A model generated the notes under the pieces. It saw only the letters and a program-made list of their open reading frames with translations, ran no database searches and was not told the origin of the DNA. From an uncultured Flavobacteriales bacterium (GTDB taxonomy: Bacteria; Bacteroidota; Bacteroidia; Flavobacteriales_D; Crocinitomicaceae): 64,000 nucleotides of DNA. Below are positions 1 to 64,000 of this stretch, piece by piece. Every line of letters begins with the position of its first letter. The first letter of the stretch is position 1. The stretch lies in contig CAJQJL010000035.1 of the NCBI GenBank assembly GCA_905478665.1, forward strand, positions 1 through 64,000. Reading direction: 5' to 3'. A program made the translations under genes and the position numbers.

Positions 1-347
1 TACGATCCAGCATTACAGGGCACTGCAGTTTCGATTATTGTGGACTGAAGCTCATTGTCCTGTCCTGCATTAGCCTCAAAAATAAGATTTGTGAAATCGA
101 CCTGAACGTTTCCCCCTACAGCATTCATCGTAAACGAAAACCAAATCGTGTTGTCTGTCGCAAAACAAAAATTAAAGTCATCTTCGCAGCCAGGGCAAAA
201 GGTTACATTTGCGCTAAGGTTGTTAGCCGAATAAAGGACGCTCGGGCAGAGCTCAAGAGGGGTAGCACAGTTGTTGTTAAGCTCTTGCCCAAAGGCAAAA
301 CTTAGCGAGGAAAACAGCGTTAACAAAAAAATAACAGGAGGCCACAT
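1..347 (-). CDS. Secreted protein, N-terminal part only (runs off window)
   Basis: This is an open frame reading leftwards from an ATG at 345-347 that stays open to the window edge, giving about 115 residues. It starts with a typical signal peptide (MWPPVIFLLTLFSSLSFAFG), followed by a cysteine-rich region with pairs such as NNNCATPLELC and FCPGCEDDFNFC and a WFSF motif. This pattern is common at the N-terminus of large secreted Bacteroidota proteins that end in a T9SS sorting domain. The end of the gene is outside the window, so neither family nor sorting signal can be confirmed. A TAAATTTG element on the minus strand at 385-392 could be its -7 promoter box. Confidence 0.7.
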   Translation of the reverse strand, partial: MWPPVIFLLTLFSSLSFAFGQELNNNCATPLELCPSVLYSANNLSANVTFCPGCEDDFNFCFATDNTIWFSFTMNAVGGNVQVDFTNLIFEANAGQDNELQSTIIETAVPCNAGS

Positions 348-504
348 AATATTCGAAAACCCTTGGTTTTTCTAGCAATTTAGACAAATTTAAGATAATT
401 TTGGCGATCTATAATTTATAGTATTCCACTATTTGCTCAGACTAGCCTGCTCTTTGGCACAATAATGGAAGTTGCGGAACGAATAAATCATAAAAAGTTC
501 ACTT

Positions 505-3500
505 ATGAAAAAACTGACTACTCTCGGATTTTGCTTATTTTTTCTAAGCACATCCTTCGCGCAGAAGCTTGATTACGATAGAGATTCAAAATGGTTTTTT
601 GGAATCAATGCTGGTGGTACATGGCATACAACGGATGTAAAGAACAAGACGCATCTTGGGTGGGGATTGATTCTTGGCCGATCGTTCAATTATAATTATG
701 GGAAGAAAGTAAGTTTCGACCTGAGACTACGGTATTTGGGTGGTAACTGGTATGGACAGGATTACGACACAACCAACGTAACGGGAAATTCACTCTATTA
801 TCCTGATGGAGAAGTTGCTCAACGGTACGATACGCTTGGGTATACAATCAATAATTTTAACAATGAGGCGCATGAGTTGGGTCTTGAATTTGTTCTTCAC
901 ATAAATAGTTTACGTGAGAAGACAGGATGGGATCCATACATCTTTGGTGGAGCTGGCATCGCATGGAATCAATCACAAGGAGATTTGTATTCGCAGGATA
1001 TCTTGGACACCTTGAACAATTCATACTACCAGTACGCAGCGAATGGAATTTCAAAAGCGGAATTAAATCAGCTCTCGGATGATATTTATGATACACCGTT
1101 GGATGGTCACATTGATGGCTATACGATTAGTTTTGTTCCAAATGTTGGGATTGGTCTGGCGTATCAAGTTGGTCCAAAGTTTTCAATCGGACTTGAGCAC
1201 AGAACAATGTTTTACTTGAAAAACACCTTTGATGGTTACGCTGGAAACTCAACGAAGTGGGGAATGGAAAATGACCTCTACCACTATTCAGGTCTGTTAA
1301 TGAAATTCAACATTGGCAAGAAAAAAACGGGAACCGATGTAACTCCGAATGACGTCACGGAGACCGATTGTCTAGAGCCAAAAATCAATCTTCGAAAGCC
1401 AAGCCAGCGAACAAGTACAGTTGAAGCAACAGATTATACCTTCGAAGCAATTATTAAAAACATCGCTGGACGCAATAATATTCAGTTCTCGGTAAACGGA
1501 AGTATGTCTACCAACTTTACTTACGATGTTTCAAGTGGGAAATTTGAAAGCAAGATTTTGCTTCAACCAGGAGCGAACCAAATTGTTCTTAAAGCATCCA
1601 ATGCGTGCGGAACAGACGAGGAAAAAGTGACCATTAACTATGTGGATTGTGTGAAGCCAGTAGTTAACTTTACCAACCCCGCTAGCAATTCAATTTCAGT
1701 TGATCAAGCCTCATTTGTTGTGAACGCAATAGTGACAAATGCAGACAATATTGAATACCAAGTAAATGGGATGAACTCGAGTAATTATGTGTACTCTTCA
1801 AATAACTTCTCCAGCACAATTACACTGCGAGAAGGAGAGAACACGATTCGTATAATTGCGAGAAATGCATGTGGCAGTGACCAGAAAGTGGTAAAAGTGA
1901 ATTTCACAAATTGTGCAACACCTTTTGTTAGATTGACAAGTGGAACAGGAACGATTACAGTGTCAGAGCCAGTTTATTCTTTCCGTGCTGAGGTTGGAAA
2001 TGTTCAGAGCAAGCAAAACATACAGTTCTTAGTGAACGGTGTGAATAAAAGCTTCACGTATAATCTACAGACAAAGGCTTTCCAAAGTTCGGTTGCACTG
2101 AATCCAGGAGCCAACACTTTGCAGATTGCAGCAAGCAATGATTGTGGAAACGACACAGAAGTGTTAACGGTTGAATATGCGCCATGCGTTCAGCCTGTGG
2201 TATCATTTACACAACCTGCAGGTTCGAACATCACTGTAAATACGTCGACGCAAGTTGTAAAAGCACTGATTCAAGGTGTGTCTTCATCTAGTCAGGTGCA
2301 GATGAAAGTAAATGGGATTGCCCGAATGGGAGGAACATACAATGCCACAACAAAGGTTTTTGAGCAAACTGTTTCTTTGAGAGAAGGTGAAAACACTGTT
2401 GAGATAAAGGCAACAAATGCTTGTGGTTCAGATACCAAAACGACAAAAATTACAAAGAGACCGTGTGTTGGTCCTCAGTTAATAATGGTACAACCGTCAA
2501 CGCAAGTGTCGTCAGTTGAAAGCAATGCATTCACACTAAAAACAATGGTTTCCAATGTGAGTTCTGCGAGTCAAATTAAGCTTTTCCTTAATGGGGTTTC
2601 AATACTTGGAGGAACGTATAGCACTGGGACCAATATTTTCCAAAAATCGTTAACCTTAAGACAAGGATCGAATACGATAAAGGTCGTTGCAACAAATGAT
2701 TGTTCTTCGGAAGAATTGATTTATACGATCACTTACACACCATGTGTAGCTCCAAACGTAACGATGACATCTCCTGCATCACCAACAATCGTTGCGAACA
2801 CATCAATGGTCGTTCAGGCAAGAGTTACGAACGTAAGCTCTGCAAGTCAAATACAGCTGACGCTTAATGGACTTACAATAACAGGAGGAACGTATAATGC
2901 AGCGACAAAAATGTTTACTAAAACAGTCAACCTTGTTCAAGGTTCAAATTCGATTGTTGTGAAGGGAACGAATGCATGCGGAACTGATCAGGCGTCTGTA
3001 ACGGCGACTTATAGACCGTGTGTTGAGGCAGCAATTTCTATGATTGCACCAAGCGGTTCTTCAACAAATGTGGACAATGCATCATACACTGTGAAGGCAA
3101 CAATTTCAAATGTTGCTTCAGTTAATCAGGTTCAATTAAAAGTGAATGGATTGACAATAGGAGGAGGTACGTTGAACAACAGTTCGCATCTCTTTGAGAA
3201 GAGCATCACACTGAATCAAGGTGCAAACACAATAACGATTACTGCTTCGAACGATTGTGGGTCGAAGACAGAAACATTCGTGATAAACTTTACACCTTGT
3301 TTGGTTCCAGCCGTTACGATTGTTTCGCCAACGGGACGTAAGATTACGACGGATCAGTCAAGCATATTAATTAAGGCGAAAGTGCTTAATGTTCAGCAGG
3401 CGAGTGAAATTAAGTTAATGCTAAACGGGAAGTTGGTAGCTGGCGGAACGTATAACAGTGGGACTAACATGTTCCAGCAAACGGTGAACCTAGGTACTGG

Positions 3501-4380
3501 ATCCAACAAAATCAATGTTATTGGTAAAACAGATTGCGGTCAATCATTTGCTTCTGTGACGGTAAACTATCAACCTTGTGTTGCACCGACGCTTACGATG
3601 ATTGCACCGACGACATCATCTGTTGAATCCCCAATGGGAACATATTTGGTAAAAGCATCTGTGCAGAATGCAAGTTCAGCCAGCCAGATTAGTCTTACAA
3701 TAAATGGTTCGGTTGTGACAGGTGGAACATTTAATAGTGGAACAGGAATCTATGAGCATAACATTGTTGTTCATGACGCAATTAGTACGGTTGTGGTGAA
3801 GGTAACAACAGATTGTGGCGAGGCGTCAAAAACATTCATAGTTAAGCACTCCCCTTGTCTTGCACCAACAATGGTACTGATCACTCAGTCACCACTGAAC
3901 GTAACAACTGCAACTACAACAATTCAGGCGACAATTATGAATGTCACATCAGCCAATCAGGTTAGTCTGCGGGTTAATGGGGTTGTCGTTACCGGAGGAA
4001 CCTTAAATGTTGCGACGGGTCTATTCCAAAAGACAGTTAATGTAAATGTTGGAGTAAACGATGTCAAGTTGAAAGCGGTTACGGACTGTGGGCAGGTACA
4101 AAAATTGCTTACCATTACCCGCGCTGAAGCGAATTCTCAAGAAGACCCAGGTTCAGGAACGGGAATTGGAATTGGTGGTTCAGGAACGGGTGGAACTGGA
4201 GGAACGGTGACTGGAGGAGGCTCTGATCCTGATCCAGTAGTGCCCCCTGGAGATGAAGGTGGTGAAGGCGGGGAGAAGAGTGGTGAAGATGATAAAGGAA
4301 AGCCGGGCGTTAAACCGAAAAACACCAAACCCAAAGAAGGAGAAGAAGAGGAATCAGGAAAGAAAAAGGGAGGAAAATAA
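505..4380 (+). CDS. Outer-membrane beta-barrel protein with ten tandem Ig-like repeats
   Basis: The 1291-residue protein has a signal peptide ending at SFAQ, then about 260 residues resembling an outer-membrane beta-barrel (alternating aromatic strands, FVPNVGIGLAYQVGPKFSIG). From residue 289 to about 1205 there are ten repeats of 88-93 residues. Each begins with a Cys (CVAP, CVKP, CLVP), contains an xxxNG turn and a GGTYN-type segment, and ends in a NACGSD or DCGQ motif with a second Cys. The tail (about 1210-1291) is glycine-rich and then highly charged (Lys/Glu/Gly). The repeats look like extracellular or periplasmic Ig-like modules, each with a probable disulfide. No catalytic motif is visible. 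It stands alone and is followed by a terminator hairpin. Function unknown; adhesion or cell-wall anchoring is an inference. Confidence 0.85.
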   Translation: MKKLTTLGFCLFFLSTSFAQKLDYDRDSKWFFGINAGGTWHTTDVKNKTHLGWGLILGRSFNYNYGKKVSFDLRLRYLGGNWYGQDYDTTNVTGNSLYYPDGEVAQRYDTLGYTINNFNNEAHELGLEFVLHINSLREKTGWDPYIFGGAGIAWNQSQGDLYSQDILDTLNNSYYQYAANGISKAELNQLSDDIYDTPLDGHIDGYTISFVPNVGIGLAYQVGPKFSIGLEHRTMFYLKNTFDGYAGNSTKWGMENDLYHYSGLLMKFNIGKKKTGTDVTPNDVTETDCLEPKINLRKPSQRTSTVEATDYTFEAIIKNIAGRNNIQFSVNGSMSTNFTYDVSSGKFESKILLQPGANQIVLKASNACGTDEEKVTINYVDCVKPVVNFTNPASNSISVDQASFVVNAIVTNADNIEYQVNGMNSSNYVYSSNNFSSTITLREGENTIRIIARNACGSDQKVVKVNFTNCATPFVRLTSGTGTITVSEPVYSFRAEVGNVQSKQNIQFLVNGVNKSFTYNLQTKAFQSSVALNPGANTLQIAASNDCGNDTEVLTVEYAPCVQPVVSFTQPAGSNITVNTSTQVVKALIQGVSSSSQVQMKVNGIARMGGTYNATTKVFEQTVSLREGENTVEIKATNACGSDTKTTKITKRPCVGPQLIMVQPSTQVSSVESNAFTLKTMVSNVSSASQIKLFLNGVSILGGTYSTGTNIFQKSLTLRQGSNTIKVVATNDCSSEELIYTITYTPCVAPNVTMTSPASPTIVANTSMVVQARVTNVSSASQIQLTLNGLTITGGTYNAATKMFTKTVNLVQGSNSIVVKGTNACGTDQASVTATYRPCVEAAISMIAPSGSSTNVDNASYTVKATISNVASVNQVQLKVNGLTIGGGTLNNSSHLFEKSITLNQGANTITITASNDCGSKTETFVINFTPCLVPAVTIVSPTGRKITTDQSSILIKAKVLNVQQASEIKLMLNGKLVAGGTYNSGTNMFQQTVNLGTGSNKINVIGKTDCGQSFASVTVNYQPCVAPTLTMIAPTTSSVESPMGTYLVKASVQNASSASQISLTINGSVVTGGTFNSGTGIYEHNIVVHDAISTVVVKVTTDCGEASKTFIVKHSPCLAPTMVLITQSPLNVTTATTTIQATIMNVTSANQVSLRVNGVVVTGGTLNVATGLFQKTVNVNVGVNDVKLKAVTDCGQVQKLLTITRAEANSQEDPGSGTGIGIGGSGTGGTGGTVTGGGSDPDPVVPPGDEGGEGGEKSGEDDKGKPGVKPKNTKPKEGEEEESGKKKGGK
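1369..4120 (+). repeat. Ten tandem ~92-residue coding repeats
   Basis: Repeat units begin at residues 289, 382, 470, 561, 654, 747, 839, 932, 1025 and 1118 of the barrel protein, counted from the first Cys of each. The period is 88-93 residues and settles at 92-93 in the second half. Similarity is clear in protein (NxxSASQI, LxxNGxxxxGGTYN, FxxTVxLxxGxN, ACGSD) but only partial in DNA, so the array is old rather than freshly duplicated. Confidence 0.8.
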
Positions 4381-4396
4381 AACGTAAACCAGAATG

Positions 4397-4434
4397 AAAA
4401 GCCGTTCAATTTTTTTGGACGGCTTTTTCTTTTT
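4397..4434 (+). terminator. Rho-independent terminator after the repeat-barrel gene
   Basis: AAAAGCCGTTC pairs with GGACGGCTTTT across a short T-rich loop, with a single G-T pair, and runs into a T-rich tract. It starts 17 bases after the stop codon. Confidence 0.8.
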
Positions 4435-4520
4435 GTCCAAAGGCCTGAATCTTCTACCATATTTATTTTCAATAGTCGTTTGATCTAACTATATTCGCAG
4501 ACTTATTTAGAAAAGAAAGC

Positions 4521-6734
4521 ATGGCAATAATTGGGAAAATTCGGGAAAAGTCTTGGTTGATACTTGTAATCATCGGTGGAGCTTTGATCGCCTTTATTTT
4601 AGGTGATTATAACAAAGGCGCAGGGTCGATAGATTACCAGTATGGATATGGTACAGTGTACGGCGAGATGGTTGACATGGATGCGTTTAACAGAGAAGTT
4701 AAGATTGCTCAGGACAATGCAGATCTTCAGTCTGACCAGCAGGCAGACCAACAAGGACAGCCTCGACCACCACATCAACCAGTTGATAAAGCTGTGGTAT
4801 GGAAGCAATTTGTAGAGAAACTAATTCTAGAAAAGGAGTTTGCAGCGCTAGGAATAGAGGTGAGCCCAGCAGAATTTGATGCATACCTTTATGGAAAGAG
4901 TGGATTTGAGGTTCTTCCAGAAATTAAAAGTCAATTCTTAGACTCGTTAACTGGCGAGTTCAATGAGAAGTTGTTGCAATCTACGATTGAGCAAATGGAG
5001 ACTTCTGAGGATCCAAATGAAGTTCAGCGTTGGGAAACGAACAAAGAGTACTTTACAAACCGAAGAAGACAAGAGAAGTATTTAGATGTTTTAAGTCAGG
5101 GGTTGTACGTTACAAAACTTGAAGCGAAAAACGATTACGTAGCTCAAAAGGAAGTGAAGAGTATCTCGTTTATTTTCAAAAGATATGCTGAAATTAAGGA
5201 TGAAGACGTTCCTGTGACGGATGAAAAATTGAAGGCGTACTTTGAGAAGCACAAGGGTGAGAAAAAATATCAGAACAAAGTTTCTGCACGAGAAGTAAAA
5301 TTCTTTGACATAACAATTGATCCTTCTAAGCAAGATTCAATAGATTTCAATAAAGAGATGAATGATTTGAAAGCTCGATTTGCTGAGACTAAGAATGATT
5401 CAACATTTGTTTTAGCCAACAGTGATTTCAAGGCCTATTCAAGTACACACATGTTGACTTTTAGACCAGAAACGGATGAAAAGGCTAGACAAGGCGTTAC
5501 GTATCCAGTATTTATGGATTCAGTTTTCGCAAAAGCATCTGTTGGAGACCTCGTTGGTCCTTATGAGGACAATGGAAATATGCGGGTGGCGAAAATTTTG
5601 GATTTCAATGAGAACCTATTGACTGCACGACATATTCTAATCGCTGCACAAAAAGGTGATGATGCTGCCGTTGCAAAGGCAAAAAGAAAGACAGATTCTA
5701 TTTTACCATTGTTGACTTCTGATAATTTTGAGGAGTACGTGACGAACTTTAGTGACGATCCAGGATCGAAGGAAACAGGTGGGAAGTATGAAGATTTCAT
5801 GGATTATGAAATGGTTCCTGAGTTTAGCAAGTATGCTACTGATGAGCCTATCGGGAAAATTGGATACGTTCAAACAGATTATGGATTCCACATCATGGAA
5901 GTGTTGGAAAGAAAGCCAGTTAGATTTCCAGTATTGGCAGTAATTCAAAAAACACTAAAGGCAAGTACGACTACCGTTGAAGACAAGGAAATGGAAGTTG
6001 ACAACCTTATCTATAAGTTGAATGATGAGCTTGCACTAAAAGAATCAGGAGAAGCGCGTGTTGTTTTATTCGACACGATTGTAAGTCAAGCGGGACATTT
6101 TTCAAGAGCGACTACAATTGAAGAAAACAACCCTGTAGTTTATGGCTTCAAGTCACAAATTACAGAAGACAAGATTCTTGAGTTAGCTTTTAGTGAAGGA
6201 GCTAAGGTTGGTGATTTGATAGGATCTCCGATTAAGGAGGGAAATCGATACATCGTGGCGATTCTTTCGTCTATTAAGGAGAAAGGTGAAACGAATTTCG
6301 AAGATGTTAAGCCAGCAATTGAAGGCGATTACATTCGTGATTATAAAGCGAAGAGCTTGAAGGCAGAATTGGTGAAAGGAAAATCACTGAATGATTTGGA
6401 AACCAAATTTGGTTTGAAGAAACAAAAAGCAGACGTAACTTTTGCAAATCCACAAATTACAGGTGCAGGATTTGAACCTGAAGTTGTTGGAGCAGTGTTC
6501 TCAGGATTGGCAGACGGAGAGCGATCATTGCCAATTCAAGGAAATACAGGAGTATTCGTTGTGCAAATAGAAAAGACAACAAAGGCTCCAGCAGCCGCAA
6601 ATTATGATGTTGAAAGAGCAGCTTTAGAAAAGGGGTTGGTTGACAACATTCAAACATCAGCGGTTACAGGATTAACGAAATTGGCTGACGTGATTGACAA
6701 CAGACGATTCTTTGATTACAACATCCGTAGATAA
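4521..6734 (+). CDS. ppiD: PpiD-like membrane-anchored peptidylprolyl isomerase
   Basis: The 737-residue protein has the PpiD layout: a short cytoplasmic start (MAIIGKIREKS), one transmembrane helix at about 11-29, a SurA-like N-terminal chaperone region, a parvulin-type (PPIC) rotamase domain at about 365-465 starting at LLTARHILIA and including FSDDPGSKETGG, and a long C-terminal chaperone part. The family helps newly exported proteins fold in the periplasm, which fits a genome rich in secreted and barrel proteins. The start ATG lies 8 bases after an AAAGAAAG purine stretch. A TATATTCG sequence at 4490-4497 is one base from the -7 consensus. The gene appears monocistronic, bounded by terminators on both sides. 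Symbol assigned by architecture, not by comparison. Confidence 0.85.
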   Translation: MAIIGKIREKSWLILVIIGGALIAFILGDYNKGAGSIDYQYGYGTVYGEMVDMDAFNREVKIAQDNADLQSDQQADQQGQPRPPHQPVDKAVVWKQFVEKLILEKEFAALGIEVSPAEFDAYLYGKSGFEVLPEIKSQFLDSLTGEFNEKLLQSTIEQMETSEDPNEVQRWETNKEYFTNRRRQEKYLDVLSQGLYVTKLEAKNDYVAQKEVKSISFIFKRYAEIKDEDVPVTDEKLKAYFEKHKGEKKYQNKVSAREVKFFDITIDPSKQDSIDFNKEMNDLKARFAETKNDSTFVLANSDFKAYSSTHMLTFRPETDEKARQGVTYPVFMDSVFAKASVGDLVGPYEDNGNMRVAKILDFNENLLTARHILIAAQKGDDAAVAKAKRKTDSILPLLTSDNFEEYVTNFSDDPGSKETGGKYEDFMDYEMVPEFSKYATDEPIGKIGYVQTDYGFHIMEVLERKPVRFPVLAVIQKTLKASTTTVEDKEMEVDNLIYKLNDELALKESGEARVVLFDTIVSQAGHFSRATTIEENNPVVYGFKSQITEDKILELAFSEGAKVGDLIGSPIKEGNRYIVAILSSIKEKGETNFEDVKPAIEGDYIRDYKAKSLKAELVKGKSLNDLETKFGLKKQKADVTFANPQITGAGFEPEVVGAVFSGLADGERSLPIQGNTGVFVVQIEKTTKAPAAANYDVERAALEKGLVDNIQTSAVTGLTKLADVIDNRRFFDYNIRR

Positions 6735-6759
6735 TAGAACAAACAACATTTATATTGAG

Positions 6760-6790
6760 AAAGGGCTTCCATTTTGGAGGCCCTTTTTTT
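6760..6790 (+). terminator. Terminator shared by converging ppiD and dprA
   Basis: AAAGGGCTTCC pairs with GGAGGCCCTTT (one G-T pair) around an ATTTT loop, followed by seven Ts. The T run contains the dprA stop codon read on the other strand, so the hairpin sits exactly between two converging genes and may work in both directions. On the minus strand the trailing T tract is shorter. Confidence 0.8.
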
Positions 6791-7898
6791 ATGCAAGTGA
6801 ATATGTTTTACCAGGTAAACTGCGAATGACGCCCTCCATTTCCAAATGAAATAATTCAGTATTGAGAAGAGTGATGGGAAGATTTGTTTTGATGGAGATC
6901 ACATCAATTTGCACACCTGCACTTTTCGAGATAATCTCAACGATGGATTTTTGTTTCGTGTTTAGTTTCGGAAACAAGATACGCTGTACGGGTTTTTTTG
7001 GGCTTGATTCGGTCCAATTCATTAGCGTTAAAAAGTCCTGTGGATTTTGAATCAGATGAGCTTTTTGATTCGCTATAAGGCGATTACACCCCTGTGAACT
7101 TTCGGTGTTTACATTGCCAGGAAAAGCGAACACATCCCGGTTGTAGTCGTTAGCAAGATGAGCTGTTATAAGCGAACCTCCCTTCGTTTTACTTTCTATC
7201 ACAATTGTTGCATCACTGATTCCTGCGACGATTCTGTTGCGTTTCGGGAAATTTTCACGGTCAGGGTCGGTGCCAGGTATAAATTCAGTAATTAAGCCTC
7301 CATCGTTTAGCATTTTGTTGGCAAGAGAACGATTTTGAGCTGGATAAATACGATCGAGACCATGTCCAAGAACGCCAATTGTTGGAACATTATGTTCAAG
7401 ACAGAGTCTGTGCGCATGTGCGTCAATCCCCAGAGCTAGTCCACTGACCACCGTTATATCTGATCCTGAAAAAGACTGAATCAAATTTTCACAAATCTGC
7501 TTTCCATACGATGTTGCTGCACGGGTTCCGACAATTGCTACAATTTTTGATGGGTTTAAAGAAACGCTCCCTTTTTGATAAAGCATAAGTGGAGCATCAA
7601 TGCAATTTTTCAAACGACGTGGGTAGTTCGGGTCATCATAAAACAGCGGATAAATTTGATTGCGCTGCAGGTGGTTGACAACCTCAACAGATTTTAATAG
7701 TGCTTCAGCACGTTGTGATTCTTTGATGAAGGAAGCCTTGAAACCAGATATTTTTTCAAGTTCTGAAGGGCTCAACAGAAATAGGTCTTCTATGGAATTG
7801 ACTGAACGCAAAAGCGCTTTAGCCTTTATAGGACCAATGCGATAGAGCAAGGTCAGCCCAATTTGGTAGTGTAGGTAGGTGTAGTTCAAAATTGCCAC
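6789..7898 (-). CDS. dprA: DNA-processing protein DprA (Smf)
   Basis: The 369-residue protein is DprA, which binds incoming single-stranded DNA during transformation and loads RecA. An N-terminal helix-hairpin-helix-like region (LLYRIGPIKAKALL, ISGFKASFI) comes first. The Rossmann-fold core follows, with VGTRAATSYG, SGLALGIDAHAH, GHGLDRIYPAQN and the FPKRNRIVAGIS motif. A short C-terminal winged-helix-like region ends the protein. The length is usual for the family. It faces a small barrel-protein gene upstream on the same strand. No other competence gene is seen nearby, and DprA is widespread in bacteria not known to be competent. Confidence 0.95.
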   Translation of the reverse strand: MAILNYTYLHYQIGLTLLYRIGPIKAKALLRSVNSIEDLFLLSPSELEKISGFKASFIKESQRAEALLKSVEVVNHLQRNQIYPLFYDDPNYPRRLKNCIDAPLMLYQKGSVSLNPSKIVAIVGTRAATSYGKQICENLIQSFSGSDITVVSGLALGIDAHAHRLCLEHNVPTIGVLGHGLDRIYPAQNRSLANKMLNDGGLITEFIPGTDPDRENFPKRNRIVAGISDATIVIESKTKGGSLITAHLANDYNRDVFAFPGNVNTESSQGCNRLIANQKAHLIQNPQDFLTLMNWTESSPKKPVQRILFPKLNTKQKSIVEIISKSAGVQIDVISIKTNLPITLLNTELFHLEMEGVIRSLPGKTYSLA

Positions 7899-7974
7899 TT
7901 TTTATACGTGACATATTAATTTACAAAAAATATTGGGATGTTTAAAGTGCTTTTGACAGTCTTTTCGGCGACGA

Positions 7975-8523
7975 TTATATTTTGAATTTACCACTCTTTT
8001 TGCCCAGACTCCAGTCTACTTTTCGCTCGTTGGCCAATCCAATGCGCAGGGAAATGAAAAAAGTGTTTGTTTCAAAATCTCTTTCGGGACGTTTCGGTAA
8101 AAAATGATAACCAGTTTGCAGATGAAGCATCCAAAACTTGAATCCTACGACTGGGGCCACGCCAATAAGGTGTGTGTCAAAGTTTGTTCTAAAAACAAGG
8201 TTGACACCATAGGTTAAAGCAATTCGATGAGGTTTTACCCAATAGCCCATATCGTAACCAAGAATGTTGTGCTTGAAGTTATAGTTGAATCCAGCGTTAA
8301 GGGCATGGTTAATTGCATCTCTTAGCTCAACCTTTTTCCAAAGGTGCTCCACACCAGCCTCAGCGATGAGGTAATTTCCTCGTTGGAGTCCAAAATAAGG
8401 CCCCGTCTTTCTAATCTTTACCTTCAGAAAGGGTTTTTTCTTATCCCAAGAGCCCATAGATTGACCATAACCTAGTGTTGAGAAGAAGAATAAAATGAAA
8501 AAGAGTTGGAGAGTTTTTTTCAT
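7975..8523 (-). CDS. Small outer-membrane beta-barrel-like protein
   Basis: The 182-residue protein begins with a signal peptide ending at TLGYGQ. The remainder alternates hydrophobic and polar residues with many aromatic and Gly residues (YFGLQRGNYLIAEAG, HALNAGFNYNF, MGYWVKPHRIALTYG), as in small eight-strand outer-membrane barrels. I recognise no named family. It lies 76 bases upstream of dprA on the same strand and may be transcribed with it. Its upstream gap, shared with a divergent TonB receptor gene, has a small inverted repeat (AATAG-N7-CTATT) near 8532. Confidence 0.65.
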   Translation of the reverse strand: MKKTLQLFFILFFFSTLGYGQSMGSWDKKKPFLKVKIRKTGPYFGLQRGNYLIAEAGVEHLWKKVELRDAINHALNAGFNYNFKHNILGYDMGYWVKPHRIALTYGVNLVFRTNFDTHLIGVAPVVGFKFWMLHLQTGYHFLPKRPERDFETNTFFISLRIGLANERKVDWSLGKKSGKFKI

Positions 8524-8733
8524 GATTACCTAATAGTTCTTAGCTATTAAAACGCTGTTTTATTGAAAATCGTACTTTCTGCGCCAAGGCTTATGGTCTA
8601 GATTCAATCAAAAGTGCCTTGGATTCCATTCGAACTATACGGATAATTTTGGACGGATTGATTTAATATGATGGATAGCTCTAATCCAAAATAATTGGTA
8701 TTTTAGGCTACTTGAATAACGAAAAATACCTGA

Positions 8734-11091
8734 ATGAAAAACTTGCTATTACTTATTATCTTCCTTCCTTTTTTAGGCATTTCGCAGGTGACGGGAACGA
8801 TCCTAGAGAAGAGCTCAAAAGAGCCAGTATATGGGGCAAAGATCATTGCTTCTACAGGGGAGAAAGCACTTAGTGATATAGATGGAAGGTTTACTATTTC
8901 ACCGAAGTCATTCCCAAGTACCTTGATTATTTCAGCGCAGACATTTATGAATGACACACTCGTTGTTGAGGGGCCTGGGAACTATACAATTCGGCTTTTT
9001 GAACCAGTGCAATTGATAAAAACAGTCGTAGTAACTGCCGGTAGAAGAGATCAAGATATTGAGGATGTAGCAATTTCTATGGAAATTATTCGTCCTGAAC
9101 TTTTCGATAATAAAGGTCTTGTTGATCTTGAAGAGGCTGTTGACCAAAGTCCAGGTGTGTTCGCCATGGATGGACAAGTAAGTATTCGTGGAGGAAGTGG
9201 TTTTGCTTATGGAGCGGGGAGTAGGGTGCTATTATTATGGAATGGAATTCCAATCATTTCTGGAGATGCTGGAGATGCAAAGTTTAATGCGATTCCAATA
9301 GAATGTGCAAACCAGATAGAGGTAATAAAAGGAGCGTCATCCGTGCTATATGGGAGTGGTGCCTTGAATGGAATTATTTCACTTTCTGAGCGAGAACCAA
9401 GTACAAAAGGTGAATTGCGTGCAAAAATTCAGTCGGGAATCTATGACAACCCATCACGTTCAACATTAAAATGGTGGTCACGAAACCCGATGTTCTATCA
9501 GGGCGAAGTTTTTTACGGAAAGATGTACAAGAAGTTCGGATACACCATATCCGTAAATGGCTTCAAAAATGACGGCTACAAGGAAGGAGAAATAGAAAAC
9601 CGCGGTAGAGTTACAGGATCATTATTCTTTCGCCCAGAGAAGATTAAAAAAATGAAGGCTGGAATAGGATTCAATGTTCAATACCAAAAAACAGGAAACT
9701 TCATTATTTGGAGAAGCGACACGTTTGCTTATACGCCGAGTGGAGGAGCAGACTTAAACGATCCAGCATCGACCTTGACAGTTAACACAGGACTTACGAT
9801 GAATGTCGATCCTTACGTTAAATTCTATGACAAAAAGAACAACTTGCACTCCGTAAAAGCACGTTACTATTATGTTGATAGAGTCAACCTAACAAATGCT
9901 TCTCAGTCGACAACATCGGGAATCCTATACGGAGATTACCAGTTTCAAAGAAAATGGAACCAAGGAACGGTACTGACTACTGGATTGACGGCAATTCGAA
10001 CGGATGTAACCTCAAACCTGTTTGGCGACCATTTTTCAAATAATTTTGCTCTCTATACGCAGTTTGCAAAGAGAATGAACAAACTTGATATAACGGGAGG
10101 AGTGCGTTTCGAATATTTTGAACAGGATAACATGCGCGGTGATTCCGACTTTTATTTTGGTAACGATACCAGCACGATTTCCAAGCTTCCAGTCTATCCA
10201 ATTTTAAGATTAGGGATTCACTACGAACTGTTCAAGTATACACACTTGAGGGCTTCTTTTGGGCAAGGAATTAGGTATCCGTCAGTTGCAGAGCGCTACA
10301 CAACAACTTCTGTAGGAGCCTTAAACATTTTCCCGAATGCAGAGCTAAGACCAGAAACAGGATGGGCTGCTGAAGTAGGTGTTAAGCAAGTGTTGAAAAT
10401 CGGAAAGAACTGGAAAGGGCTGTTGGATGTTGCGGGATTCATCAACCAGTACAACAATATGATGGAGTTTACATTTGGGGTGTATATTCCAGACAGTGTA
10501 ACGCTTATCAGTATCAACCCTGATGCATGGAATTACATTGGTAATTATGCTGGCTTTCAGGCACAGAATGCTGAAAAGGCTCGAATTACAGGGTTAGAGT
10601 TCTCCTTCAATAGTCAAGGAAAAATCGGAGATGTAGAAGTAACTTCTTTACTTGGATACACCTACATGAAGCCAGTAAGTCTGAACCAAGATTCGGCGTA
10701 CACGTCAACATTTTCGGATTCTGGATCAACAATGTTGAAATATCGGTTTAACCATCTAGCGAAAGCGGATATTGAGGTAAAGTGGAAGGGCATAGGAATT
10801 GGAGTTTCGGCACGTTACAATAGTTATATGGCAAACATCGACAAAACTTTTGAAGAAGGGGTTCCCCTTGCGGATGGTACCGTTGTCCAAATTTTGCCAG
10901 GACTGAAGGAGTACCGAGAGGTAAACAATACTGGAAGTCTTGTCTTTGATGCACGAATCGGGTATGATTTTAAAGAACATTACAGGGTTGGATTCATTGT
11001 AAGCAATTTGCTCAATAAGGAATATGTGACCCGTCCAGGTGACGTTCAAGCACCCCGAACCTTTATCTTACAATTACAGTTAAAGTTTTAG
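8734..11091 (+). CDS. TonB-dependent outer-membrane receptor
   Basis: The 785-residue protein has a signal peptide ending near LGISQ, then a carboxypeptidase-regulatory-like domain at about 19-90 (GTILEKSSKEPVYGAKI, DIDGRFTI). A plug domain follows at about 95-215 (VVVTAGRRDQDIEDV, VSIRGGSGFAYGAGSRVLLL, QIEVIKGASSVLYGSGALNG), then a 22-strand-type barrel ending in LQLQLKF with a terminal Phe. It imports a ligand across the outer membrane using TonB energy. The substrate cannot be read from sequence: no SusD partner is adjacent and no siderophore or vitamin genes are near. Its stop codon TAG directly abuts the ATG of kdsB, suggesting translational coupling. Confidence 0.9.
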   Translation: MKNLLLLIIFLPFLGISQVTGTILEKSSKEPVYGAKIIASTGEKALSDIDGRFTISPKSFPSTLIISAQTFMNDTLVVEGPGNYTIRLFEPVQLIKTVVVTAGRRDQDIEDVAISMEIIRPELFDNKGLVDLEEAVDQSPGVFAMDGQVSIRGGSGFAYGAGSRVLLLWNGIPIISGDAGDAKFNAIPIECANQIEVIKGASSVLYGSGALNGIISLSEREPSTKGELRAKIQSGIYDNPSRSTLKWWSRNPMFYQGEVFYGKMYKKFGYTISVNGFKNDGYKEGEIENRGRVTGSLFFRPEKIKKMKAGIGFNVQYQKTGNFIIWRSDTFAYTPSGGADLNDPASTLTVNTGLTMNVDPYVKFYDKKNNLHSVKARYYYVDRVNLTNASQSTTSGILYGDYQFQRKWNQGTVLTTGLTAIRTDVTSNLFGDHFSNNFALYTQFAKRMNKLDITGGVRFEYFEQDNMRGDSDFYFGNDTSTISKLPVYPILRLGIHYELFKYTHLRASFGQGIRYPSVAERYTTTSVGALNIFPNAELRPETGWAAEVGVKQVLKIGKNWKGLLDVAGFINQYNNMMEFTFGVYIPDSVTLISINPDAWNYIGNYAGFQAQNAEKARITGLEFSFNSQGKIGDVEVTSLLGYTYMKPVSLNQDSAYTSTFSDSGSTMLKYRFNHLAKADIEVKWKGIGIGVSARYNSYMANIDKTFEEGVPLADGTVVQILPGLKEYREVNNTGSLVFDARIGYDFKEHYRVGFIVSNLLNKEYVTRPGDVQAPRTFILQLQLKF

Positions 11092-11820
11092 ATGAAAATT
11101 ATTGGAATAATCCCCTCTCGTTATGAATCGTCTCGGTTTCCTGGGAAGCCACTCATTGATCTGAAGGGTAAATCAATGATTCAGCGTGTTTATGAAGGCG
11201 TGCAAAAATCAGCATTGTTCGACCGTATAATTGTGGCAACAGATGATCAACGAATTTATGATGCGGTAAATGCTTTCGGAGGAGAAGTGATGATGACATC
11301 TGAGAACCATGCAACAGGAACGGATCGGTGTGGCGAAGTTGCAGAAAAGGTAGAGGCAGACATTGTCATTAATATTCAAGGCGATGAGCCTCTCGTTGAC
11401 CATCGGCAATTAGACCAATTGTGTGAGGCCTTCAAAGACGTAGAGGTAGAGATTGCAACTTTGGGAATTAAAGGAGCTACCGCGGAAGAGTTAAATAACC
11501 CCAATAGGATCAAAATTGTACTCGACAAAAAAGCAGACGCCCTCTATTTTTCGCGTAGTCCCATTCCTAATGCGAACAATGGAAAGACCGAAGCCATTGA
11601 TGTGTATGATTTTCATAGACACATTGGAGTGTACGCCTATCGAAAAGAAACCTTGTTGAAACTGACAGCTTTAGAACCGACAATACTGGAAAAAGTTGAG
11701 TCATTGGAACAGCTAAGATGGATGTATCATGGCTATAAAATTCGCGTGGTAGACACAACGATTGAAACGCCAAATATTGATGTTCCAGAGGACATAGAGA
11801 AAGTACTCGCGGCACTCTAG
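11092..11820 (+). CDS. kdsB: 3-deoxy-manno-octulosonate cytidylyltransferase
   Basis: The 242-residue enzyme makes CMP-Kdo from CTP and Kdo, the activated sugar for the LPS inner core. Family motifs are clear: PSRYESSRFPGKPL at the N-terminus for CTP binding, the NIQGDEPLV metal-binding motif, SRSPIPNANN, and HIGVYAYRKETL near the end. Length is normal. The start ATG follows the TonB-receptor stop with no gap, so the two are very probably one operon. The link to an outer-membrane receptor may be only positional. Confidence 0.96.
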   Translation: MKIIGIIPSRYESSRFPGKPLIDLKGKSMIQRVYEGVQKSALFDRIIVATDDQRIYDAVNAFGGEVMMTSENHATGTDRCGEVAEKVEADIVINIQGDEPLVDHRQLDQLCEAFKDVEVEIATLGIKGATAEELNNPNRIKIVLDKKADALYFSRSPIPNANNGKTEAIDVYDFHRHIGVYAYRKETLLKLTALEPTILEKVESLEQLRWMYHGYKIRVVDTTIETPNIDVPEDIEKVLAAL

Positions 11821-11840
11821 CTAAATAGAGGCATTTTCGT

Positions 11841-11848
11841 TATTTTTG
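11841..11848 (+). promoter_or_regulatory. Bacteroidota -7 element TATTTTTG, 6 nt before a start codon
   Basis: TATTTTTG matches TAnnTTTG and ends 6 bases before the ATG of the HU/SPOR gene. No clear TTG is seen 19-21 bases upstream. If used, the mRNA would start at or within a few bases of the start codon. Confidence 0.45.
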
Positions 11849-11854
11849 TGATAC

Positions 11855-13021
11855 ATGAGATCAATAGAACAACTTCTCGGAGACCTTTTGCTGCGGCACA
11901 ATTGCGTGATCGTTCCTTCTTTTGGAGGATTCGTTGCGAAGCAGGTTTCCGCAAAAATTGACTACAGTTCTGGAAAGATGTTTCCACCGAGTAAGTCATT
12001 GTTGTTCAATAAACAACTGATCAATAACGACGGCCTTTTAATCAGCGAGTTTTCGCAGTCAAATGGACTTTCATACGAAGAGGCGACTCAGAAAGTACAA
12101 GCAAAGGTTAGTGAATGGCAAAAAATATTGTCTTCAGGCAGCCGAATAGAGCTAGATCGAATCGGATATCTTTTCTTTGATGCGGAGAAAAACTTGTGTT
12201 TTGAGCAGGATCGATTCTTCAATCTATTATTGGAATCATTCGGCTTGGGACAAGTACATTTCCTCACAGAAGAAGATGTGAAGATCGTCGAACGTTTACA
12301 TCAAATTGATCCCGTTGAAAAAGTTCCAGCAATTTCTATTGAGAAAGAAAAAACGATTGATAAACAGCCAGTTGTTCTTGCCGTTGTAGAAGAGCCTTTG
12401 GAGAAAGAAACAACAGGAGCACCAGTAATTGCACATCCTGAGAAGCGAAGAATCTGGAGGTATGTAGCAGCGGCGTGTATTTTGCCAATTGCGTTTTACT
12501 CGATATGGATTCCAATGAAAACGGATGTATTAGAGTCAGGTGTAATTTCAATCAACGATTTTAATCCATTTCATACTCAAGCGGATGGCTCATATGAAAT
12601 GGTGGATCTAGATGAAATCTCAGTAGATGAGGAATCTGAAGCAACGTTGGAGGAGCAGATAGAAGAATTGGAGCCAGGTCACGATGCCTACACATATGCG
12701 TATGATGAGACCGTGAATGTTTCTGTTGCGCTTGAAGGTGAAGAAGCAGCTCCGACTGATGAGCACGTTTCAGAAGAGCCAGTAAACGATGAGACTTTCG
12801 AGGCAAATGCAATGCACTATGTTGTTGGATGCTTTGGGGATAAATCGAATGCAACCAACCTTGTAGCCAAATTAAAGGCTGAAGGAATGGAAGCGAAAAT
12901 TGTGGACTATCACAATGGATTGCACCGCGTATCGGCTGGTACTGCAATTTCATTAGAGGCATTTGCCAAGGTGAAAGTGACCGCAAACAATCTAGGATAT
13001 ACAGGCTGGACACTTAAATAG
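11855..13021 (+). CDS. HU-CCDC81 and SPOR domain membrane protein
   Basis: The 388-residue protein has two N-terminal HU-like segments of the CCDC81 type (IEQLLGDLLLRHNCVIVPSFGGF at the start is the family's hallmark; then roughly 60-140). An acidic linker follows, then one transmembrane helix at about 200-220 (YVAAACILPIAFYSIWIP), an acidic spacer, and a C-terminal SPOR domain from about 320 (YVVGCFGDKSNATNLV). SPOR domains bind denuded peptidoglycan, so the C-terminus should be periplasmic and the HU-like part cytoplasmic. In Bacteroidota this family is proposed to link the chromosome or a cytoplasmic partner to the cell wall. It follows kdsB by 34 bases. Confidence 0.85.
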   Translation: MRSIEQLLGDLLLRHNCVIVPSFGGFVAKQVSAKIDYSSGKMFPPSKSLLFNKQLINNDGLLISEFSQSNGLSYEEATQKVQAKVSEWQKILSSGSRIELDRIGYLFFDAEKNLCFEQDRFFNLLLESFGLGQVHFLTEEDVKIVERLHQIDPVEKVPAISIEKEKTIDKQPVVLAVVEEPLEKETTGAPVIAHPEKRRIWRYVAAACILPIAFYSIWIPMKTDVLESGVISINDFNPFHTQADGSYEMVDLDEISVDEESEATLEEQIEELEPGHDAYTYAYDETVNVSVALEGEEAAPTDEHVSEEPVNDETFEANAMHYVVGCFGDKSNATNLVAKLKAEGMEAKIVDYHNGLHRVSAGTAISLEAFAKVKVTANNLGYTGWTLK

Positions 13022-13070
13022 TGCTGATGACCGCTCGTCAAAAAACTCTTCGTATCGGGCACTCTATTCG

Positions 13071-13078
13071 TATATTTG
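13071..13078 (+). promoter_or_regulatory. -7 element TATATTTG before the C1 peptidase gene
   Basis: An exact TAnnTTTG match (TATATTTG) lies 20 bases before the ATG at 13099. It supports that ATG as the true start rather than the GTG at 13021. No good -33 TTG is seen at the expected distance. Confidence 0.45.
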
Positions 13079-13098
13079 AGGAAACAAATCAGGTTACA

Positions 13099-14322
13099 AT
13101 GAGAAATAGAACATTCATCACAGCAATTTTTTGTGGAATTACAGCCTTGAGCTTTGGTCAATTCGGCTACACGGAACCTTCGTCGAATGCGAAAGACAGT
13201 GAGTACAAATTCACAAAGATGGCCCATTTAGATGCTACACCAGTTCAAAGCCAGGGATGGACGGGAACTTGCTGGAGCTTTTCTTCATTGTCCTTTTTTG
13301 AGTCGGAATTGATGCGCATGGGAATCGAAAACCCAGATTTACTCTCGGAGATGTACATTGCCAGAAAGGCCTATGAATTGAAGGCTGAGAAGTACATTCG
13401 AATGGATGGAAAAACAAACTTTTCGGAAGGTGGTGAATTTCATGACATCCCTTCGGTGATTAAAAAATATGGAATCGTTCCTTTGGAAGTATATGAAGGC
13501 TTAAACTACGGGTCAGAGACGCACGACCACAGTGAAATGTTCAGCGTATTGAATGGTGCTGTTCAAGGTCTACTAAAGCACCTAAAAGGGGATGGTTTTA
13601 CTAAGTTAACGCCAGCGTGGAAGAATGCGCTCAATGGAATTTTGGATGCTTATTTCGGTGAGGACATTACAGAGTTTGAACTTGACGGGAAGAAATATTC
13701 ACCGATGTCTTATGCGAAATCTATCGGGTTGGATATGGACAATTATTTGTCGTTGACATCTTTTACACACCATGAGATGAATAAGGAATGTTTCATCGCA
13801 ATTCCTGATAACTGGGCTTGGGGAGCTAGTTACAATATTCCTTTAGATGATTTGGCGGGAGTTTGCGAGTATGCATTGAAGCAAGGATACTCAGTACTCT
13901 GGACAGCAGATGTATCTGAAAAAGGATTTAGCTTCAGCAATGGTTTGGCAATAAACCCAGAAGATAAGTCAACAATTTCTTCTTCTGGAAAAGACAACAA
14001 GAACTTCTCTGATGGTGGCGCTGACAAGACATCAAATGCCTTTAAAACACCTGTTGATGAAGTGAAAGTGACACCTGAATTTCGTCAGGAGGGTTACGAC
14101 AACAAGACAACGACGGATGATCACCTAATGCACATCGTTGGAATGTACAAAGATCAGAACGGTACGAAGTATTTCTTAGTGAAGAATTCTTGGGGAACAG
14201 GGAATTATCCAGAAGGCTACCTGTATGTTTCAGAGAGTTATTTCAACTGGAAGACCATTATGATTGGTTTGCACAAAGATGGTTTGTCAAAGGGAATGAC
14301 TAAGCAAATAGGTCTTAAATAG
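13099..14322 (+). CDS. Secreted C1 family cysteine peptidase (bleomycin hydrolase/PepC-like)
   Basis: The 407-residue protein starts with a signal peptide (MRNRTFITAIFCGITALSFG). It carries the papain-type catalytic set: QSQGWTGTCWSFSS with the oxyanion Gln and nucleophile Cys near 60, the His in DHLMHIVGM near 350, and the Asn in VKNSWGTGNYPEGY near 370. A long insert between Cys and His (about 290 residues) resembles the bleomycin-hydrolase/aminopeptidase C group. It probably degrades peptides in the periplasm or outside. An upstream GTG at 13021 keeps the frame open, but the signal peptide and a -7 box at 13071 favour the ATG at 13099. Confidence 0.88.
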   Translation: MRNRTFITAIFCGITALSFGQFGYTEPSSNAKDSEYKFTKMAHLDATPVQSQGWTGTCWSFSSLSFFESELMRMGIENPDLLSEMYIARKAYELKAEKYIRMDGKTNFSEGGEFHDIPSVIKKYGIVPLEVYEGLNYGSETHDHSEMFSVLNGAVQGLLKHLKGDGFTKLTPAWKNALNGILDAYFGEDITEFELDGKKYSPMSYAKSIGLDMDNYLSLTSFTHHEMNKECFIAIPDNWAWGASYNIPLDDLAGVCEYALKQGYSVLWTADVSEKGFSFSNGLAINPEDKSTISSSGKDNKNFSDGGADKTSNAFKTPVDEVKVTPEFRQEGYDNKTTTDDHLMHIVGMYKDQNGTKYFLVKNSWGTGNYPEGYLYVSESYFNWKTIMIGLHKDGLSKGMTKQIGLK

Positions 14323-14343
14323 ACAACAAAGCATTAAAAGAGA

Positions 14344-14376
14344 GGGTTCTTCCAGAAATGGTAAGAACCCTTTTTT
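14344..14376 (+). terminator. Terminator after the C1 peptidase gene
   Basis: GGGTTCTT pairs with AAGAACCC around an 11-base loop, followed by TTTTTT. It overlaps the end of a converging minus-strand gene, so it may stop both transcripts. Confidence 0.85.
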
Positions 14377-14631
14377 ATTGATCCAAAATGTCATCCAGTT
14401 TTTTGTTAGGCTTCCGTGGTTTTATCCAAGAGATGAAGAAAAGCAAGGGGAAGACAAATGGTAAAGAATATCGAAGCGGATTAGTTCAACGAGCAGAAAG
14501 ATAGAGAAGTACGTTGAGTAGAAACCCCACAAGAAGAAAAGAGATTTATAGATATTGTCTCGACGATGATAATCCAAAAAGATAATCAGTGGAAAGGCGA
14601 ATAAAACCAACGAAAGAAGCTCGATTGTCAT
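14375..14631 (-). pseudogene. Small membrane protein gene, apparently frameshifted
   Basis: An ATG at 14631 opens a 69-codon frame (MTIELLSLVLFAFPLIIFL, then DYHRRDNIYKSLFFLWGFYS) that looks like two membrane helices but ends abruptly in low-complexity SSPCFSSSLG. In a second frame the sequence continues as a convincing third helix and basic/acidic tail (RYSLPFVFPLLFFISW, then IKPRKPNKKLDDILDQ) and stops at 14375, inside the shared terminator. The whole span is 257 bases, not a multiple of three. The shift point lies around 14480-14500. It may be a real lesion, a sequencing error, or simply a 69-residue protein. It sits 9 bases after the gene at 14641-14991. Function unknown. Confidence 0.5.
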
Positions 14632-14640
14632 GTTCTAATA

Positions 14641-14991
14641 TTAAGCTAAAAACCGTCTGTACTCTCTAATAGATCCTTTGCTTCCGTTGTCTTTTTCGTA
14701 GAGGTTCTCGAACAGATTTTCGTCAATGACGGTCATTGTCCAACGATAATTACCATCATAAATGCTAGGGGTCCACTCCATTTGGTATTTGTTCACACCA
14801 ATTTTTTTGTAAAAGTATACGTCGTCTTCAGTGGTCATTTTTATACCTCCTGACACATATTCAATCGTTCGAATCTTGCTGTCATCACGCCCCCAGGTTC
14901 CTGCAATGTCTATCTCTTTACTTTGAGCGTAACCAGCAGATGAGCCGAGCACGAGCAATAAAGGGAGCAAGATGGTCAATAGAAGTTTCAT
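14641..14991 (-). CDS. Small secreted protein of unknown function
   Basis: The 116-residue protein has a strong signal peptide ending at AGYAQ, leaving about 93 mature residues (IAGTWGRDDSKIRTIEYVSGG, YRWTMTVIDENLFENLYEKD). The IAGTWG opening resembles small lipocalin-like secreted proteins, but this is not firm. It is the first of two genes transcribed leftwards, with the disrupted membrane protein gene 9 bases downstream. Confidence 0.65.
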   Translation of the reverse strand: MKLLLTILLPLLLVLGSSAGYAQSKEIDIAGTWGRDDSKIRTIEYVSGGIKMTTEDDVYFYKKIGVNKYQMEWTPSIYDGNYRWTMTVIDENLFENLYEKDNGSKGSIREYRRFLA

Positions 14992-15078
14992 TTAATAGGG
15001 GATTAAATCGCTGGTAACTAAGATACTATAATTTGTGTTTTCGTGGTCATTTAACCAAAGAGCTCGCTAAAGGAAAAC

Positions 15079-15108
15079 AAAAAGGGACAACCTGCGTCAT
15101 CCCTTTTC
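15079..15108 (-). terminator. Probable terminator downstream of the methyltransferase gene
   Basis: On the minus strand AAAAGGGA pairs with TCCCTTTT around an imperfect loop and is followed by TTGTTTTCC. It lies about 140 bases after the methyltransferase stop. The stretch between holds no convincing gene: one 61-codon plus-strand frame there overlaps the methyltransferase and shows no protein-like features. Confidence 0.55.
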
Positions 15109-15244
15109 TAACTAAATGGTTAAACTAGAACTTTAAACCTGCTCAAGTATGAGCTTCTTATGAGTAGAATGATCACAACAGAGAAGGTAACAGGTTGTTG
15201 GGGAATTATTTTGATATGGCCTTCGTATGGGGCAAAGTTCAGAT

Positions 15245-15871
15245 TTAGCTCTTACGAAAGCTACAAAAGACAAAATTTTGAACGGTATCAGAAGGAGTTG
15301 TGTGGTCTACAGTGCGACATTCTACCTTTTCAAAATGTTTTTTGAACCGCTCCGCCATAGAAGTTTCAGAGTATTGTTTTATTTCAATTCCGCTGCATTT
15401 CGTGGGGCCCTTTTCCGAAAATGTTCCAATGACAAGTACACCTTTTTCGGCAACTCCTTTCCGAACAGATTGCACGTAATGATTGATTTCCGAAACCTCT
15501 GTTAGAAAATGCAAAGCCGCACGATCGTGCCAGAAATCATAGTGCTCTGTTGGAGTGAAGGTACTTGCGTCGGAAATAATCCAGTTTACGCGATCCGCCT
15601 TGCCCCCCAATCTTTCTTTGGCTTGCTCAATGGCAGATTCAGAAATATCAAGAACGGTAATGTTTTCATAACCTAAGTCCAGAAGGTGGTCAACAAAAAA
15701 ACCATTTCCTCCTCCAACATCAATAATCTTGGCGCTTTTAGGCACGTTGAATTTATGGATGAATTCCAGCGAGGTGGTAGGGGTTGATTGAAACCAACTA
15801 ACATCTTCCAACGCTTTCGTGGTGTAGATGTTTTCCCAATGCTGTGTTCTGTCAAACTCTTCCTGATTCAT
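15245..15871 (-). CDS. Class I SAM-dependent methyltransferase
   Basis: The 208-residue protein has the Rossmann methyltransferase signature: motif I IIDVGGGNGFFVDHLL near 50-65, an acidic residue ending strand 2 (VLDISESAI), and WIISDASTF as motif III. DFWHDRAALHFLT replaces the usual motif IV/V region. The start HWENIYTTKALEDVSWFQ is typical of thiopurine-methyltransferase-like or tellurite-resistance-like (TehB) small methyltransferases acting on small molecules. The true substrate is unknown. On the minus strand TAATTTG lies 5 bases before the ATG, one base short of the -7 consensus. Confidence 0.85.
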   Translation of the reverse strand: MNQEEFDRTQHWENIYTTKALEDVSWFQSTPTTSLEFIHKFNVPKSAKIIDVGGGNGFFVDHLLDLGYENITVLDISESAIEQAKERLGGKADRVNWIISDASTFTPTEHYDFWHDRAALHFLTEVSEINHYVQSVRKGVAEKGVLVIGTFSEKGPTKCSGIEIKQYSETSMAERFKKHFEKVECRTVDHTTPSDTVQNFVFCSFRKS

Positions 15872-15931
15872 GCCGCAAATTACGATAATCGGGTGAATGT
15901 TGTGTCGGCTAGGTTACACAGGGATGAAAAT

Positions 15932-17722
15932 TTATTTCTTGTCACCTTTAAATGTTCCATTGGGTTGGATGAACATAATTTCTTTGATCTGTTCACCCTC
16001 TTCAATGAATTCAACGGAATAACCTTCGATAATGGTTAAAATAAACTTGTTGGGCTCGGTTGCCTGTAATTCGTACTCTGGTTGTCCTGGAACCAAAACA
16101 TACAATACATTCCCTTTAGTATAAACTTTTATTTCTGTGCCCATTAAATCATAGGCTCCCGTGTATTTCTGCAAGTCATTTTCGCTAACCTCAAGCTCTT
16201 TAGCTTTGTGCTTGAACTCTATTGGCTCAAGTGTTTCTTCCATCAGCATACTCACAGCATTTATGTCACCCGTATTACCTGTTGAAAAATTCATACGTGT
16301 AGGCCCCGTTTCTGTAGTATCAATACCTGTTTCATGAACCCAAAAAGGTTCAAAAATATCATAACCATCATGCCTTAACCAGAATGTTTCATTTGGAAAC
16401 TCGGCAAATAAGGAATCGTTTCGCAGTACAACATCAAACACGCCGTAGCCTAGATTTTCATAAGAACCTATAAAATCTTGAAGTTCATGAGCAGAAGGCA
16501 CTCTATTTTTTACTTTTTCATTCGCTGCAACTTCTTCCGTTGCCTCTTCAACTTTCGCCTGGCCCTCGATGTACTCTTCTATCCAATCTGATTTTTCTAC
16601 ACCTAACAAGCGGTCGGCAATCATGTTTCTAGCCAGTGAGGTTACAGAAGACGCAGTTTGGTTTGTTAAGACAATAATTCCGACGCTATCACTAGGAAAG
16701 AAGGCAACGTTAGCCGAAAAGCCATCAATATTTCCACCGTGTTCAACACGGTAGTGCCCTTTGTAGGAAGACATCATCCACCCAAACCCGTACGTGCCGA
16801 AGTGTAAATCGGGGTGTTTTGATTCGGGACCAGAAGAACTGATAATCATTTGAGAACCTGTGGCCTCTTGTACATAATACTCCGGAAGAAAAGCTTCGCC
16901 TTTATGTTTGCCATTGTTGATCCAGACAGAGAGCCATTTTGCCATATCTGTTACGCTGCTGTTAATACTGCCCGCAGGAGCCATTCCTGCAACTCGGTAG
17001 TATTCCTCTTTCTTAATCTTATTGTCACTGTCAACGGTGTAGCCAAGCGAAGCATTTTCGGCAGCCAGCAATTCTGCTATTGAGACGTTTGATCGCTCCA
17101 TACCCAGTGGTGCGAAGAAGCGCTCTTCAATATTTTCCTCCCAGCTCTTACCCGTAATTTTTTCTGCAATAACACCTTGTGCGAGGTACATGAAATTGTT
17201 GTAGTACCAGCGTCGCCGAACACCTGTAAAGGGTTCTTGATATTCCACACGCTTTAACAAAGAATCTCTTGAATCAGTCGGAAAAAAATACCACGACCAA
17301 TCATGGCGAGGCAATCCTGTTCGGTGGCACATCATGTCCTTAATTGTGATCAATTGATTCATTTCGTCATTATAGAACTTAAACCCTGGAATGTAATCCG
17401 CGGGACGGTCTTCAAATGAGAGTTCTCCTTCTTCTCGCAGTAATCCAAGAACTGATGCCGTGAAAGCTTTCGTGCATGAACCAATGCCGAAAAGTGTGTT
17501 TTCATCAGCTGGAATTTTATTCTCATAATCGCGATAACCAAACCCTTTAGCATATAGAACTTGATCATTTTTTACAACCGCAACGGCAAAGCCTGCTGCT
17601 TTGCATGTTTCTAAAAGTCCGTTGAGTTCTTTGTCTACACCTTTAAGGCGTTTGTTGTAATCTTGAGCTTGTGTCGATAGTGTAGCCGTGAATGCAAAAA
17701 GGGCAACGAGAAATTTGTTCAT
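15932..17722 (-). CDS. Secreted serine hydrolase, beta-lactamase (class C) family
   Basis: The 596-residue protein has a signal peptide ending at LSTQAQ. The catalytic SxxK motif is SCTK in FGIGSCTKAFTAS near residue 84, the YxN motif is in RRWYYNNFMYLAQG near 170, and the KTG-equivalent is EHGGNIDGF near 330. After the hydrolase domain come two DUF3471-like beta modules (YENLGYGVFDVVLRNDS; YTGAYDLMGTEIKVYT) near the C-terminus. Such proteins act on D-amino-acid peptides, peptidoglycan fragments or esters; this one's substrate is not evident. It is followed leftwards by the methyltransferase after a 60-base gap. Confidence 0.88.
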   Translation of the reverse strand: MNKFLVALFAFTATLSTQAQDYNKRLKGVDKELNGLLETCKAAGFAVAVVKNDQVLYAKGFGYRDYENKIPADENTLFGIGSCTKAFTASVLGLLREEGELSFEDRPADYIPGFKFYNDEMNQLITIKDMMCHRTGLPRHDWSWYFFPTDSRDSLLKRVEYQEPFTGVRRRWYYNNFMYLAQGVIAEKITGKSWEENIEERFFAPLGMERSNVSIAELLAAENASLGYTVDSDNKIKKEEYYRVAGMAPAGSINSSVTDMAKWLSVWINNGKHKGEAFLPEYYVQEATGSQMIISSSGPESKHPDLHFGTYGFGWMMSSYKGHYRVEHGGNIDGFSANVAFFPSDSVGIIVLTNQTASSVTSLARNMIADRLLGVEKSDWIEEYIEGQAKVEEATEEVAANEKVKNRVPSAHELQDFIGSYENLGYGVFDVVLRNDSLFAEFPNETFWLRHDGYDIFEPFWVHETGIDTTETGPTRMNFSTGNTGDINAVSMLMEETLEPIEFKHKAKELEVSENDLQKYTGAYDLMGTEIKVYTKGNVLYVLVPGQPEYELQATEPNKFILTIIEGYSVEFIEEGEQIKEIMFIQPNGTFKGDKK

Positions 17723-17745
17723 AGGATCGAATTTATAGGGCGAAG

Positions 17746-18657
17746 TTAATGTGTTTTTTCAATGATTTCCCATGGATGCATGCGCTCAATGTCCGCGCGC
17801 TCTTCTTTGTTCAAAGTTTCCAAACTTTTGCCAAATCTTTGGTGGGCACTTTTATCCATTGCTTTGCTGTGAGCGGTATAAATGATGTCCATTACCTTTG
17901 CGAACATTTCATATTTAGTTTGTCGATTGGCATCTACGCAAACTCGAATGGGCGGCTGGTTTTTCGATACAAACCCGTTGAATACAGAATTGAAATCATC
18001 TACACTCATGGTTTTCCCGCCAACGACAACAAGACCTTCTGCCGATAGTGAAACAGTCATTCCACATTCTAGTTCAGCAGGTTCTTCGGGAGATATTCTC
18101 TTAGGAAGTTCTCGGATGTATGCGGTGTCTTTTTCCATGGTAATGGCACTGGTCAACAGCATGTACGCTCGGTAAAAGGGGTGATCAAAATCGGCATCGT
18201 TGAGCACGTCAATGATCTCTTTCGAAACGGTCGCTGGAGATATGTCTCCTGCAGCAGAAAACCGATTATTGAGTCTGTCGGAAAGTTCAGAATAAGTACT
18301 GGAATTAAAAGAATCAGGATCGGCCAATTTCAAGGAGTCGATGCAATTCATCGTTATTTCAAGGTACATGGCAGGGACAACTAGTCGCTCAACAATTGCA
18401 AAATTTTCAAAGGAAGGAACAATACCTGTTTCTACAATTTTCTCGTAATAGCTTATTTTTGACCGACCATCTTTCCCAGAGAGGATTCCTTCTTCAATCA
18501 TTTGATTTTCAAGACTGTCAAGAATTTGGTCAAGGGAGATCTTGCCTGTTGAATATCTTTCCTGCATGGCAGCGTACAATTTGTCTTCAAAAACAGCCTT
18601 TTTTGAACAAGATACAGCAAGAAACAAAAGAAAGAAGAGTGGGAAGAACTTGACCAT
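17746..18657 (-). CDS. Lipoprotein with an ExbD/TolR-like domain
   Basis: The 303-residue protein begins with a lipoprotein signal (LFLAVSCSKK, acylated Cys at 17). The middle (20-195) is helical, soluble and unrecognised. Residues about 200-262 resemble the periplasmic domain of ExbD/TolR: a VSLSAEGLVVVGG strand-turn, VDDFNSVFNGF, then IRVCVDANRQTKYEMFAKVM followed by DIIYTAH, matching the family pattern of an acidic-residue strand followed by Y..v..vmd. The ExbD transmembrane helix is absent and replaced by a lipid anchor. The resemblance is by eye. Upstream gene of the serine hydrolase (23-base gap), so likely co-transcribed. Confidence 0.7.
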   Translation of the reverse strand: MVKFFPLFFLLFLAVSCSKKAVFEDKLYAAMQERYSTGKISLDQILDSLENQMIEEGILSGKDGRSKISYYEKIVETGIVPSFENFAIVERLVVPAMYLEITMNCIDSLKLADPDSFNSSTYSELSDRLNNRFSAAGDISPATVSKEIIDVLNDADFDHPFYRAYMLLTSAITMEKDTAYIRELPKRISPEEPAELECGMTVSLSAEGLVVVGGKTMSVDDFNSVFNGFVSKNQPPIRVCVDANRQTKYEMFAKVMDIIYTAHSKAMDKSAHQRFGKSLETLNKEERADIERMHPWEIIEKTH

Positions 18658-18720
18658 CTCTCAAAGATATAATTTCAGGACGGCTGTGCCAAACGGGAGA
18701 TAAGAAGTATTCGCGAGCAA

Positions 18721-19491
18721 TTAAGTTTCGCGATTCAGTTTGCCAATTTTGCTGCGAACGTTACCAAGTTCACCGAGCCTAAACAGAAAAAGAAGAGCGC
18801 GTAGAATCCAACCTGGTTTGTAGATTTTTATGCCAAAAGCAGCCACTTTTTTGTCGCGTTCAACAATGTATTCTTGTTGCCTTTCAGGCGTGTTCAATTG
18901 ACTATAGGCAAGGGCAACTTCCCACGCAGCATCACGTGCAATGCCCATCGCGAAATTGGCGATTTCCTCATCCAATTTTCCAGCAATTGCATCAATGGGT
19001 CTAAGCAGTGGCCAAATATCGGCGAGCTCGTTTTGCACCTCCTCAACCAACGAGGCAAGCACCTCATTAATTTTATCAAAATCACCTTTCAAAGACTCAA
19101 TATTCGTTGGTTGAACCGTCGCTGCGGCAATGCCAAGATCCAGACCTATGTGCGCGTTCATCCCCCCAAACAGGTGTTGAAGGACAAGTGGCTTCCATTT
19201 TTTTGTGGCTTTGAATGCGAGCTCCCAAGATGCACTGCATGGCTTCCCTTCTTGAAAGTCGTAGAAAGCTTTTAAGTAGCGGTTTGCAAAAACAACATCC
19301 AAACGTTCCATGCGCTGATTATCATCAAAATAACCAGCCTCAATCTTTTCTTTTACGTTGACAGTAACGCGTTTATATAATGCCGCAAAATAACCCATTC
19401 GGCTACGATTTTTCTCAGACCAAAGAATGATCTCTTCGAGTTGGGTAATAACACCGTCAATTGATGTCGGGAGTTCAGGAATTGTGTACAT
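18721..19491 (-). CDS. DUF5995 family protein
   Basis: The 256-residue, mostly helical protein has no signal peptide. It carries the features of DUF5995: FANRYLKAFYDFQEGKPC, then SASWELAFKATKKW, and LQHLFGGMNAHIGLDLG with conserved Asn-Ala-His, followed by paired helices and WEVALAYSQL. It is likely cytoplasmic; function unknown. The HIGLDLG His and Asp residues could bind metal, which is an inference. It lies 63 bases upstream of the ExbD-like lipoprotein gene on the same strand. Confidence 0.8.
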   Translation of the reverse strand: MYTIPELPTSIDGVITQLEEIILWSEKNRSRMGYFAALYKRVTVNVKEKIEAGYFDDNQRMERLDVVFANRYLKAFYDFQEGKPCSASWELAFKATKKWKPLVLQHLFGGMNAHIGLDLGIAAATVQPTNIESLKGDFDKINEVLASLVEEVQNELADIWPLLRPIDAIAGKLDEEIANFAMGIARDAAWEVALAYSQLNTPERQQEYIVERDKKVAAFGIKIYKPGWILRALLFLFRLGELGNVRSKIGKLNRET

Positions 19492-19592
19492 GGATGTAAA
19501 TATTGTCTAACGAATGTACGATCAAAAAAGGCAGACCCCACATTTGGACTTGAAAACGGGTATTAATACGTGGGTTAATTGAGTAGAATTAC

Positions 19593-20396
19593 CTATTCGT
19601 AATATACGTAGCTGAATTCTTTAATGTGATCAAAAACCCCTTTTTTATAATGTTCGGTTTTTATCAGTTCACCATTTTTATTGTACAAATACTTAATTTC
19701 CGATTCCATTACAAATGGATCCATTCCTGACATGTAGATTGTAGCGCTGGCAGTTTCATGTGCAATTTCTCCATTTGAACCGTATTGAAACGCTCTTTTG
19801 AGAAGATCATAATCGTCATTTTTGAAATGTGGTCTACGGTATTCGTACGTTAAGAGCTTTCCATTTTTGTAGGTGTATTTCCAATGAGAGCCACTTTTGT
19901 TTTCTCCCTTATCATTTGTGTATTTACCAATAGCGCTTATCAATTGTCCGTCTTTGTTATACGTGTACACAACAGTTTCTTCGACACCGTAAAAACGATG
20001 GTTGATTCTTTCTTCCTGAATCTTCCAATTCTCGTCATAGGTATACGTTTTGGTTTTTTTAAAGGAACCCGATTCAACAACCTTTAAAATGGAGTCGTTA
20101 TCGGCGTATGTAAATTCGCGTCGACCCAATTCCCGAGGCCCACTTTTCACATAACGCGTCCAATTTCCTTTCTCATCCAATACATACCAACGATAATCAC
20201 GGTTGCGACCTTCTAGACCACTTGTTGTCCAGCTTAACACGTTGCCATTTTGATCAAGCGAGTCAATTGAAATCATTTGAGCAACCATTGATTGGGAATC
20301 AACACGTTTGGTCGTGGTCTTCTTCACGTGGAGATTTTTTTGAGCGTGAAGAGAATATCCAAGCGAACAAAGGAGCAGAATGATTGAGAATTTCAT
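19593..20396 (-). CDS. Secreted protein with YD/RHS-like repeats
   Basis: The 267-residue protein has a signal peptide ending at SLHAQ. The body is built of short tyrosine-rich beta-hairpin units (YTYDENWKIQEER, YTYNKDGQLISAIG, YTYKNGKLLTYEY, YLYNKNGELIKTE), each with an N-G or D-G turn, as in YD or RHS-type repeats and related MORN-like secreted proteins of Bacteroidota. No toxin domain or secretion signal follows the repeats, so this is not a full RHS toxin. Role unknown; probably an envelope protein. Confidence 0.75.
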   Translation of the reverse strand: MKFSIILLLCSLGYSLHAQKNLHVKKTTTKRVDSQSMVAQMISIDSLDQNGNVLSWTTSGLEGRNRDYRWYVLDEKGNWTRYVKSGPRELGRREFTYADNDSILKVVESGSFKKTKTYTYDENWKIQEERINHRFYGVEETVVYTYNKDGQLISAIGKYTNDKGENKSGSHWKYTYKNGKLLTYEYRRPHFKNDDYDLLKRAFQYGSNGEIAHETASATIYMSGMDPFVMESEIKYLYNKNGELIKTEHYKKGVFDHIKEFSYVYYE

Positions 20397-20470
20397 AGCG
20401 GTCTATTTAATCTTAAAAATAATAAATGTCTACTACGGCGCCAGGCAAATGGTGAAGTCTATCTGAAAAG

Positions 20471-21295
20471 TTAGTCCTGTTTCCTGCTAAAAATAACATC
20501 AACACGTCTGTTTGTTGAGCGGTCTTCTGCTGTTTTTTCGGGATAGACCAAAGGAAAGTAATTGCTATATCCTTTAAAACTCAGTCTTTTCTTATCAATA
20601 CCTTTATTACGCATGTATTTGAAGACGACTTTTGCACGCTTTCGACTAATTAACTTATTGTTACCACAGCAAACATGCCCTCGAATGTGGACGTTCAATT
20701 CTGGGTAAGCAGCGAGTGTATTGTACAATTGTTCGAGTCGTGGCTGTGAGCCTTTCTGTATTTTATTTGTTCCTCCTTTGAAAGCAATTGCCAAGACGAC
20801 GGGAACATTTTCTGTGATTTTTTCGGCCTCAGGAACTTTTGGAGTTTTGACTTCTGCAACAATTTGTTCAGGCCACGTTTCTTCAGCTTCAACTTTTACT
20901 GAAGTTATTGGATCAAGCTCCTCTCCGAGAAAGTAATAAATATCCACCCGTTGCCAACTATAAGGACGAAAGTTCACGGGAACCTTTCGCTTGCCATGAA
21001 TTCTGACCTCAATATCCTCGTCATGCAATTTGAAGAAATCAATGATAAAATTTGCACGGTCATTGGCAAGCTTCTTATTTGCTTCGTTGGACCCTTCTAG
21101 ATCAGCAAAAGCATTGATTTCTATTATTTGAACATGATGTGTAGACATCAACTGATTCAGTTGATCCAGTTTGCAAGTTGTATAACCAGTTGGACTTGAA
21201 TTGTCATCCTCAAAATAGAAGGAAACCATTTCAACACCTCCAAAAGTTAAGAAAGAAGTGAACGATGCTAAAACAGCTAAAATCGAAAGTTTCAT
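20471..21295 (-). CDS. OmpA-family protein with two tandem OmpA-like domains
   Basis: The 274-residue protein has a signal peptide (MKLSILAVLASFTSFLTFG) and two OmpA-like peptidoglycan-binding modules. The first (about 25-130) has INAFADLEGSNEANKKLAND and RANFIIDFF. The second (about 165-272) has VHIRGHVCCGNNKLISRKRA, KGIDKKRLSFKGYSN and DRSTNRRVDVIFSR. In the second module the usual GHTD is GHVCCG, so the Asp that commonly contacts diaminopimelate is shifted or lost, although the NRRV end is kept. No barrel precedes the modules, so it is periplasmic or surface-attached by other means. Confidence 0.82.
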   Translation of the reverse strand: MKLSILAVLASFTSFLTFGGVEMVSFYFEDDNSSPTGYTTCKLDQLNQLMSTHHVQIIEINAFADLEGSNEANKKLANDRANFIIDFFKLHDEDIEVRIHGKRKVPVNFRPYSWQRVDIYYFLGEELDPITSVKVEAEETWPEQIVAEVKTPKVPEAEKITENVPVVLAIAFKGGTNKIQKGSQPRLEQLYNTLAAYPELNVHIRGHVCCGNNKLISRKRAKVVFKYMRNKGIDKKRLSFKGYSNYFPLVYPEKTAEDRSTNRRVDVIFSRKQD

Positions 21296-21364
21296 AGTTT
21301 TTAGTTTAACGAAGTTAACCGTTTAAGGTTTCGCTTTTCTTGCTGATTCAACAAACAAGTAATC

Positions 21365-24073
21365 TCATTGCTTTCGAATCTTGTAGGTCTCTCTTTTCGT
21401 TTTAAGAAGATAGATTCCTGGAGATAGATCTGAGAAATCAATGCAAACAGATCCTGCCCTAAAGTCTGCGGTCTCGATTAGTTCCGATTTATCCTTTCCA
21501 AGTAAGTCAACAATTTGAAGTGAAGACAGATCGTTTGGTTGGCCATAAACGAAAAGCTTTCCTGAAGTTGGGTTTGGAAAAATGTGCAACGCTCCTTCAA
21601 ATTCTACTGACCTCACTTCTGAATAGCTTGAAATGCCGTCAAAGTCAACCTGCTTAATTCGGTAAAATGAAGTTCCATTGTATGGATCAAGATCCTCAAA
21701 TGAGTAGTTAACCAACTCCAGTGAAGTTCCTGCGCCATTTACTTTTCCAAGAGAAACAAAGTCAAGACCATCCAATGAACGTTGAATTTCGAAATAGGCA
21801 TTATTGTTCTCCGTGACAGTTTCCCAATTTAAGTCGACGAAGCGACCTGACCTACGCGCACTGAAATTAATGAGTTCTACTGGGAGAGCTGACCCACAAT
21901 TGTCATCTGAAATCACATCTGGCGCATTGAAGACTTCAGCGACTGAGGTAACACCTCCTCCGTATTCAATTCCAGAAGTGTTCAATTGATAAAAAACAGG
22001 CGCAAATTCGTTTCCGTACTCGAAACTGTAGTAGTACCGATAATCGTCTGTAGGTTCAGCAATTGAGCCGCCAGCTAAATCGCAACTAATGTATTCAACG
22101 GCGTAATATCTCCAACCAGGCCCAACATAATTGTTATCTACTGACATTATGGATGATTGCCACCCCATGCTCGGAGCGTAGAAGTGTACTTTTGGGAACG
22201 CGAACTGAATACGTTGCTCACTTAAAACGGCAAATACAATGCGTTCAGATTCTCCGCTGCCAAAAACTTGCGAAACAACATCTCCATCGTCTGCTTCACT
22301 AGCCCATAAGGGTGGAATGTTGATTGAATTGTCAAGTTCTAATTCAACGCCTTTTTCTGCATTGTTGTTTCCAGATGTTCCAGTGTCTTGTCCATAGGAT
22401 GTTGCAGCTGGCTGGTTCCAGAATGAAATTCCACAGGGAATCATCGTCGAGTATCCGTCGGCATCTGCACGAAAGGTGAAATCGTCGACCCACGCAAACG
22501 GAGACCCTGAAAAACCACCTTCAAAAATAACACGGAACTTGAAGTCTGAATGGAAATAAGCCGAATTCACATTTGGAATGGAGTTGTAATAATAGTTTCC
22601 TGGGCTAGTCGTGTTTTTATAGGCAGAAAAACAAAAATAATTGAATGGCAATGCTGCAGAAATGTAGTCATCGGGTCCGCTCCAAGCTGCACTTAAATCG
22701 TCTCGAAGGCTTTGTACAGTTATCCAAGAAGATCCGTCCCAGATTTGTAGTCGCAAACGATCACTAAAGGACCAATTATCGCCGCCGCCTGTTCCAGGGG
22801 ATGAAGACTTGGCATAAAAACTAATCTTTAACGATTCCTGACCACTCATGTCGAGTGTTGGAGATTCGAAGTATTCATTGCGATCCAGTTTTACGTAATA
22901 CACGTTGGGCATGTTGTCTGGAAATGCTTCCGTTTCATTGGAGTTTCCATTCCATCCACCTGCAGGAACAAGTTCAAGTGTCGCTCCAGCACTGGGTGAC
23001 CATGGTCCGCAACCTGTACAGGCTTCATCCCCATCATTCCCTGCATAATCGAGGTCATAATCGTTATCATTGAAGTTATCGGCCCATTTATAATCGCCAG
23101 ATGATCCAGATGTGCTGCATACATTTACTTCATCCAAATAGAATGTTGCGGATGAGGTATTTGAACGGAAACGAATATAAATCGTCTGTCCTGCATAAGC
23201 ATCTAAGTTGATTGTTTGTGGTGTACAAACGCCCGAAGTGTTTGTCAATGTCGTGGATGCAGCTAAGGTCGTTCCGCAACTCGCCCCAGTCCTGATTTCC
23301 ACAACAGGAAAGCTAAATGAATAGTTGAAAGAGTAATCAAATGCGAGATCAAACCCTGTTGATGGAATGGCCAGTGCCATACTTGTAATGTAGCTTCCGA
23401 AACCGCTTAAACTATAGCCATATTCTCCGACGCTTGCACATGGAGCGGAACTTGTGTTAAACCCAGAAGCTGTTCCACCGCGACAAGCAGAGGGCCAATT
23501 GGTAGCGCTAATACTTGCGAAGCTTGTACCGAAATCATCAGAGAGCAAGCACGAGCCACCGCCTCCACCTCCTGCTGTGACATCTACAGTTGGGTCATCA
23601 AAATAAAAGGTTGCCGACGATGTATTGGATCTAAATCGAATGTAAATAGTTTGACCAGAATAAGCATCTAAGTTGATTGTTTGTGGTGTGCATGCACCTG
23701 AGGTGTTTGATAATGTGGTTGTTCCTGCGAGTGTTGTTCCGCAAGTTGCGCCCGTGCGAATTTCGATAGTAGGAAAGCTAAATGAATTATTGAAGGAAAA
23801 ATCAAAGGTAAGTTCGTACCCCGTTGAAGGAATAGCGATGGCACTCGTTGTTATATAACTGCCGAAGCCACTCAGACCACATTCATAGTCGCTAGCTCCC
23901 GCGCAGGGACCAATACTCGTATTAAATGAAGAGGCACTTCCTCCCCTGCAAGCTGTTGGCCAGTTAGCGGTGCTGATGCTGGCAAAGCCTGTTCCAAAAT
24001 CATCCTGAAATAATTGACCAGTTCCACAAAATGAGTGGAAAAGAATCAGTGCAAGAATGAGGTGTTTAGACAT
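21365..24073 (-). CDS. T9SS-secreted protein with duplicated N-terminal domain
   Basis: Starting from the ATG at 24073 gives 902 residues with a signal peptide ending near CGTGQ; an ATG 19 codons upstream would spoil the signal peptide. Two similar modules of about 145 residues come first (DDFGTGFASISTANWPTACR and DDFGTSFASISATNWPSACR; both with GQTIYIRFRSNTSSATFY), separated by a Gly linker. They resemble lectin- or reelin-like jellyroll domains. A third module near 330-530 has NFNDNDYDLD and WVDDFTF. An FnIII-like VDLNWETVTENNNAYFEIQR segment precedes a type A sorting domain (LHIFPNPTSGKLFVYG ... GIYLLKTKRETYKIRKQ). It should be exported by T9SS to the cell surface. Confidence 0.88.
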   Translation of the reverse strand: MSKHLILALILFHSFCGTGQLFQDDFGTGFASISTANWPTACRGGSASSFNTSIGPCAGASDYECGLSGFGSYITTSAIAIPSTGYELTFDFSFNNSFSFPTIEIRTGATCGTTLAGTTTLSNTSGACTPQTINLDAYSGQTIYIRFRSNTSSATFYFDDPTVDVTAGGGGGGSCLLSDDFGTSFASISATNWPSACRGGTASGFNTSSAPCASVGEYGYSLSGFGSYITSMALAIPSTGFDLAFDYSFNYSFSFPVVEIRTGASCGTTLAASTTLTNTSGVCTPQTINLDAYAGQTIYIRFRSNTSSATFYLDEVNVCSTSGSSGDYKWADNFNDNDYDLDYAGNDGDEACTGCGPWSPSAGATLELVPAGGWNGNSNETEAFPDNMPNVYYVKLDRNEYFESPTLDMSGQESLKISFYAKSSSPGTGGGDNWSFSDRLRLQIWDGSSWITVQSLRDDLSAAWSGPDDYISAALPFNYFCFSAYKNTTSPGNYYYNSIPNVNSAYFHSDFKFRVIFEGGFSGSPFAWVDDFTFRADADGYSTMIPCGISFWNQPAATSYGQDTGTSGNNNAEKGVELELDNSINIPPLWASEADDGDVVSQVFGSGESERIVFAVLSEQRIQFAFPKVHFYAPSMGWQSSIMSVDNNYVGPGWRYYAVEYISCDLAGGSIAEPTDDYRYYYSFEYGNEFAPVFYQLNTSGIEYGGGVTSVAEVFNAPDVISDDNCGSALPVELINFSARRSGRFVDLNWETVTENNNAYFEIQRSLDGLDFVSLGKVNGAGTSLELVNYSFEDLDPYNGTSFYRIKQVDFDGISSYSEVRSVEFEGALHIFPNPTSGKLFVYGQPNDLSSLQIVDLLGKDKSELIETADFRAGSVCIDFSDLSPGIYLLKTKRETYKIRKQ
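23118..24019 (-). repeat. Direct duplication of a ~430-base coding module
   Basis: The two N-terminal modules of the T9SS protein lie at about 23590-24019 and 23118-23555. They share long stretches of identical bases, for example around the codons for TPQTINLDAY and TIYIRFRSNTSS. The similarity persists in DNA, so the duplication is fairly recent or held by gene conversion. Confidence 0.75.
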
Positions 24074-24147
24074 GCTGATAATCAAGGATTTCGAGAGCAT
24101 TAAAGTTAACGAAAAACTACCAAAACTCACATGTCTTCAGAACATTC

Positions 24148-24363
24148 CTAGTTGTTTTCTCCTTTTGTTTTGCAAGTCTTGATGCCGAATGGAGCATAAA
24201 GCGGACAAAAACTAACAAAACTTGTTAATAGAAAAATAGCGCCAAGAATTAATAACACAATGCCCAAAACACCTGTTACTAAATTTGTAAAATAGGCAAC
24301 CGCTACTGCAACCGCAATAATGATTCTAATAACTCGATCTGCTGTACCCATGTTCTTTTTCAT
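24148..24363 (-). CDS. DUF2892 (YgaP-type) small membrane protein
   Basis: The 71-residue protein matches DUF2892, found alone or fused to rhodanese in YgaP: N-terminal MKKNMGTADRVIRIIIAVAV, two membrane helices (about 10-28 and 30-52), a conserved SFCPLYAPFGIKTC end with two Cys. Its function is not settled; links to sulfur or redox metabolism are reported for the YgaP family. Upstream is a strong palindrome (24429-24444), suggesting control by a CRP/FNR-type regulator. Confidence 0.88.
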   Translation of the reverse strand: MKKNMGTADRVIRIIIAVAVAVAYFTNLVTGVLGIVLLILGAIFLLTSFVSFCPLYAPFGIKTCKTKGENN

Positions 24364-24428
24364 ACTAGTAATTTTCGAGGTTAAACCTCTGGTTTAGAAT
24401 GAAGCTAAGGACATTTATCAGTGTTTTA

Positions 24429-24444
24429 TGTAACGAATGTTACA
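24429..24444. promoter_or_regulatory. CRP/FNR-like operator palindrome TGTAAC-N4-GTTACA
   Basis: A perfect 6-base inverted repeat with a 4-base centre (GAAT) lies about 73 bases before the DUF2892 start codon, between that gene and the dxr stop. The form (TGTAA-N6-TTACA) is that of CRP/FNR-family sites. A weak -7-like TAGCTTCA on the minus strand near 24400-24407 would put the site centre about 41 bases upstream of a start point, as in activated promoters. A second, smaller palindrome (GAGGTT-A-AACCTC) is at 24377-24389. Confidence 0.5.
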
Positions 24445-24460
24445 GAGCTTGGGATTAAGA

Positions 24461-25615
24461 TCAAAGCAACCCTCCAGCGACTCTTCGAGCTTCTGTGTCA
24501 ATCGAGATATAATCTTCTAAGCTTGGATTTAAAATGTTCTCGATTGAGTTCATGGATGCAGCGTTAATTCGCGCGATATCGAGAAATGAAATCCGCTCTT
24601 GAAGGAAGGCTTCAACGGCAACTTCGTTTGCGGCATTTAAAACACAGGCTGCTGTTCCCTGCATTTCAAGAGCATCGTATGCTAACTGAAGATTGTTGAA
24701 TGTTATTTTGTCTGGCGCCTCGAAGGTGAGTTCTGGATAATCGAGAAAATTAAATCGTGGGAAATCTGTTTTCAGGCGATCAGGATAAGTGAATGCATAC
24801 TGAATTGGCAACTTCATGTCGGGCAAACCCATTTGTGCTTTCATACTGCCGTCTTCGAATTGGACGAGTGAATGTACTATGGACTGTGGATGAACAATGA
24901 CGTCGATTTGTTCTGCTTTCAGATTGAACAACCACTTTGCTTCAATAACCTCTAATCCTTTATTCATCATCGAGGCAGAGTCAATGGTGATTTTCGAGCC
25001 CATTTCCCAGTTTGGATGGTTCAAGGCTTGCGCTCGCGTGACCTTCTTCAACTGATCCATTGAATATCCTCTGAATGGCCCTCCTGAAGCAGTTAAATAA
25101 ATCTTTTCAATACGGTTTTGAAATTCACCCACCAAACATTGAAAAATTGCCGAGTGCTCAGAATCAACGGGGTAAATATTCACGCCATTTTCAAAGGCTT
25201 CTTTTGTGATAATTTCTCCAGCAACAACAAGTGTTTCTTTATTGGCAAGAGCAATGTTTTTTTTCGCTCGAATAGCTGAAAGCGTGGGGTTCAAGCCAGC
25301 GTAGCCAACCATTGCCGTGAGCACAGTGTCTACTTCTGTCGATTCAACAACTTGTGAGATCGCATCAGACCCAGCATAGACGTGAATATCATGATTCCAA
25401 AGAGCATCTTTGACTTTCATGTACTGATCTTCATCGGCAATGACAACGGAGTTCGGGGTATGTTTTATGGCCTGCTTAATCAACAAGTCAGCGTTTTTAT
25501 TTGCTGTGATGATTTGTAAATCAAATTGATCGGGATAAGACTCAATTACCTCCAAAGCTTGTGTTCCAATGGAGCCTGTCGAACCTAAAATCGCGATGCC
25601 TTTTTTTGCACTCAT
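24461..25615 (-). CDS. dxr: 1-deoxy-D-xylulose 5-phosphate reductoisomerase
   Basis: The enzyme makes 2-C-methyl-D-erythritol 4-phosphate, the committed step of the MEP isoprenoid pathway. Starting at the ATG at 25615 gives 384 residues with IAILGSTGSIGTQALEVI (NADPH loop) right at the N-terminus. The metal- and substrate-binding motifs follow: LANKETLVVAG, PVDSEHSAIFQ, LTASGGPF, NHPNWEMG, DSASMMNKGLEVIEA and HPQSIVHS. An in-frame ATG 33 codons upstream would add residues with no family match and overlap a divergent gene, so it is rejected. On the minus strand TACATTTG lies 4 bases before the start codon. Confidence 0.97.
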   Translation of the reverse strand: MSAKKGIAILGSTGSIGTQALEVIESYPDQFDLQIITANKNADLLIKQAIKHTPNSVVIADEDQYMKVKDALWNHDIHVYAGSDAISQVVESTEVDTVLTAMVGYAGLNPTLSAIRAKKNIALANKETLVVAGEIITKEAFENGVNIYPVDSEHSAIFQCLVGEFQNRIEKIYLTASGGPFRGYSMDQLKKVTRAQALNHPNWEMGSKITIDSASMMNKGLEVIEAKWLFNLKAEQIDVIVHPQSIVHSLVQFEDGSMKAQMGLPDMKLPIQYAFTYPDRLKTDFPRFNFLDYPELTFEAPDKITFNNLQLAYDALEMQGTAACVLNAANEVAVEAFLQERISFLDIARINAASMNSIENILNPSLEDYISIDTEARRVAGGLL

Positions 25616-25619
25616 GGCG

Positions 25620-25627
25620 CAAATGTA
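25620..25627 (-). promoter_or_regulatory. -7 element TACATTTG directly before dxr
   Basis: Read on the minus strand, TACATTTG matches TAnnTTTG and is separated from the dxr ATG by 4 bases (CGCC). A leaderless or nearly leaderless dxr transcript is the simplest reading. Confidence 0.45.
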
Positions 25628-25641
25628 ATGTTTATTAGCTG

Positions 25642-25649
25642 TAATTTTG
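25642..25649 (+). promoter_or_regulatory. -7 element TAATTTTG directly before the DUF6495 gene
   Basis: TAATTTTG matches TAnnTTTG and ends 5 bases before the ATG at 25655. It lies only 14 bases from the divergent dxr element, so the two promoters would overlap and may interfere. Confidence 0.45.
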
Positions 25650-25654
25650 ACACC

Positions 25655-26125
25655 ATGAAGTACAGAATTTTGACGTCGGAAGAACTGGAAGTTTTTGCTG
25701 AGGATTTCAAGCATTTTTTAATTGTGAACGGCGTACATAATGAAGAATGGGTAGAAATGAATCAATCGGATGTTGAGAAAGCAAAGCAGTTTGTTGAGTT
25801 GTTTTCCGATACCGTTCTTCAAAAGGTATATGAGAAGTTGAAGTTTATTGAACACCGATCGGAAAAATCGTGCATGGTTTTTAAATTGAATGAAGAGCAG
25901 GTTGAGTTGATTTCTGTGAACGCCAAGGAAGGAGCAAACGTTATTTTATCGACACCTCAATCCATTCATGAAGCATTGGTGAATTCGCCTGATCAACTTA
26001 CTTTTTTCAAGTCTAAAAAACCATACACTAAAGGTCGCGAATTGGAGATTCACAAAATGCTAGAGCAAGGGTGCGTCCATTCAAGCGAAGCCTTTTGGAT
26101 AAGCCTAGAAAAGGTTGTTGCGTAG
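25655..26125 (+). CDS. DUF6495 family protein
   Basis: Starting at 25655 gives 156 residues (MKYRILTSEELEVFAEDFKH, FLIVNGVHNEEWVEMNQ). This N-terminal pattern, a short helix pair with FLxVNGI and W, is typical of DUF6495, a cytoplasmic Bacteroidota family of unknown function. The longer frame from 25628 adds nine residues with no match and would swallow the -7 box. It is the first of two plus-strand genes, divergent from dxr. Confidence 0.75.
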   Translation: MKYRILTSEELEVFAEDFKHFLIVNGVHNEEWVEMNQSDVEKAKQFVELFSDTVLQKVYEKLKFIEHRSEKSCMVFKLNEEQVELISVNAKEGANVILSTPQSIHEALVNSPDQLTFFKSKKPYTKGRELEIHKMLEQGCVHSSEAFWISLEKVVA

Positions 26126-26152
26126 TTCTATTCTCCTGTCGGGTTTTCCCAT

Positions 26153-26160
26153 TATATTTG
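26153..26160 (+). promoter_or_regulatory. -7 element TATATTTG before a GTG start
   Basis: An exact TAnnTTTG match ends 4 bases before the GTG that opens the suppressor-of-fused gene. It supports the GTG start and, again, a leaderless mRNA. Confidence 0.45.
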
Positions 26161-26164
26161 CAGC

Positions 26165-26773
26165 GTGAAAGAAGCATTGCAACAGCGGTTTGGCGACCAT
26201 CGTGTATTAGAAGCCCCAGTTGGAGAAGGCGAAATGCCCTTGTTGATTATTGACCTTGAGTTAAAATCGCCAGTTACCGTTATTGTCACGAATGGTTTAC
26301 GCCATTATAAAATGCCTGTTCACGAAAAGTACGCTGGAAGAGAATACAATGAACTTTATTTTTGCCTACCAAGTTATTGGGAGTGGGAGGATACTGATAA
26401 TCCACAAATGAATTGGGTATTTCCATGGATTCAGCGATTGGCAAAGTTTGTTGTTGAGAATGAAACGTGGTTCGGACATGGACACACGATGCCATGTGGT
26501 AAAGAAATGAAGCCATTGTCAAATACAATGAAACAAGATCATTTTTTATTAGCCGACCCAATGTTGCTTGATCGCGAAATGGCTCCGGTTATGGTTGATG
26601 GAAGGGAAGTTCATTTCCTAAGTATTATTCCAATTTTCAAGAAGGAAATGGAATACAAAGACGCAAGGGGAACCTTCAAACTTATTCAGAAGTTTGTAAA
26701 TAAAGGTGTCACGGAAAAACTAGATGATTGGCGTTCTTTGGTTACCAAAAATAAGTGGAGACTAAGACGATAG
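26165..26773 (+). CDS. Suppressor-of-fused domain protein
   Basis: The 202-residue protein starts with GTG and has the bacterial SUFU domain: MPLLIIDLELKSPVTVIVTN, then GLRHYKMPVHE, YNELYFCLPSYWEWED, and WVFPWIQRLAKFVVENETWF followed by GHGHTMP. In animals SUFU regulates Hedgehog signalling. The bacterial members are cytoplasmic, occur near toxin-immunity loci in some genomes, and are of uncertain role. Here no toxin gene is adjacent: upstream is DUF6495 and downstream, converging, is asd. Length is complete for the family. Confidence 0.85.
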   Translation: MKEALQQRFGDHRVLEAPVGEGEMPLLIIDLELKSPVTVIVTNGLRHYKMPVHEKYAGREYNELYFCLPSYWEWEDTDNPQMNWVFPWIQRLAKFVVENETWFGHGHTMPCGKEMKPLSNTMKQDHFLLADPMLLDREMAPVMVDGREVHFLSIIPIFKKEMEYKDARGTFKLIQKFVNKGVTEKLDDWRSLVTKNKWRLRR

Positions 26774-26788
26774 AAGCCTTTTTTCTGC

Positions 26789-27781
26789 CTACACCGAAAC
26801 TAGATTCCGCTCTAAAATCAATTGTGCAATTTGAACAGCATTCGTTGCTGCACCTTTCCGAAGGTTATCAGAAACCACCCACATATTCAAGGTCTTTTCC
26901 TGTGACTCATCACGTCGAATTCGTCCCACAAAAACATCATTTTTACCAGCTGCATAAAGTGGCATCGGGTACGTATTTGTGGTTGGGTCGTCTTTGAGCG
27001 TGATCCCATCAGTTTCATGTAGTAAACGACGAACGTCTGATAATTCAAATTCATTTTCAAACTCAACATTCACAGCTTCTGAGTGACCACCTTTTACTGG
27101 AACACGCACAGCTGTTGCCGTTACATTGATTGAGGGGTCGAGAATCTTCTTGGTTTCATTCGTCAACTTCATCTCTTCTTTTGTGTAACCGTTTTCTGTG
27201 AAATCATCACAATGCGGGAGACAATTCTGATCAATCTCATAAGGATAAACCATTTCACCTTTTACACCGTTTCGCTCATTTTCCATTTGAGTTGTTGCCT
27301 TGACTCCAGTACCAGAAATTGACTGGTAGGTAGAAACAACAACGCGCTTCACACCGTATTTATCGTGTAGCGGTTTCAACGCTAAAACTAACTGAATAGT
27401 ACTACAGTTTGGATTTGCAATGATTTTGTCTTCGCTGGTCAATAAATGACCATTGATTTCAGGAACAATTAGCTTCTTCGTTGGATCCATTCTCCAAGCA
27501 GAAGAATTATCGATTACTGTAGTGCCTGCTTCAGCAAATTTTGGCGCCCATTCTAAAGAAATACCACCTCCAGCTGAGAAAATAGCAATATCAGGACGCA
27601 TATCTACAGCCGTTTGCATGGAAACCACTGTTGTTTCAAGACCACCAAAGTCAATTTTTTTCCCAACAGATTTTTCTGAAGCAACGGGGATTAATTCCGT
27701 AATTGGAAAATTCATTTCGTGCAATACTTTAAGCATCACTTCACCGACCATTCCTGTAGCACCAACGACTGCAACTTTCAT
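26789..27781 (-). CDS. asd: Aspartate-semialdehyde dehydrogenase
   Basis: The 330-residue enzyme reduces aspartyl phosphate to aspartate semialdehyde for lysine/diaminopimelate, threonine and methionine. Visible motifs are the NADP loop VGATGMVGEVML, the catalytic Cys in IANPNCSTIQ near 130, STYQSISGTG, and the His/Glu motif GGHSEAVNVEFE near 240. Length is normal. It converges with the suppressor-of-fused gene (15-base gap, no hairpin seen). On the minus strand TAAATTTG at 27811-27818 may be its -7 element, 29 bases before the ATG. Confidence 0.96.
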   Translation of the reverse strand: MKVAVVGATGMVGEVMLKVLHEMNFPITELIPVASEKSVGKKIDFGGLETTVVSMQTAVDMRPDIAIFSAGGGISLEWAPKFAEAGTTVIDNSSAWRMDPTKKLIVPEINGHLLTSEDKIIANPNCSTIQLVLALKPLHDKYGVKRVVVSTYQSISGTGVKATTQMENERNGVKGEMVYPYEIDQNCLPHCDDFTENGYTKEEMKLTNETKKILDPSINVTATAVRVPVKGGHSEAVNVEFENEFELSDVRRLLHETDGITLKDDPTTNTYPMPLYAAGKNDVFVGRIRRDESQEKTLNMWVVSDNLRKGAATNAVQIAQLILERNLVSV

Positions 27782-27848
27782 TCGATTCGCATATTAAGAG
27801 ATTCAATGTCCAAATTTAGTATATTTAGCTTCATTCTAGAATGAAATT

Positions 27849-30419
27849 ATGAGGTACTTTTTATGGACTGTGTTTATTCTAACGCATTCTATTTTATTGG
27901 CACAAATTTCCGATGATTTTTCGGATGGCGATTTTTCGACAAATCCTACATGGGGGGGTATCACTGCTGATTACACTGTCAATGGATCATTTGAAGTGCA
28001 ATTAAATAGTTCTGTTGCCTCGACATCTTATCTGAGTACTCCGCATGGTTTGAGTACTCTTGACACAAAGGAATGGAGAATTTGGACGCGTCAATCTTTT
28101 TCGCCTTCATCAGGAAATTTTGGACGAATCTACTTAACGGCTTCAAACGCTGATTTATCAACTGCTCCCGATGGATTTTATCTTCAGTTAGGAGAAGCAG
28201 GGTCCAATGACGCTGTGCGCTTATTCAAAAGTGATGGTGGGCTGGATACAGAGTTGATAACGGGTACGCTGGGTCAAATAGCGACAAGTTTTTCCATTGG
28301 GATTCGTGTGGTTAGAGACAATCTGGGAAACTGGTCCTTGTACATTGACGATGCGGGTGGACAGAATTATGCATTGGCAGGAACGGCAAATGATGCGACA
28401 AATTTATTGGGAACACACTTTGGTTTTATAGATGTTTATACCGTTAGCAATTCAACAGGGTTTTATTACGACGATGTATACGTTGGCGATGAAATAGTCG
28501 ATGTCGTGCCTCCCGTTTTGACCTCGGTAACGACCATCAATGCAAATTTGATTGACGTTCTTTTTGATGAGGCAGTGGATCAGACAATTGCTGAGAATAC
28601 AGCCAATTATGATATTCAGCCATTTCTTTCGGCAAGCACAGCTACGCTTGACGGGGTTAACCCAGCATTGGTGCATATTGTTCCTTCAGCCTCATTGACA
28701 AATGGGAGCGCATACACGCTTTTCACGAACAATATCGAAGACATTTCAGGAAATGCTTCAGGAAGCCAATCAATGAACTTCTCATACTTAATAGCAGAAA
28801 GCCCAGTTCCTGGAGATGTGATCATCAATGAGTTTATGTGTGATCCTGAGCCTCAAGTTGGTCTGCCAATTGTTGAGTTCGTTGAGCTTCACAATGTGAG
28901 CAGTAAGATCTTTAACCTTGAAGACTGGAAATTGGCTGATGCAGCTTCCGCCGGAACAATTCAGCAAGGTTGGCTTTTGCCAGGAGAATATATGATCGTG
29001 GCAAGCACTTCAAATGTGGATTCATTTGCGGTTGCAACAGCCGTAACGAGTTTTCCGAGTCTTAATAATTCAGGAGACAATATTGTCTTGCGCGACACGA
29101 GCGGAATTATTATTGACTCCATATCTTATACCGATGATTGGTACGCTGATCCAACCAAAGATGGTGGCGGTTACACAATTGAGCGAATCAATCCTGATGC
29201 GCCTTGTTCAAGTCAATCCAATTGGGCGGCAAGTGTCGACAATCTTGGAGGAACCCCAGGACTCATTAATTCAATTTTCGATAATACACCAGATATTTCA
29301 GCTCCAGATATCGAGCAACTTATAGCACTTGCGCCGAACTATTTGGAAATCTATTTTACGGAAGGAATGGATTCTACATCATTAGCTGATGCTGTTATTT
29401 CGACAAACCCAACGCTTACAATTCAAAATAACTATGTCTTTGGTGCCTACCCATCCATGATGACATTGCAATTCGTGGAAAATTTGACGAGCTCACAGAA
29501 CTACACAATTGAATTGCAAAATGTTGCGGATTGTTGGTTGAACTCGACAACAGTGAATGGTCTATTTGCACTTCCAGAAAATGGCACGGGAGGAGATGTT
29601 GTGATTAACGAAATTATGTTTAATCCTCTAACTGGAGGGAGTGATTGGGTTGAGGTCTACAACAATTCTTCAAAACTTATCGACTTGTTCAATTGGGAAA
29701 TTGCAAACTACGATAACGATACGATCGACAACAATAAGGTTGTAGGAGAGCACTTTTTGTTGTATCCAGAAGAATATGCTGTGTTGGCTGAAGACACTCT
29801 ACACATCGTTCAAAATTACCCGTCATACGAAGGAGGAAGGTTCATCCAAATGGATTTGCCGACGTATTCAAACGATTCAGGGTCGGTGTATATCATTTAT
29901 CTAAATCAGGTTATTGACAAGGTTTCTTACAGTGATGATTGGCATTTTCAATTACTGGACGATGTGAAGGGGAAATCATTGGAGCGAATAGAGCCAGATG
30001 GAATTTCAAGTGATGGAAACAACTGGCATACGGCAGCAGAGGCGATAGGGTTTGCTACACCCGGAATGGAGAACTCACAATACTATCCTTCCATTTCGAA
30101 TGGAGAATTCAGTTTTACAAGCGAGACAATTTCTCCCGACAGTGATGGGTTTGAAGATGTTTTACAGGTTAATTATGAAATGACCCAACCTGGATTAGTG
30201 GCAGATTTCACCATTTATGATGATCGCGGAAGAAAAATTGCCACTGTACTGGAATCGGAATTGTTAGCGACAAGCGGAACCTTCATTTGGGATGGGACAC
30301 GTGACGACAACACAAAAGCATCTATAGGGGCATATGTTGGAATATTTGAAGCGTTTGATCCAAATGGCGGCGTGGTCTTCACAAAGCGAAAAGCTTTTGT
30401 TGTTGCAGGGCGTTTGTAA
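27849..30419 (+). CDS. Secreted lamin-tail-domain protein with FlgD-like C-terminus
   Basis: The 856-residue protein has a signal peptide (LTHSILLAQ). A jellyroll-like region at about 20-215 is followed by SbsA-like Ig segments (VLTSVTTINANLIDVLFDEA, ~220). Two lamin tail (LTD) domains come next (DVIINEFMCDPEPQVG ~325; DVVINEIMFNPLTGGSDWVE ~590). A C-terminal FlgD-like Ig module (ETISPDSDGFEDVLQVNY ... GTFIWDGTRDDN) ends in FTKRKAFVVAGRL. This layout is known in Bacteroidota surface proteins, some linked to nucleases or phosphatases; no catalytic domain is visible here. The C-terminus differs from type A sorting domains, so secretion via T9SS is likely but unproven. Confidence 0.85.
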   Translation: MRYFLWTVFILTHSILLAQISDDFSDGDFSTNPTWGGITADYTVNGSFEVQLNSSVASTSYLSTPHGLSTLDTKEWRIWTRQSFSPSSGNFGRIYLTASNADLSTAPDGFYLQLGEAGSNDAVRLFKSDGGLDTELITGTLGQIATSFSIGIRVVRDNLGNWSLYIDDAGGQNYALAGTANDATNLLGTHFGFIDVYTVSNSTGFYYDDVYVGDEIVDVVPPVLTSVTTINANLIDVLFDEAVDQTIAENTANYDIQPFLSASTATLDGVNPALVHIVPSASLTNGSAYTLFTNNIEDISGNASGSQSMNFSYLIAESPVPGDVIINEFMCDPEPQVGLPIVEFVELHNVSSKIFNLEDWKLADAASAGTIQQGWLLPGEYMIVASTSNVDSFAVATAVTSFPSLNNSGDNIVLRDTSGIIIDSISYTDDWYADPTKDGGGYTIERINPDAPCSSQSNWAASVDNLGGTPGLINSIFDNTPDISAPDIEQLIALAPNYLEIYFTEGMDSTSLADAVISTNPTLTIQNNYVFGAYPSMMTLQFVENLTSSQNYTIELQNVADCWLNSTTVNGLFALPENGTGGDVVINEIMFNPLTGGSDWVEVYNNSSKLIDLFNWEIANYDNDTIDNNKVVGEHFLLYPEEYAVLAEDTLHIVQNYPSYEGGRFIQMDLPTYSNDSGSVYIIYLNQVIDKVSYSDDWHFQLLDDVKGKSLERIEPDGISSDGNNWHTAAEAIGFATPGMENSQYYPSISNGEFSFTSETISPDSDGFEDVLQVNYEMTQPGLVADFTIYDDRGRKIATVLESELLATSGTFIWDGTRDDNTKASIGAYVGIFEAFDPNGGVVFTKRKAFVVAGRL

Positions 30420-30518
30420 AAATCATAAAATTAGTGATGTAGCGAATAACCCCAGCCTTTTAAGTTCTGTGCGCATAATAAAAATAAGGATTTCTACGTT
30501 CTACAATAAACCTAGAAC

Positions 30519-31001
30519 ATGAAATTTCTCCTCCTCATTTCTTTCATGGTCGGTGCAACCATTCAGTCCTATGCACAACAATACAGAACAGCTTTTGGAA
30601 TCAAAGGAGATTATACCACACTTGATCTACCTTCAGCTGAATTAAGTGTAAAACATTTTTTTGCTGGGCAATCTGCCGTGGAGGTCAATCTTGGCGGTAG
30701 CAGTCGATATATATGGTTGCAAACAATGTATGAACGCAACCAGTTCTTGACCAATGACCTCGAATGGTACTGGGGGGCCGGTGCCGATGGAGGTTATTGG
30801 GCAAAGGGCAATTATGGCCGATCAGATATTGAATCAACATCAGGTTTTTGGGTCGGATTGGATGGAACTATTGGTTTAGAGTACACTTTTAACGTAGTTC
30901 CTATTAACTTAGCACTAGATACGGGACCATCGATGCGAATTGTCCCAGATGTGAAATTTGGCTGGATGGCTGGTTTTGCCGTCCGTTACGCCTTTAGATA
31001 G
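30519..31001 (+). CDS. Small outer-membrane protein of unknown function
   Basis: The 160-residue protein has a signal peptide ending at SYAQQ and a barrel-like body with amphipathic strands and aromatic ends (AELSVKHFFAGQSAVEVNLG, GLEYTFNVVPINLALDTG, GWMAGFAVRYAFR) finishing in Phe-Arg. The pattern resembles porin-family small barrels. It lies 99 bases after the lamin-tail gene and 6 bases before the LETM1-related gene, with which it is probably co-transcribed. Confidence 0.65.
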   Translation: MKFLLLISFMVGATIQSYAQQYRTAFGIKGDYTTLDLPSAELSVKHFFAGQSAVEVNLGGSSRYIWLQTMYERNQFLTNDLEWYWGAGADGGYWAKGNYGRSDIESTSGFWVGLDGTIGLEYTFNVVPINLALDTGPSMRIVPDVKFGWMAGFAVRYAFR

Positions 31002-31007
31002 TGTACA

Positions 31008-32288
31008 ATGTTATCACCTGGAGCAAAAGGTTGGATTAAAAAGTATTTTGATTTAGTCGATAAAGGACAAATTGTTCTTCAGGTCAATCGGCCTGAGGGA
31101 ATTCGAAAGTTGCACTTTATGCACCTTACTTTGTCGAATAGTGGTATTGTATTCGGATTTCCTTTAGAGCGCATTTTTGCCAAGTCTCTTGATGATTCGG
31201 ACTGGACAAAGGAAGAGAAACTTAAGCTTCTACTTTTTGAATCACATCTATTCGTTTTTCTTCAAATTCACAAGGACAAATCTTTCGACAAAGAAGAATT
31301 TCTTGATACACTTTTCGCCTTTTATGAACACCATAATGCAAGTGCTGTAAAGAAGATGTTCACCTTTTTCTTGAAGGAATCACGTGAAGAAAAGATAGAA
31401 GGGATCTTAACGAAACGCGTGGACATTAAACTGAACTTGCTTGATAATAAATGGTGGGTTAACTCACTAAGCAATGTATTTTCCTATTTGGATGTTATTC
31501 TGTTCGATGACTTTGTGCATAAGGAAAAAGATGAGGCGCTCAAACGCTACAGCACGTATGCGACGAACTCTTTAACAGCAATTACGCTAGCTGCTTATGC
31601 TGACGGAGTATTAGTGAGTAAAGAAAAAAGACTTTTTAACGTTTTCCTAGCCTCTGCAAACTTAGATGATGAAGAACGTGAAGCTGCAAAGAAGCGCTTT
31701 CAGAAGGGAGCCTCGTTTGATGATTTTTCCTTTTTTGTACGCAATCACTGGCTCTTAAAACGTTTTCTGCTCGACGTTGCCATTCTCACAGTTTTATCAA
31801 ACGATGAACTCGTTGATGGCGAAATGGAATTTCTCGAATCGCTTTGTGTACACCTAGAAATTCCTCAGCACGAGTTGGAAGAAAACCTTGGGATGATCGA
31901 AAATTTCCTACTTAAGACACAGGATGAGGTGGAGTTTATGAAGAATTCGCCTTCCTATGAAAAAGTGTACTCAAGTCTATCGAAGCGTTGGTCAAAAATT
32001 CTTATCCGAAACAAGGATAAGTTGGCGGTAGAGCTTAAAGAAAGTAAAGAACTCGTTTCGTTGGTGAAGAAATCGGCAACACAGGACCTCACGCCAGAGG
32101 AGAAGGAAATAGTCAAAACGCAATTCAAAGACATTGCGAAATCGATACCATCGCTTGCCATATTTATGCTTCCTGGTGGAACATTGTTGCTTCCTCTCCT
32201 TCTAAAAGTAATACCAGACTTGGTCCCAACAGCCTTTAAAGAAAATAAGATAGAGAAAGAGGATCCTACCAAAAGAAAAGGGAAATAA
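31008..32288 (+). CDS. LETM1-related protein
   Basis: The 426-residue protein has no signal peptide. The first 330 residues are helical, with a TerB-like stretch around 190-300 (TLAAYADGVLVSKEKRLFNV; LSNDELVDGEMEFLESLCVH). The C-terminus carries a segment strongly like the membrane/ribosome-binding part of mitochondrial LETM1: IPSLAIFMLPGGTLLLPLLL and KVIPDLVPTAF near residues 384-415, where LETM1 has similar Pro-Phe-Gly and leucine-rich motifs. Bacteroidota members are annotated as LETM1-related biofilm-associated proteins. Function is unproven; membrane association of the C-terminus is likely. It starts 6 bases after the upstream gene's stop. Confidence 0.8.
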   Translation: MLSPGAKGWIKKYFDLVDKGQIVLQVNRPEGIRKLHFMHLTLSNSGIVFGFPLERIFAKSLDDSDWTKEEKLKLLLFESHLFVFLQIHKDKSFDKEEFLDTLFAFYEHHNASAVKKMFTFFLKESREEKIEGILTKRVDIKLNLLDNKWWVNSLSNVFSYLDVILFDDFVHKEKDEALKRYSTYATNSLTAITLAAYADGVLVSKEKRLFNVFLASANLDDEEREAAKKRFQKGASFDDFSFFVRNHWLLKRFLLDVAILTVLSNDELVDGEMEFLESLCVHLEIPQHELEENLGMIENFLLKTQDEVEFMKNSPSYEKVYSSLSKRWSKILIRNKDKLAVELKESKELVSLVKKSATQDLTPEEKEIVKTQFKDIAKSIPSLAIFMLPGGTLLLPLLLKVIPDLVPTAFKENKIEKEDPTKRKGK

Positions 32289-32433
32289 TGTTGAATGGGG
32301 AAGTTGGATTTAATGGCGAACGGATGCATTTTCAGCATTATTTTGGATTGAAGTATCCCAACAGATCAGTGAAAAGATTCGTTTTAGGTATGCACACGAA
32401 TGCATGCTAAATGAAAATCCGTAACTTGCCGAT

Positions 32434-34014
32434 ATGAAACTAAAACTCCTTGCGCTAGCTCTCCTAGCCTTTTCGACGATTTCCTATTCTCAGCAAAAAA
32501 TGATTGTTTTCCTTGATGAGAAAACAGATCAGGAAGTTCAAAAGACTGATTTTACGGCTCGTTCACTTGAGCGTCGGTCGAATAGAAGTATTGAATTTGA
32601 TGAAAAGGATAAACCTGTGAACCCAGAATACATCATTCAATTGCGCACTGATGGAAAAATTCTAAACACTTCGCGTTGGTTGAATGCAGTGACCTTTGAA
32701 ACAGAGCTTTCAATGGATGAGCTACAGACGAAATATGCGTTTATTACGCGGATCAAATCGGTTGGGAAGGGAAAACCTTCTGAAAACTCAAAGTTCGAAA
32801 CAGGAACGAAAGCACTTGATTATGGACAAGGAACAGCTCAGGTCACACAAATCAACTTGCAGTGTTTGCATAATCTAGGCTATACTGGATCGGGAATTTA
32901 TTTGGGAATTATTGATGCAGGATTTAGCAACATGGATGGAATCATTTATTTCGATACTGTATACAATGAGAACAGAGTAATTGATGTACACAATTTCGTT
33001 ACTGGGTCATCTCAGGTTTATAACTCAAGTGGGCACGGTACATCTGTAGCATCATGCATCGTTGGTGAAAAGGGAACGCCAGATAGTTTTGCAGGCACTG
33101 CGATTGATGTAGATTTAGCCCTTTATTTAGCGGAGGATGTTGGCTCAGAAACGGAAATAGAAGAGTTCAATGTCGTTGCAGCGTTGGAGCGATGTGATTC
33201 TGTAGGAGTAGATGTTGTCAATATTTCATTGGGTTATTTTGAATTTGATGATGCACAGACGAGCCACGTTTATGCAGATCTTGATGGCAACACGACAATC
33301 GCTGCAATGGGCGTTAATGTAGCGGCATCAAAGGGAATAGCAGTCGTTATGTCCGCAGGAAACTCTGGGCCAAGCAACATTTCAACGCCGTGTGATTCGG
33401 ATGACGGTTTATGCATTGGAGCCGTTGATTTCTTTGGTGATATTGCAGGATTTTCTTCTGTTGGACCCAATGCGGACAGTCAAGTAAAACCTGATGTTGC
33501 AGCACGCGGACAAGACACTTGGTTTGTAGATGCTGGATCTGGAGATTTGGTTACTGGAAATGGAACGTCTTTTTCAAGTCCAATTATGGCTGGAGCAACA
33601 GCGTGTTTAATTCAAGCGCACCCAACAAAAACCGTAGCCGAAATTTTCGACGCAATTCGACAGAGTGCAAGCCAATTTACAACACCGGATGAATTCAAAG
33701 GATACGGAATACCTGATTTATGTGCCGCACATGACCTTTTGGAAGGGGTGGGACTGGAAGAAGTTGAAGAACAAGAACTTTTGGTTTTCCCGAACCCAGC
33801 GAAAGATTTGATTGTTGTTGAGCTTATGAATGCAAACGATCAAACGGAGGTTCTTTTGTTAAATGCATTGGGTGAGGTGGTTGATGAAACTAGCACAAAT
33901 GAGTTTCTTGAGAAAGCTGTTTTTAAAGTGCAACACCTAAGCAATGGAGTTTACACAATTCAGGTAAGAAATGAGAATTCGATTCAGCACGCAAAGGTGA
34001 TGATTAGCCATTAA
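32434..34014 (+). CDS. T9SS-secreted subtilisin-family (S8) serine peptidase
   Basis: The 526-residue protein has a signal peptide ending at ISYSQ and a propeptide-like region with ARSLERRSNRSIEFDEKDKP. The catalytic domain carries Asp in YLGIIDAGFSNMDG near 160, His in SSGHGTSVASCIVG near 195, and Ser in NGTSFSSPIMAGA near 380. The oxyanion Asn motif appears as VMSAGNSGPSN. A C-terminal type A T9SS sorting domain follows (LLVFPNPAKDLIVVEL ... GVYTIQVRNENSIQHAKVM). It should be exported across the outer membrane and be active outside. Its last 11 bases overlap the converging glycosyltransferase gene. Confidence 0.93.
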   Translation: MKLKLLALALLAFSTISYSQQKMIVFLDEKTDQEVQKTDFTARSLERRSNRSIEFDEKDKPVNPEYIIQLRTDGKILNTSRWLNAVTFETELSMDELQTKYAFITRIKSVGKGKPSENSKFETGTKALDYGQGTAQVTQINLQCLHNLGYTGSGIYLGIIDAGFSNMDGIIYFDTVYNENRVIDVHNFVTGSSQVYNSSGHGTSVASCIVGEKGTPDSFAGTAIDVDLALYLAEDVGSETEIEEFNVVAALERCDSVGVDVVNISLGYFEFDDAQTSHVYADLDGNTTIAAMGVNVAASKGIAVVMSAGNSGPSNISTPCDSDDGLCIGAVDFFGDIAGFSSVGPNADSQVKPDVAARGQDTWFVDAGSGDLVTGNGTSFSSPIMAGATACLIQAHPTKTVAEIFDAIRQSASQFTTPDEFKGYGIPDLCAAHDLLEGVGLEEVEEQELLVFPNPAKDLIVVELMNANDQTEVLLLNALGEVVDETSTNEFLEKAVFKVQHLSNGVYTIQVRNENSIQHAKVMISH

Positions 34015-35116
34015 TCAAGTCCACAATGAGCTGACAATTCTTCAGCGAGTCGAAGTGTTCTGATAGAAAATTCTGACGTTGAGAAAAGGCTTCTTCTGAT
34101 AGAGGGGCATTTATTAATCGCTCTACGGTCTGCTTATAGTTGATGGAGTCGTCTTCAATTTCACAAAGACTACCAAGCATTGTCCCTGCAACCATTTTAT
34201 TGTTTACAACGACATGTCCAGAAGTATTTAGCGCATTGAGTAATTTTAGTTTTAACCCAGTTGGTTGATCTGTGAAGAGCGAATGAATACGAGCTTTTTG
34301 AATAAGAGACTTCATCGTTTCTTCATCTGGGTTAGCAACAAGTTTCACGGAGATTTCGTGACACCGAGCTATGAGCTTTTCAGAAGGGTCTTTCCCCGCA
34401 ATGCATAGATCGACTGTTGAATCAGACAGTGCGTTCAGAATCCAATTTGCGGCATTTTCATTTTCAGGAACTGAAAGATTCCCTTGAAAAAGGCAGTAAG
34501 GATTTGTTTCTAGATAAACAGTTTCGCTCATTGGTGCGCATGCGGCAAGAAGATGCACAGAGTCATTGAGTGTTTTGAAATGTTCAAGGTCATTTTGTTG
34601 GATAGCAAGAATATGACTCGCGTGTTTTAACACAGGTTCATACTTTTCCAATTTTCGGGCTTCACTCGCAAAAAAGATTTTTTTTGTCCCTGATGCATAT
34701 TTGGCAAGTTCGGCGTAGTATTCGTGTTCAACATTGTGTGTTCTGACTAGCTTAATTCTGTCTTTCAAACGTTCATCTGCTAAAAAGAAAGTGGTATGCA
34801 AGCCTTCAAATAGAATCGGATTATTGTCTTTTAATAGGTTTTCCAAGAGTCTACCATCACTGCGTGTTTTTACTATAAATGGCGTTCCGCTTAGCCAGTC
34901 GGTGAGTGGTTTTTTACGTGGGTAATAGTGGAGTTCTTTGGTGTACGGTTCCAATGCTTTTTGTGCCCGATCTCTTCCGTATTCGAAGCAATGAAGCGTA
35001 ATTTCAAAACCGAGTTTGTGCAGCGCCTGAATTCGAAAAAGAATATCAATGGCTCCTCCATAATCTGCTGGAAAGGGAACGTCTAATGAAACAATATGGA
35101 TCTGCTTATTTGTCAA
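34004..35116 (-). CDS. Glycosyltransferase (GT-B type), non-ATG start
   Basis: The protein resembles GT-B fold transferases acting on surface sugars: VSLDVPFPADYGGAIDILFR at the N-terminus (a loop typical of family 4), RTHNVEHEYYAELA, and a C-terminal donor domain with CLFQGNLSVPENENAANWIL and DQPTGLKLKLLNALNTSGHV. No ATG opens the frame. I chose the TTG at 35116, which places the protein start just before the first beta strand and overlaps the upstream gene by 11 bases; another TTG at 35179 would overlap by 74. The acceptor and donor are unknown. Its 3' end overlaps the subtilase gene by 11 bases in the convergent direction. Confidence 0.8.
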   Translation of the reverse strand: MTNKQIHIVSLDVPFPADYGGAIDILFRIQALHKLGFEITLHCFEYGRDRAQKALEPYTKELHYYPRKKPLTDWLSGTPFIVKTRSDGRLLENLLKDNNPILFEGLHTTFFLADERLKDRIKLVRTHNVEHEYYAELAKYASGTKKIFFASEARKLEKYEPVLKHASHILAIQQNDLEHFKTLNDSVHLLAACAPMSETVYLETNPYCLFQGNLSVPENENAANWILNALSDSTVDLCIAGKDPSEKLIARCHEISVKLVANPDEETMKSLIQKARIHSLFTDQPTGLKLKLLNALNTSGHVVVNNKMVAGTMLGSLCEIEDDSINYKQTVERLINAPLSEEAFSQRQNFLSEHFDSLKNCQLIVDLING

Positions 35117-36224
35117 CGGTTGGATATATTTTGGCCAATATTTTTGTTTCGTTTTCCCAATTTTCGGTCTGTGCGGCAATCATACAATTCGCCTTGCATT
35201 CAGCTAACCGTTCTGGATTCTTTAGAAGTGTGTTTAGTGTTGAAGCAAGTTCATCAACTGTCAATTCTCCCAAAATTTCCCCAATATCATGTGCGCGAAC
35301 AACCGCTGCAACTTCTTTTATTTCAGTTGCAACAACAGCTGTAGAAGTGTGCATATAATCAAACACCTTATTGGGCAAAGACAACTTGTAATTCAAGTTC
35401 GACGGTTTGTCCAACGTTAGACCAATGTCCGCATGATGCGTATAGTTCATCATCACAGCGTATGGCTTTTTACCGTAAAAGATCACCTTTTCTTGCAGGT
35501 TCAATTCTTTCACGCGCTCTTTAAGTTGCAAAACAACGTCTCCATCACCAACGATCATCAATATAGCGTCAACGTTTTGCATGGCCTCTACAGCCTCTTC
35601 AGCACCGCGATCTACGTTGATCCCAGCTCCTTGCAATATGATCAATTGTTTCCCTTCGGGAATGCCTAGGGTTTTTTTGTCCTCTAATATTTCGGGCTTC
35701 CAAAGTGGCGATATATTTCGGACGACTTTAATGTCTTTTTTGTAGAGTTCTGTATAGATATCAGCAATGGACTGATTTACGGTGTAGACGTCTTTTAGTT
35801 TTGGAAAAATTCTTCGTTCAATACGCAACCAAGCGCGTTGAACTTTCGGGCGGTTTGTCAACTCAGGAACCTCTGTAAAGTACTCGTGTGAGTCATATAC
35901 CAAGTGTGTATTACGCTTGAATCGTTTTGCCGTGTAATTTGCCAGTAAGGTGTCCAAATCATTGGAAACGAGAATGTCGGCTTTTTTAAACAAGAGGTAG
36001 AAGAATAAACGCAGATTAAAAAAAGCATAGAATTTCGCTCCAGTCTCGAACAATAACTTGATGCGCTTCGTTTTGTATGGCCGGGCATTCAGCTCTACGC
36101 TTGACTTTCGTTTTCTACCAACCAATAAAACGTCGTAGCCTTGTTGCATCAGAAACATGCACACTTTATGTACGCGCTGATCCGTATACAAATCGTTTGT
36201 TACAGAAACAATTGCCCTAGCCAT
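35106..36224 (-). CDS. Glycosyltransferase, GT4-like
   Basis: The 372-residue protein has two Rossmann-like halves: N-terminal SVTNDLYTDQRVHKVCMFLM, LVYDSHEYFTEVPE, and C-terminal LIILQGAGINVDRGAEEAVE, LMIVGDGDVVLQLK, and a donor-site region ADIGLTLDKPSNLNYKLSLP followed by NKVFDYMH, close to the GT4 E-x7-E area. It probably adds sugars to a surface glycan with its downstream partner, which overlaps its stop codon. On the minus strand TAACTTTG is 4 bases before the ATG. Confidence 0.87.
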   Translation of the reverse strand: MARAIVSVTNDLYTDQRVHKVCMFLMQQGYDVLLVGRKRKSSVELNARPYKTKRIKLLFETGAKFYAFFNLRLFFYLLFKKADILVSNDLDTLLANYTAKRFKRNTHLVYDSHEYFTEVPELTNRPKVQRAWLRIERRIFPKLKDVYTVNQSIADIYTELYKKDIKVVRNISPLWKPEILEDKKTLGIPEGKQLIILQGAGINVDRGAEEAVEAMQNVDAILMIVGDGDVVLQLKERVKELNLQEKVIFYGKKPYAVMMNYTHHADIGLTLDKPSNLNYKLSLPNKVFDYMHTSTAVVATEIKEVAAVVRAHDIGEILGELTVDELASTLNTLLKNPERLAECKANCMIAAQTENWENETKILAKIYPTVDK

Positions 36225-36228
36225 GGCG

Positions 36229-36236
36229 CAAAGTTA
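36229..36236 (-). promoter_or_regulatory. -7 element TAACTTTG directly before the GT4 gene
   Basis: On the minus strand TAACTTTG matches TAnnTTTG, followed by CGCC and the ATG. The arrangement is almost identical to that before dxr. Confidence 0.45.
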
Positions 36237-36351
36237 GTAGAATTGGTTTTTGTTAGGGTGTTAACGAGCTAGGAACAGAAATATTGGATACTAAAAAGAG
36301 GAATCACAAGGAAAATGGTTCAGTTTTTTCTACCCAAAGCGACAGCAGAGA

Positions 36352-36855
36352 TTAAAAATTGGGACACCCCATGAATCCCCAATAGTAATGAAAAAGCATC
36401 TCACCGTTTACAGGGTTGAGATATATGTTTGAAGAAGAACGACGACGTGGAGCTTTTTGGTTGATAAGACGATCAATAGTTGCTAGTTTGCGCAATTTTG
36501 GTGTAACAATTTTCACCTGTCCAGCATCAAGACAACGGTCTATTTCGGCAAAGAAACGAATATAAGAGTCTGTGTAAAACCGATGATGATCCATACGTTT
36601 TCGTGTTTCAGAAAGCTCGAGTGTGTCAATAGTGTTTACAACAGCCAGAGCCCAATTGTAATCCGTTGCTTCTTCGTAATTCTTCAACAATTCCTCTTGA
36701 TCAAAGATGAGCAGGTATCCATTTTGGTGGAACGTTACTTCATTCTGTGCATGCTGATACTCGAGTGTGATGGGAATGGTTTTAATCTTTTCTTGTGCAA
36801 TTGAATTCATACTCAACAAGAGAAGCCCCAAAAGAAAAACACTGTAAATTTTCAT
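36352..36855 (-). CDS. Secreted protein of unknown function
   Basis: Starting from the ATG at 36855 gives 167 residues with a signal peptide ending at MNSIAQ. The frame stays open further upstream, but those codons overlap the end of mfd and would add residues before the signal peptide, so they are rejected. The mature part is soluble (DHHRFYTDSYIRFFAEIDRC, KAPRRRSSSNIYLNP) and ends in an aromatic-rich LFHYYWGFMGCPNF with two Cys in the protein. No family recognised. Confidence 0.65.
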   Translation of the reverse strand: MKIYSVFLLGLLLLSMNSIAQEKIKTIPITLEYQHAQNEVTFHQNGYLLIFDQEELLKNYEEATDYNWALAVVNTIDTLELSETRKRMDHHRFYTDSYIRFFAEIDRCLDAGQVKIVTPKLRKLATIDRLINQKAPRRRSSSNIYLNPVNGEMLFHYYWGFMGCPNF

Positions 36856-36913
36856 AGTAGATATGTATGAAAGTAAAACAAAGAAGATTGTCGGAAAGTT
36901 ACAGATCAGGAAC

Positions 36914-39900
36914 CTATACCGCCAAAACCTTATCCAATCGATCATATGCATCTGTCAGCGACAGCACATCTGAATAAATAATGCGGAGTTTATCATTTTT
37001 CTCGCTTAGTTTCACTTCCATTGGATGTTTCTGCATGTAGTCAAGAACCTTTGTGAAAACGGGCGACTCATAGTAGGGAGATTTCGGATTCGCAATGAAA
37101 TATCCGATCATTTTTCCTGATTTGAGAACCAATCGTTCAATACCCAACTCTTGTGCGAGCCAACGTAAACGGAAGGAGCGAATGAGTTCTTCAACGGGTG
37201 GAGGAATTGGCCCGAATCGGTCGATCAACTCTTTTACAAATGCGTCCAAACCTTCTTCTGTTTTTACATTATCCATTTGCTGATAGAGACTCAAACGTTC
37301 GGCAACATTGTTCACATAATCGTCTGGAATACGAACTTCCAGGTCTGTTTCTAGAATGCAGTCCTTAACAAATTGCGTAAGTTGGTCGCTGTTTCTGTCT
37401 TTGAATAACTCCTTGAACTCGCTTTCACGCAGTTCGTCGATTGCCTCATTCAAAATCTTCTGGTACATCTCAAATCCAATGTCAGCAATGAAACCGCTTT
37501 GTTCTCCACCAAGCATATTTCCTGCTCCACGAATGTCAAGGTCTTTCATAGCAATGTTGAATCCTGATCCTAAATCAGAGAATTGTACAAGAGCTTCCAG
37601 TCGCTTGCGCGCTTCTGTTGTGAGCATCGTACTTTGTGGCGCAATGAGGTAACAGAACGCTTTTTTATTGGAACGACCCACGCGACCGCGTAACTGATGC
37701 AAATCGCTTATTCCAAAATTCTGTGCATTGTTAATGATAATAGTATTTGCATTCGAAATATCAATCCCCGATTCAATAATGGTTGTCGCCAATAAAATAT
37801 CGTATTCATGATTGATGAAGCCCATCATCACCTTTTCCAACTTCTTGCCGTCCATTTGGCCATGACCGATTCCTACCCGAACACCTGGACACAAACGCTG
37901 AATCATTCCAGAAATTTCAGTAATGTTTTGCAAACGATTGTGTACGAAGAATACTTGTCCTCCGCGACTCACTTCGTAAGCAATTGCATCACGAATCGTT
38001 TCCTCGTTGAACTGAACGACTTCTGTCAATACAGGCTGGCGGTTCGGGGGTGGTGTATTGATAATGCTGAGGTCACGCGCACCCATGAGCGAAAACTGAA
38101 GTGTTCTAGGAATAGGTGTTGCTGTCAATGTTAACGTGTCGACAGTTGCCCGTAGTGTTTTCAATTTGTCTTTTACAGAAACTCCAAACTTCTGTTCCTC
38201 GTCAATTATGATCAATCCTAGGTCTTTGAATTTTACGCGTTCTGAAACAATGGCGTGTGTACCGATAAGAATGTCAATTTCACCCGCAGCTAATTTTTTT
38301 AGGGTAGCTGTTGTTTCCTTCGCTGATTTAAAACGATTGATATAATCCACCGTGCAAGGGAAGCCTTCTAGACGCTCGACAAAACTGCGATGATGCTGCA
38401 TTGATAAAATCGTAGTGGGAACCAACACAGCTACTTGTTTACTATCTGCGACGGCCTTAAATGCAGCTCGAATGGCAATTTCTGTTTTTCCAAAACCAAC
38501 ATCACCACAAATCAAACGATCCATTGGTGTCTTCGATTCCATATCTTCCTTCACGGCAATTGTCGATTTCAACTGGTCAGGAGTATCTTCATACATAAAT
38601 GAAGCCTCCAGCTCGTTTTGCAAATAGGAATCGGGTGTGAAGGCAAATCCAGGTTGAGCTTTTCGCTTTGCATATAGCTTAATAAGATCGAAGGCCAGCT
38701 CTTTGATTTTCTTCTTGGTCTTCTGCTTGAGTGTTGCCCACGTTTGCGTTCCGAGCTTGTTCATTTTCGGAGCGGCGCCATCTTTTCCAGTGAACTTAGC
38801 GATTCTATGCAGTGAGTGAATTCCAACGTATAACACGTCGTTATCTCTGTATAAGAGGCGAATAGCTTCCTGCGGTTTTCCGTTGACGTCGATTGTCTCA
38901 AGACCAGAGAATTTCCCAACTCCATGATCTACGTGCGTTACATAATCTCCACGTTGGAGGTTGTATAGTTCCTTAAGCGTGAGTGCTTGTTTTGCCTGAC
39001 GGAAACCTTCTTTTAACTTGAAACGGTGATAACGTTCGAAGATTTGATGGTCCGTGTAGCATACAAGCTTGTTGTCAGGAGAAATAAATCCTTCGTGCAA
39101 CGCAATGTGCACAGGTTGATAAACCACCTCTTTATTAATGTCTTCAAAAATTTGATCCAGACGATCAATCTGTTTAGGCTGATTGGAAAAGATAAGATTG
39201 GTGTAACCTTGTTTGCGTTTTTCGACAAGATCAGCGGTTAACAAATCAAAGTTCTTATTGAAGCTTGGTTGTGGCTTGAAATTGAACTCAACGCTCATTG
39301 CATTCGTAAAATGAAATTCCGATCCGAATTCTACAACAGAGTGGTTTTCGAGTACTTTTTCCACTTCGCTAGGATGCAGAAAGAGTTCTGAAGGAATGGT
39401 TGGCGTCGTTTCATTGTCTAAGGCATCATAGATTTTGACAGCCTTTCTATACTCTTTGTCAATTTGATCTCTTGTTCCATTTACGGAGCCTATCCAAACC
39501 ATTGAATTTTGACCAATGAAATCGAAGAGGGTTACATTACCATCCTTTATTAGTTCGCCTTGAATGTTCGGAACAACATTGAAGTGCTTGTGGGTATTAA
39601 TGGATAATTGTGTGCTTGCGTCAAAAGTTCTGATGCTTTCAACATCATCGCCAAAAAACTCTATTCTATATGGATGATCGTTCGAGTATGAGAAGACATC
39701 CACAATTCCGCCACGAATGGAAAACTGCCCCGGTTCGTAGACAAAATCGACCCTGTCGAACCCGACATCGAGAAGTGTTTCATTAATAAAATCGATGGAG
39801 TAGGTCTTTCCGACCTGAACTTTTAGTGTATTTTTCGTTAGGTTCTTTTCCGAAGGAACTTTTTCAAACAGTGCTTTTGGATAAGTGACAATCCATGTGT

Positions 39901-40252
39901 TTTTTCCCTTGGATACCTTTTCCAAAACTTCAGCTCGAGAGACAACGTTCGCATTGTCTGTTTTCTCCAATTCGTATGGTACACGGTATGAGGCTGGGTA
40001 GAAAAGAACGTGTGAATTTCCTGGATTCAAACTTTGCAAATCGTTGAGGAAATATGCGGCTTGTTCTTTGTCTTCAAGAATAAAAAGGTGATGCCCTGGT
40101 GCTTGTTCAACAACACACGCCGCACTAATTGCACGTGAGGAGCCTACATGTCCGCGCCACTGAATTTTCGAACTAACAAGCTGTAATTGACTTGCTGTAG
40201 AATTGATCTGTGCGGATTGAGCAAAGGAGGCCTTTAATTCTTTGACATCCAT
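36914..40252 (-). CDS. mfd: Transcription-repair coupling factor Mfd
   Basis: The 1112-residue protein removes RNA polymerase stalled at DNA damage and recruits nucleotide excision repair. Order of domains: UvrB-like N-terminal modules (about 1-380; FSIRGGIVDVFSYSNDHPYR), the RNA-polymerase-interacting domain (YVTHVDHGVGKFSGLETI, ~430), the RecG-like translocase with Walker A ICGDVGFGKTEIA (~590), DEEQ box IIDEEQKFGV (~695), TATPIPRTLQ, and QLRGRVGRSNKKAFCYL (~870), and the C-terminal TRCF domain (~960-1070). Length is normal. The stop of fbp lies 6 bases before its start, so fbp and mfd are likely co-transcribed. Confidence 0.97.
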   Translation of the reverse strand: MDVKELKASFAQSAQINSTASQLQLVSSKIQWRGHVGSSRAISAACVVEQAPGHHLFILEDKEQAAYFLNDLQSLNPGNSHVLFYPASYRVPYELEKTDNANVVSRAEVLEKVSKGKNTWIVTYPKALFEKVPSEKNLTKNTLKVQVGKTYSIDFINETLLDVGFDRVDFVYEPGQFSIRGGIVDVFSYSNDHPYRIEFFGDDVESIRTFDASTQLSINTHKHFNVVPNIQGELIKDGNVTLFDFIGQNSMVWIGSVNGTRDQIDKEYRKAVKIYDALDNETTPTIPSELFLHPSEVEKVLENHSVVEFGSEFHFTNAMSVEFNFKPQPSFNKNFDLLTADLVEKRKQGYTNLIFSNQPKQIDRLDQIFEDINKEVVYQPVHIALHEGFISPDNKLVCYTDHQIFERYHRFKLKEGFRQAKQALTLKELYNLQRGDYVTHVDHGVGKFSGLETIDVNGKPQEAIRLLYRDNDVLYVGIHSLHRIAKFTGKDGAAPKMNKLGTQTWATLKQKTKKKIKELAFDLIKLYAKRKAQPGFAFTPDSYLQNELEASFMYEDTPDQLKSTIAVKEDMESKTPMDRLICGDVGFGKTEIAIRAAFKAVADSKQVAVLVPTTILSMQHHRSFVERLEGFPCTVDYINRFKSAKETTATLKKLAAGEIDILIGTHAIVSERVKFKDLGLIIIDEEQKFGVSVKDKLKTLRATVDTLTLTATPIPRTLQFSLMGARDLSIINTPPPNRQPVLTEVVQFNEETIRDAIAYEVSRGGQVFFVHNRLQNITEISGMIQRLCPGVRVGIGHGQMDGKKLEKVMMGFINHEYDILLATTIIESGIDISNANTIIINNAQNFGISDLHQLRGRVGRSNKKAFCYLIAPQSTMLTTEARKRLEALVQFSDLGSGFNIAMKDLDIRGAGNMLGGEQSGFIADIGFEMYQKILNEAIDELRESEFKELFKDRNSDQLTQFVKDCILETDLEVRIPDDYVNNVAERLSLYQQMDNVKTEEGLDAFVKELIDRFGPIPPPVEELIRSFRLRWLAQELGIERLVLKSGKMIGYFIANPKSPYYESPVFTKVLDYMQKHPMEVKLSEKNDKLRIIYSDVLSLTDAYDRLDKVLAV

Positions 40253-40258
40253 TAGCGC

Positions 40259-41263
40259 TTATTTCAAGAAGCTCATGGCTTGCTCAACCATTTTTTTGGA
40301 GCCAATAAAGAATGGTACGCGCTGGTGAAGTCGTGTCGGTGACAATGACATTACACGTTCACGTCCTGTTGTTGCCAAACCACCAGCTTGTTCTGCAATA
40401 AATGCGAGTGGGTTGCACTCGTACAATAAGCGCAATTTCCCTTCTGGATCGACAGTCGTATCTGGGTAGATATAAATTCCACCTTTGATGAGGTTCCTGT
40501 GAAAATCAGCGACCAAAGAACCAATATAGCGCCCAGAATATGGTCGAGTTGCCCCTTCTAGTGTTTGTTGACAATACGTTTCAATATATTCTTTAATCCC
40601 AGGCTCACAAATGTTAATATTTCCTTCGTTCATGGCATACATTCGTCCCATTTCAGGCATTTGCATTTTAGGATGGGAAAGGCAAAACTCCCCAATCGAA
40701 GGATCGAGCGTGAAACCATTTACTCCTTTTCCAGTTGTGTAGACCAACATTGTAGAAGACCCATACAGCACATACCCAGCTGCAATTTGTTGATCGCCAG
40801 CCTGCATCATGTCTTCCAATGTTGCCTCGGTACCGACCTCACTTTTTCTTCTGTAAATAGAAAAGATAGTACCAATAGAAACGTTTACGTCAATATTGGA
40901 CGACCCGTCAAGTGGATCGAAAAGAACAACGTATTTACCTTGCTTCGAAAAGTCAGAAGTGAAGGGCATGAAATCGTCATTTTCTTCGGAGGCAATTCCA
41001 CAAACTTCTCCACCTGCTTTGAATATGCTGATGAATCGTTCGTCGGCAATGACATCCAGTTTTTGCTGTTCCTCACCTTGTACATTCGTACTACCTTGTG
41101 CACCTAAAATGTCTTCCATCAGCCCAGCACGGCGTACGTCCTTACTCACGACTTTTGAAGCAATAGCGATATCACTCAATAGGCGCGACAATTCTCCAGA
41201 GGCGTATTTAAAATCTGCCTGTCTGTCCATAATGAACTCGTGTAAGGTTGTAAGTTTTGACAT
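40259..41263 (-). CDS. fbp: Class I fructose-1,6-bisphosphatase
   Basis: The 334-residue enzyme hydrolyses fructose 1,6-bisphosphate in gluconeogenesis. Class I motifs are present: acidic metal site [20 protein letters not shown] near 120, SEENDD earlier, [36 protein letters not shown], and [15 protein letters not shown] near 285. It is the first gene of an apparent fbp-mfd pair. A GATATTTG sequence on the minus strand about 17 bases before the ATG is one base off the -7 consensus. Confidence 0.96.
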
Positions 41264-41326
41264 TTTATCGGTGTTTTGGCAAATATCGTTAAAATGAATT
41301 AGTTGACATAGACAGGAGCTGTGAAT

Positions 41327-42670
41327 CTATTTGTTTTTTGGTGTTGCCCACATGCGTTTATAAAATCGTTTCATTAGTGGGATTGAAATTAATGCGACTG
41401 CCCAGGCAATCCAATAAGTAGACTCCAGATAATTGTCCCAAAATCTGTCAGATTCTGTATAACCGTAATAGTAGGAGTCATAATAATATCTCCGTCGATT
41501 CAAGCGCATGAATATAAATGAGTAAACAAAAATGGAAAATGGCGACCATAATTGCAGAAGAATACCGTTGATGACACTCATGTAACTATATTTCCCTTTG
41601 AGATAGGGAATTAGAAACCAAAGCACGGAAATAAGATTAAAGAACAGAATTACTGTAACGATGCCAAGTTCTTCATGATAATTGTCGAGACGAATTAAAC
41701 CGTATAAGATAAGCGCTACAACCCCCATTATAAAGGGAGATAGAATGATTGTTATTCCTGCGGACAGAAAGTTTTTCCAATGCACATTTTTAAAGATCCA
41801 GGTGAGCATGGCCAAAACGCCAATGATAACGAAGATCGCTTTGAGATAAACGGGGTTATAAAGTGAAAATTCAAGCCTGTTGCGGTGGATTCTTTGGATT
41901 CGTTCAATTTTCCAATCAACGGGTCGTGTGTAGTTCCAATAATAGTTGTTGTAGAGAACTTCCTGATTGGTCAGGGACAATTCAAGAACGTGTTGTGGCG
42001 TTAGGTCAATTTTTTGATCCGTGTACTTATTATACGTGGTGATGAAAGCTTCAATTTCTATAAGCGCTTGTCTCCTGTCAATCGTAGTCTGCCTTCTTCC
42101 TCTATCTTCGTCCACGAAGTCATAGTAATAATCTGTATAGATAAATTTCGGAGAATTTTGAATATGTATTTTGGAAGAATCCTTTTCGCTAACAGACAAA
42201 TGACCACTATCGAAAAATGGATAGCCATGATCTAATGTATTAATGTCTTCATTGAGTTCTTCCAGTGAAATAGCATTCTTTACGTTAGAGATTAGGGTAT
42301 GTGGAATGATTGCTGAAACTGAGTAAAACAAGCCAATTACGAGTATATACACGAAAAAATTTTGATAATCATGCACCAATTTTGACTTGCCGAAATTTTT
42401 GTCAACGTTATAGCGTGCCTGTTTAATGAACCAGAAGACAAACACCAAAACAGCAGGTAATATCATTAACGCAAATGGCGTTTCCACGTCGGGTATGGGA
42501 TCAGTTAAAGAGTAGCCTGAGGCAGCTGTGGCCGCATACAAAAGGACATTCAGCACGATCACGTAGAAAAGCGCGAAGTGCACGTTCGTAATCCATAAAT
42601 TTGGATAGTTTTTAAGCAAATAGGCATCTATTCTTTTTAAAAACTTTGGGATTAAAGAGTCGATTGTCAT
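41327..42670 (-). CDS. Polytopic membrane protein, probable partner of an ABC ATPase
   Basis: The 447-residue protein has about seven to eight hydrophobic helices (e.g. VHFALFYVIVLNVLLYAATA near 30, FVYILVIGLFYSVSAIIPHT near 110, FVIIGVLAMLTWIFK near 285, ITIILSPFIMGVVALILYG near 310) and a large soluble loop between helices three and four (about 130-280). A Tyr/Arg-rich stretch (RLNRRRYYYDSYYYGYTESD) precedes the last helix. I recognise no named permease family. It begins 2 bases after the stop of the ABC ATPase, so the two very likely form an ABC-2-like transporter or related complex. Confidence 0.7.
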   Translation of the reverse strand: MTIDSLIPKFLKRIDAYLLKNYPNLWITNVHFALFYVIVLNVLLYAATAASGYSLTDPIPDVETPFALMILPAVLVFVFWFIKQARYNVDKNFGKSKLVHDYQNFFVYILVIGLFYSVSAIIPHTLISNVKNAISLEELNEDINTLDHGYPFFDSGHLSVSEKDSSKIHIQNSPKFIYTDYYYDFVDEDRGRRQTTIDRRQALIEIEAFITTYNKYTDQKIDLTPQHVLELSLTNQEVLYNNYYWNYTRPVDWKIERIQRIHRNRLEFSLYNPVYLKAIFVIIGVLAMLTWIFKNVHWKNFLSAGITIILSPFIMGVVALILYGLIRLDNYHEELGIVTVILFFNLISVLWFLIPYLKGKYSYMSVINGILLQLWSPFSIFVYSFIFMRLNRRRYYYDSYYYGYTESDRFWDNYLESTYWIAWAVALISIPLMKRFYKRMWATPKNK

Positions 42671-42672
42671 AA

Positions 42673-43593
42673 TTAGGAAAACAATTTCTTAGTTGATGAA
42701 CTAATGTCCCTAAAATAGGCTAAGGTATAGTTTGCTTCAATGAGTTTGGAAATTAGGGTCTCTCCAGAAATTGAAATATCTGTGGTTACGACAAGACTCC
42801 GACCATTGGATTCGACCTTAATGATTCCTTCCGAAAAAAGAGTTGTGACTTGCTCTTCGTTCATAGACCCCGATAGTTCAAATGTGTTTTCTTTTCTCCC
42901 TTCTCCTAAATCACGGACTTTACCGTTGTATTCGATATGACCATTTTTAATAAAGAGGATTTTGTCCGAAAATGACTCAACCTCATGTAGTTGTTGCGAA
43001 CTCAGAATGACGGCGGTTTTAAATGTGTCATTCTGCACAATGCGCTGAAGGTCGCTCAGAAATTTTTCTTGCGCCTTGATATCAAGATTGGCAATTGGCT
43101 CGTCTAAAACAAGAAGTTTCGGTGTTCCAATAAGCATTTTTGCCAGTTGAAATCTTAGTCGATAGCCCGTTGAGATTTCGGACCACTTTAGATGGGCGTA
43201 TTTTTCAAGCCCCAATTCCTCTAGCAAAATGGACAATCGCTGATTCACCTCTTCAGGTGGAACACCATGAATACTCGCTTGAAATTCGAGATTTGTTTTG
43301 AGATAGCCATACCATTTTGGGATTCGTTGCGGAATGTAAGCGATTTGTTCTTTGAAATTTCTCCAATGTGCGAATGACATTGGGGTATTCATAAACTTTA
43401 CCTCACCTTTGTCAGCGGATAATTCACCAGCAATCACGCGCAACAAGGTTGTTTTACCATTGCCATTTTCTCCTACGACGCCAGTAATTTCTCCTGAATT
43501 TATTTCAAGATTGACCCCATTTAATTGAAAGCCGTTCTTGGAATATGATTTTGAGACATTGGAGCATTCCCAGATAGCTGTAGAGTCATTCAT
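42673..43593 (-). CDS. ABC transporter ATP-binding protein
   Basis: The 306-residue ATPase has Walker A GVVGENGNGKTTLLRVIAGE near 40, a Q-loop in IAYIPQRIPKWYGYL, a degenerate signature in LKWSEISTGYRLRFQLAK (ISTGY instead of LSGGQ), Walker B LLVLDEPIANLD near 160, and an H-loop-like region with VILSSQQLHEVES, in which the usual His position reads Gln-Leu-His. The C-terminus (220-306) is a regulatory-like extension. Its membrane partner follows by 2 bases. Substrate unknown. Confidence 0.88.
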   Translation of the reverse strand: MNDSTAIWECSNVSKSYSKNGFQLNGVNLEINSGEITGVVGENGNGKTTLLRVIAGELSADKGEVKFMNTPMSFAHWRNFKEQIAYIPQRIPKWYGYLKTNLEFQASIHGVPPEEVNQRLSILLEELGLEKYAHLKWSEISTGYRLRFQLAKMLIGTPKLLVLDEPIANLDIKAQEKFLSDLQRIVQNDTFKTAVILSSQQLHEVESFSDKILFIKNGHIEYNGKVRDLGEGRKENTFELSGSMNEEQVTTLFSEGIIKVESNGRSLVVTTDISISGETLISKLIEANYTLAYFRDISSSTKKLFS

Positions 43594-43674
43594 AAGGTCT
43601 AAATATACACATGAATCTTAAACGGTTGAATGAAGAGGTTCGTATGTCTGTTAAAGATTTGTAATTATGAAATT

Positions 43675-44109
43675 CTAATAAGATTGATAGAATAAGTAAA
43701 TGATTACCGAATACCGGGCTATTTTCCCAAACGACATCAAGAAGAAAAATGGCCAGAAGCGAACGCGAAAGAAACCAAGAGCAATTGTCAGTGGGTCTCC
43801 TAGAATTGGTGTCCAGGAGAGTAACCCAAGCCAATAACCATATTTGTCAACAGCTTTTTTCAGACGTTCAAATGAATCTGGTTTTTTGAATCGTTTCTTC
43901 AGCGATTCGGGATTTCCCAACATCCCTAGCCAATAGTTTGTGAGCCCCCCGATAATATTTCCCAAAGAGGAAACAGCAAGGCATATCGTGGGATCGAAGC
44001 CAGTGGCGAGGAATAGTAACAACACACCCTCAGAAGCAAACGGCAATATAGTTGCTGAGAGGAAGCAAATGAGAAACAATCCAATGTAGCCGAGTTCGAG
44101 GTAATCCAT
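43675..44109 (-). CDS. YqaA/DedA-like small membrane protein
   Basis: The 144-residue protein has four hydrophobic segments and the SNARE-associated/DedA signature region (LGNIIGGLTNYWLGMLGNPE, WLGLLSWTPILGDPLTIALG). It is short for DedA and matches the YqaA subgroup. DedA-like proteins act in lipid flipping or membrane potential; the exact role here is unknown. It lies 81 bases upstream of the ABC ATPase on the same strand. Confidence 0.85.
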   Translation of the reverse strand: MDYLELGYIGLFLICFLSATILPFASEGVLLLFLATGFDPTICLAVSSLGNIIGGLTNYWLGMLGNPESLKKRFKKPDSFERLKKAVDKYGYWLGLLSWTPILGDPLTIALGFFRVRFWPFFFLMSFGKIARYSVIIYLFYQSY

Positions 44110-44132
44110 AAAAAAAGGTCGGCTTAACCGAG
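44110..44132 (-). terminator. Weak hairpin with T7 tract after the first T9SS paralog
   Basis: On the minus strand TCGG-N5-CCGA is followed by CC and seven Ts that end at the next gene's start codon. The stem is only 4 bases, so this is a weak candidate. It could end the upstream transcript or act on the YqaA-like gene's leader. Confidence 0.3.
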
Positions 44133-44156
44133 CTTTAAAGATATGAATGATTGTGA

Positions 44157-46028
44157 TTAATGAATAACGATCCTTTCAACCATTGATCCGTTTTCGTTTG
44201 AAACAGTTACGAGGTAGACACCAGAGCCACTGATTGAAAGATCAATAGTTGTTTCTGTTGAGACTTCCTTCGTCAAAATCAGTTTACCAGAAATGTCATT
44301 CACCGAAATAGAATTTGATGTGTAATTATCATCGGTAATTGTGATCACTGCATCCGATGGATTCGGGTAAATAGAAACACCTTGAAGTTGATGTTCGTCG
44401 ATCCCTTCTGGGTTCAAGATCAATCGTATGCCGTAGGCATTTCCGTTCGTATAGGATTGGTCATTTGGAATGTTGATTGCACTCGTACGCAAGGGCTGTT
44501 CAATTGTTAAGTCATCTTGAATAACAATAGGGTTCGCTCCTGCATTGCTAAAAAGTTGTATAGCGGCGTAATACGCTCCAGGGGATAATATACAGCCACT
44601 TGAATTAAGGTAAATATAACCCTGCGCTACGTCTACAGCCGTAATTTGGGTTGAACCTATTGAACATAGTGGGTTTATACCGTTCGACCAAAACTCTGTG
44701 CTGTCTATAAAACTTCCAAAAATCTCCCCTCCAGGAATGGTAGCTGTGTCAAGTAATATTTTCATTGCATAGACGTTGGGACTCTGTGTAAAATGATACT
44801 TTGTTGCCAGTACCATTCCGTCATCTCCCCCTAAAACGGAGTTAGTTCCAAAGGGTGTTTGAATAGGATTTGAGTATACCCCGATGCCGTCAACCGCATA
44901 TTCGGTCCATTGCCAGTCAGAAACCTGAAACTCATGTATTGCTTGATTGTCAGAAAAGTAGATCCCCCCTACTGTGTCAGACCCCGAGAAAACGGTATAT
45001 GTACCCGAATAATTATTAGGGCTAGGTAAACTTATCGGCAATGTACTTTCAACACTTACTAACGAGTCAGGTGCAATGAAGGGAATGACAAAATCTTCTG
45101 AATAAAATCCCAAATCAATACTCACTAGGACATTGGTTTGTGATAATGCTCCAGCGTTATAGACTGTTGCTCCTGCCTTGTAGTTGTTGTCGGCGTTCAT
45201 CGGGTCATGAATTCCATAATGTTGTCCACCATGATTTTCACCCGTGAACCAAGAAGCAATTATTCTCACATCATCATCAGGAAGGGTTGAAATCGAAATG
45301 TCATCAATATCCCAGAAATAGTGACTAGATCCAGAGGCATTTCCATCCCAGTTAAATTTCAATAAAATTGTGTTTCCTGCTGCTTCACCAGTTATATTGA
45401 TGGTCGATTCAAAGACATCACCCGTACTTCCGCAAGCGATCCCTTCTGGAGAATCAGCGTAGTTGTAAGGGGCGCCCCATGTAGCGCCATTGTCACTAGA
45501 AATAGAAACTGTAGTTTGATTTATTGGAGCACAACAAAACCGAAAAGCTTGTTCGAGGGTTAGTATGGCACTTGTTTGTCCAGTCAAGTCAATGGGAGGA
45601 GAAATCAATTCTCCGCTCAAAGAAACATAATTAGGGCTGATTGGAAAATTGACAGAATCAGAATCGAAAAGCATAAACCCATTTGTCGCAGTTGTTGAAG
45701 TAAACGGAGGTACTCCCGCAGACCATTCACCACTTGTCGTATAAAAACTATGCTTCCATACATTACCGTCTACACCACCCGTTGTCCATGTGCCGTTACT
45801 TGTCGTAAATGTTGGCCCTAGTGTGGATGAAGTCCCTGTTGAACCAATGTCAAAAGTTTCGTTCCATATAATACTTTTTGCGTTGTTGATACCACTTGTG
45901 GGTTTTGTGAAAACCTGAGAACTTTGTGGAGCGAATGATAATTCCTGATAAATAGGATGTTCTACCTGAGCTCCTACATTCCCGAGGCAAAAGACAAGGG
46001 TGAAAGTACAAATGAGTTGTGTTTTCAT
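44157..46028 (-). CDS. T9SS-secreted protein, paralog of its upstream neighbour
   Basis: Starting at the ATG at 46028 gives 623 residues with a signal peptide ending at NVGAQ; longer starts run back through a terminator and are rejected. An N-terminal jellyroll (MAM/choice-of-anchor J-like) domain has WNETFDIGST, TTGGVDGNVWKHSFYTTSGE, NFPISPNYVSLSGELISPP, FRFCCAP and SHYFWDIDDISIS. After CARDB-like Ig modules the protein ends in a type A sorting domain (GVSIYPNPSDAVITITDD ... GVYLVTVSNENGSMVERIVIH). It resembles the 46120-48219 product throughout and lies next to it, so it likely arose by tandem duplication. Confidence 0.88.
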   Translation of the reverse strand: MKTQLICTFTLVFCLGNVGAQVEHPIYQELSFAPQSSQVFTKPTSGINNAKSIIWNETFDIGSTGTSSTLGPTFTTSNGTWTTGGVDGNVWKHSFYTTSGEWSAGVPPFTSTTATNGFMLFDSDSVNFPISPNYVSLSGELISPPIDLTGQTSAILTLEQAFRFCCAPINQTTVSISSDNGATWGAPYNYADSPEGIACGSTGDVFESTINITGEAAGNTILLKFNWDGNASGSSHYFWDIDDISISTLPDDDVRIIASWFTGENHGGQHYGIHDPMNADNNYKAGATVYNAGALSQTNVLVSIDLGFYSEDFVIPFIAPDSLVSVESTLPISLPSPNNYSGTYTVFSGSDTVGGIYFSDNQAIHEFQVSDWQWTEYAVDGIGVYSNPIQTPFGTNSVLGGDDGMVLATKYHFTQSPNVYAMKILLDTATIPGGEIFGSFIDSTEFWSNGINPLCSIGSTQITAVDVAQGYIYLNSSGCILSPGAYYAAIQLFSNAGANPIVIQDDLTIEQPLRTSAINIPNDQSYTNGNAYGIRLILNPEGIDEHQLQGVSIYPNPSDAVITITDDNYTSNSISVNDISGKLILTKEVSTETTIDLSISGSGVYLVTVSNENGSMVERIVIH

Positions 46029-46065
46029 GGTATTAGTTGAGATGAACAAGGTACGAATTTTGACA

Positions 46066-46099
46066 TAAAAAAAGGGCCTCAGCATTGCTGAGACCCTTC
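46066..46099 (-). terminator. Strong terminator between the two T9SS paralogs
   Basis: On the minus strand AAGGGTCTCAGC pairs with GCTGAGGCCCTT around an AAT loop (one G-T pair), followed by seven Ts. It lies about 20 bases after the upstream gene's stop codon. Confidence 0.88.
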
Positions 46100-46119
46100 A
46101 ATATATACAAGTCTATTAT

Positions 46120-48219
46120 TTACTTGATCACTACGTTTTCAACCATAGATCCATACTTGTTAGCAACTTTAACCATATAGATTCCAGTTCCAACGATAGA
46201 TAAATCAATTGTTGTGTTCGAAGAAGCTTCCTTAGTAAGGATCACTTGTCCAAGCATATCATAAACAACGATCGTGTTAACGATGTTATTATCGTTTGTG
46301 ATAGTTACAAGACCTTCAGATGGGTTTGGATAAACAGAAACTCCTTCAAGAGAGTTCTCACCAAGAGATACAAGAGGATCAGATCCAGCTGCCACCTCGT
46401 CTCCGTTAGTAACACCATCATTATCGCAATCAGCAGCATTCCATGCAGCACTTGGCGGCTCAGTTGCGCTCGCTAATACGAAGCTACACATATCTGAAGG
46501 ATCAGTTCCATCACTAACCTCAGTTGCGTCAAGTACACCGTCACCATCTGTGTCACCACCACCAGTAGGACCGAATAACAAACGAACTCCAATTGCAGTA
46601 CCGTTTGTGTAAGTTTGGTCACCTGGGATGTAAATTACAGATGCAAGAGATGGCTGAGCAACAGTTTCATCATCACGAACAACGATATCAGCAGAGTTAC
46701 CATTACTGTACAATTCAACAGCAGCATACACAGTACCTGGGTTCAATGTAGGAGGTGTTGTAAAGTAAAGATCTTTGTAACCAGCAGTAACGTCAGCAGC
46801 AGTAACTGTAACAGCACCTGCAGATCCATCAGTTTGGAAAAGAGAAGTCATATCATCTGCCAAAACAGTAGAAGTATCCTTGATAGATCCGTAAATTTCT
46901 CCACCAGCAACTGTACCAGTACCAAGGATCACACGAATACCAATTGGCTGACAAGCTGCTTTAATGCTGTACATTCCTGCAAGAACTAAACCGTCTTCAC
47001 CACCCGTAAAAGAGTTTGTTCCAATAGAACCAATGATAACATTCTGTGTGTAAACATCGATACCATCCATTGAGTACTCAGAAACCAATCCACTTGTAGA
47101 TGATTCCGTTACTTCAAATTCTCTTGTTCCAACGTTGTCTACTGGATTCGTATCCGTAGCATCCATCGTTGCAGTATGAGTACCTGTGTAAGTACCAACT
47201 GACAATGAAAGTGTTTCAGTTTGCTCGATATTTACAGTTGAGTCTGGCTCTAACAATGCATCAGTTCCAGTAGAACTGAATGTTGAAGCTCCAGTATAAT
47301 CATCAACTGTAGTAACGTTTGTTGCATTAGTTGCACCAAAGTTATAAACCTGAGTACCAACGAACCAATCAGAATCAACTTGATCAGATGGGTTACGACC
47401 ATACTCGATACCTCCATTGTTTACACCAGAAATCCATGATGCAGTAACTTGAATATCATCCGTTGGAAGACTTGAGATACAAACATCATCAAAGTTCCAG
47501 TAGTAGTGTGAACTACCTGATAATACACCATCCCAAGTAAACTTGAGATTAATAATGTTTCCAGCTGCTACACCTGAGATGTTTGCAAACTGAACATAGC
47601 TGCTTCCATTTGTTGTGAAGAAATCATCATTTGCAGCTGTTGCATTCAACAAATCGTAAGGAGCAGACCAAGTTGATCCACCATCTGTAGATACTTGTAC
47701 ATTGATATCATGTGTACCTGTACAGCAGAAACGGAAATCTTGCTCAATTGATAATAAAGCACTTGCTTCACCTGTCAAATCAATAGCTGGTGAAATCAAC
47801 TCACCTGTTAAAGGTGTGTAGTTCGGGCTAATTGGGAAGTTCACAGAATCAGCATCGAAAAGCATGAAACCATCAGCAGCGGAAGTAGGAGCAAACGCAG
47901 CTGTTCCTGTAGACCATTCTCCACTAGTTGTATAGTAACTGTGCTTCCAAACACCACCATCTACACCACCAGTTGACCAAACTCCGTTTGAAGTTGTAAA
48001 TGTAGGGCCTGGTGTTGATGCACCGCCTGGAGTAGATCCAATATCAAATGTCTCTGTCCAAACCGCAGCTTTTTGAGTAACACCATTTGTCACAGGCTTT
48101 CCGCTTGTCATTTTTGGTGTTGCTTCTCCTAGCTTATATGCTGGGTGCGCCAAGTTCTGTGCAAAAGCACCACTCATTGCAAAGCCCGTAAGGAAAAGAC
48201 TTAAGTAGATTTTTTTCAT
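46120..48219 (-). CDS. T9SS-secreted protein with thrombospondin type 3-like repeats
   Basis: The 699-residue protein has a signal peptide ending at GAFAQ. The N-terminal jellyroll domain matches that of its downstream paralog (WTETFDIGST, STGGVDGGVWKHSYYTTSGE, NFPISPNYTPLTGELISPA, FRFCCTG, SHYYWNFDDVCIS). Near 575-640 it has calcium-binding thrombospondin type 3-like motifs that the paralog lacks (DTDGDGVLDATEVSDGTDP; DCDNDGVTNGDEVAAGSDP). A type A sorting domain ends it (GVSVYPNPSEGLVTITND ... GIYMVKVANKYGSMVENVVIK). A near-ideal promoter and a strong terminator suggest high expression as a single gene. Confidence 0.9.
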   Translation of the reverse strand: MKKIYLSLFLTGFAMSGAFAQNLAHPAYKLGEATPKMTSGKPVTNGVTQKAAVWTETFDIGSTPGGASTPGPTFTTSNGVWSTGGVDGGVWKHSYYTTSGEWSTGTAAFAPTSAADGFMLFDADSVNFPISPNYTPLTGELISPAIDLTGEASALLSIEQDFRFCCTGTHDINVQVSTDGGSTWSAPYDLLNATAANDDFFTTNGSSYVQFANISGVAAGNIINLKFTWDGVLSGSSHYYWNFDDVCISSLPTDDIQVTASWISGVNNGGIEYGRNPSDQVDSDWFVGTQVYNFGATNATNVTTVDDYTGASTFSSTGTDALLEPDSTVNIEQTETLSLSVGTYTGTHTATMDATDTNPVDNVGTREFEVTESSTSGLVSEYSMDGIDVYTQNVIIGSIGTNSFTGGEDGLVLAGMYSIKAACQPIGIRVILGTGTVAGGEIYGSIKDTSTVLADDMTSLFQTDGSAGAVTVTAADVTAGYKDLYFTTPPTLNPGTVYAAVELYSNGNSADIVVRDDETVAQPSLASVIYIPGDQTYTNGTAIGVRLLFGPTGGGDTDGDGVLDATEVSDGTDPSDMCSFVLASATEPPSAAWNAADCDNDGVTNGDEVAAGSDPLVSLGENSLEGVSVYPNPSEGLVTITNDNNIVNTIVVYDMLGQVILTKEASSNTTIDLSIVGTGIYMVKVANKYGSMVENVVIK

Positions 48220-48243
48220 AATTTATTTTTGTTTTAAGTGTTA

Positions 48244-48273
48244 CAAATATACAGGAATCAACGTATTCTACAA
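48244..48273 (-). promoter_or_regulatory. Promoter TTG-N19-TATATTTG for the T9SS paralog
   Basis: On the minus strand TTG at 48273-48271 and TATATTTG at 48251-48244 are 19 bases apart, matching the Bacteroidota -33/-7 pattern. The -7 box ends 24 bases before the ATG. Confidence 0.65.
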
Positions 48274-48294
48274 TAACTGTCAAATCTTCTATCG

Positions 48295-49065
48295 CTAACA
48301 ATCCTTCAAGAAGGGCAATTTTTCACGAGTTTGTTGTAAATTTTGATGTTTCATAACAATTGTCGCAGTCGTTTCCTTATTTTTCACAAGCGAAGTTACA
48401 TTTCCAAGTGCATCAACAACTTGCGAGTCGCCACTATACACTAAATCTTTTGCATCCTTCCCAACGCGATTTACGCCAACAACATAGCATTGGTTTTCAA
48501 TCGCACGAGCCGCCAGCAGGGCATTCCAGTGCATTGACCGTTTCTCTGGCCAATTGGCAACATACAGTAGAACGTCATATGCGGGCAGTTGGTTGGGAGC
48601 AATACGATTTCTTGAAATTTCAGGAAAGCGTAGGTCATAGCAAATTTGCAACTGAAACTTCCAACCAGCGTATTCGACAATGGATTCAGAAGTGCCAGAC
48701 GCAAAAAATAGGTCTTCATTGGCAAGTCCAAATGTTTTACGTTTATCATAGAAAGAGAGTCTTCCGTTCGGTTCTGCAAATACACCACGGTTAAAAACGT
48801 GATCTCCATCTCTGATAATAAGAGAGGAATAAATCGCTGCTTGTTTTTCTTGCGCAATCTTTCGAAGCCATTGAATGCTTAAACTTTCTTCTGCACCTTC
48901 GGCGAGTTGCTCTGTGTTCATGGAAAATCCCGTATTGAACATTTCGGGTAAAACGATGAGGTCTGTGTCAACGCCTTTTAGTAGTTTTTCATAGTTTGAA
49001 AAATTGGCGACTTTATCTTCCCAGAGTTGATTAGCTTGAACGAGCGTAACCTTTAAATCTTGCAT
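48295..49065 (-). CDS. Nitrilase-family omega-amidase (YafV-like)
   Basis: The 256-residue carbon-nitrogen hydrolase has the Glu-Lys-Cys triad: Glu in LIVLPEMFNTGF near 41, Lys in FYDKRKTFGLANE near 108, Cys in LQICYDLRFPEISRN near 142. The overall length and the MFNTGFS and RSMHWNALLAARAIENQCYV segments fit the YafV/omega-amidase group, which hydrolyses 2-oxo-glutaramate or related omega-amides. Its start overlaps the end of an aminotransferase gene by 13 bases, the classic pairing of transaminase and omega-amidase. Confidence 0.9.
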   Translation of the reverse strand: MQDLKVTLVQANQLWEDKVANFSNYEKLLKGVDTDLIVLPEMFNTGFSMNTEQLAEGAEESLSIQWLRKIAQEKQAAIYSSLIIRDGDHVFNRGVFAEPNGRLSFYDKRKTFGLANEDLFFASGTSESIVEYAGWKFQLQICYDLRFPEISRNRIAPNQLPAYDVLLYVANWPEKRSMHWNALLAARAIENQCYVVGVNRVGKDAKDLVYSGDSQVVDALGNVTSLVKNKETTATIVMKHQNLQQTREKLPFLKDC

Positions 49066-50180
49066 AGTCTCTCAGTTGCTTGGATAAGTGTTTGTTCATC
49101 TTTTGCAAAACAAAAACGAATAATTTTTCGATCGTCACCATCTGCATTGAAAACGGAAATAGGAATTGCAGCAACACCATATTCGGTCGTCAGTTGCTTG
49201 CAGAATTCAACATCGTCCAATTGGGAGATGGCAGAATAATCTACCGTTTGGAAATAAGTTCCTTCACAAGGAAGAAGCTTGAATCGTGAAGAGCGCATTA
49301 AGTTTCTAAAAAGGTCTCTCTTTTCTTTGTAGAAGGCTCCCAGTTCAGTTACGTCTGTGTGCTCTAAGTATTTTGCAAGTGCAGCCTGAGCAACACTGTT
49401 GACGGAAAACACGTTGAATTGATGGACCTTTTTAATCTCTTCCATTAGTGATTCAGGAGCAACAGCATATCCAATTTTCCAACCCGTAATATGGAACGTT
49501 TTTCCAAAGGAAGAAACAACTACAGAACGATCACGTAGCACGGAACTTTCATGTGCCGAAAGATGTTTTGACTCAAAAGAAATAAATTCATAAACCTCAT
49601 CGGAAAGTACAAGTAAGCGGTCATTTTTCTTAACGAGTGTTTCGAGCTTTTCCATATCAGAAGCAGCCCACACACGACCAGAAGGATTGTGCGGATTGTT
49701 CGTGATGATCATTCTTGTTGACTGATTTACGGATTTTTCAATTACATCCCAATTGGGAAGAAAGTCTTCATTAAGGGAAATTCGAATGGGGATTCCTCCC
49801 GCCAGAATAATTGCTGGTTCGTAGCAATCATAACTGGGGTCAAGAATAATTACCTCATCTCCCTTGTTCACCAATGCGAGTATGGTTGTGAAAATGGCTT
49901 GGGTGGCGCCAGCCGTAATTAACAATTCTTCAGAAGGAGAAACCTTTCTGGTATAGTTCTTTTCTATTAAGGCTGAGACTTGTGTTAGTAGTGATGGTGA
50001 TCCAGCCATGGGCATGTATTGATGTACATTTTCATCAACTTGTTCTTTCAGAATCGAGATGAGTTTAGGATCAACGGGAAAGTTAGGAAACCCTTGAGAA
50101 AGATTGATTGCACCAGAATCGGCTGCCAATTTTGACATTGTCGTAAAAATAGTCGTGCCTATATTGGGAAGCTTGGACAT
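49053..50180 (-). CDS. PLP-dependent aminotransferase (methionine/kynurenine/glutamine type)
   Basis: From the ATG at 50180 the enzyme has 375 residues, starting MSKLPNIGTTIFTTMSKLA. Fold type I class I motifs: INLSQGFPNFPVDPKLI, AGATQAIFTTILAL, NNPHNPSGRVW, LSDEVYEFISF, and the PLP lysine in SSFGKTFHITGWKIGYA near 225; a C-terminal Arg in IIRFCFAKD binds the substrate carboxylate. It is closest to YbdL-type methionine aminotransferase and kynurenine aminotransferase/glutamine transaminase K. The overlapping downstream omega-amidase supports glutamine as amino donor. An upstream ATG at 50231 is rejected because the family begins at the later one. Confidence 0.92.
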   Translation of the reverse strand: MSKLPNIGTTIFTTMSKLAADSGAINLSQGFPNFPVDPKLISILKEQVDENVHQYMPMAGSPSLLTQVSALIEKNYTRKVSPSEELLITAGATQAIFTTILALVNKGDEVIILDPSYDCYEPAIILAGGIPIRISLNEDFLPNWDVIEKSVNQSTRMIITNNPHNPSGRVWAASDMEKLETLVKKNDRLLVLSDEVYEFISFESKHLSAHESSVLRDRSVVVSSFGKTFHITGWKIGYAVAPESLMEEIKKVHQFNVFSVNSVAQAALAKYLEHTDVTELGAFYKEKRDLFRNLMRSSRFKLLPCEGTYFQTVDYSAISQLDDVEFCKQLTTEYGVAAIPISVFNADGDDRKIIRFCFAKDEQTLIQATERLCKI

Positions 50181-50219
50181 AGTTCTTTTTGGATAAAAAT
50201 AGCACAAAATAAATTCGCT

Positions 50220-50250
50220 TTTGACTTTCACCGAAAATGCCGTAATATTG
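50220..50250 (+). promoter_or_regulatory. Promoter TTTG-N19-TAATATTG
   Basis: TTTG at 50220-50223 and TAATATTG at 50243-50250 (one base from TAnnTTTG) are 19 bases apart and lie 20 bases before the ATG at 50271. The site faces away from the divergent aminotransferase gene. Confidence 0.55.
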
Positions 50251-50270
50251 CGTAGAATAAAACGATAGTT

Positions 50271-50696
50271 ATGAAAAATATATTGACGTTTATCACACTA
50301 CTTACGATTTGTGCACTTACCACAAATATTTATGCGCAAGAGAAAAAGAATATCCGTAAAGAAGTGCGTATGGAAGATGAAAATGGTGTAAAAACCTTAT
50401 ATGTCACTCTAACGGAGGACGGAAAGGTTACGGAAGAAGTGTATACTGGAGAAGAAGCGGAGACTAAGCTTGCCGAAATGATGGACGGACGAGGAAAGAC
50501 GGATGAAATAAAGAAGGAGATTGAAGTTGAAATAATTGACGGGGAAAAAGTCGTGACGATCATTACAAGTCGTAAAGGTAAAATGCGAAAAGAGGTTTAT
50601 ACAGGAAAAGATGCAGAGGCTAAATTAGAAGAACTCAAGGAAGCGAAGGGAGCAAGTCAAATGAAGGTCGAAACCAAGCAGATTGAAGAAAAATAA
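50271..50696 (+). CDS. Small charged secreted protein with an internal repeat
   Basis: The 141-residue protein has a signal peptide ending at TNIYAQ. The mature part is very rich in Lys and Glu and contains two copies of a motif (EEVYTGEEAETKLAEM and KEVYTGKDAEAKLEEL) about 50 residues apart, each preceded by a short beta pair (TLTEDGKVT, TSRKGKMR). No family recognised; periplasmic location is inferred. It has its own promoter and terminator. Confidence 0.75.
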   Translation: MKNILTFITLLTICALTTNIYAQEKKNIRKEVRMEDENGVKTLYVTLTEDGKVTEEVYTGEEAETKLAEMMDGRGKTDEIKKEIEVEIIDGEKVVTIITSRKGKMRKEVYTGKDAEAKLEELKEAKGASQMKVETKQIEEK

Positions 50697-50720
50697 GCAA
50701 TAGAGAATTAAAAAATTAAA

Positions 50721-50752
50721 GACCATCTGCTTAGCGGATGGTTTTTTGTTTT
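50721..50752 (+). terminator. Terminator after the small charged protein gene
   Basis: ACCATCTGC pairs with GCGGATGGT around a short TTA loop, with a G-T pair, followed by TTTTTTGTTTT. It lies about 25 bases after the stop. Confidence 0.85.
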
Positions 50753-50825
50753 AAAAGAGTTGATCTCAAGATCGGGAAGGACAACAAGATGTTGTTGGCT
50801 CAATCGAGTCAGGTATAAATTTTCT

Positions 50826-50833
50826 TACTTTTG
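50826..50833 (+). promoter_or_regulatory. -7 element TACTTTTG directly before a lipoprotein gene
   Basis: TACTTTTG matches TAnnTTTG and ends 4 bases before the ATG at 50838. It argues for that ATG over a start at 50760. Confidence 0.45.
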
Positions 50834-50837
50834 CCAT

Positions 50838-51092
50838 ATGTATAGATACGCCTTGATAATTCTTCTTATTTGCGCTTCGTGTTCATCAAAAGACGAACAG
50901 TTTTGCGAATGCCTTTCCGCTGGGGAAAACCTGAATAAGGAAACACAGCAATTTTTTGACAAAGCTCCAACAGATGAGGATCAGAAAAGAATACAAGAGC
51001 TTAAGAAGCTGAAGAACGACGCATGTAAAAACTACACAGAAATGGGCGGTGATGAAATGCGGAAGCGTAAAAAAGACTGCGAAAACGAATAA
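50838..51092 (+). CDS. Small lipoprotein of unknown function
   Basis: Starting from the ATG at 50838 gives 84 residues with a lipoprotein-type start (MYRYALIILLICASCSSKDE, acylated Cys at 15). Conserved-looking Cys residues follow (FCECLSAGENLN, DACKNYTEMGG, KKDCENE), together with a helical KRIQELKKLK segment. The frame is open upstream to 50760, but no signal peptide would then be at the N-terminus. It converges with hemL. Confidence 0.7.
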   Translation: MYRYALIILLICASCSSKDEQFCECLSAGENLNKETQQFFDKAPTDEDQKRIQELKKLKNDACKNYTEMGGDEMRKRKKDCENE

Positions 51093-51118
51093 AGCCTTCG
51101 CATGATTTCTTGCCTAAA

Positions 51119-52435
51119 TCAGTCGGCAAAAACCAAATCTAAAGATTCACAAAAAGCATTCGCTGCAATTTTTAAGTGCTCTTTTGTGTGTGCCTTAGAA
51201 ATGAAACCAACCTCATAGCCACTTGGCCCCAAATACACTCCTCGATCGAGAAGAGCGCTAAACAAATCACTGAACTGAGACATGTCTCCATCAATTTGAT
51301 CTGCACGTTGGATGCGTTTTTTCCCTGCAAATGACAACCAGAAAATGGAGCCAATTGTGATCATTTCAAAATCATAGCCCTTTGATGATGCATGTGCGTT
51401 AACGAGATTTACGAAATAGCCAGTTCGGTCCTCTTGGTCTTCGTAAAAACCGTCTTTTGCACATTCCGTCAATTGAGCGATGCCCGCAGCCATTGCAACT
51501 GGATTTCCCGATAATGTCCCTGCTTGATAAACAGGTCCGTCTGGTGATACACAAGCCATAATTTCGGTTTTTGCACCGTACGCTCCAACAGGGAGTCCGC
51601 CACCAATGATTTTACCGTAGGTAACGATGTCTGGCGTGATTCCAAAATAAGCTGCCGCGCCATTAAATCCAACGCGGAATCCTGAGATTACCTCGTCGAA
51701 AAAGAGCAAAGCTCCGTATTCGCTACATAAGTTTCGAAGTTCCAATAAAAAGGCTTTGTCTTGCAGGAGTAATCCATTATTTGCAGGAATCGGTTCTATA
51801 ATTGCACAAGCAAGGTCTTTCGCATTTTCAGCAAAACAAGCTCTCAATGCCTCAATATCATTTAGTGGAAGGACAAGTGTCTCATTGGCATATTCTTCAG
51901 GAACACCTGCACTTGATGACGTTCCAAATGTTACCAATCCGCTTCCTGCTTTCACAAGCATTGAGTCAACATGTCCATGGTAACACCCTTCAAATTTGAG
52001 CACTTTTTTGCGATTTGTATATCCTCTAGCAAGTCGTAATGCAGACATTACTGCCTCTGTTCCAGAGCTTACAAATCGAATTTTATCAATAAAAGGATTG
52101 CGTGAAAGAATCAGCTCGGCCAATTCATTTTCCAAGACAGTCGGCGCCCCGAAACTTGCGCCATTCTGCAGCGCAGCAACAATTTTGGTGTAGACTGCGG
52201 GGTGATTGTGACCAAGAATTAAAGGCCCCCAACTGCAGCAGAAATCAATGAACTTATTTCCGTCTTCGTCCCAAACGAAACATCCATCGCCTTTTTTCAT
52301 AAAAATCGGAGACCCTTCTACAGATTTAAATGCTCGCACAGGCGAATTTACTCCTCCAGGGAAGTACGTTTTCGCTTTTTCGAATAGTGCGTTAGAATTG
52401 GTTCGTTGAATCTTCGTTTTTGTTTCCATGTTCAT
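51119..52435 (-). CDS. hemL: Glutamate-1-semialdehyde 2,1-aminomutase
   Basis: The 438-residue PLP enzyme makes 5-aminolevulinate for tetrapyrrole synthesis. Motifs: FPGGVNSPVRAFKSVEG near 30, SSGTEAVMSALRLARGYTNR near 125, IIEPIPANNGLL, FDEVISGFRVGFNGA, and the PLP lysine in VTYGKIIGGGLPVGAYGA near 275. Length is normal. On the minus strand TACTTTTG at 52450-52457 is a -7 match 14 bases before the ATG. Other heme genes are not in the window. Confidence 0.96.
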   Translation of the reverse strand: MNMETKTKIQRTNSNALFEKAKTYFPGGVNSPVRAFKSVEGSPIFMKKGDGCFVWDEDGNKFIDFCCSWGPLILGHNHPAVYTKIVAALQNGASFGAPTVLENELAELILSRNPFIDKIRFVSSGTEAVMSALRLARGYTNRKKVLKFEGCYHGHVDSMLVKAGSGLVTFGTSSSAGVPEEYANETLVLPLNDIEALRACFAENAKDLACAIIEPIPANNGLLLQDKAFLLELRNLCSEYGALLFFDEVISGFRVGFNGAAAYFGITPDIVTYGKIIGGGLPVGAYGAKTEIMACVSPDGPVYQAGTLSGNPVAMAAGIAQLTECAKDGFYEDQEDRTGYFVNLVNAHASSKGYDFEMITIGSIFWLSFAGKKRIQRADQIDGDMSQFSDLFSALLDRGVYLGPSGYEVGFISKAHTKEHLKIAANAFCESLDLVFAD

Positions 52436-52449
52436 TGAAATTTGCAGGG

Positions 52450-52457
52450 CAAAAGTA
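52450..52457 (-). promoter_or_regulatory. -7 element TACTTTTG before hemL
   Basis: Read on the minus strand, TACTTTTG matches TAnnTTTG and lies 14 bases before the hemL ATG. No clear -33 TTG is present at the expected distance. Confidence 0.4.
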
Positions 52458-52486
52458 CACTTTATCTTGAATAATAGAAGGCCAGT

Positions 52487-54352
52487 TTAGTGGGCTTCGG
52501 GCACTACAGGGAATTCAATTCGACTCCCTCCGTAAATCGTATGTTGTGCTGATTCGAAATCACTATCTTGAGCGGTGTAGATGTTTTCTACATATTTCTG
52601 AGGATTTAAGTCAAATAGCGGAAACATGGAGCTTTGTACTTGAATCATAATGCGGTGTCCCTCTTTGAAGGTATGCATCACTTCAAGCAATGGAACTCCC
52701 ACAAGCGTTTTTTCATTCTTAACGAATGGTTTTGGTTCAGAATAACTGTCTCTGTATCTACCACGGATGTATCCACATCGAACTAAGTGCTGGAAACCAT
52801 TCATTTTAACATCAGGTAAATCGGTCTCTTCCGGTTCTCGATCTATTGGGAATACGTCAATTACTTTTACATAGAGATCAGCATCTTCATGATCTGTTGC
52901 GAATTCGAGAAGAGCTTTTATTTCGCCACTTACAGTCATGTTTTCAGTCAACGGTTCGCTCACATAGGTTAGCACATCATTTCGTTTTGAGACAAAACGC
53001 TGATCGTCTGTCATATAATGTTTTGGCGCCATAATGTGAAAATCGTCGTCTTCAATAAACGGAACAGGGTGGTCTGGATCGGAAATGTAGGATTTGCTAT
53101 CCGCAGATAGTGTGCCCCCCAGTGTTCCGTTGCCGTTTAAGTATACTGTGTGCGAACCAGTGTCAAAGTCAAATGGATTCTGATCAAAATTGATCCATTT
53201 TTTCGAACCTGTATCGAACACTCTTGCTGTGAAATTCAATGGTGCTCCCTTTCCTTTTAAATGGTACTCGAAATAGTTGAATTCGATATTTTCCTGATAA
53301 TCCTTAGATAGGTCATAACCGTAAAAAATATCTCCCAAATAGTAAGCACTGTCTCTTCGCTTTGGATGACCATGTGACCAGGGACCTAACACCATTTTTG
53401 CATTTGCGGCAGGGGTGTCTTTGTTTAATTTTTTGAAAGAATTTAGGATTCCATATAGGTTTTGCTCATCGTTCCAACCACCAACAATTAAAGTTTGACA
53501 TTGTGCTTTGTCCAAATATTGAATCCAATCGCGCTCCTGACGATAGGCGTCATAATTTGGATGCTCAATGATGTTTTTCCAGAAAAAATTATCTTCCGCA
53601 ACAACCTCTGAGACATCACTCAATGCTCGGTGTTTTAAAAAATAATCGTAGTAGTCATCGGTGATCCATTCTTTAACATCGTGAATAAAAGGTCTATCGG
53701 TTACAGTGAACCAGCTTTCTGTTGTAGGAGCTTCCTTTTGAATTCCAAAAACATCCATTACTGGCAGGTAATTCATCCCATACAAACCATATCGATTGAA
53801 ATCTTCAAAGAAGAAATTTGTCACTGGGGCCATCGCTAAAACGGCTTTTAAATTTGGGTGTCCAGTTACAGCAGCAACAAGCGAAGTGTGTCCTAGATAA
53901 GAATTCCCATATTGTCCGATGTTTCCATTGAAGTGATCGAGGTTTTTTACAAGCCAATCGTAAGTGTCATAAGAATCTGTGACTTCATCCGTTTTCTTTT
54001 TGTTTTTGAATGAATAGGGAGGTTTGGTGTTTTCAAATTCGCCTTCACTCATCCATCTTCCACGCATATCTTGATGAACGAAAATATAGCCTGCAGCAAT
54101 AAGGTTTGGATTGTGCATGATTTTCTCGGGCATCGTGTCGGCGCCGTACGGAGCAATGCTGTATGGTGTTCGTTTGAGAAGAACTGGATATTTTCTCGAA
54201 GCGTCTTTCGGTTGATAGATGGTTGTAAATAATTTCGTCCCATCTCGCATTTCTATGTAATGCTCTTTTTTGGTATAATCATCCGTATCAAAGTCCTGAC
54301 AAAAAACGAAAAATTGGTGTGTAAGAAATGCAAACACGAGAAGAAATTTCAT
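52487..54352 (-). CDS. Secreted CocE/NonD-family hydrolase (X-Pro dipeptidyl peptidase-like)
   Basis: The 621-residue protein has a signal peptide ending at FVFCQ. The alpha/beta hydrolase core has MRDGTKLFTTIYQPKD, the nucleophile Ser in IGQYGNSYLGHTSLVAA near 145, the Asp/His region GGWNDEQNLYGILN and LGPWSHGHP (His near 330), then a C-terminal jellyroll (VSEPLTENMTVSGEIKALLE) and MIQVQSSMFPLFDLNP. These are hallmarks of CocE/NonD hydrolases, which cleave acyl esters or X-Pro peptides. The usual Gly-x-Ser-x-x-Gly appears as GNSYLG. An inverted repeat (GCCTAA-TT-TTAGGC) at 54372-54385 lies just upstream. Confidence 0.9.
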   Translation of the reverse strand: MKFLLVFAFLTHQFFVFCQDFDTDDYTKKEHYIEMRDGTKLFTTIYQPKDASRKYPVLLKRTPYSIAPYGADTMPEKIMHNPNLIAAGYIFVHQDMRGRWMSEGEFENTKPPYSFKNKKKTDEVTDSYDTYDWLVKNLDHFNGNIGQYGNSYLGHTSLVAAVTGHPNLKAVLAMAPVTNFFFEDFNRYGLYGMNYLPVMDVFGIQKEAPTTESWFTVTDRPFIHDVKEWITDDYYDYFLKHRALSDVSEVVAEDNFFWKNIIEHPNYDAYRQERDWIQYLDKAQCQTLIVGGWNDEQNLYGILNSFKKLNKDTPAANAKMVLGPWSHGHPKRRDSAYYLGDIFYGYDLSKDYQENIEFNYFEYHLKGKGAPLNFTARVFDTGSKKWINFDQNPFDFDTGSHTVYLNGNGTLGGTLSADSKSYISDPDHPVPFIEDDDFHIMAPKHYMTDDQRFVSKRNDVLTYVSEPLTENMTVSGEIKALLEFATDHEDADLYVKVIDVFPIDREPEETDLPDVKMNGFQHLVRCGYIRGRYRDSYSEPKPFVKNEKTLVGVPLLEVMHTFKEGHRIMIQVQSSMFPLFDLNPQKYVENIYTAQDSDFESAQHTIYGGSRIEFPVVPEAH

Positions 54353-54371
54353 TGTTGAGAATGTTAATTGA

Positions 54372-54385
54372 GCCTAAAATTAGGC
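54372..54385. promoter_or_regulatory. Small palindrome upstream of the CocE-type hydrolase gene
   Basis: GCCTAA and TTAGGC flank a 2-base centre, 19 bases before the ATG. On the minus strand it includes TAATTTTA, one base from the -7 consensus, so a protein bound here would block the promoter. No known regulator is assigned. Confidence 0.25.
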
Positions 54386-54455
54386 AAAAAGAATTGTCTT
54401 GCTTTTAGGAAGCTTAAGAATCGGAAATCTTCGTTCAAGAAGCGGTTGTATTTAT

Positions 54456-54463
54456 TATCTTTG
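54456..54463 (+). promoter_or_regulatory. -7 element TATCTTTG before kynU
   Basis: An exact TAnnTTTG match (TATCTTTG) lies 33 bases before the kynU ATG at 54497. The -33 position reads TTC rather than TTG. Confidence 0.4.
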
Positions 54464-54496
54464 AAAACGCAGAATTTATAGTCTAAAATTGAATCA

Positions 54497-55774
54497 ATGA
54501 ATTACAGCAATACGCTTGAATTTGCAAAAGAAATGGATGCGAAAGATCCATTGAATTCGTTCAGAGAAAAGTTCTACTTTCCAACATTTCACAAGAATGA
54601 GGTAGTGTATTTTACAGGAAACTCTCTCGGATTGCAGCCAAAGACGGTAGAAGGAATGATCAAAGAGGAATTGGATGCTTGGGCGAAATATGGCGTTGAA
54701 GGACATTTTTTAGCCGAGCGACCATGGTTTTCATACCACGAAAATCTTACAGAAAAAGCAGCAAAAATAGTAGGAGCTTTACCCGTAGAAGTTGTGATAA
54801 CACATTCATTGACGACGAATCTTCATTTGTTGATGGTGTCATTCTACCAGCCGAAAGGAAAGCGGACAAAGATATTATGTGAAGCAAAAGCATTTCCAAG
54901 CGATCAATATGCTTTGGAATCGCAGGTGAAATTTCACGGGCTTGACTTGAAGGAAAACCTAGTAGAAGTTGGACCACGTGAGGGTGAACACTTGATCAAT
55001 GAAGAAGACATTCTAGCGAAGATTGAAGAATTAGGAGATGAATTAGCAATGGTCATGATTGGTGGTGTAAACTACTATACTGGGCAGTTGTTTGATATGG
55101 AAGCGATCACGAAAGCTGGTCACGCCGTGGGAGCTAAAGTTGGATTTGATCTGGCACATGCTGCTGGGAATATCAATCTGAAATTACACGATTGGGGAGT
55201 GGATTTTGCTGCTTGGTGTGGGTATAAATATTTGAATTCCTCACCTGGTGGAGTGTCGGGGATGTTCGTTCATGAACGTCATGCATATTCACCAGAACTT
55301 CCAAGATTTGCAGGTTGGTGGGGATACGACAAAGAAACGCGCTTTCAGATGGAGCCAGGCTTTAACCCGATGCGAGGTGCAGAAGGATGGCAGTTGAGTA
55401 ATGCTCCTGTGTTAGGAATGGCAGCACATTTGGCTTCACTGAACATTTTTGATGAAGCAGGAATGGAGCGCATAGGAGAGAAGCGTGACGCACTTACAGC
55501 ATACTTAGAGTTTATTATTGAAGATATTTCAGAGCGAAATGCAGAGCGTGGAACTTTTGAAATCATCACCCCAAGTGATAAAAGCAAAAGGGGTGCACAA
55601 TTGTCAATATTAGCGCATGGACAGGGAAAGGCATTGTTTGATGCGTTGACAGAACAGGGCGTTATTGCAGATTGGCGCGAGCCGAATGTAATACGAATTG
55701 CACCGGCACCCTTATACAATTCCTTCGAGGATTGTTATCAATTTGGGAAGTCTTTGGAAAATGCAATTCAGTAA
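54497..55774 (+). CDS. kynU: Kynureninase
   Basis: The 425-residue PLP enzyme cleaves kynurenine or 3-hydroxykynurenine to anthranilate or 3-hydroxyanthranilate plus alanine. Motifs: YFTGNSLGLQPKTVEGMI near 37, GHFLAERPWFSYHE, FPSDQYALESQ, FDLAHAAGNINLKLHDWGVD near 220, and the PLP lysine in AWCGYKYLNSSPGGVSGMF near 245. RFAGWWGYD and GFNPMRGAEGWQLSN are further family signatures. It opens the kyn cluster, with kmo two genes downstream. Confidence 0.96.
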   Translation: MNYSNTLEFAKEMDAKDPLNSFREKFYFPTFHKNEVVYFTGNSLGLQPKTVEGMIKEELDAWAKYGVEGHFLAERPWFSYHENLTEKAAKIVGALPVEVVITHSLTTNLHLLMVSFYQPKGKRTKILCEAKAFPSDQYALESQVKFHGLDLKENLVEVGPREGEHLINEEDILAKIEELGDELAMVMIGGVNYYTGQLFDMEAITKAGHAVGAKVGFDLAHAAGNINLKLHDWGVDFAAWCGYKYLNSSPGGVSGMFVHERHAYSPELPRFAGWWGYDKETRFQMEPGFNPMRGAEGWQLSNAPVLGMAAHLASLNIFDEAGMERIGEKRDALTAYLEFIIEDISERNAERGTFEIITPSDKSKRGAQLSILAHGQGKALFDALTEQGVIADWREPNVIRIAPAPLYNSFEDCYQFGKSLENAIQ

Positions 55775-55805
55775 TTTGGTATCTTTAGAATAGAAGAAAC
55801 GGAAA

Positions 55806-56024
55806 ATGGACGAACTCGCAATTCAAACACTTATAAAGGCTAAGTATTCAGGGGGACTTAATGAAGTCTCCCTGTATATGAACTTGGCAATACAAACGGG
55901 AGCCGTGTTGATAGGAGGAATTGTTTTGTGGAGAATGAGTAACATGATCCACAAGCGTAAACAAGCGCAACGTGAACGGAATGATTTTTTTAATACACCT
56001 TATTCAAAAGGGTGGAAGAGATAA
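55806..56024 (+). CDS. Small single-helix membrane protein between kynU and kmo
   Basis: The 72-residue protein has one membrane helix (about 27-44, NLAIQTGAVLIGGIVLWRM) followed by a basic tail (HKRKQAQRERNDFFNTPYSKG). It lies 31 bases after kynU and 11 bases before kmo. No family recognised. The position suggests co-expression with the kynurenine enzymes, possibly as a membrane tether, which is only an inference. Confidence 0.65.
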   Translation: MDELAIQTLIKAKYSGGLNEVSLYMNLAIQTGAVLIGGIVLWRMSNMIHKRKQAQRERNDFFNTPYSKGWKR

Positions 56025-56035
56025 AAGTTAATAGA

Positions 56036-57382
56036 ATGGAACAGAACAAGAGTGCAATTATTGTGGGAGCTGGATTGGTCGGTTCACTTTGGGCAGTGTA
56101 CTTATCTAAAGCAGGGTATAAAGTAACGATCTACGAACGTCGTCCAGATATTCGTAGAGCTGAAATATCGGCAGGGAAGTCCATTAACTTAGCGCTTTCC
56201 ACACGTGGTTGGAAAGCATTGGACGCTGTTGGTGTCGGTGACGAAATTCGCAAAATTGCTATTCCAATGTATGGTCGTGCTATGCATGATTTGGAAGGAA
56301 ACCTAACGAATCAGCCGTACGGGAAAGAGGGACAAGCGATCTACTCCGTTTCAAGAGGTGGAGTGAATGCAAAAATGATGGACATTGCTGAAGAGCATGG
56401 TGGTGCTGTTATTCACTACAATTGCGAGTGCATTGGAGCGGATACAGAAAATGGAATTGTCCAGATTCGAAATTCGGAAACAGGAGAAGAAATTGAAGCC
56501 CAAGCCGATGTTGTATTTGCTGCCGACGGTGCATTTTCTGCTGTACGATACAACGCTTTCCAGAAATTGGATCGCTTCAACTTTAGTCAAAACTACATCT
56601 CTGATGGTTACCGCGAACTTTTACTTCCAGCCAATGAAGACGGTTCATACAAACTGGACAAAAACGCATTACATATCTGGCCAAGAGGTCGTTTTATGTT
56701 GATAGCACTGGCCAATGAAGATGGCTCATTCACGTGTACATTGTTTATGCCGCATGAAGGAGATGAAAATTCATTCGATCAGTTGAAAAATAAAGAGCAA
56801 GTGGACGCATTCTTTAAATCGACATTCCCAGATTTTTATGAAATGATGCCGAATGTTGCCGATGCATGGGAAGATCACCCACTATCTTCGTTGGCAATTA
56901 TGCGTTCATATCCTTGGCACCATGGTAAAGTGGCATTGATGGGAGATGCTGCGCACGCAACGGTTCCTTTTTACGGACAGGGTATGAATGGCGGATTTGA
57001 AGACTGCTCGGTGTTGTCGGAACTGATGCAAAAGCACAATGAAAACTGGGATGCAATTTTTGCAGAATATAGTGTTATTAGAAAACCAGACGGTGATGCA
57101 TTACAGGATTTGTCTTTGAACAACTATTACGTGATGCGTGATTATGTTGCTGACCCGAAATTCTTGTTGCAGAAAAAAATAGAGGCAAAATTTTCAAAAC
57201 TGTACCCAGACAAGTGGTTACCGTTATACTCTCAAGTAACATTTAGCGAGATTCGTTACAGTGACGCATTGAAAAATGGACAAATTCAGGATCAAATAAT
57301 GAAAGAGGTGATGGAATTGACCGACATTGAGACGCGTTGGGATTCTGATGAAGTCATGCAGAAAATACTGGAAAACATATAG
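56036..57382 (+). CDS. kmo: Kynurenine 3-monooxygenase
   Basis: The 448-residue FAD enzyme hydroxylates kynurenine to 3-hydroxykynurenine with NADPH. Motifs: the Rossmann loop IIVGAGLVGSLWAVYLSKAG near 10, YERRPDIRRAEISAGKSINL with ALSTRGWKALDAVG, VVFAADGAFSAVR near 165, and the second FAD motif LMGDAAHATVPFYGQGMNGG then FEDCSVL near 310. I prefer the ATG at 56036, which puts the FAD loop at the usual position; a GTG at 56012 overlaps the preceding gene. The stop lies 1 base before the next gene's ATG. Confidence 0.96.
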   Translation: MEQNKSAIIVGAGLVGSLWAVYLSKAGYKVTIYERRPDIRRAEISAGKSINLALSTRGWKALDAVGVGDEIRKIAIPMYGRAMHDLEGNLTNQPYGKEGQAIYSVSRGGVNAKMMDIAEEHGGAVIHYNCECIGADTENGIVQIRNSETGEEIEAQADVVFAADGAFSAVRYNAFQKLDRFNFSQNYISDGYRELLLPANEDGSYKLDKNALHIWPRGRFMLIALANEDGSFTCTLFMPHEGDENSFDQLKNKEQVDAFFKSTFPDFYEMMPNVADAWEDHPLSSLAIMRSYPWHHGKVALMGDAAHATVPFYGQGMNGGFEDCSVLSELMQKHNENWDAIFAEYSVIRKPDGDALQDLSLNNYYVMRDYVADPKFLLQKKIEAKFSKLYPDKWLPLYSQVTFSEIRYSDALKNGQIQDQIMKEVMELTDIETRWDSDEVMQKILENI

Positions 57383-57383
57383 A

Positions 57384-58322
57384 ATGAAGTGGATTCATGT
57401 AGTAGCAATTATTAGCCTGTCATTTGGAGTACAAGCTCAGCGAGACTTAACACCCAACAGTAAAAAGTCAGCATTTGGAAAGCGGGACCTAAGAGCCTTG
57501 AGTAATTATGGGTTGCAGTTTCAACTTGGGGGGACTTACCTTATGAGTAAACTCAAAAATGATGTCATCGATGTAACGCCTACAACGGGAGGGTTTCGAG
57601 GAAATTTTCTACATGATCCAAAGGGAAAACTAGGAGCCTATGCCGAGATTGGAATGTTCCATTTTCCCAAGAAGCGTTCGAAACTTTCGCTTTGGCTGAA
57701 AACAGTTTTGGTGAGTTACTACGACTGGGGGATTGGGTTTAAGTATTTCCGAGGAATGGAAATTACAGAGACCAACTTTATTGATATTGGAGGAACGGTT
57801 ACAGATACGTACAGAGATCCATTTAATTTTGAATTGGGCTATGTGTATGGACGGTTTTCACTGCATAAGAACATCAATTTTAAGAAGAATCGAGGGCGTG
57901 ATAAATCCGATTTTTTTCTCGACAACAGCTTGGGGATAAATGTTGACTATAGAGTTCTTACCAAGTCTGAAGCGTACGGAACAGGGTACGCTGTAACATC
58001 TGAAAATCAGCGTTATTCTAATCCTTTGAATGTGCAGTTGCATTATGGTCTCGGTTTTGGTTTCCGATTGAAGAGAGGAGCGTATCTAATTCCTGGTGTT
58101 CGTGTTCCTTTACTTGGTTATCAGTCTACATCACCCATTATTTCGAAATCTCTGAGTGGAGAAACGGCTTTTGGAGACCCACAGTTTCGGTGGTATTCTT
58201 CAAAGTATTGGCCACTTCTTTTCCACGTGAAATACATGTTCGCGTTTGAGAAGAAAAACAAGAAAGGTTGTCCTCCTGCCGAAGTCAATGATCAGGATAA
58301 GAATACACAGAACAATCGCTAA
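57384..58322 (+). CDS. Outer-membrane barrel-like protein in the kyn cluster
   Basis: Starting from the ATG at 57384 gives 312 residues with a signal peptide ending at GVQAQ. The body has alternating strands with many Tyr, Phe and Gly (YGLQFQLGGTYLMSKL, GAYAEIGMFHFPKKRSKLSL, FELGYVYGRFSLHKNIN, HYGLGFGFRLKRGAYLIPGV), like a beta-barrel or transport-associated outer-membrane protein. No named family recognised. It begins 1 base after the kmo stop, so it is translationally coupled to it. Confidence 0.68.
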   Translation: MKWIHVVAIISLSFGVQAQRDLTPNSKKSAFGKRDLRALSNYGLQFQLGGTYLMSKLKNDVIDVTPTTGGFRGNFLHDPKGKLGAYAEIGMFHFPKKRSKLSLWLKTVLVSYYDWGIGFKYFRGMEITETNFIDIGGTVTDTYRDPFNFELGYVYGRFSLHKNINFKKNRGRDKSDFFLDNSLGINVDYRVLTKSEAYGTGYAVTSENQRYSNPLNVQLHYGLGFGFRLKRGAYLIPGVRVPLLGYQSTSPIISKSLSGETAFGDPQFRWYSSKYWPLLFHVKYMFAFEKKNKKGCPPAEVNDQDKNTQNNR

Positions 58323-58324
58323 GC

Positions 58325-58675
58325 ATGAAAAAAATTTATCATTTGAAAAGTTGCAGCACCAATGTGCGCATTTTGAAGGAACTCAACCTTGGATCGGATG
58401 TTGAATTGCAAAACATCAAAGAAGAAAACATTGACGAAGAAACCTTGGATTTCCTAAAAGAAAAAGTAGGTTCTTATGAAGCGCTTTTCTCAAAGAAAGC
58501 GATGAAATACCGTTCAATGGGTCTGAATGAAATGAACCTAACGGAAGATGATTACAAAAAGTACATGTTACAGGAGTACACATTTTTGAAGCGCCCCTTT
58601 ATGATCAACAATGATGAGGTCTTTATAGGCAATTCAAAGAAGGTTGTGGAGGCTGCCGTTCAATCCTTTAAATGA
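58325..58675 (+). CDS. ArsC/Spx-family thioredoxin-fold protein
   Basis: The 116-residue protein has the ArsC-family layout: MKKIYHLKSCSTNVRILKEL with the redox Cys at 10, a helical middle (LDFLKEKVGSYEALFSKKAM), and TFLKRPFMINNDEVFIGNSK near the end, which matches the arsenate-reductase RPxxxxxxxxxxG region. The second Cys of a CxxC is replaced (CSTN), as in the ArsC-like rather than Spx CxxC group. Real arsenate reduction is not assured. It follows the barrel gene by 2 bases. Confidence 0.83.
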   Translation: MKKIYHLKSCSTNVRILKELNLGSDVELQNIKEENIDEETLDFLKEKVGSYEALFSKKAMKYRSMGLNEMNLTEDDYKKYMLQEYTFLKRPFMINNDEVFIGNSKKVVEAAVQSFK

Positions 58676-58684
58676 AATAGAAAG

Positions 58685-58888
58685 ATGAGAAAAACGCACT
58701 TAATTATTGTACTAACTGCCACGCTCAGTGGGGCAATAACGAGTTGTTCCACATCGGAGACAATTGGTTCAACAGACGCGCAAAGCAATGGAATCAGTGT
58801 TCAAGATTCTATCGCGCCTATTCCTCAACACACCTTTGCAAATCCACCAGCCAAGAAAGAGGTTGTTAGAAAAGAGGAGAACAAATAG
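58685..58888 (+). CDS. Tiny lipoprotein
   Basis: The 67-residue protein has a lipoprotein signal (LTATLSGAITSCSTSE, acylated Cys at 21) and a short low-complexity mature part ending in a basic tail (KKEVVRKEENK). It is the last gene of the kynU-kmo run, 9 bases after the ArsC-like gene. No family recognised. Confidence 0.6.
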   Translation: MRKTHLIIVLTATLSGAITSCSTSETIGSTDAQSNGISVQDSIAPIPQHTFANPPAKKEVVRKEENK

Positions 58889-58971
58889 TCACCTTCAAAC
58901 AGTGCACTGATTAGCAGTGTAATTGATCCTCATTCTTTTTAAGTTGTGCCACTAACCAAAGCACAATTCAC

Positions 58972-59007
58972 TTTGATTGTAAATCCGACATATTTGGAAT
59001 ATATTTG
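58972..59007 (+). promoter_or_regulatory. Promoter with TTG-N20-TATATTTG before a T9SS gene
   Basis: TTG at 58977-58979 and an exact TATATTTG at 59000-59007 are 20 bases apart; a TTTG also lies at 58972-58975. The -7 box ends 30 bases before the ATG at 59038. A hairpin-forming pair (TTGTGC/GCACAA) around 58944-58966 lies upstream in the 149-base gap. Confidence 0.7.
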
Positions 59008-59037
59008 TGACAGATTTAACTAAAACACTATTACTAT

Positions 59038-61104
59038 ATGAAAAATTTTTCCCTACTAAGCAAGTTAGGAGTGCTATTGACTTTTGTATGTATATCATAT
59101 GAGGCAAGTGCGCAAATATACTTGCAAGAAGATTTTAATGCTGGCTGGCCTGCAACTTGGTCAACTATTAATGGCGACGCATCGACCAACAATGCGAATG
59201 TGCAGGCTGCTTTTGGAACAACGAGCGGTTGGGTCGTTATAGAAGATTATGATACAGTTGCTGCGACTCTTGTAATAGATTCCGTTGCAGCAAGTACTTC
59301 TTGGTTCGATGTTGTAGCGCCGGCGGATGACTGGCTAATTACGCCTCAAGTTACCTTGGGACCAAATTCACAAATAACGTATGAAGAAAAGGCACAAGAT
59401 CCAGCATATCCAGACGGTTATGAGTTGAGAGTTTCAACTACAACCCCTACACCTGCTGGTTTTATGGCGAACCCTGCTCTTTATACTGTAGCGGCAGCTG
59501 CGAATCCTACGGTTCAGCAAACGTTTAGTCTGTCAGCGTACGCAAATCAATCTGTTTACATTGCTTGGCATAATAATTCAACGGATCAATTTGTATTAAT
59601 GATTGATAATGTATTGATTGATGAGGTCGCTACTGCTGGTTTCGATGTTTCGATGTCTGACACGACAACAAAAGAGTACACAATTGTTCCGTTATCACAG
59701 GTTTCGCCTATGGGGGCGAATGGCTTGATTACTGAAGTTGGAGGATCCGCAGTGACGGGTGCTACCATGACGGTGAATGTTTATGATGGAACTATGACTA
59801 ACGTTTATAGTGCTTCTAGTACACCAACGAACTTGGGCGTGGGTGCTTCAACTGCAGCCTCGGTTGCTGGATATACGCCAACTTTGGCTGATGTTTATAC
59901 TGTTGAACTGATCGCGAGTATTAATGAAGCGGATGTTAGTGCACTAAATGACACGGTAAGTTATACGGTTGTTATAAGTGATAGTGTTTATGCTAGAGAT
60001 GACAGTCAGGTCGTTGGTTCGCTCGGAATTGGCGCTGGAAATGGCGGTCAAATGGGACAGCAGTTTGAACTTATTCAAGGAGATGACATGACATCTGCCT
60101 CATTCTTTATAACAAATACTTCAGGAAACCTTGTAGGTCAGGCGATGGTCGTAACTGTATATGATATGGTAGGTGGTATTCCAAATGCAGTTGTTGCTCA
60201 AACAGATACGCTGATTATTGTAGATGCTGTAGATTCACTCTACACAATTCCAATGTATGGCGGTCCTGCAACATTCGCAGCTGGAACATACATGGTCGCA
60301 TTGAACGAACCAGATTCAACGCTTTCTCTGGGTTATACAGCTTCAATTTATACGGCTGGAGCAACTTGGATAAATTGGCCAACGAATCCATTTGGAGGAT
60401 GGTCAAACAACGAAGACTTCGGATTTCCTAATACGTATGTTCTGAGACCAAATTTTGCTGCTACTTGCGCAGGAACGACGTCTTCTATTACTGAGTCATC
60501 TTGTGGAGATTACACAGCACCAAGTGGAGCGGTTCTTACTGCAACTGGAGTTTATACGGACGTTATTCCAAATGCCGCAGGTTGTGATAGTACAATTACA
60601 ATCGACTTGACAGTTACTGTTTTGGACTTGACCGTAACAGCAGCAGATCCAACTATAACAGCGAACATGGCTGGAGCAACTTACCAGTGGATCGATTGTG
60701 ACAATGGAAATCAAGCGATTAATGGTGAAACGAATCAAGCCTATACAGCAACTGCAACTGGAAACTATGCAGTGATTGTTACTATGAATGGTTGTTCAGA
60801 CACTTCGTCTTGTTCAAATATTGTGGTTGGCCTGAATGAGTTAGACCTTTCTTCTAACTTAGAGATTTATCCAAATCCTACAAGCGGAGAATTCACAGTA
60901 TTCGTTGATGGAATCACTGCTAGTGAAGTAACGATTGAGTTGGCTGACTTGAGTGGTAAAGTAATTACTACAGAAACATATGCAAACGTTGTAGACAAAT
61001 TAAATGTTCCAATGAATGTAAATGTTGATGCTGGGGTTTATTTCATTCAAATTTCTGCTGATGGAATCCGTGCGGTTAAGCGTATTGTGATTTCGAAGAA
61101 ATAA
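59038..61104 (+). CDS. T9SS-secreted adhesin-like protein (choice-of-anchor J)
   Basis: The 688-residue protein has a signal peptide ending at YEASAQ. The first domain (about 25-200) is a jellyroll of the cleaved-adhesin/choice-of-anchor J type: YLQEDFNAGWPATWSTIN, DDWLITPQVTLGPNSQITYE, QSVYIAWHNNSTDQFVLMID. CARDB-like and lectin-like modules follow, then a segment typical of T9SS cargo (SSITESSCGDYTAPSGAVLT, PNAAGCDSTITIDLTV) and a type A sorting domain (LEIYPNPTSGEFTVFVDG ... GIRAVKRIVISKK). It has its own promoter and terminator and should be displayed or released outside. Confidence 0.9.
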   Translation: MKNFSLLSKLGVLLTFVCISYEASAQIYLQEDFNAGWPATWSTINGDASTNNANVQAAFGTTSGWVVIEDYDTVAATLVIDSVAASTSWFDVVAPADDWLITPQVTLGPNSQITYEEKAQDPAYPDGYELRVSTTTPTPAGFMANPALYTVAAAANPTVQQTFSLSAYANQSVYIAWHNNSTDQFVLMIDNVLIDEVATAGFDVSMSDTTTKEYTIVPLSQVSPMGANGLITEVGGSAVTGATMTVNVYDGTMTNVYSASSTPTNLGVGASTAASVAGYTPTLADVYTVELIASINEADVSALNDTVSYTVVISDSVYARDDSQVVGSLGIGAGNGGQMGQQFELIQGDDMTSASFFITNTSGNLVGQAMVVTVYDMVGGIPNAVVAQTDTLIIVDAVDSLYTIPMYGGPATFAAGTYMVALNEPDSTLSLGYTASIYTAGATWINWPTNPFGGWSNNEDFGFPNTYVLRPNFAATCAGTTSSITESSCGDYTAPSGAVLTATGVYTDVIPNAAGCDSTITIDLTVTVLDLTVTAADPTITANMAGATYQWIDCDNGNQAINGETNQAYTATATGNYAVIVTMNGCSDTSSCSNIVVGLNELDLSSNLEIYPNPTSGEFTVFVDGITASEVTIELADLSGKVITTETYANVVDKLNVPMNVNVDAGVYFIQISADGIRAVKRIVISKK

Positions 61105-61128
61105 GTAAACTAAAAAACAATACTTTTA

Positions 61129-61167
61129 GGGTCCCGTTTCGGTTTTGCTGAGACGGGACCTTTTTTT
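61129..61167 (+). terminator. Strong terminator after the T9SS adhesin gene
   Basis: GGTCCCGTYT pairs with AGACGGGACC across a 10- to 13-base loop and is followed by seven Ts. It lies about 25 bases after the stop codon and 7 bases before the next start. Confidence 0.9.
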
Positions 61168-61174
61168 GTGAATT

Positions 61175-62104
61175 ATGTCTAACCTCGTCCGTGCTAATAT
61201 TGCTTTGTTTTTGGTCAATGCCCTGTATGGAGCAAATCATGTCGTAGCCAAAGGTGTGATGCCAACTTACCTTACGCCGAACGTCTTTATTTTTTTACGA
61301 GCGGTTGGAGCAACAGTCTTGTTTTGGCTAGTCAAGTTTTTGTTTGTTAAGGAGAAAGTGAAGCGCAAAGATTTGCTTTTACTGGCAGCGTGTGGGTTGT
61401 TCGGTGTTACGGTCAACCAGCTGTTCTTTTTTCATGGATTAAGCCTTACGTCTTCTATCAACTCAGGAATCATCATGACGGTGAACCCTATTTTAGTTGT
61501 AATCCTTTCGTATTTTATTTTGAAAGAATCCATTACCTGGAGAAAGTCAGTTGGGATTGCATTAGGTGCAACTGGAGCAATTCTGTTGACACTCACAGCG
61601 GGAACTGGCCAAGGGGATTCTTCGCTAGGCGATCTGTTTATTTTCATCAATGCGGCGAGCTATGCAGTCTACTTAGTCCTTGTTAAGCCGCTGATGAAAA
61701 AGTATGCTCCACTAACGGTGATAACTTACGTGTTTTCGTTTGGCTTAACGTATATCATGCTCTATCCACCGACATTAATGGAATTGGCATCCACAGATTT
61801 TTCAGCAATCCCAATGGATAAAGTTTACGTCATCATCTTCGTAATTGTAGGGGTGACCTTTTTGACTTATTTATTAACTGTTTATGGCCTGAAGTATGTA
61901 AGTCCTGCGGTGTCAAGCGCTTATATTTATTTGCAACCCGTTTTGGTAATGTTCTTTGCAGTTGTATTGAGTGCAATTGGCCTTGCTGACGATTACACGA
62001 ACACGATAACTTGGGAAAAGATCGGATACATGTTCTTGATATTCGTAGGGGTGTATATAACAAGTTCAAGTTCATTTCTGAAAAAGAAAAAGTCGAGAAT
62101 TTGA
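61175..62104 (+). CDS. EamA/DMT-superfamily transporter
   Basis: The 309-residue protein has about ten membrane helices in two EamA repeats: first LVRANIALFLVNALYGANHV and FIFLRAVGATVLFWLVKFLF, TSSINSGIIMTVNPILVVIL, and second GDLFIFINAASYAVYLVLVK, YVSPAVSSAYIYLQPVLVMF. DMT permeases export metabolites or amino acids; the substrate is unknown. It ends in a short basic tail (KKKKSRI). The start follows a terminator by 7 bases, so some transcription may read through or start within the hairpin's downstream flank. Confidence 0.9.
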   Translation: MSNLVRANIALFLVNALYGANHVVAKGVMPTYLTPNVFIFLRAVGATVLFWLVKFLFVKEKVKRKDLLLLAACGLFGVTVNQLFFFHGLSLTSSINSGIIMTVNPILVVILSYFILKESITWRKSVGIALGATGAILLTLTAGTGQGDSSLGDLFIFINAASYAVYLVLVKPLMKKYAPLTVITYVFSFGLTYIMLYPPTLMELASTDFSAIPMDKVYVIIFVIVGVTFLTYLLTVYGLKYVSPAVSSAYIYLQPVLVMFFAVVLSAIGLADDYTNTITWEKIGYMFLIFVGVYITSSSSFLKKKKSRI

Positions 62105-62129
62105 TTGTTGGAGACAAGAGTTATATTTG
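62100..62129 (+). promoter_or_regulatory. Promoter TTTG-N18-TATATTTG for the CRTAC1-like gene
   Basis: TTTG at 62100-62103 (overlapping the EamA stop) and an exact TATATTTG at 62122-62129 are 18 bases apart. The ATG at 62155 follows 25 bases later. Confidence 0.6.
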
Positions 62130-62154
62130 TTTAGTAGAATTCAAAGATTGTTGT

Positions 62155-64000
62155 ATGAACCAAACTGTTTTTCTTCTAGGCATCATTTTCATTGGACTTG
62201 GAAATGCAAGTGCGCAAGAAACTCCAGTATCAGTCTTATTTAAAGAGCTAGGTTCAGAAGCGGGAATTTTATTTTCCAATGATCTAATTGAAGATCATGA
62301 AAACAACAGCTTCCGTTATGAGTATTTCTATAATGGCGGTGGGGTTTCCATTGGTGATATTAACAACGATGGACTTCCAGATATCTATTTTACGGGAAAC
62401 ATGGTCGAAGATCAGCTATACCTTAATCAAGGCGGACTTAAGTTTGAAAATATTTCAGACAAAGCGATTCTTAGTGGCCAAGACGGTTGGCATACAGGTA
62501 CAACAATGGCAGATGTCAATGGTGATGGCTTGTTGGATATATATGTATGTCGTGGAGGAGACCCAAAGCACTATCCAGATGCAACAAATCTACTTTATAT
62601 AAATAACGGAAATTCAACATTTACTGAACAAGCACATGAATATGGCTTGGACGACACGCTAAATTCTACGCAGGCTGCTTTTTTTGATTTCGATTTGGAT
62701 GGTGATTTGGATGTATATGTGATGAATGTTCCGGATGAGTTATTCACGTTTTCAAATCAACAATATAGAGAACTGTTTGAATCAGGAAAGAACAGTTCAG
62801 ACCATTTTTACAGGAATGATAATGGTAGGTTCATAGAAGTTGCAAAAGAAATTGGAATTAATAACCACGCGTTTGGACTTGGGCTGAGTATTGGGGACAT
62901 TGACAATAATGGTTGGCCAGACATATATGTTGCAAATGACTATGAAGATCGTGACTATATGTTTATGAATAATGGGGGTATATTCAAAGAGGAATTAAAG
63001 CTTCGAACGCATCATGTGTCGAATTTCGGGATGGGTGTTGACATTGCTGACTATAACAATGATGGGCATCAGGATATTCTTGAAATGGACATGGCTTTTA
63101 CCACCCATGAACGTTCCAAAAGGAACATGGCGAGCATGTCGAACGAAAAATTTTGGGGAATGGTTTCACGAGGCAATCATTTTCAATACATGGTGAACAC
63201 CTTACAACTAAATAATGGGAACGCTACATTTAGTGAAATAGGTCAACTTGCTGGCATTTCCAAAACAGATTGGAGCTGGGGGGCGCTTTTTGCTGATTTT
63301 GACAATGATGGGCTGAAAGATATTGTAGTTACAAATGGTCAGCACCGTGACTTGAAAGACCGTGATTTCAGAAATGATTTAAACCAACGAATTGAGGCGG
63401 GTGAAAAGATGACAATTGACCAAGTATTGTCTCTTACATCCACCAGTAAGCAAAGCAACTATATATTTCGGAATAAGGCTGATTTAACTTTTGAAAGTTA
63501 TGCGAAAAATTGGGGGTTTGATAAAAAGGTCAATTCAAACGGTGTTGCATACGCGGATCTGGATAATGACGGAGATATTGATCTCGTGTTAAACAATTTA
63601 GCAGAACAATCATCAATTTACGAAAATACCACGGACGGGTCTAAAAACTACTTGGTATTGGAATTGAGCGGACCTATGGCGAATACTCACGCAATTGGAG
63701 CCAAAGTAACCTTATATACTGAGAATGGAATTCAGGTGCAAGAACTCTATCCAACGAGAGGTTACCAGTCATCAGTAGACCCAAAACTTTATTTTGGACT
63801 AGGATTAGAACCTAAAATAGACAAAATTGAAATCCAATGGCCTGATAATAAAATATCAGTTCTTACAAGTGTCGAAATAAATCAAAAACATTTGGTCGAC
63901 TACAATACGTCCACTTTTCTGATGGTAGAGAAGGAAAAGCAAAAACATCTTTTTACCGACATTACAGCTTCGATTCCCATAAACCATTTTCATGTAGAAA
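62155..64000 (+). CDS. CRTAC1/ASPIC-type FG-GAP repeat protein, 5' part (runs off window)
   Basis: The frame opens with an ATG at 62155 and stays open to the window edge (615 codons). A signal peptide ends at GNASAQ. Seven or more FG-GAP/VCBS calcium-binding repeats follow (SIGDINNDGLPDIYFTG, MADVNGDGLLDIYVCRGG, DFDLDGDLDVYVMN, SIGDIDNNGWPDIYVAN, DIADYNNDGHQDILEMD, FADFDNDGLKDIVVTNG, YADLDNDGDIDLVLNN). An ASPIC/UnbV-like module comes next (IGAKVTLYTENG, QELYPTRGYQSSVDPKLYFG). Such proteins are surface-attached propellers in Bacteroidota; full ones run to about 1100 residues and repeat the pattern. The rest lies outside the window. Confidence 0.88.
   Translation, partial: MNQTVFLLGIIFIGLGNASAQETPVSVLFKELGSEAGILFSNDLIEDHENNSFRYEYFYNGGGVSIGDINNDGLPDIYFTGNMVEDQLYLNQGGLKFENISDKAILSGQDGWHTGTTMADVNGDGLLDIYVCRGGDPKHYPDATNLLYINNGNSTFTEQAHEYGLDDTLNSTQAAFFDFDLDGDLDVYVMNVPDELFTFSNQQYRELFESGKNSSDHFYRNDNGRFIEVAKEIGINNHAFGLGLSIGDIDNNGWPDIYVANDYEDRDYMFMNNGGIFKEELKLRTHHVSNFGMGVDIADYNNDGHQDILEMDMAFTTHERSKRNMASMSNEKFWGMVSRGNHFQYMVNTLQLNNGNATFSEIGQLAGISKTDWSWGALFADFDNDGLKDIVVTNGQHRDLKDRDFRNDLNQRIEAGEKMTIDQVLSLTSTSKQSNYIFRNKADLTFESYAKNWGFDKKVNSNGVAYADLDNDGDIDLVLNNLAEQSSIYENTTDGSKNYLVLELSGPMANTHAIGAKVTLYTENGIQVQELYPTRGYQSSVDPKLYFGLGLEPKIDKIEIQWPDNKISVLTSVEINQKHLVDYNTSTFLMVEKEKQKHLFTDITASIPINHFHVE

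Follow-up and report, generated by a model that had tools for sequence, protein, structure and literature searches.

The window, the whole stretch of 64,000 nucleotides that was analysed, comes from a contig of an uncultured Flavobacteriales bacterium of the Crocinitomicaceae and begins with the 5' part of one gene and, divergent from it, a long gene for a predicted outer-membrane barrel joined to a chain of Ig-like repeats (the barrel-Ig protein). The coordinates assigned to the long gene in a sequence-only reading were exact. The features are:

3 to 347, minus strand: divergent neighbour, first 115 amino acids, cut off by the contig end (open reading frame comparison with relatives)
505 to 4380, plus strand: barrel-Ig gene, a single intact open reading frame of 1291 amino acids with no internal stop
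505 to 561, plus strand: signal peptide, about residues 1–19, MKKLTTLGFCLFFLSTSFA, read from the sequence with an approximate end
589 to 1314, plus strand: predicted OmpA/PorG-type outer-membrane barrel of eight strands, residues 29–270 (AF2 models, Foldseek, VIA-align, PorG profile match)
1315 to 1368, plus strand: linker, residues 271–288, of low confidence in the AF2 models
1369 to 4134, plus strand: ten Ig-like repeats, residues 289–1210, Glucodextran_B/Big_7, two Cys each (Pfam, HMM, Cys positions)
1369 to 1647, plus strand: repeat 1, residues 289–381, with Cys 289 and 368 (Cys positions)
3856 to 4134, plus strand: repeat 10, residues 1118–1210, with Cys 1118 and 1195 (Cys positions; end from the sequence and HMM count)
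4135 to 4377, plus strand: low-complexity tail, residues 1211–1291, Gly-rich, then Glu/Lys-rich, ending in KKKGGK (sequence)

The sequence-only reading had proposed an N-terminal barrel of about 260 residues, ten two-Cys repeats and a Gly-rich, charged tail, and all three parts were borne out. The first 260 residues were modelled as an eight-stranded barrel and not as a non-barrel fold. In the longer AF2 model, the main strands lie at residues 29–41, 52–62, 69–86, 116–133, 142–159, 207–223, 226–236 and 258–270, with an additional short strand at 45–47 and a helix at residues 2–17 in the signal-peptide region. The barrel-only model contains the same eight strands with ends shifted by at most 7 residues and is of moderate confidence (pLDDT 65.7, pTM 0.63). 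Loops are long after strands 1, 3, 5 and 7, and turns are short after strands 2, 4 and 6. The longer model, which covers the barrel and part of the chain, reached a pTM of 0.39 and thus gives no reliable domain arrangement. As Foldseek results with the longer model were dominated by Ig proteins, the barrel was judged from the barrel-only model, which was placed on OmpA, NspA and OprF by Foldseek and VIA-align. Its Z score against the OmpA transmembrane domain was 17–18 (for 1bxw, VIA-align gave Z 17.1, rmsd 3.1 and 161 aligned residues), and the VIA-align superposition covers OmpA residues 3–171 in order. The earlier label 'OmpW/porin-like' therefore gives way to an OmpA/PorG-like barrel with eight strands, although OmpW also matches with Z of about 15. 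A phmmer search of the barrel against PDB sequences returned two antibody chains alone (E 0.41–0.42).

Profile comparison connected the barrel to PorG with prob 97.9 and E 5.8e-13 over 230 columns, and with prob 96.1 and E 2.8e-9 once signal peptides were removed. Control profiles of SprF-like, TonB-receptor-like, small secreted and CTD protein families, the first three of which are taken to be outer-membrane barrels, reached prob 23 at most. Of 50 proteins with barrel and Ig chain, a plain HMM of the local PorG proteins picked up a single one, L073 (E 1.7e-6), and the relation is therefore remote. Judged from these profiles, the barrel is distantly related to PorG of the T9SS without being PorG itself; identity with PorG was rejected, as the protein reached only 22 bits (21.7 in a second search) with NF052316, whose cut-off is 130, and a separate PorG above the cut-off is encoded elsewhere in the genome. 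The two share an eight-stranded barrel, a likely periplasmic C-terminus and profile homology along the whole barrel, and PorG of F. johnsoniae is described as a predicted 8-stranded barrel with a periplasmic C-tail in the part of PMC12635249 consulted. In contrast to PorG, the window protein lacks a tail Cys at the PorG place and adds ten Ig domains and the tail. A Cys follows soon after the last strand in each of the 30 PorG tails listed for relatives (33 aligned), whereas the first repeat Cys of the window protein stands 19 residues past the last strand, within repeat 1.

The repeats start at C289, C382, C470, C561, C654, C747, C839, C932, C1025 and C1118 and are about 92 residues long. Of 21 Cys in the reading frame, one lies in the signal peptide and 20 lie in the repeats, two in each. 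Pairwise identity between repeats is 20–49% (repeat 10 taken to residue 1180). Pfam profiles matched them to known Ig-like families, namely PF09136 Glucodextran_B (76.7 bits against a cut-off of 27, E 1.3e-21, 7 stretches) and PF17957 Big_7 (46.6 bits against a cut-off of 24.1). As the Pfam cut-offs of both families are exceeded, the repeats are not due to chance; they differ from Glucodextran_B and Big_7 in having two Cys each and in forming a tandem array on a barrel. Across 616 repeats of the 50 loci from family and order, the window included, the two Cys of one repeat are present or absent together, with only 19 discordant repeats, compared with 50 of 556 for an alternative pairing across neighbouring repeats. 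Because both Cys come and go together, a disulfide is probably formed within each repeat. The earlier idea of a disulfide-stabilised stalk is supported by this co-occurrence, but the Cys are not essential, since four of the 20 other-family relatives (L153, L154, L157 and L158) lack them.

The Cys might also be thought to bind the chain to the gliding machinery, the barrel-Ig protein riding on the GldK/PorK track by disulfide linkage as PorG and SprF do. Both of the latter were reported to be disulfide-bonded to GldK in F. johnsoniae (PMC12635249, in the part consulted), and the distant PorG homology of the barrel and the Cys in the relatives' PorG tails point the same way, as do the two Cys found in the last 30 residues of 27 of 34 SprF-like tails at the family and order loci. 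Every one of the 99 genomes searched, the own one among them, contained a GldJ-type match, and 82 of these exceeded the cut-off, which is compatible with a track but leaves no contrast for gliding-gene co-occurrence. However, the Cys at the PorG place is missing, the first Cys of the chain pairs inside repeat 1 as judged by co-occurrence, and 4/20 class members are Cys-free. Track riding is thus quite improbable, and a track disulfide through the repeat Cys was set aside in view of the Cys-free relatives and the intra-repeat co-occurrence. A primer-pattern search for F. johnsoniae SprD matched 1/399 genomes at 3 mismatches, and the reversed control pattern matched 2; a literature search on gliding and T9SS in Crocinitomicaceae gave one taxonomy paper.

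Relatives were collected at two levels. Across the class, 52 of 296 genomes contain a match to the barrel profile, and all 20 loci fetched outside the own family, taken from 31 strong profile matches there, encode both barrel and Ig-like repeats. As judged from these sequences, the fusion is therefore recurrent across the class and no oddity. A whole-protein search found matches in 67/99 genomes, own included, some of which may be repeat-alone matches. The set of 50 family and order loci consists of the window, 40 genome stretches (of the 67 matching genomes) and nine further loci; it contains close relatives (e.g. L039, L040, L043 and L046) and loci cut by contig ends, and the frame of L082 is interrupted by N. 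Three duplicates were omitted (L031, L035 and L037, which repeat L047, L049 and L058), and L036, L038, L042 and L045 are outside the set. A count of repeats in relatives, as had been proposed, ranged from 2 to 24 at a lenient HMM threshold, and relatives also vary in Cys content and tail. A C-terminal Gly/basic end, defined after inspection of the tails, was present in 28 of 45 complete members versus 13 of 440 neighbour open reading frames (27/45 versus 3/440 for a stricter GG ending), and many class members among the 20 other-family loci finish in a repeat without such an end. The repeats belong to described families, whereas the same fusion, the finding that would have spoken against a new architecture, did not appear among the papers listed, by title and opening of the abstract, in the full-text searches made (15 of 35 in the largest).

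The C-terminus of OmpA is periplasmic. The window protein resembles OmpA in its N-terminal 8-stranded barrel, followed by a C-terminal part that should lie in the periplasm, but carries the Ig chain instead of the OmpA-family peptidoglycan-binding domain (no PF00691 among its Pfam matches up to E 1). The sequence-only reading had left open whether the stalk reaches into the periplasm or outwards; barrel topology favours the former. With an even number of strands, a barrel of the OmpA/PorG type ends on the periplasmic side, and the Ig chain and basic tail most likely lie there.

In an adhesin-like surface stalk, the Ig chain would instead pass outwards, either through the barrel or alongside it, in the manner of intimin and invasin. 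The inverse autotransporters (type Ve) also have a barrel first and Ig-like domains behind it, repeat number is highly variable (2–24), and the Ig chain of the longer model resembled the adhesin SiiE, as well as titin, in Foldseek. Chains of up to 24 repeats would far exceed the depth of the periplasm if stretched radially, so that a surface stalk suits them better unless they take a lateral course. On the other hand, inverse autotransporter barrels have 12 strands and their chain runs outward, whereas both models here show 8 main strands with the chain expected inward; an inverse autotransporter was dismissed for this strand number, and no such barrel family occurs among the Pfam matches. An 8-stranded barrel is also too narrow to let a chain of folded domains through. 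Neither a type A nor a type B sorting domain was found among the Pfam or NCBIfam matches of the window protein, nor a T9SS CTD on the relatives L031, L033 and L035 (Pfam), and T9SS cargo was dismissed for lack of a CTD. A surface stalk is therefore unlikely.

The neighbouring genes give an idea about possible partners. In the window they are cut off by the contig end, only the 5' part of the CTD-cluster gene being left, and this part is 71% identical to the start of a relative's 426-amino-acid protein. The type B CTD of the cluster was checked in the relative L033 alone, where the families were named by Pfam/NCBIfam. Of the 50 loci from family and order, 33 have a divergent gene of the CTD-protein cluster at −1 and 31 have an SprF-like gene at −2; a type B CTD-type protein together with a PorP/SprF carrier lies within 5 genes in 33. 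The SprF-like gene of a close relative has matches of just 25–35% identity in the genome of the window, which is 89% complete. Another layout, with genes for a CTD protein, SprF, a PorE-like protein of about 893 amino acids and the barrel-Ig protein on one strand, was found in 5/20 other-family loci, from two families (f31 and f51); intergenic gaps in the L160 operon are below about 100 bases. The PorE-like gene directly precedes the barrel-Ig gene in six loci of these two families. The PorE domain set is present in L160 and, without TPR, in L153 (Pfam), and the other five of the six PorE-like proteins (about 890–990 amino acids) match that of L160 with 850–1988 bits. By contrast, no PorE-like protein was matched among the neighbour open reading frames of the 50 family and order loci, and the PorE link thus rests on the two other families. 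The earlier suggestion of a possible link between outer membrane and peptidoglycan is indirectly supported by the PorE-like genes of those six loci, but no such gene was found near the 50.

In P. gingivalis, PorE, PorP and type B proteins are known to form complexes (PMC9143113, in the part consulted). The relatives' barrel-Ig gene has type B CTD and PorP/SprF-like genes as neighbours, joined in two families by a PorE-like gene, as in the PorE–PorP–PG1035 modules, although the published accounts of these modules mention no barrel-Ig protein in the parts of PMC9143113 and PMC12618676 consulted. The PorE-like proteins also differ from P. gingivalis PorE, as no lipoprotein-type Cys after the signal peptide was seen by eye in L151, L153, L160 and L161. 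An SprB-like cluster in the genome G077, with a giant reading frame beside an SprF-like gene, was likewise searched, and none of the local HMMs for barrel, PorG and repeats matched within the fetched stretches.

From topology and the relatives' gene order, it is conceivable, at a little under an even chance, that the protein forms a chain in the periplasm, anchored in the outer membrane, and serves as strut or tether of the type B anchoring module. The barrel would span the outer membrane beside an SprF-like carrier, its two termini facing the periplasm, and the Ig chain and basic tail would run through the periplasm. The partners suggested by the relatives' gene order would be the PorP/SprF-like carrier, the type B CTD surface protein of that carrier and, for part of the lineages, a PorE-like protein whose C-terminal domain is of OmpA type. 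The chain with its basic tail could extend to the cell wall, or to a partner in the periplasm, and so hold the surface protein under load, and chain length, disulfides and tail might be tuned by lineage. Alternatively, the protein could be a general, T9SS-independent stabiliser between outer membrane and cell wall, similar to OmpA, with a neighbourhood inherited without function. The OmpA fold, the likely periplasmic C-terminal part and the basic tail would suit this, and the full gene order is missing in 15/20 other-family loci, some of them cut by contig ends. Yet similar partners recur in two layouts, divergent in family and order and as an operon in f31 and f51, and Pfam found no OmpA-family peptidoglycan domain, which makes a general stabiliser rather improbable. 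A wider form of the strut reading is less likely than not: throughout the class, the type B CTD–PorP/SprF–PorE module would have an undescribed fourth component, a PorG-derived barrel whose tail had grown into a periplasmic Ig chain of 2–24 domains, the length being tuned by lineage. It would bear load between outer membrane and cell wall as a strut or ruler, and replace PorE where none adjoins.

The best reading of the barrel-Ig protein is an undescribed strut that would lie in the periplasm and belong to the type B anchoring module. What keeps type B T9SS proteins at the cell surface, and whether they are attached to the wall or ride on the gliding track, is an active question (PMC9143113, PMC12618676 and PMC12635249, in the parts consulted). 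Should the chain lie in the periplasm, as many as 24 tandem Ig domains within the envelope would be an unusual feature in their own right. A conserved barrel-Ig protein from the same gene clusters would offer a new envelope part for direct tests. Since relatives keep its gene next to those for the anchoring of surface proteins secreted by the type IX system, it may belong, so far unrecognised, to this anchoring machinery.

The barrel-Ig gene was found intact, and its product began with a signal peptide and an eight-stranded region, which preceded a chain of Ig-like repeats and a tail:

505-4380, + strand: barrel-Ig open reading frame, intact, 1291 residues
residues 1211-1291 of the product: tail, Gly-rich and then charged, with the C-terminal end KKKGGK
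4396-4428, directly 3' of the stop codon: terminator-like hairpin, 14 pairs, loop of 5, T-rich sequence after it

The position of this hairpin makes it probable that the downstream SurA/PPIase gene forms a unit of its own; three terminator-like sites were seen in 4.3 kb versus 3.5 expected by chance, and the hairpin by itself is a weak sign. Within the family, the L008 and L014 members have tails with long Asp-rich runs. The low-complexity tails of family members differed widely (Ala/Lys/Glu-rich, Thr/Gly-rich or Pro/Thr-rich) and converged on Gly-Gly and a basic end. Such a GG-type C-terminus, a motif picked after the tails had been inspected, was present in 27 of 45 complete family members versus 3 of 440 neighbouring reading frames. 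Another secreted protein of the window (7975-8523, - strand, 182 residues) is barrel-like in look, matched no Pfam family at E 1 or below, and belongs to a cluster present in four loci.

The N-terminal barrel proposed in the sequence-only reading was borne out by AlphaFold2 (16 sequences in the alignment), which modelled eight long strands after the signal peptide, and by a match to the OmpA transmembrane domain. With the barrel modelled alone, Foldseek retrieved this domain (1bxw, E 6.9e-7) from the solved structures, and VIA-align gave Z 18.0 for 9a2m and Z 17.1 for 1bxw (rmsd 3.1, 161 residues). Long loops followed strands 1, 3, 5 and 7 and short turns strands 2, 4 and 6 of this model. OmpA has its long loops and short turns arranged in this way, with both termini periplasmic, and by the usual OmpA layout both barrel ends of the window protein would be periplasmic.

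An identity with PorG of type IX secretion (T9SS) was rejected, as the NCBIfam model T9SS_PorG gave the window protein 22 bits, far under the cut-off of 130, and PorG is encoded at another site of the same genome (173.6 bits). Compared profile to profile, 49 barrel-Ig barrels and 33 PorG-type proteins matched over 230 columns (probability 97.9, E 5.8e-13; 96.1 without signal peptides), and control profiles (SprF-like, TonB-receptor-like, a small secreted protein taken as barrel, and the T9SS type B sorting-domain or CTD protein) reached probabilities of 3-23. A plain HMM built from the PorG proteins matched only one of 50 barrel-Ig proteins. Judged by these profiles, the barrel is a remote relative of PorG and not PorG itself. 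The same genome also encodes a second, weaker PorG-like protein (G000:C46:23013-23636, 61.3 bits), and among the matches listed, frames of similar size and score recurred in many relatives. One genome, G028, carries a 265-residue barrel-only paralogue without repeats directly upstream of the barrel-Ig gene (L009 4249-5046, L052 5954-6751), and a 135-residue frame with barrel similarity lies upstream of it in L030 (1485-1892).

Ten tandem two-cysteine repeats, as anticipated from the sequence alone, were counted from C289 on (88-93 residues, mutual identity 20-49%) and assigned to the Ig-like Glucodextran_B and Big_7 families; the first three were modelled at a pLDDT of about 90. Since an Ig domain is about 4 nm long, ten would span some 40 nm, which is above the usual periplasm depth, so that a periplasmic chain would have to be bent or lie laterally, unless its periplasmic placement is itself mistaken. 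Cysteine pairing was judged by co-occurrence over 616 repeats of 50 loci from the own family and order: both cysteines were present in 418, neither in 179, and one alone in 19, whereas a pairing of the second cysteine with the first of the next repeat was discordant in 50 of 556 cases. The first and last repeats of cysteine-bearing blocks mostly had both cysteines in the 18 loci listed. From these patterns, the disulfide most likely lies within each repeat. Several genera have 5-10 barrel-proximal repeats without cysteine, followed by repeats that mostly have two. This border is sharp and kept across several genera in L061, L062, L063, L070, L072 and L083, where six cysteine-free repeats precede a block with two each and, in the final one to three repeats, one cysteine or the pair is missing again.

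A whole-protein match was found in 67 of 99 genomes, and the barrel profile was found in 52 of 296 genomes of a class-wide sample at E 1e-6 (own genome included in both); in 40 of the 52 the E-value was under 1e-29. Labels in a separate scan of 16 loci included Crocinitomicaceae, Flavobacteriales, a Fluviicola MAG and one Chitinophaga pinensis. Detected repeats ranged from 2 to 24 per protein in the 50 loci. All 20 loci from other families of the class had the barrel; 18 had at least four detected repeats, and the other two (L165, L166) had one detected repeat and many cysteines in other short repeats. Four of the 20 encoded cysteine-free proteins. Short cysteine repeats resembling IC...H..HGD..G.C were counted with a loose pattern in proteins from 14 of the 50 loci (e.g. 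L055, L052, L054) and from four of four class loci tested (L160, L161, L165, L166), with at most 16 in one protein. The pattern had no match in the window protein, and the short cysteine repeat of L033 had no Pfam match.

The barrel-Ig gene of the window has a divergent neighbour of which the contig end leaves the first 115 codons; the residues they encode share 71% identity with the N-terminus of a full-length 426-residue protein from a relative. One scanned member of this cluster (L033) has a C-terminal T9SS type B sorting domain (CHU_C PF13585, TIGR04131). The cluster occupied position -1, in divergent orientation, in 33 of the 50 loci and a PorP/SprF-like gene position -2 in 31, and both lay within five genes in 33. 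Since eight genomes searched had 14-30 PorP/SprF genes each, chance adjacency should be rare (about 1% by our own estimate).

No PorE-like protein of about 893 residues was found among neighbour reading frames of the 50 loci. In families f31 and f51, the one-strand order CTD protein, SprF, ~893-residue protein and barrel-Ig was present in five of the 20 class loci (L151, L153, L154, L160, L161). A sixth (L152) has the ~893-residue type directly upstream at the contig start, and a seventh (L155) has SprF-like and CTD genes two and three genes off on the other strand. Pfam assigned TPR, PD40, CarboxypepD_reg and OmpA domains to the L160 protein and the last three to that of L153; those of L151, L152, L153, L154 and L161 matched L160's at 850-1988 bits. 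The domains assigned in L160 and L153 follow the order published for PorE (PMC9143113). Unlike P. gingivalis PorE, those of the ~893-residue proteins that were examined have no lipoprotein-type cysteine after the signal peptide. SprF-like proteins of the five PorE-bearing clusters had no cysteine in their last 60 residues, whereas 27 of 34 SprF-like tails in family and order loci had two; this is only a pattern, which would fit static versus track-linked flavours.

PorG is described as a predicted 8-stranded barrel whose periplasmic C-tail cysteine bonds to GldK, as SprF does too (PMC12635249). PorE and PorP were reported to form a complex with PG1035, a type B protein, and the C-terminal domain of PorE to bind peptidoglycan (PMC9143113). 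Five operons of F. johnsoniae each combine a PorE homologue with a type B substrate and an SprF-like carrier, and static foci were obtained for one of these substrates (PMC12618676). SprD is encoded within the remF-remG-sprC-sprD-sprB-sprF operon (PMC9723704) and named as required for gliding of F. johnsoniae (PMC11885536); homology of barrel-Ig proteins to SprD, if true, would lower their novelty.

The reading frame, modelled fold, repeat family, cysteine co-occurrence and gene order in relatives led us to a tentative proposal, which we hold slightly less probable than even. From model and gene order, the barrel would sit in the outer membrane adjoining the SprF-like carrier and its cargo, and the Ig chain would run through the periplasm. 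With this topology, the chain may reach and bind the cell wall or a partner and bear load, serving as a strut or tether.
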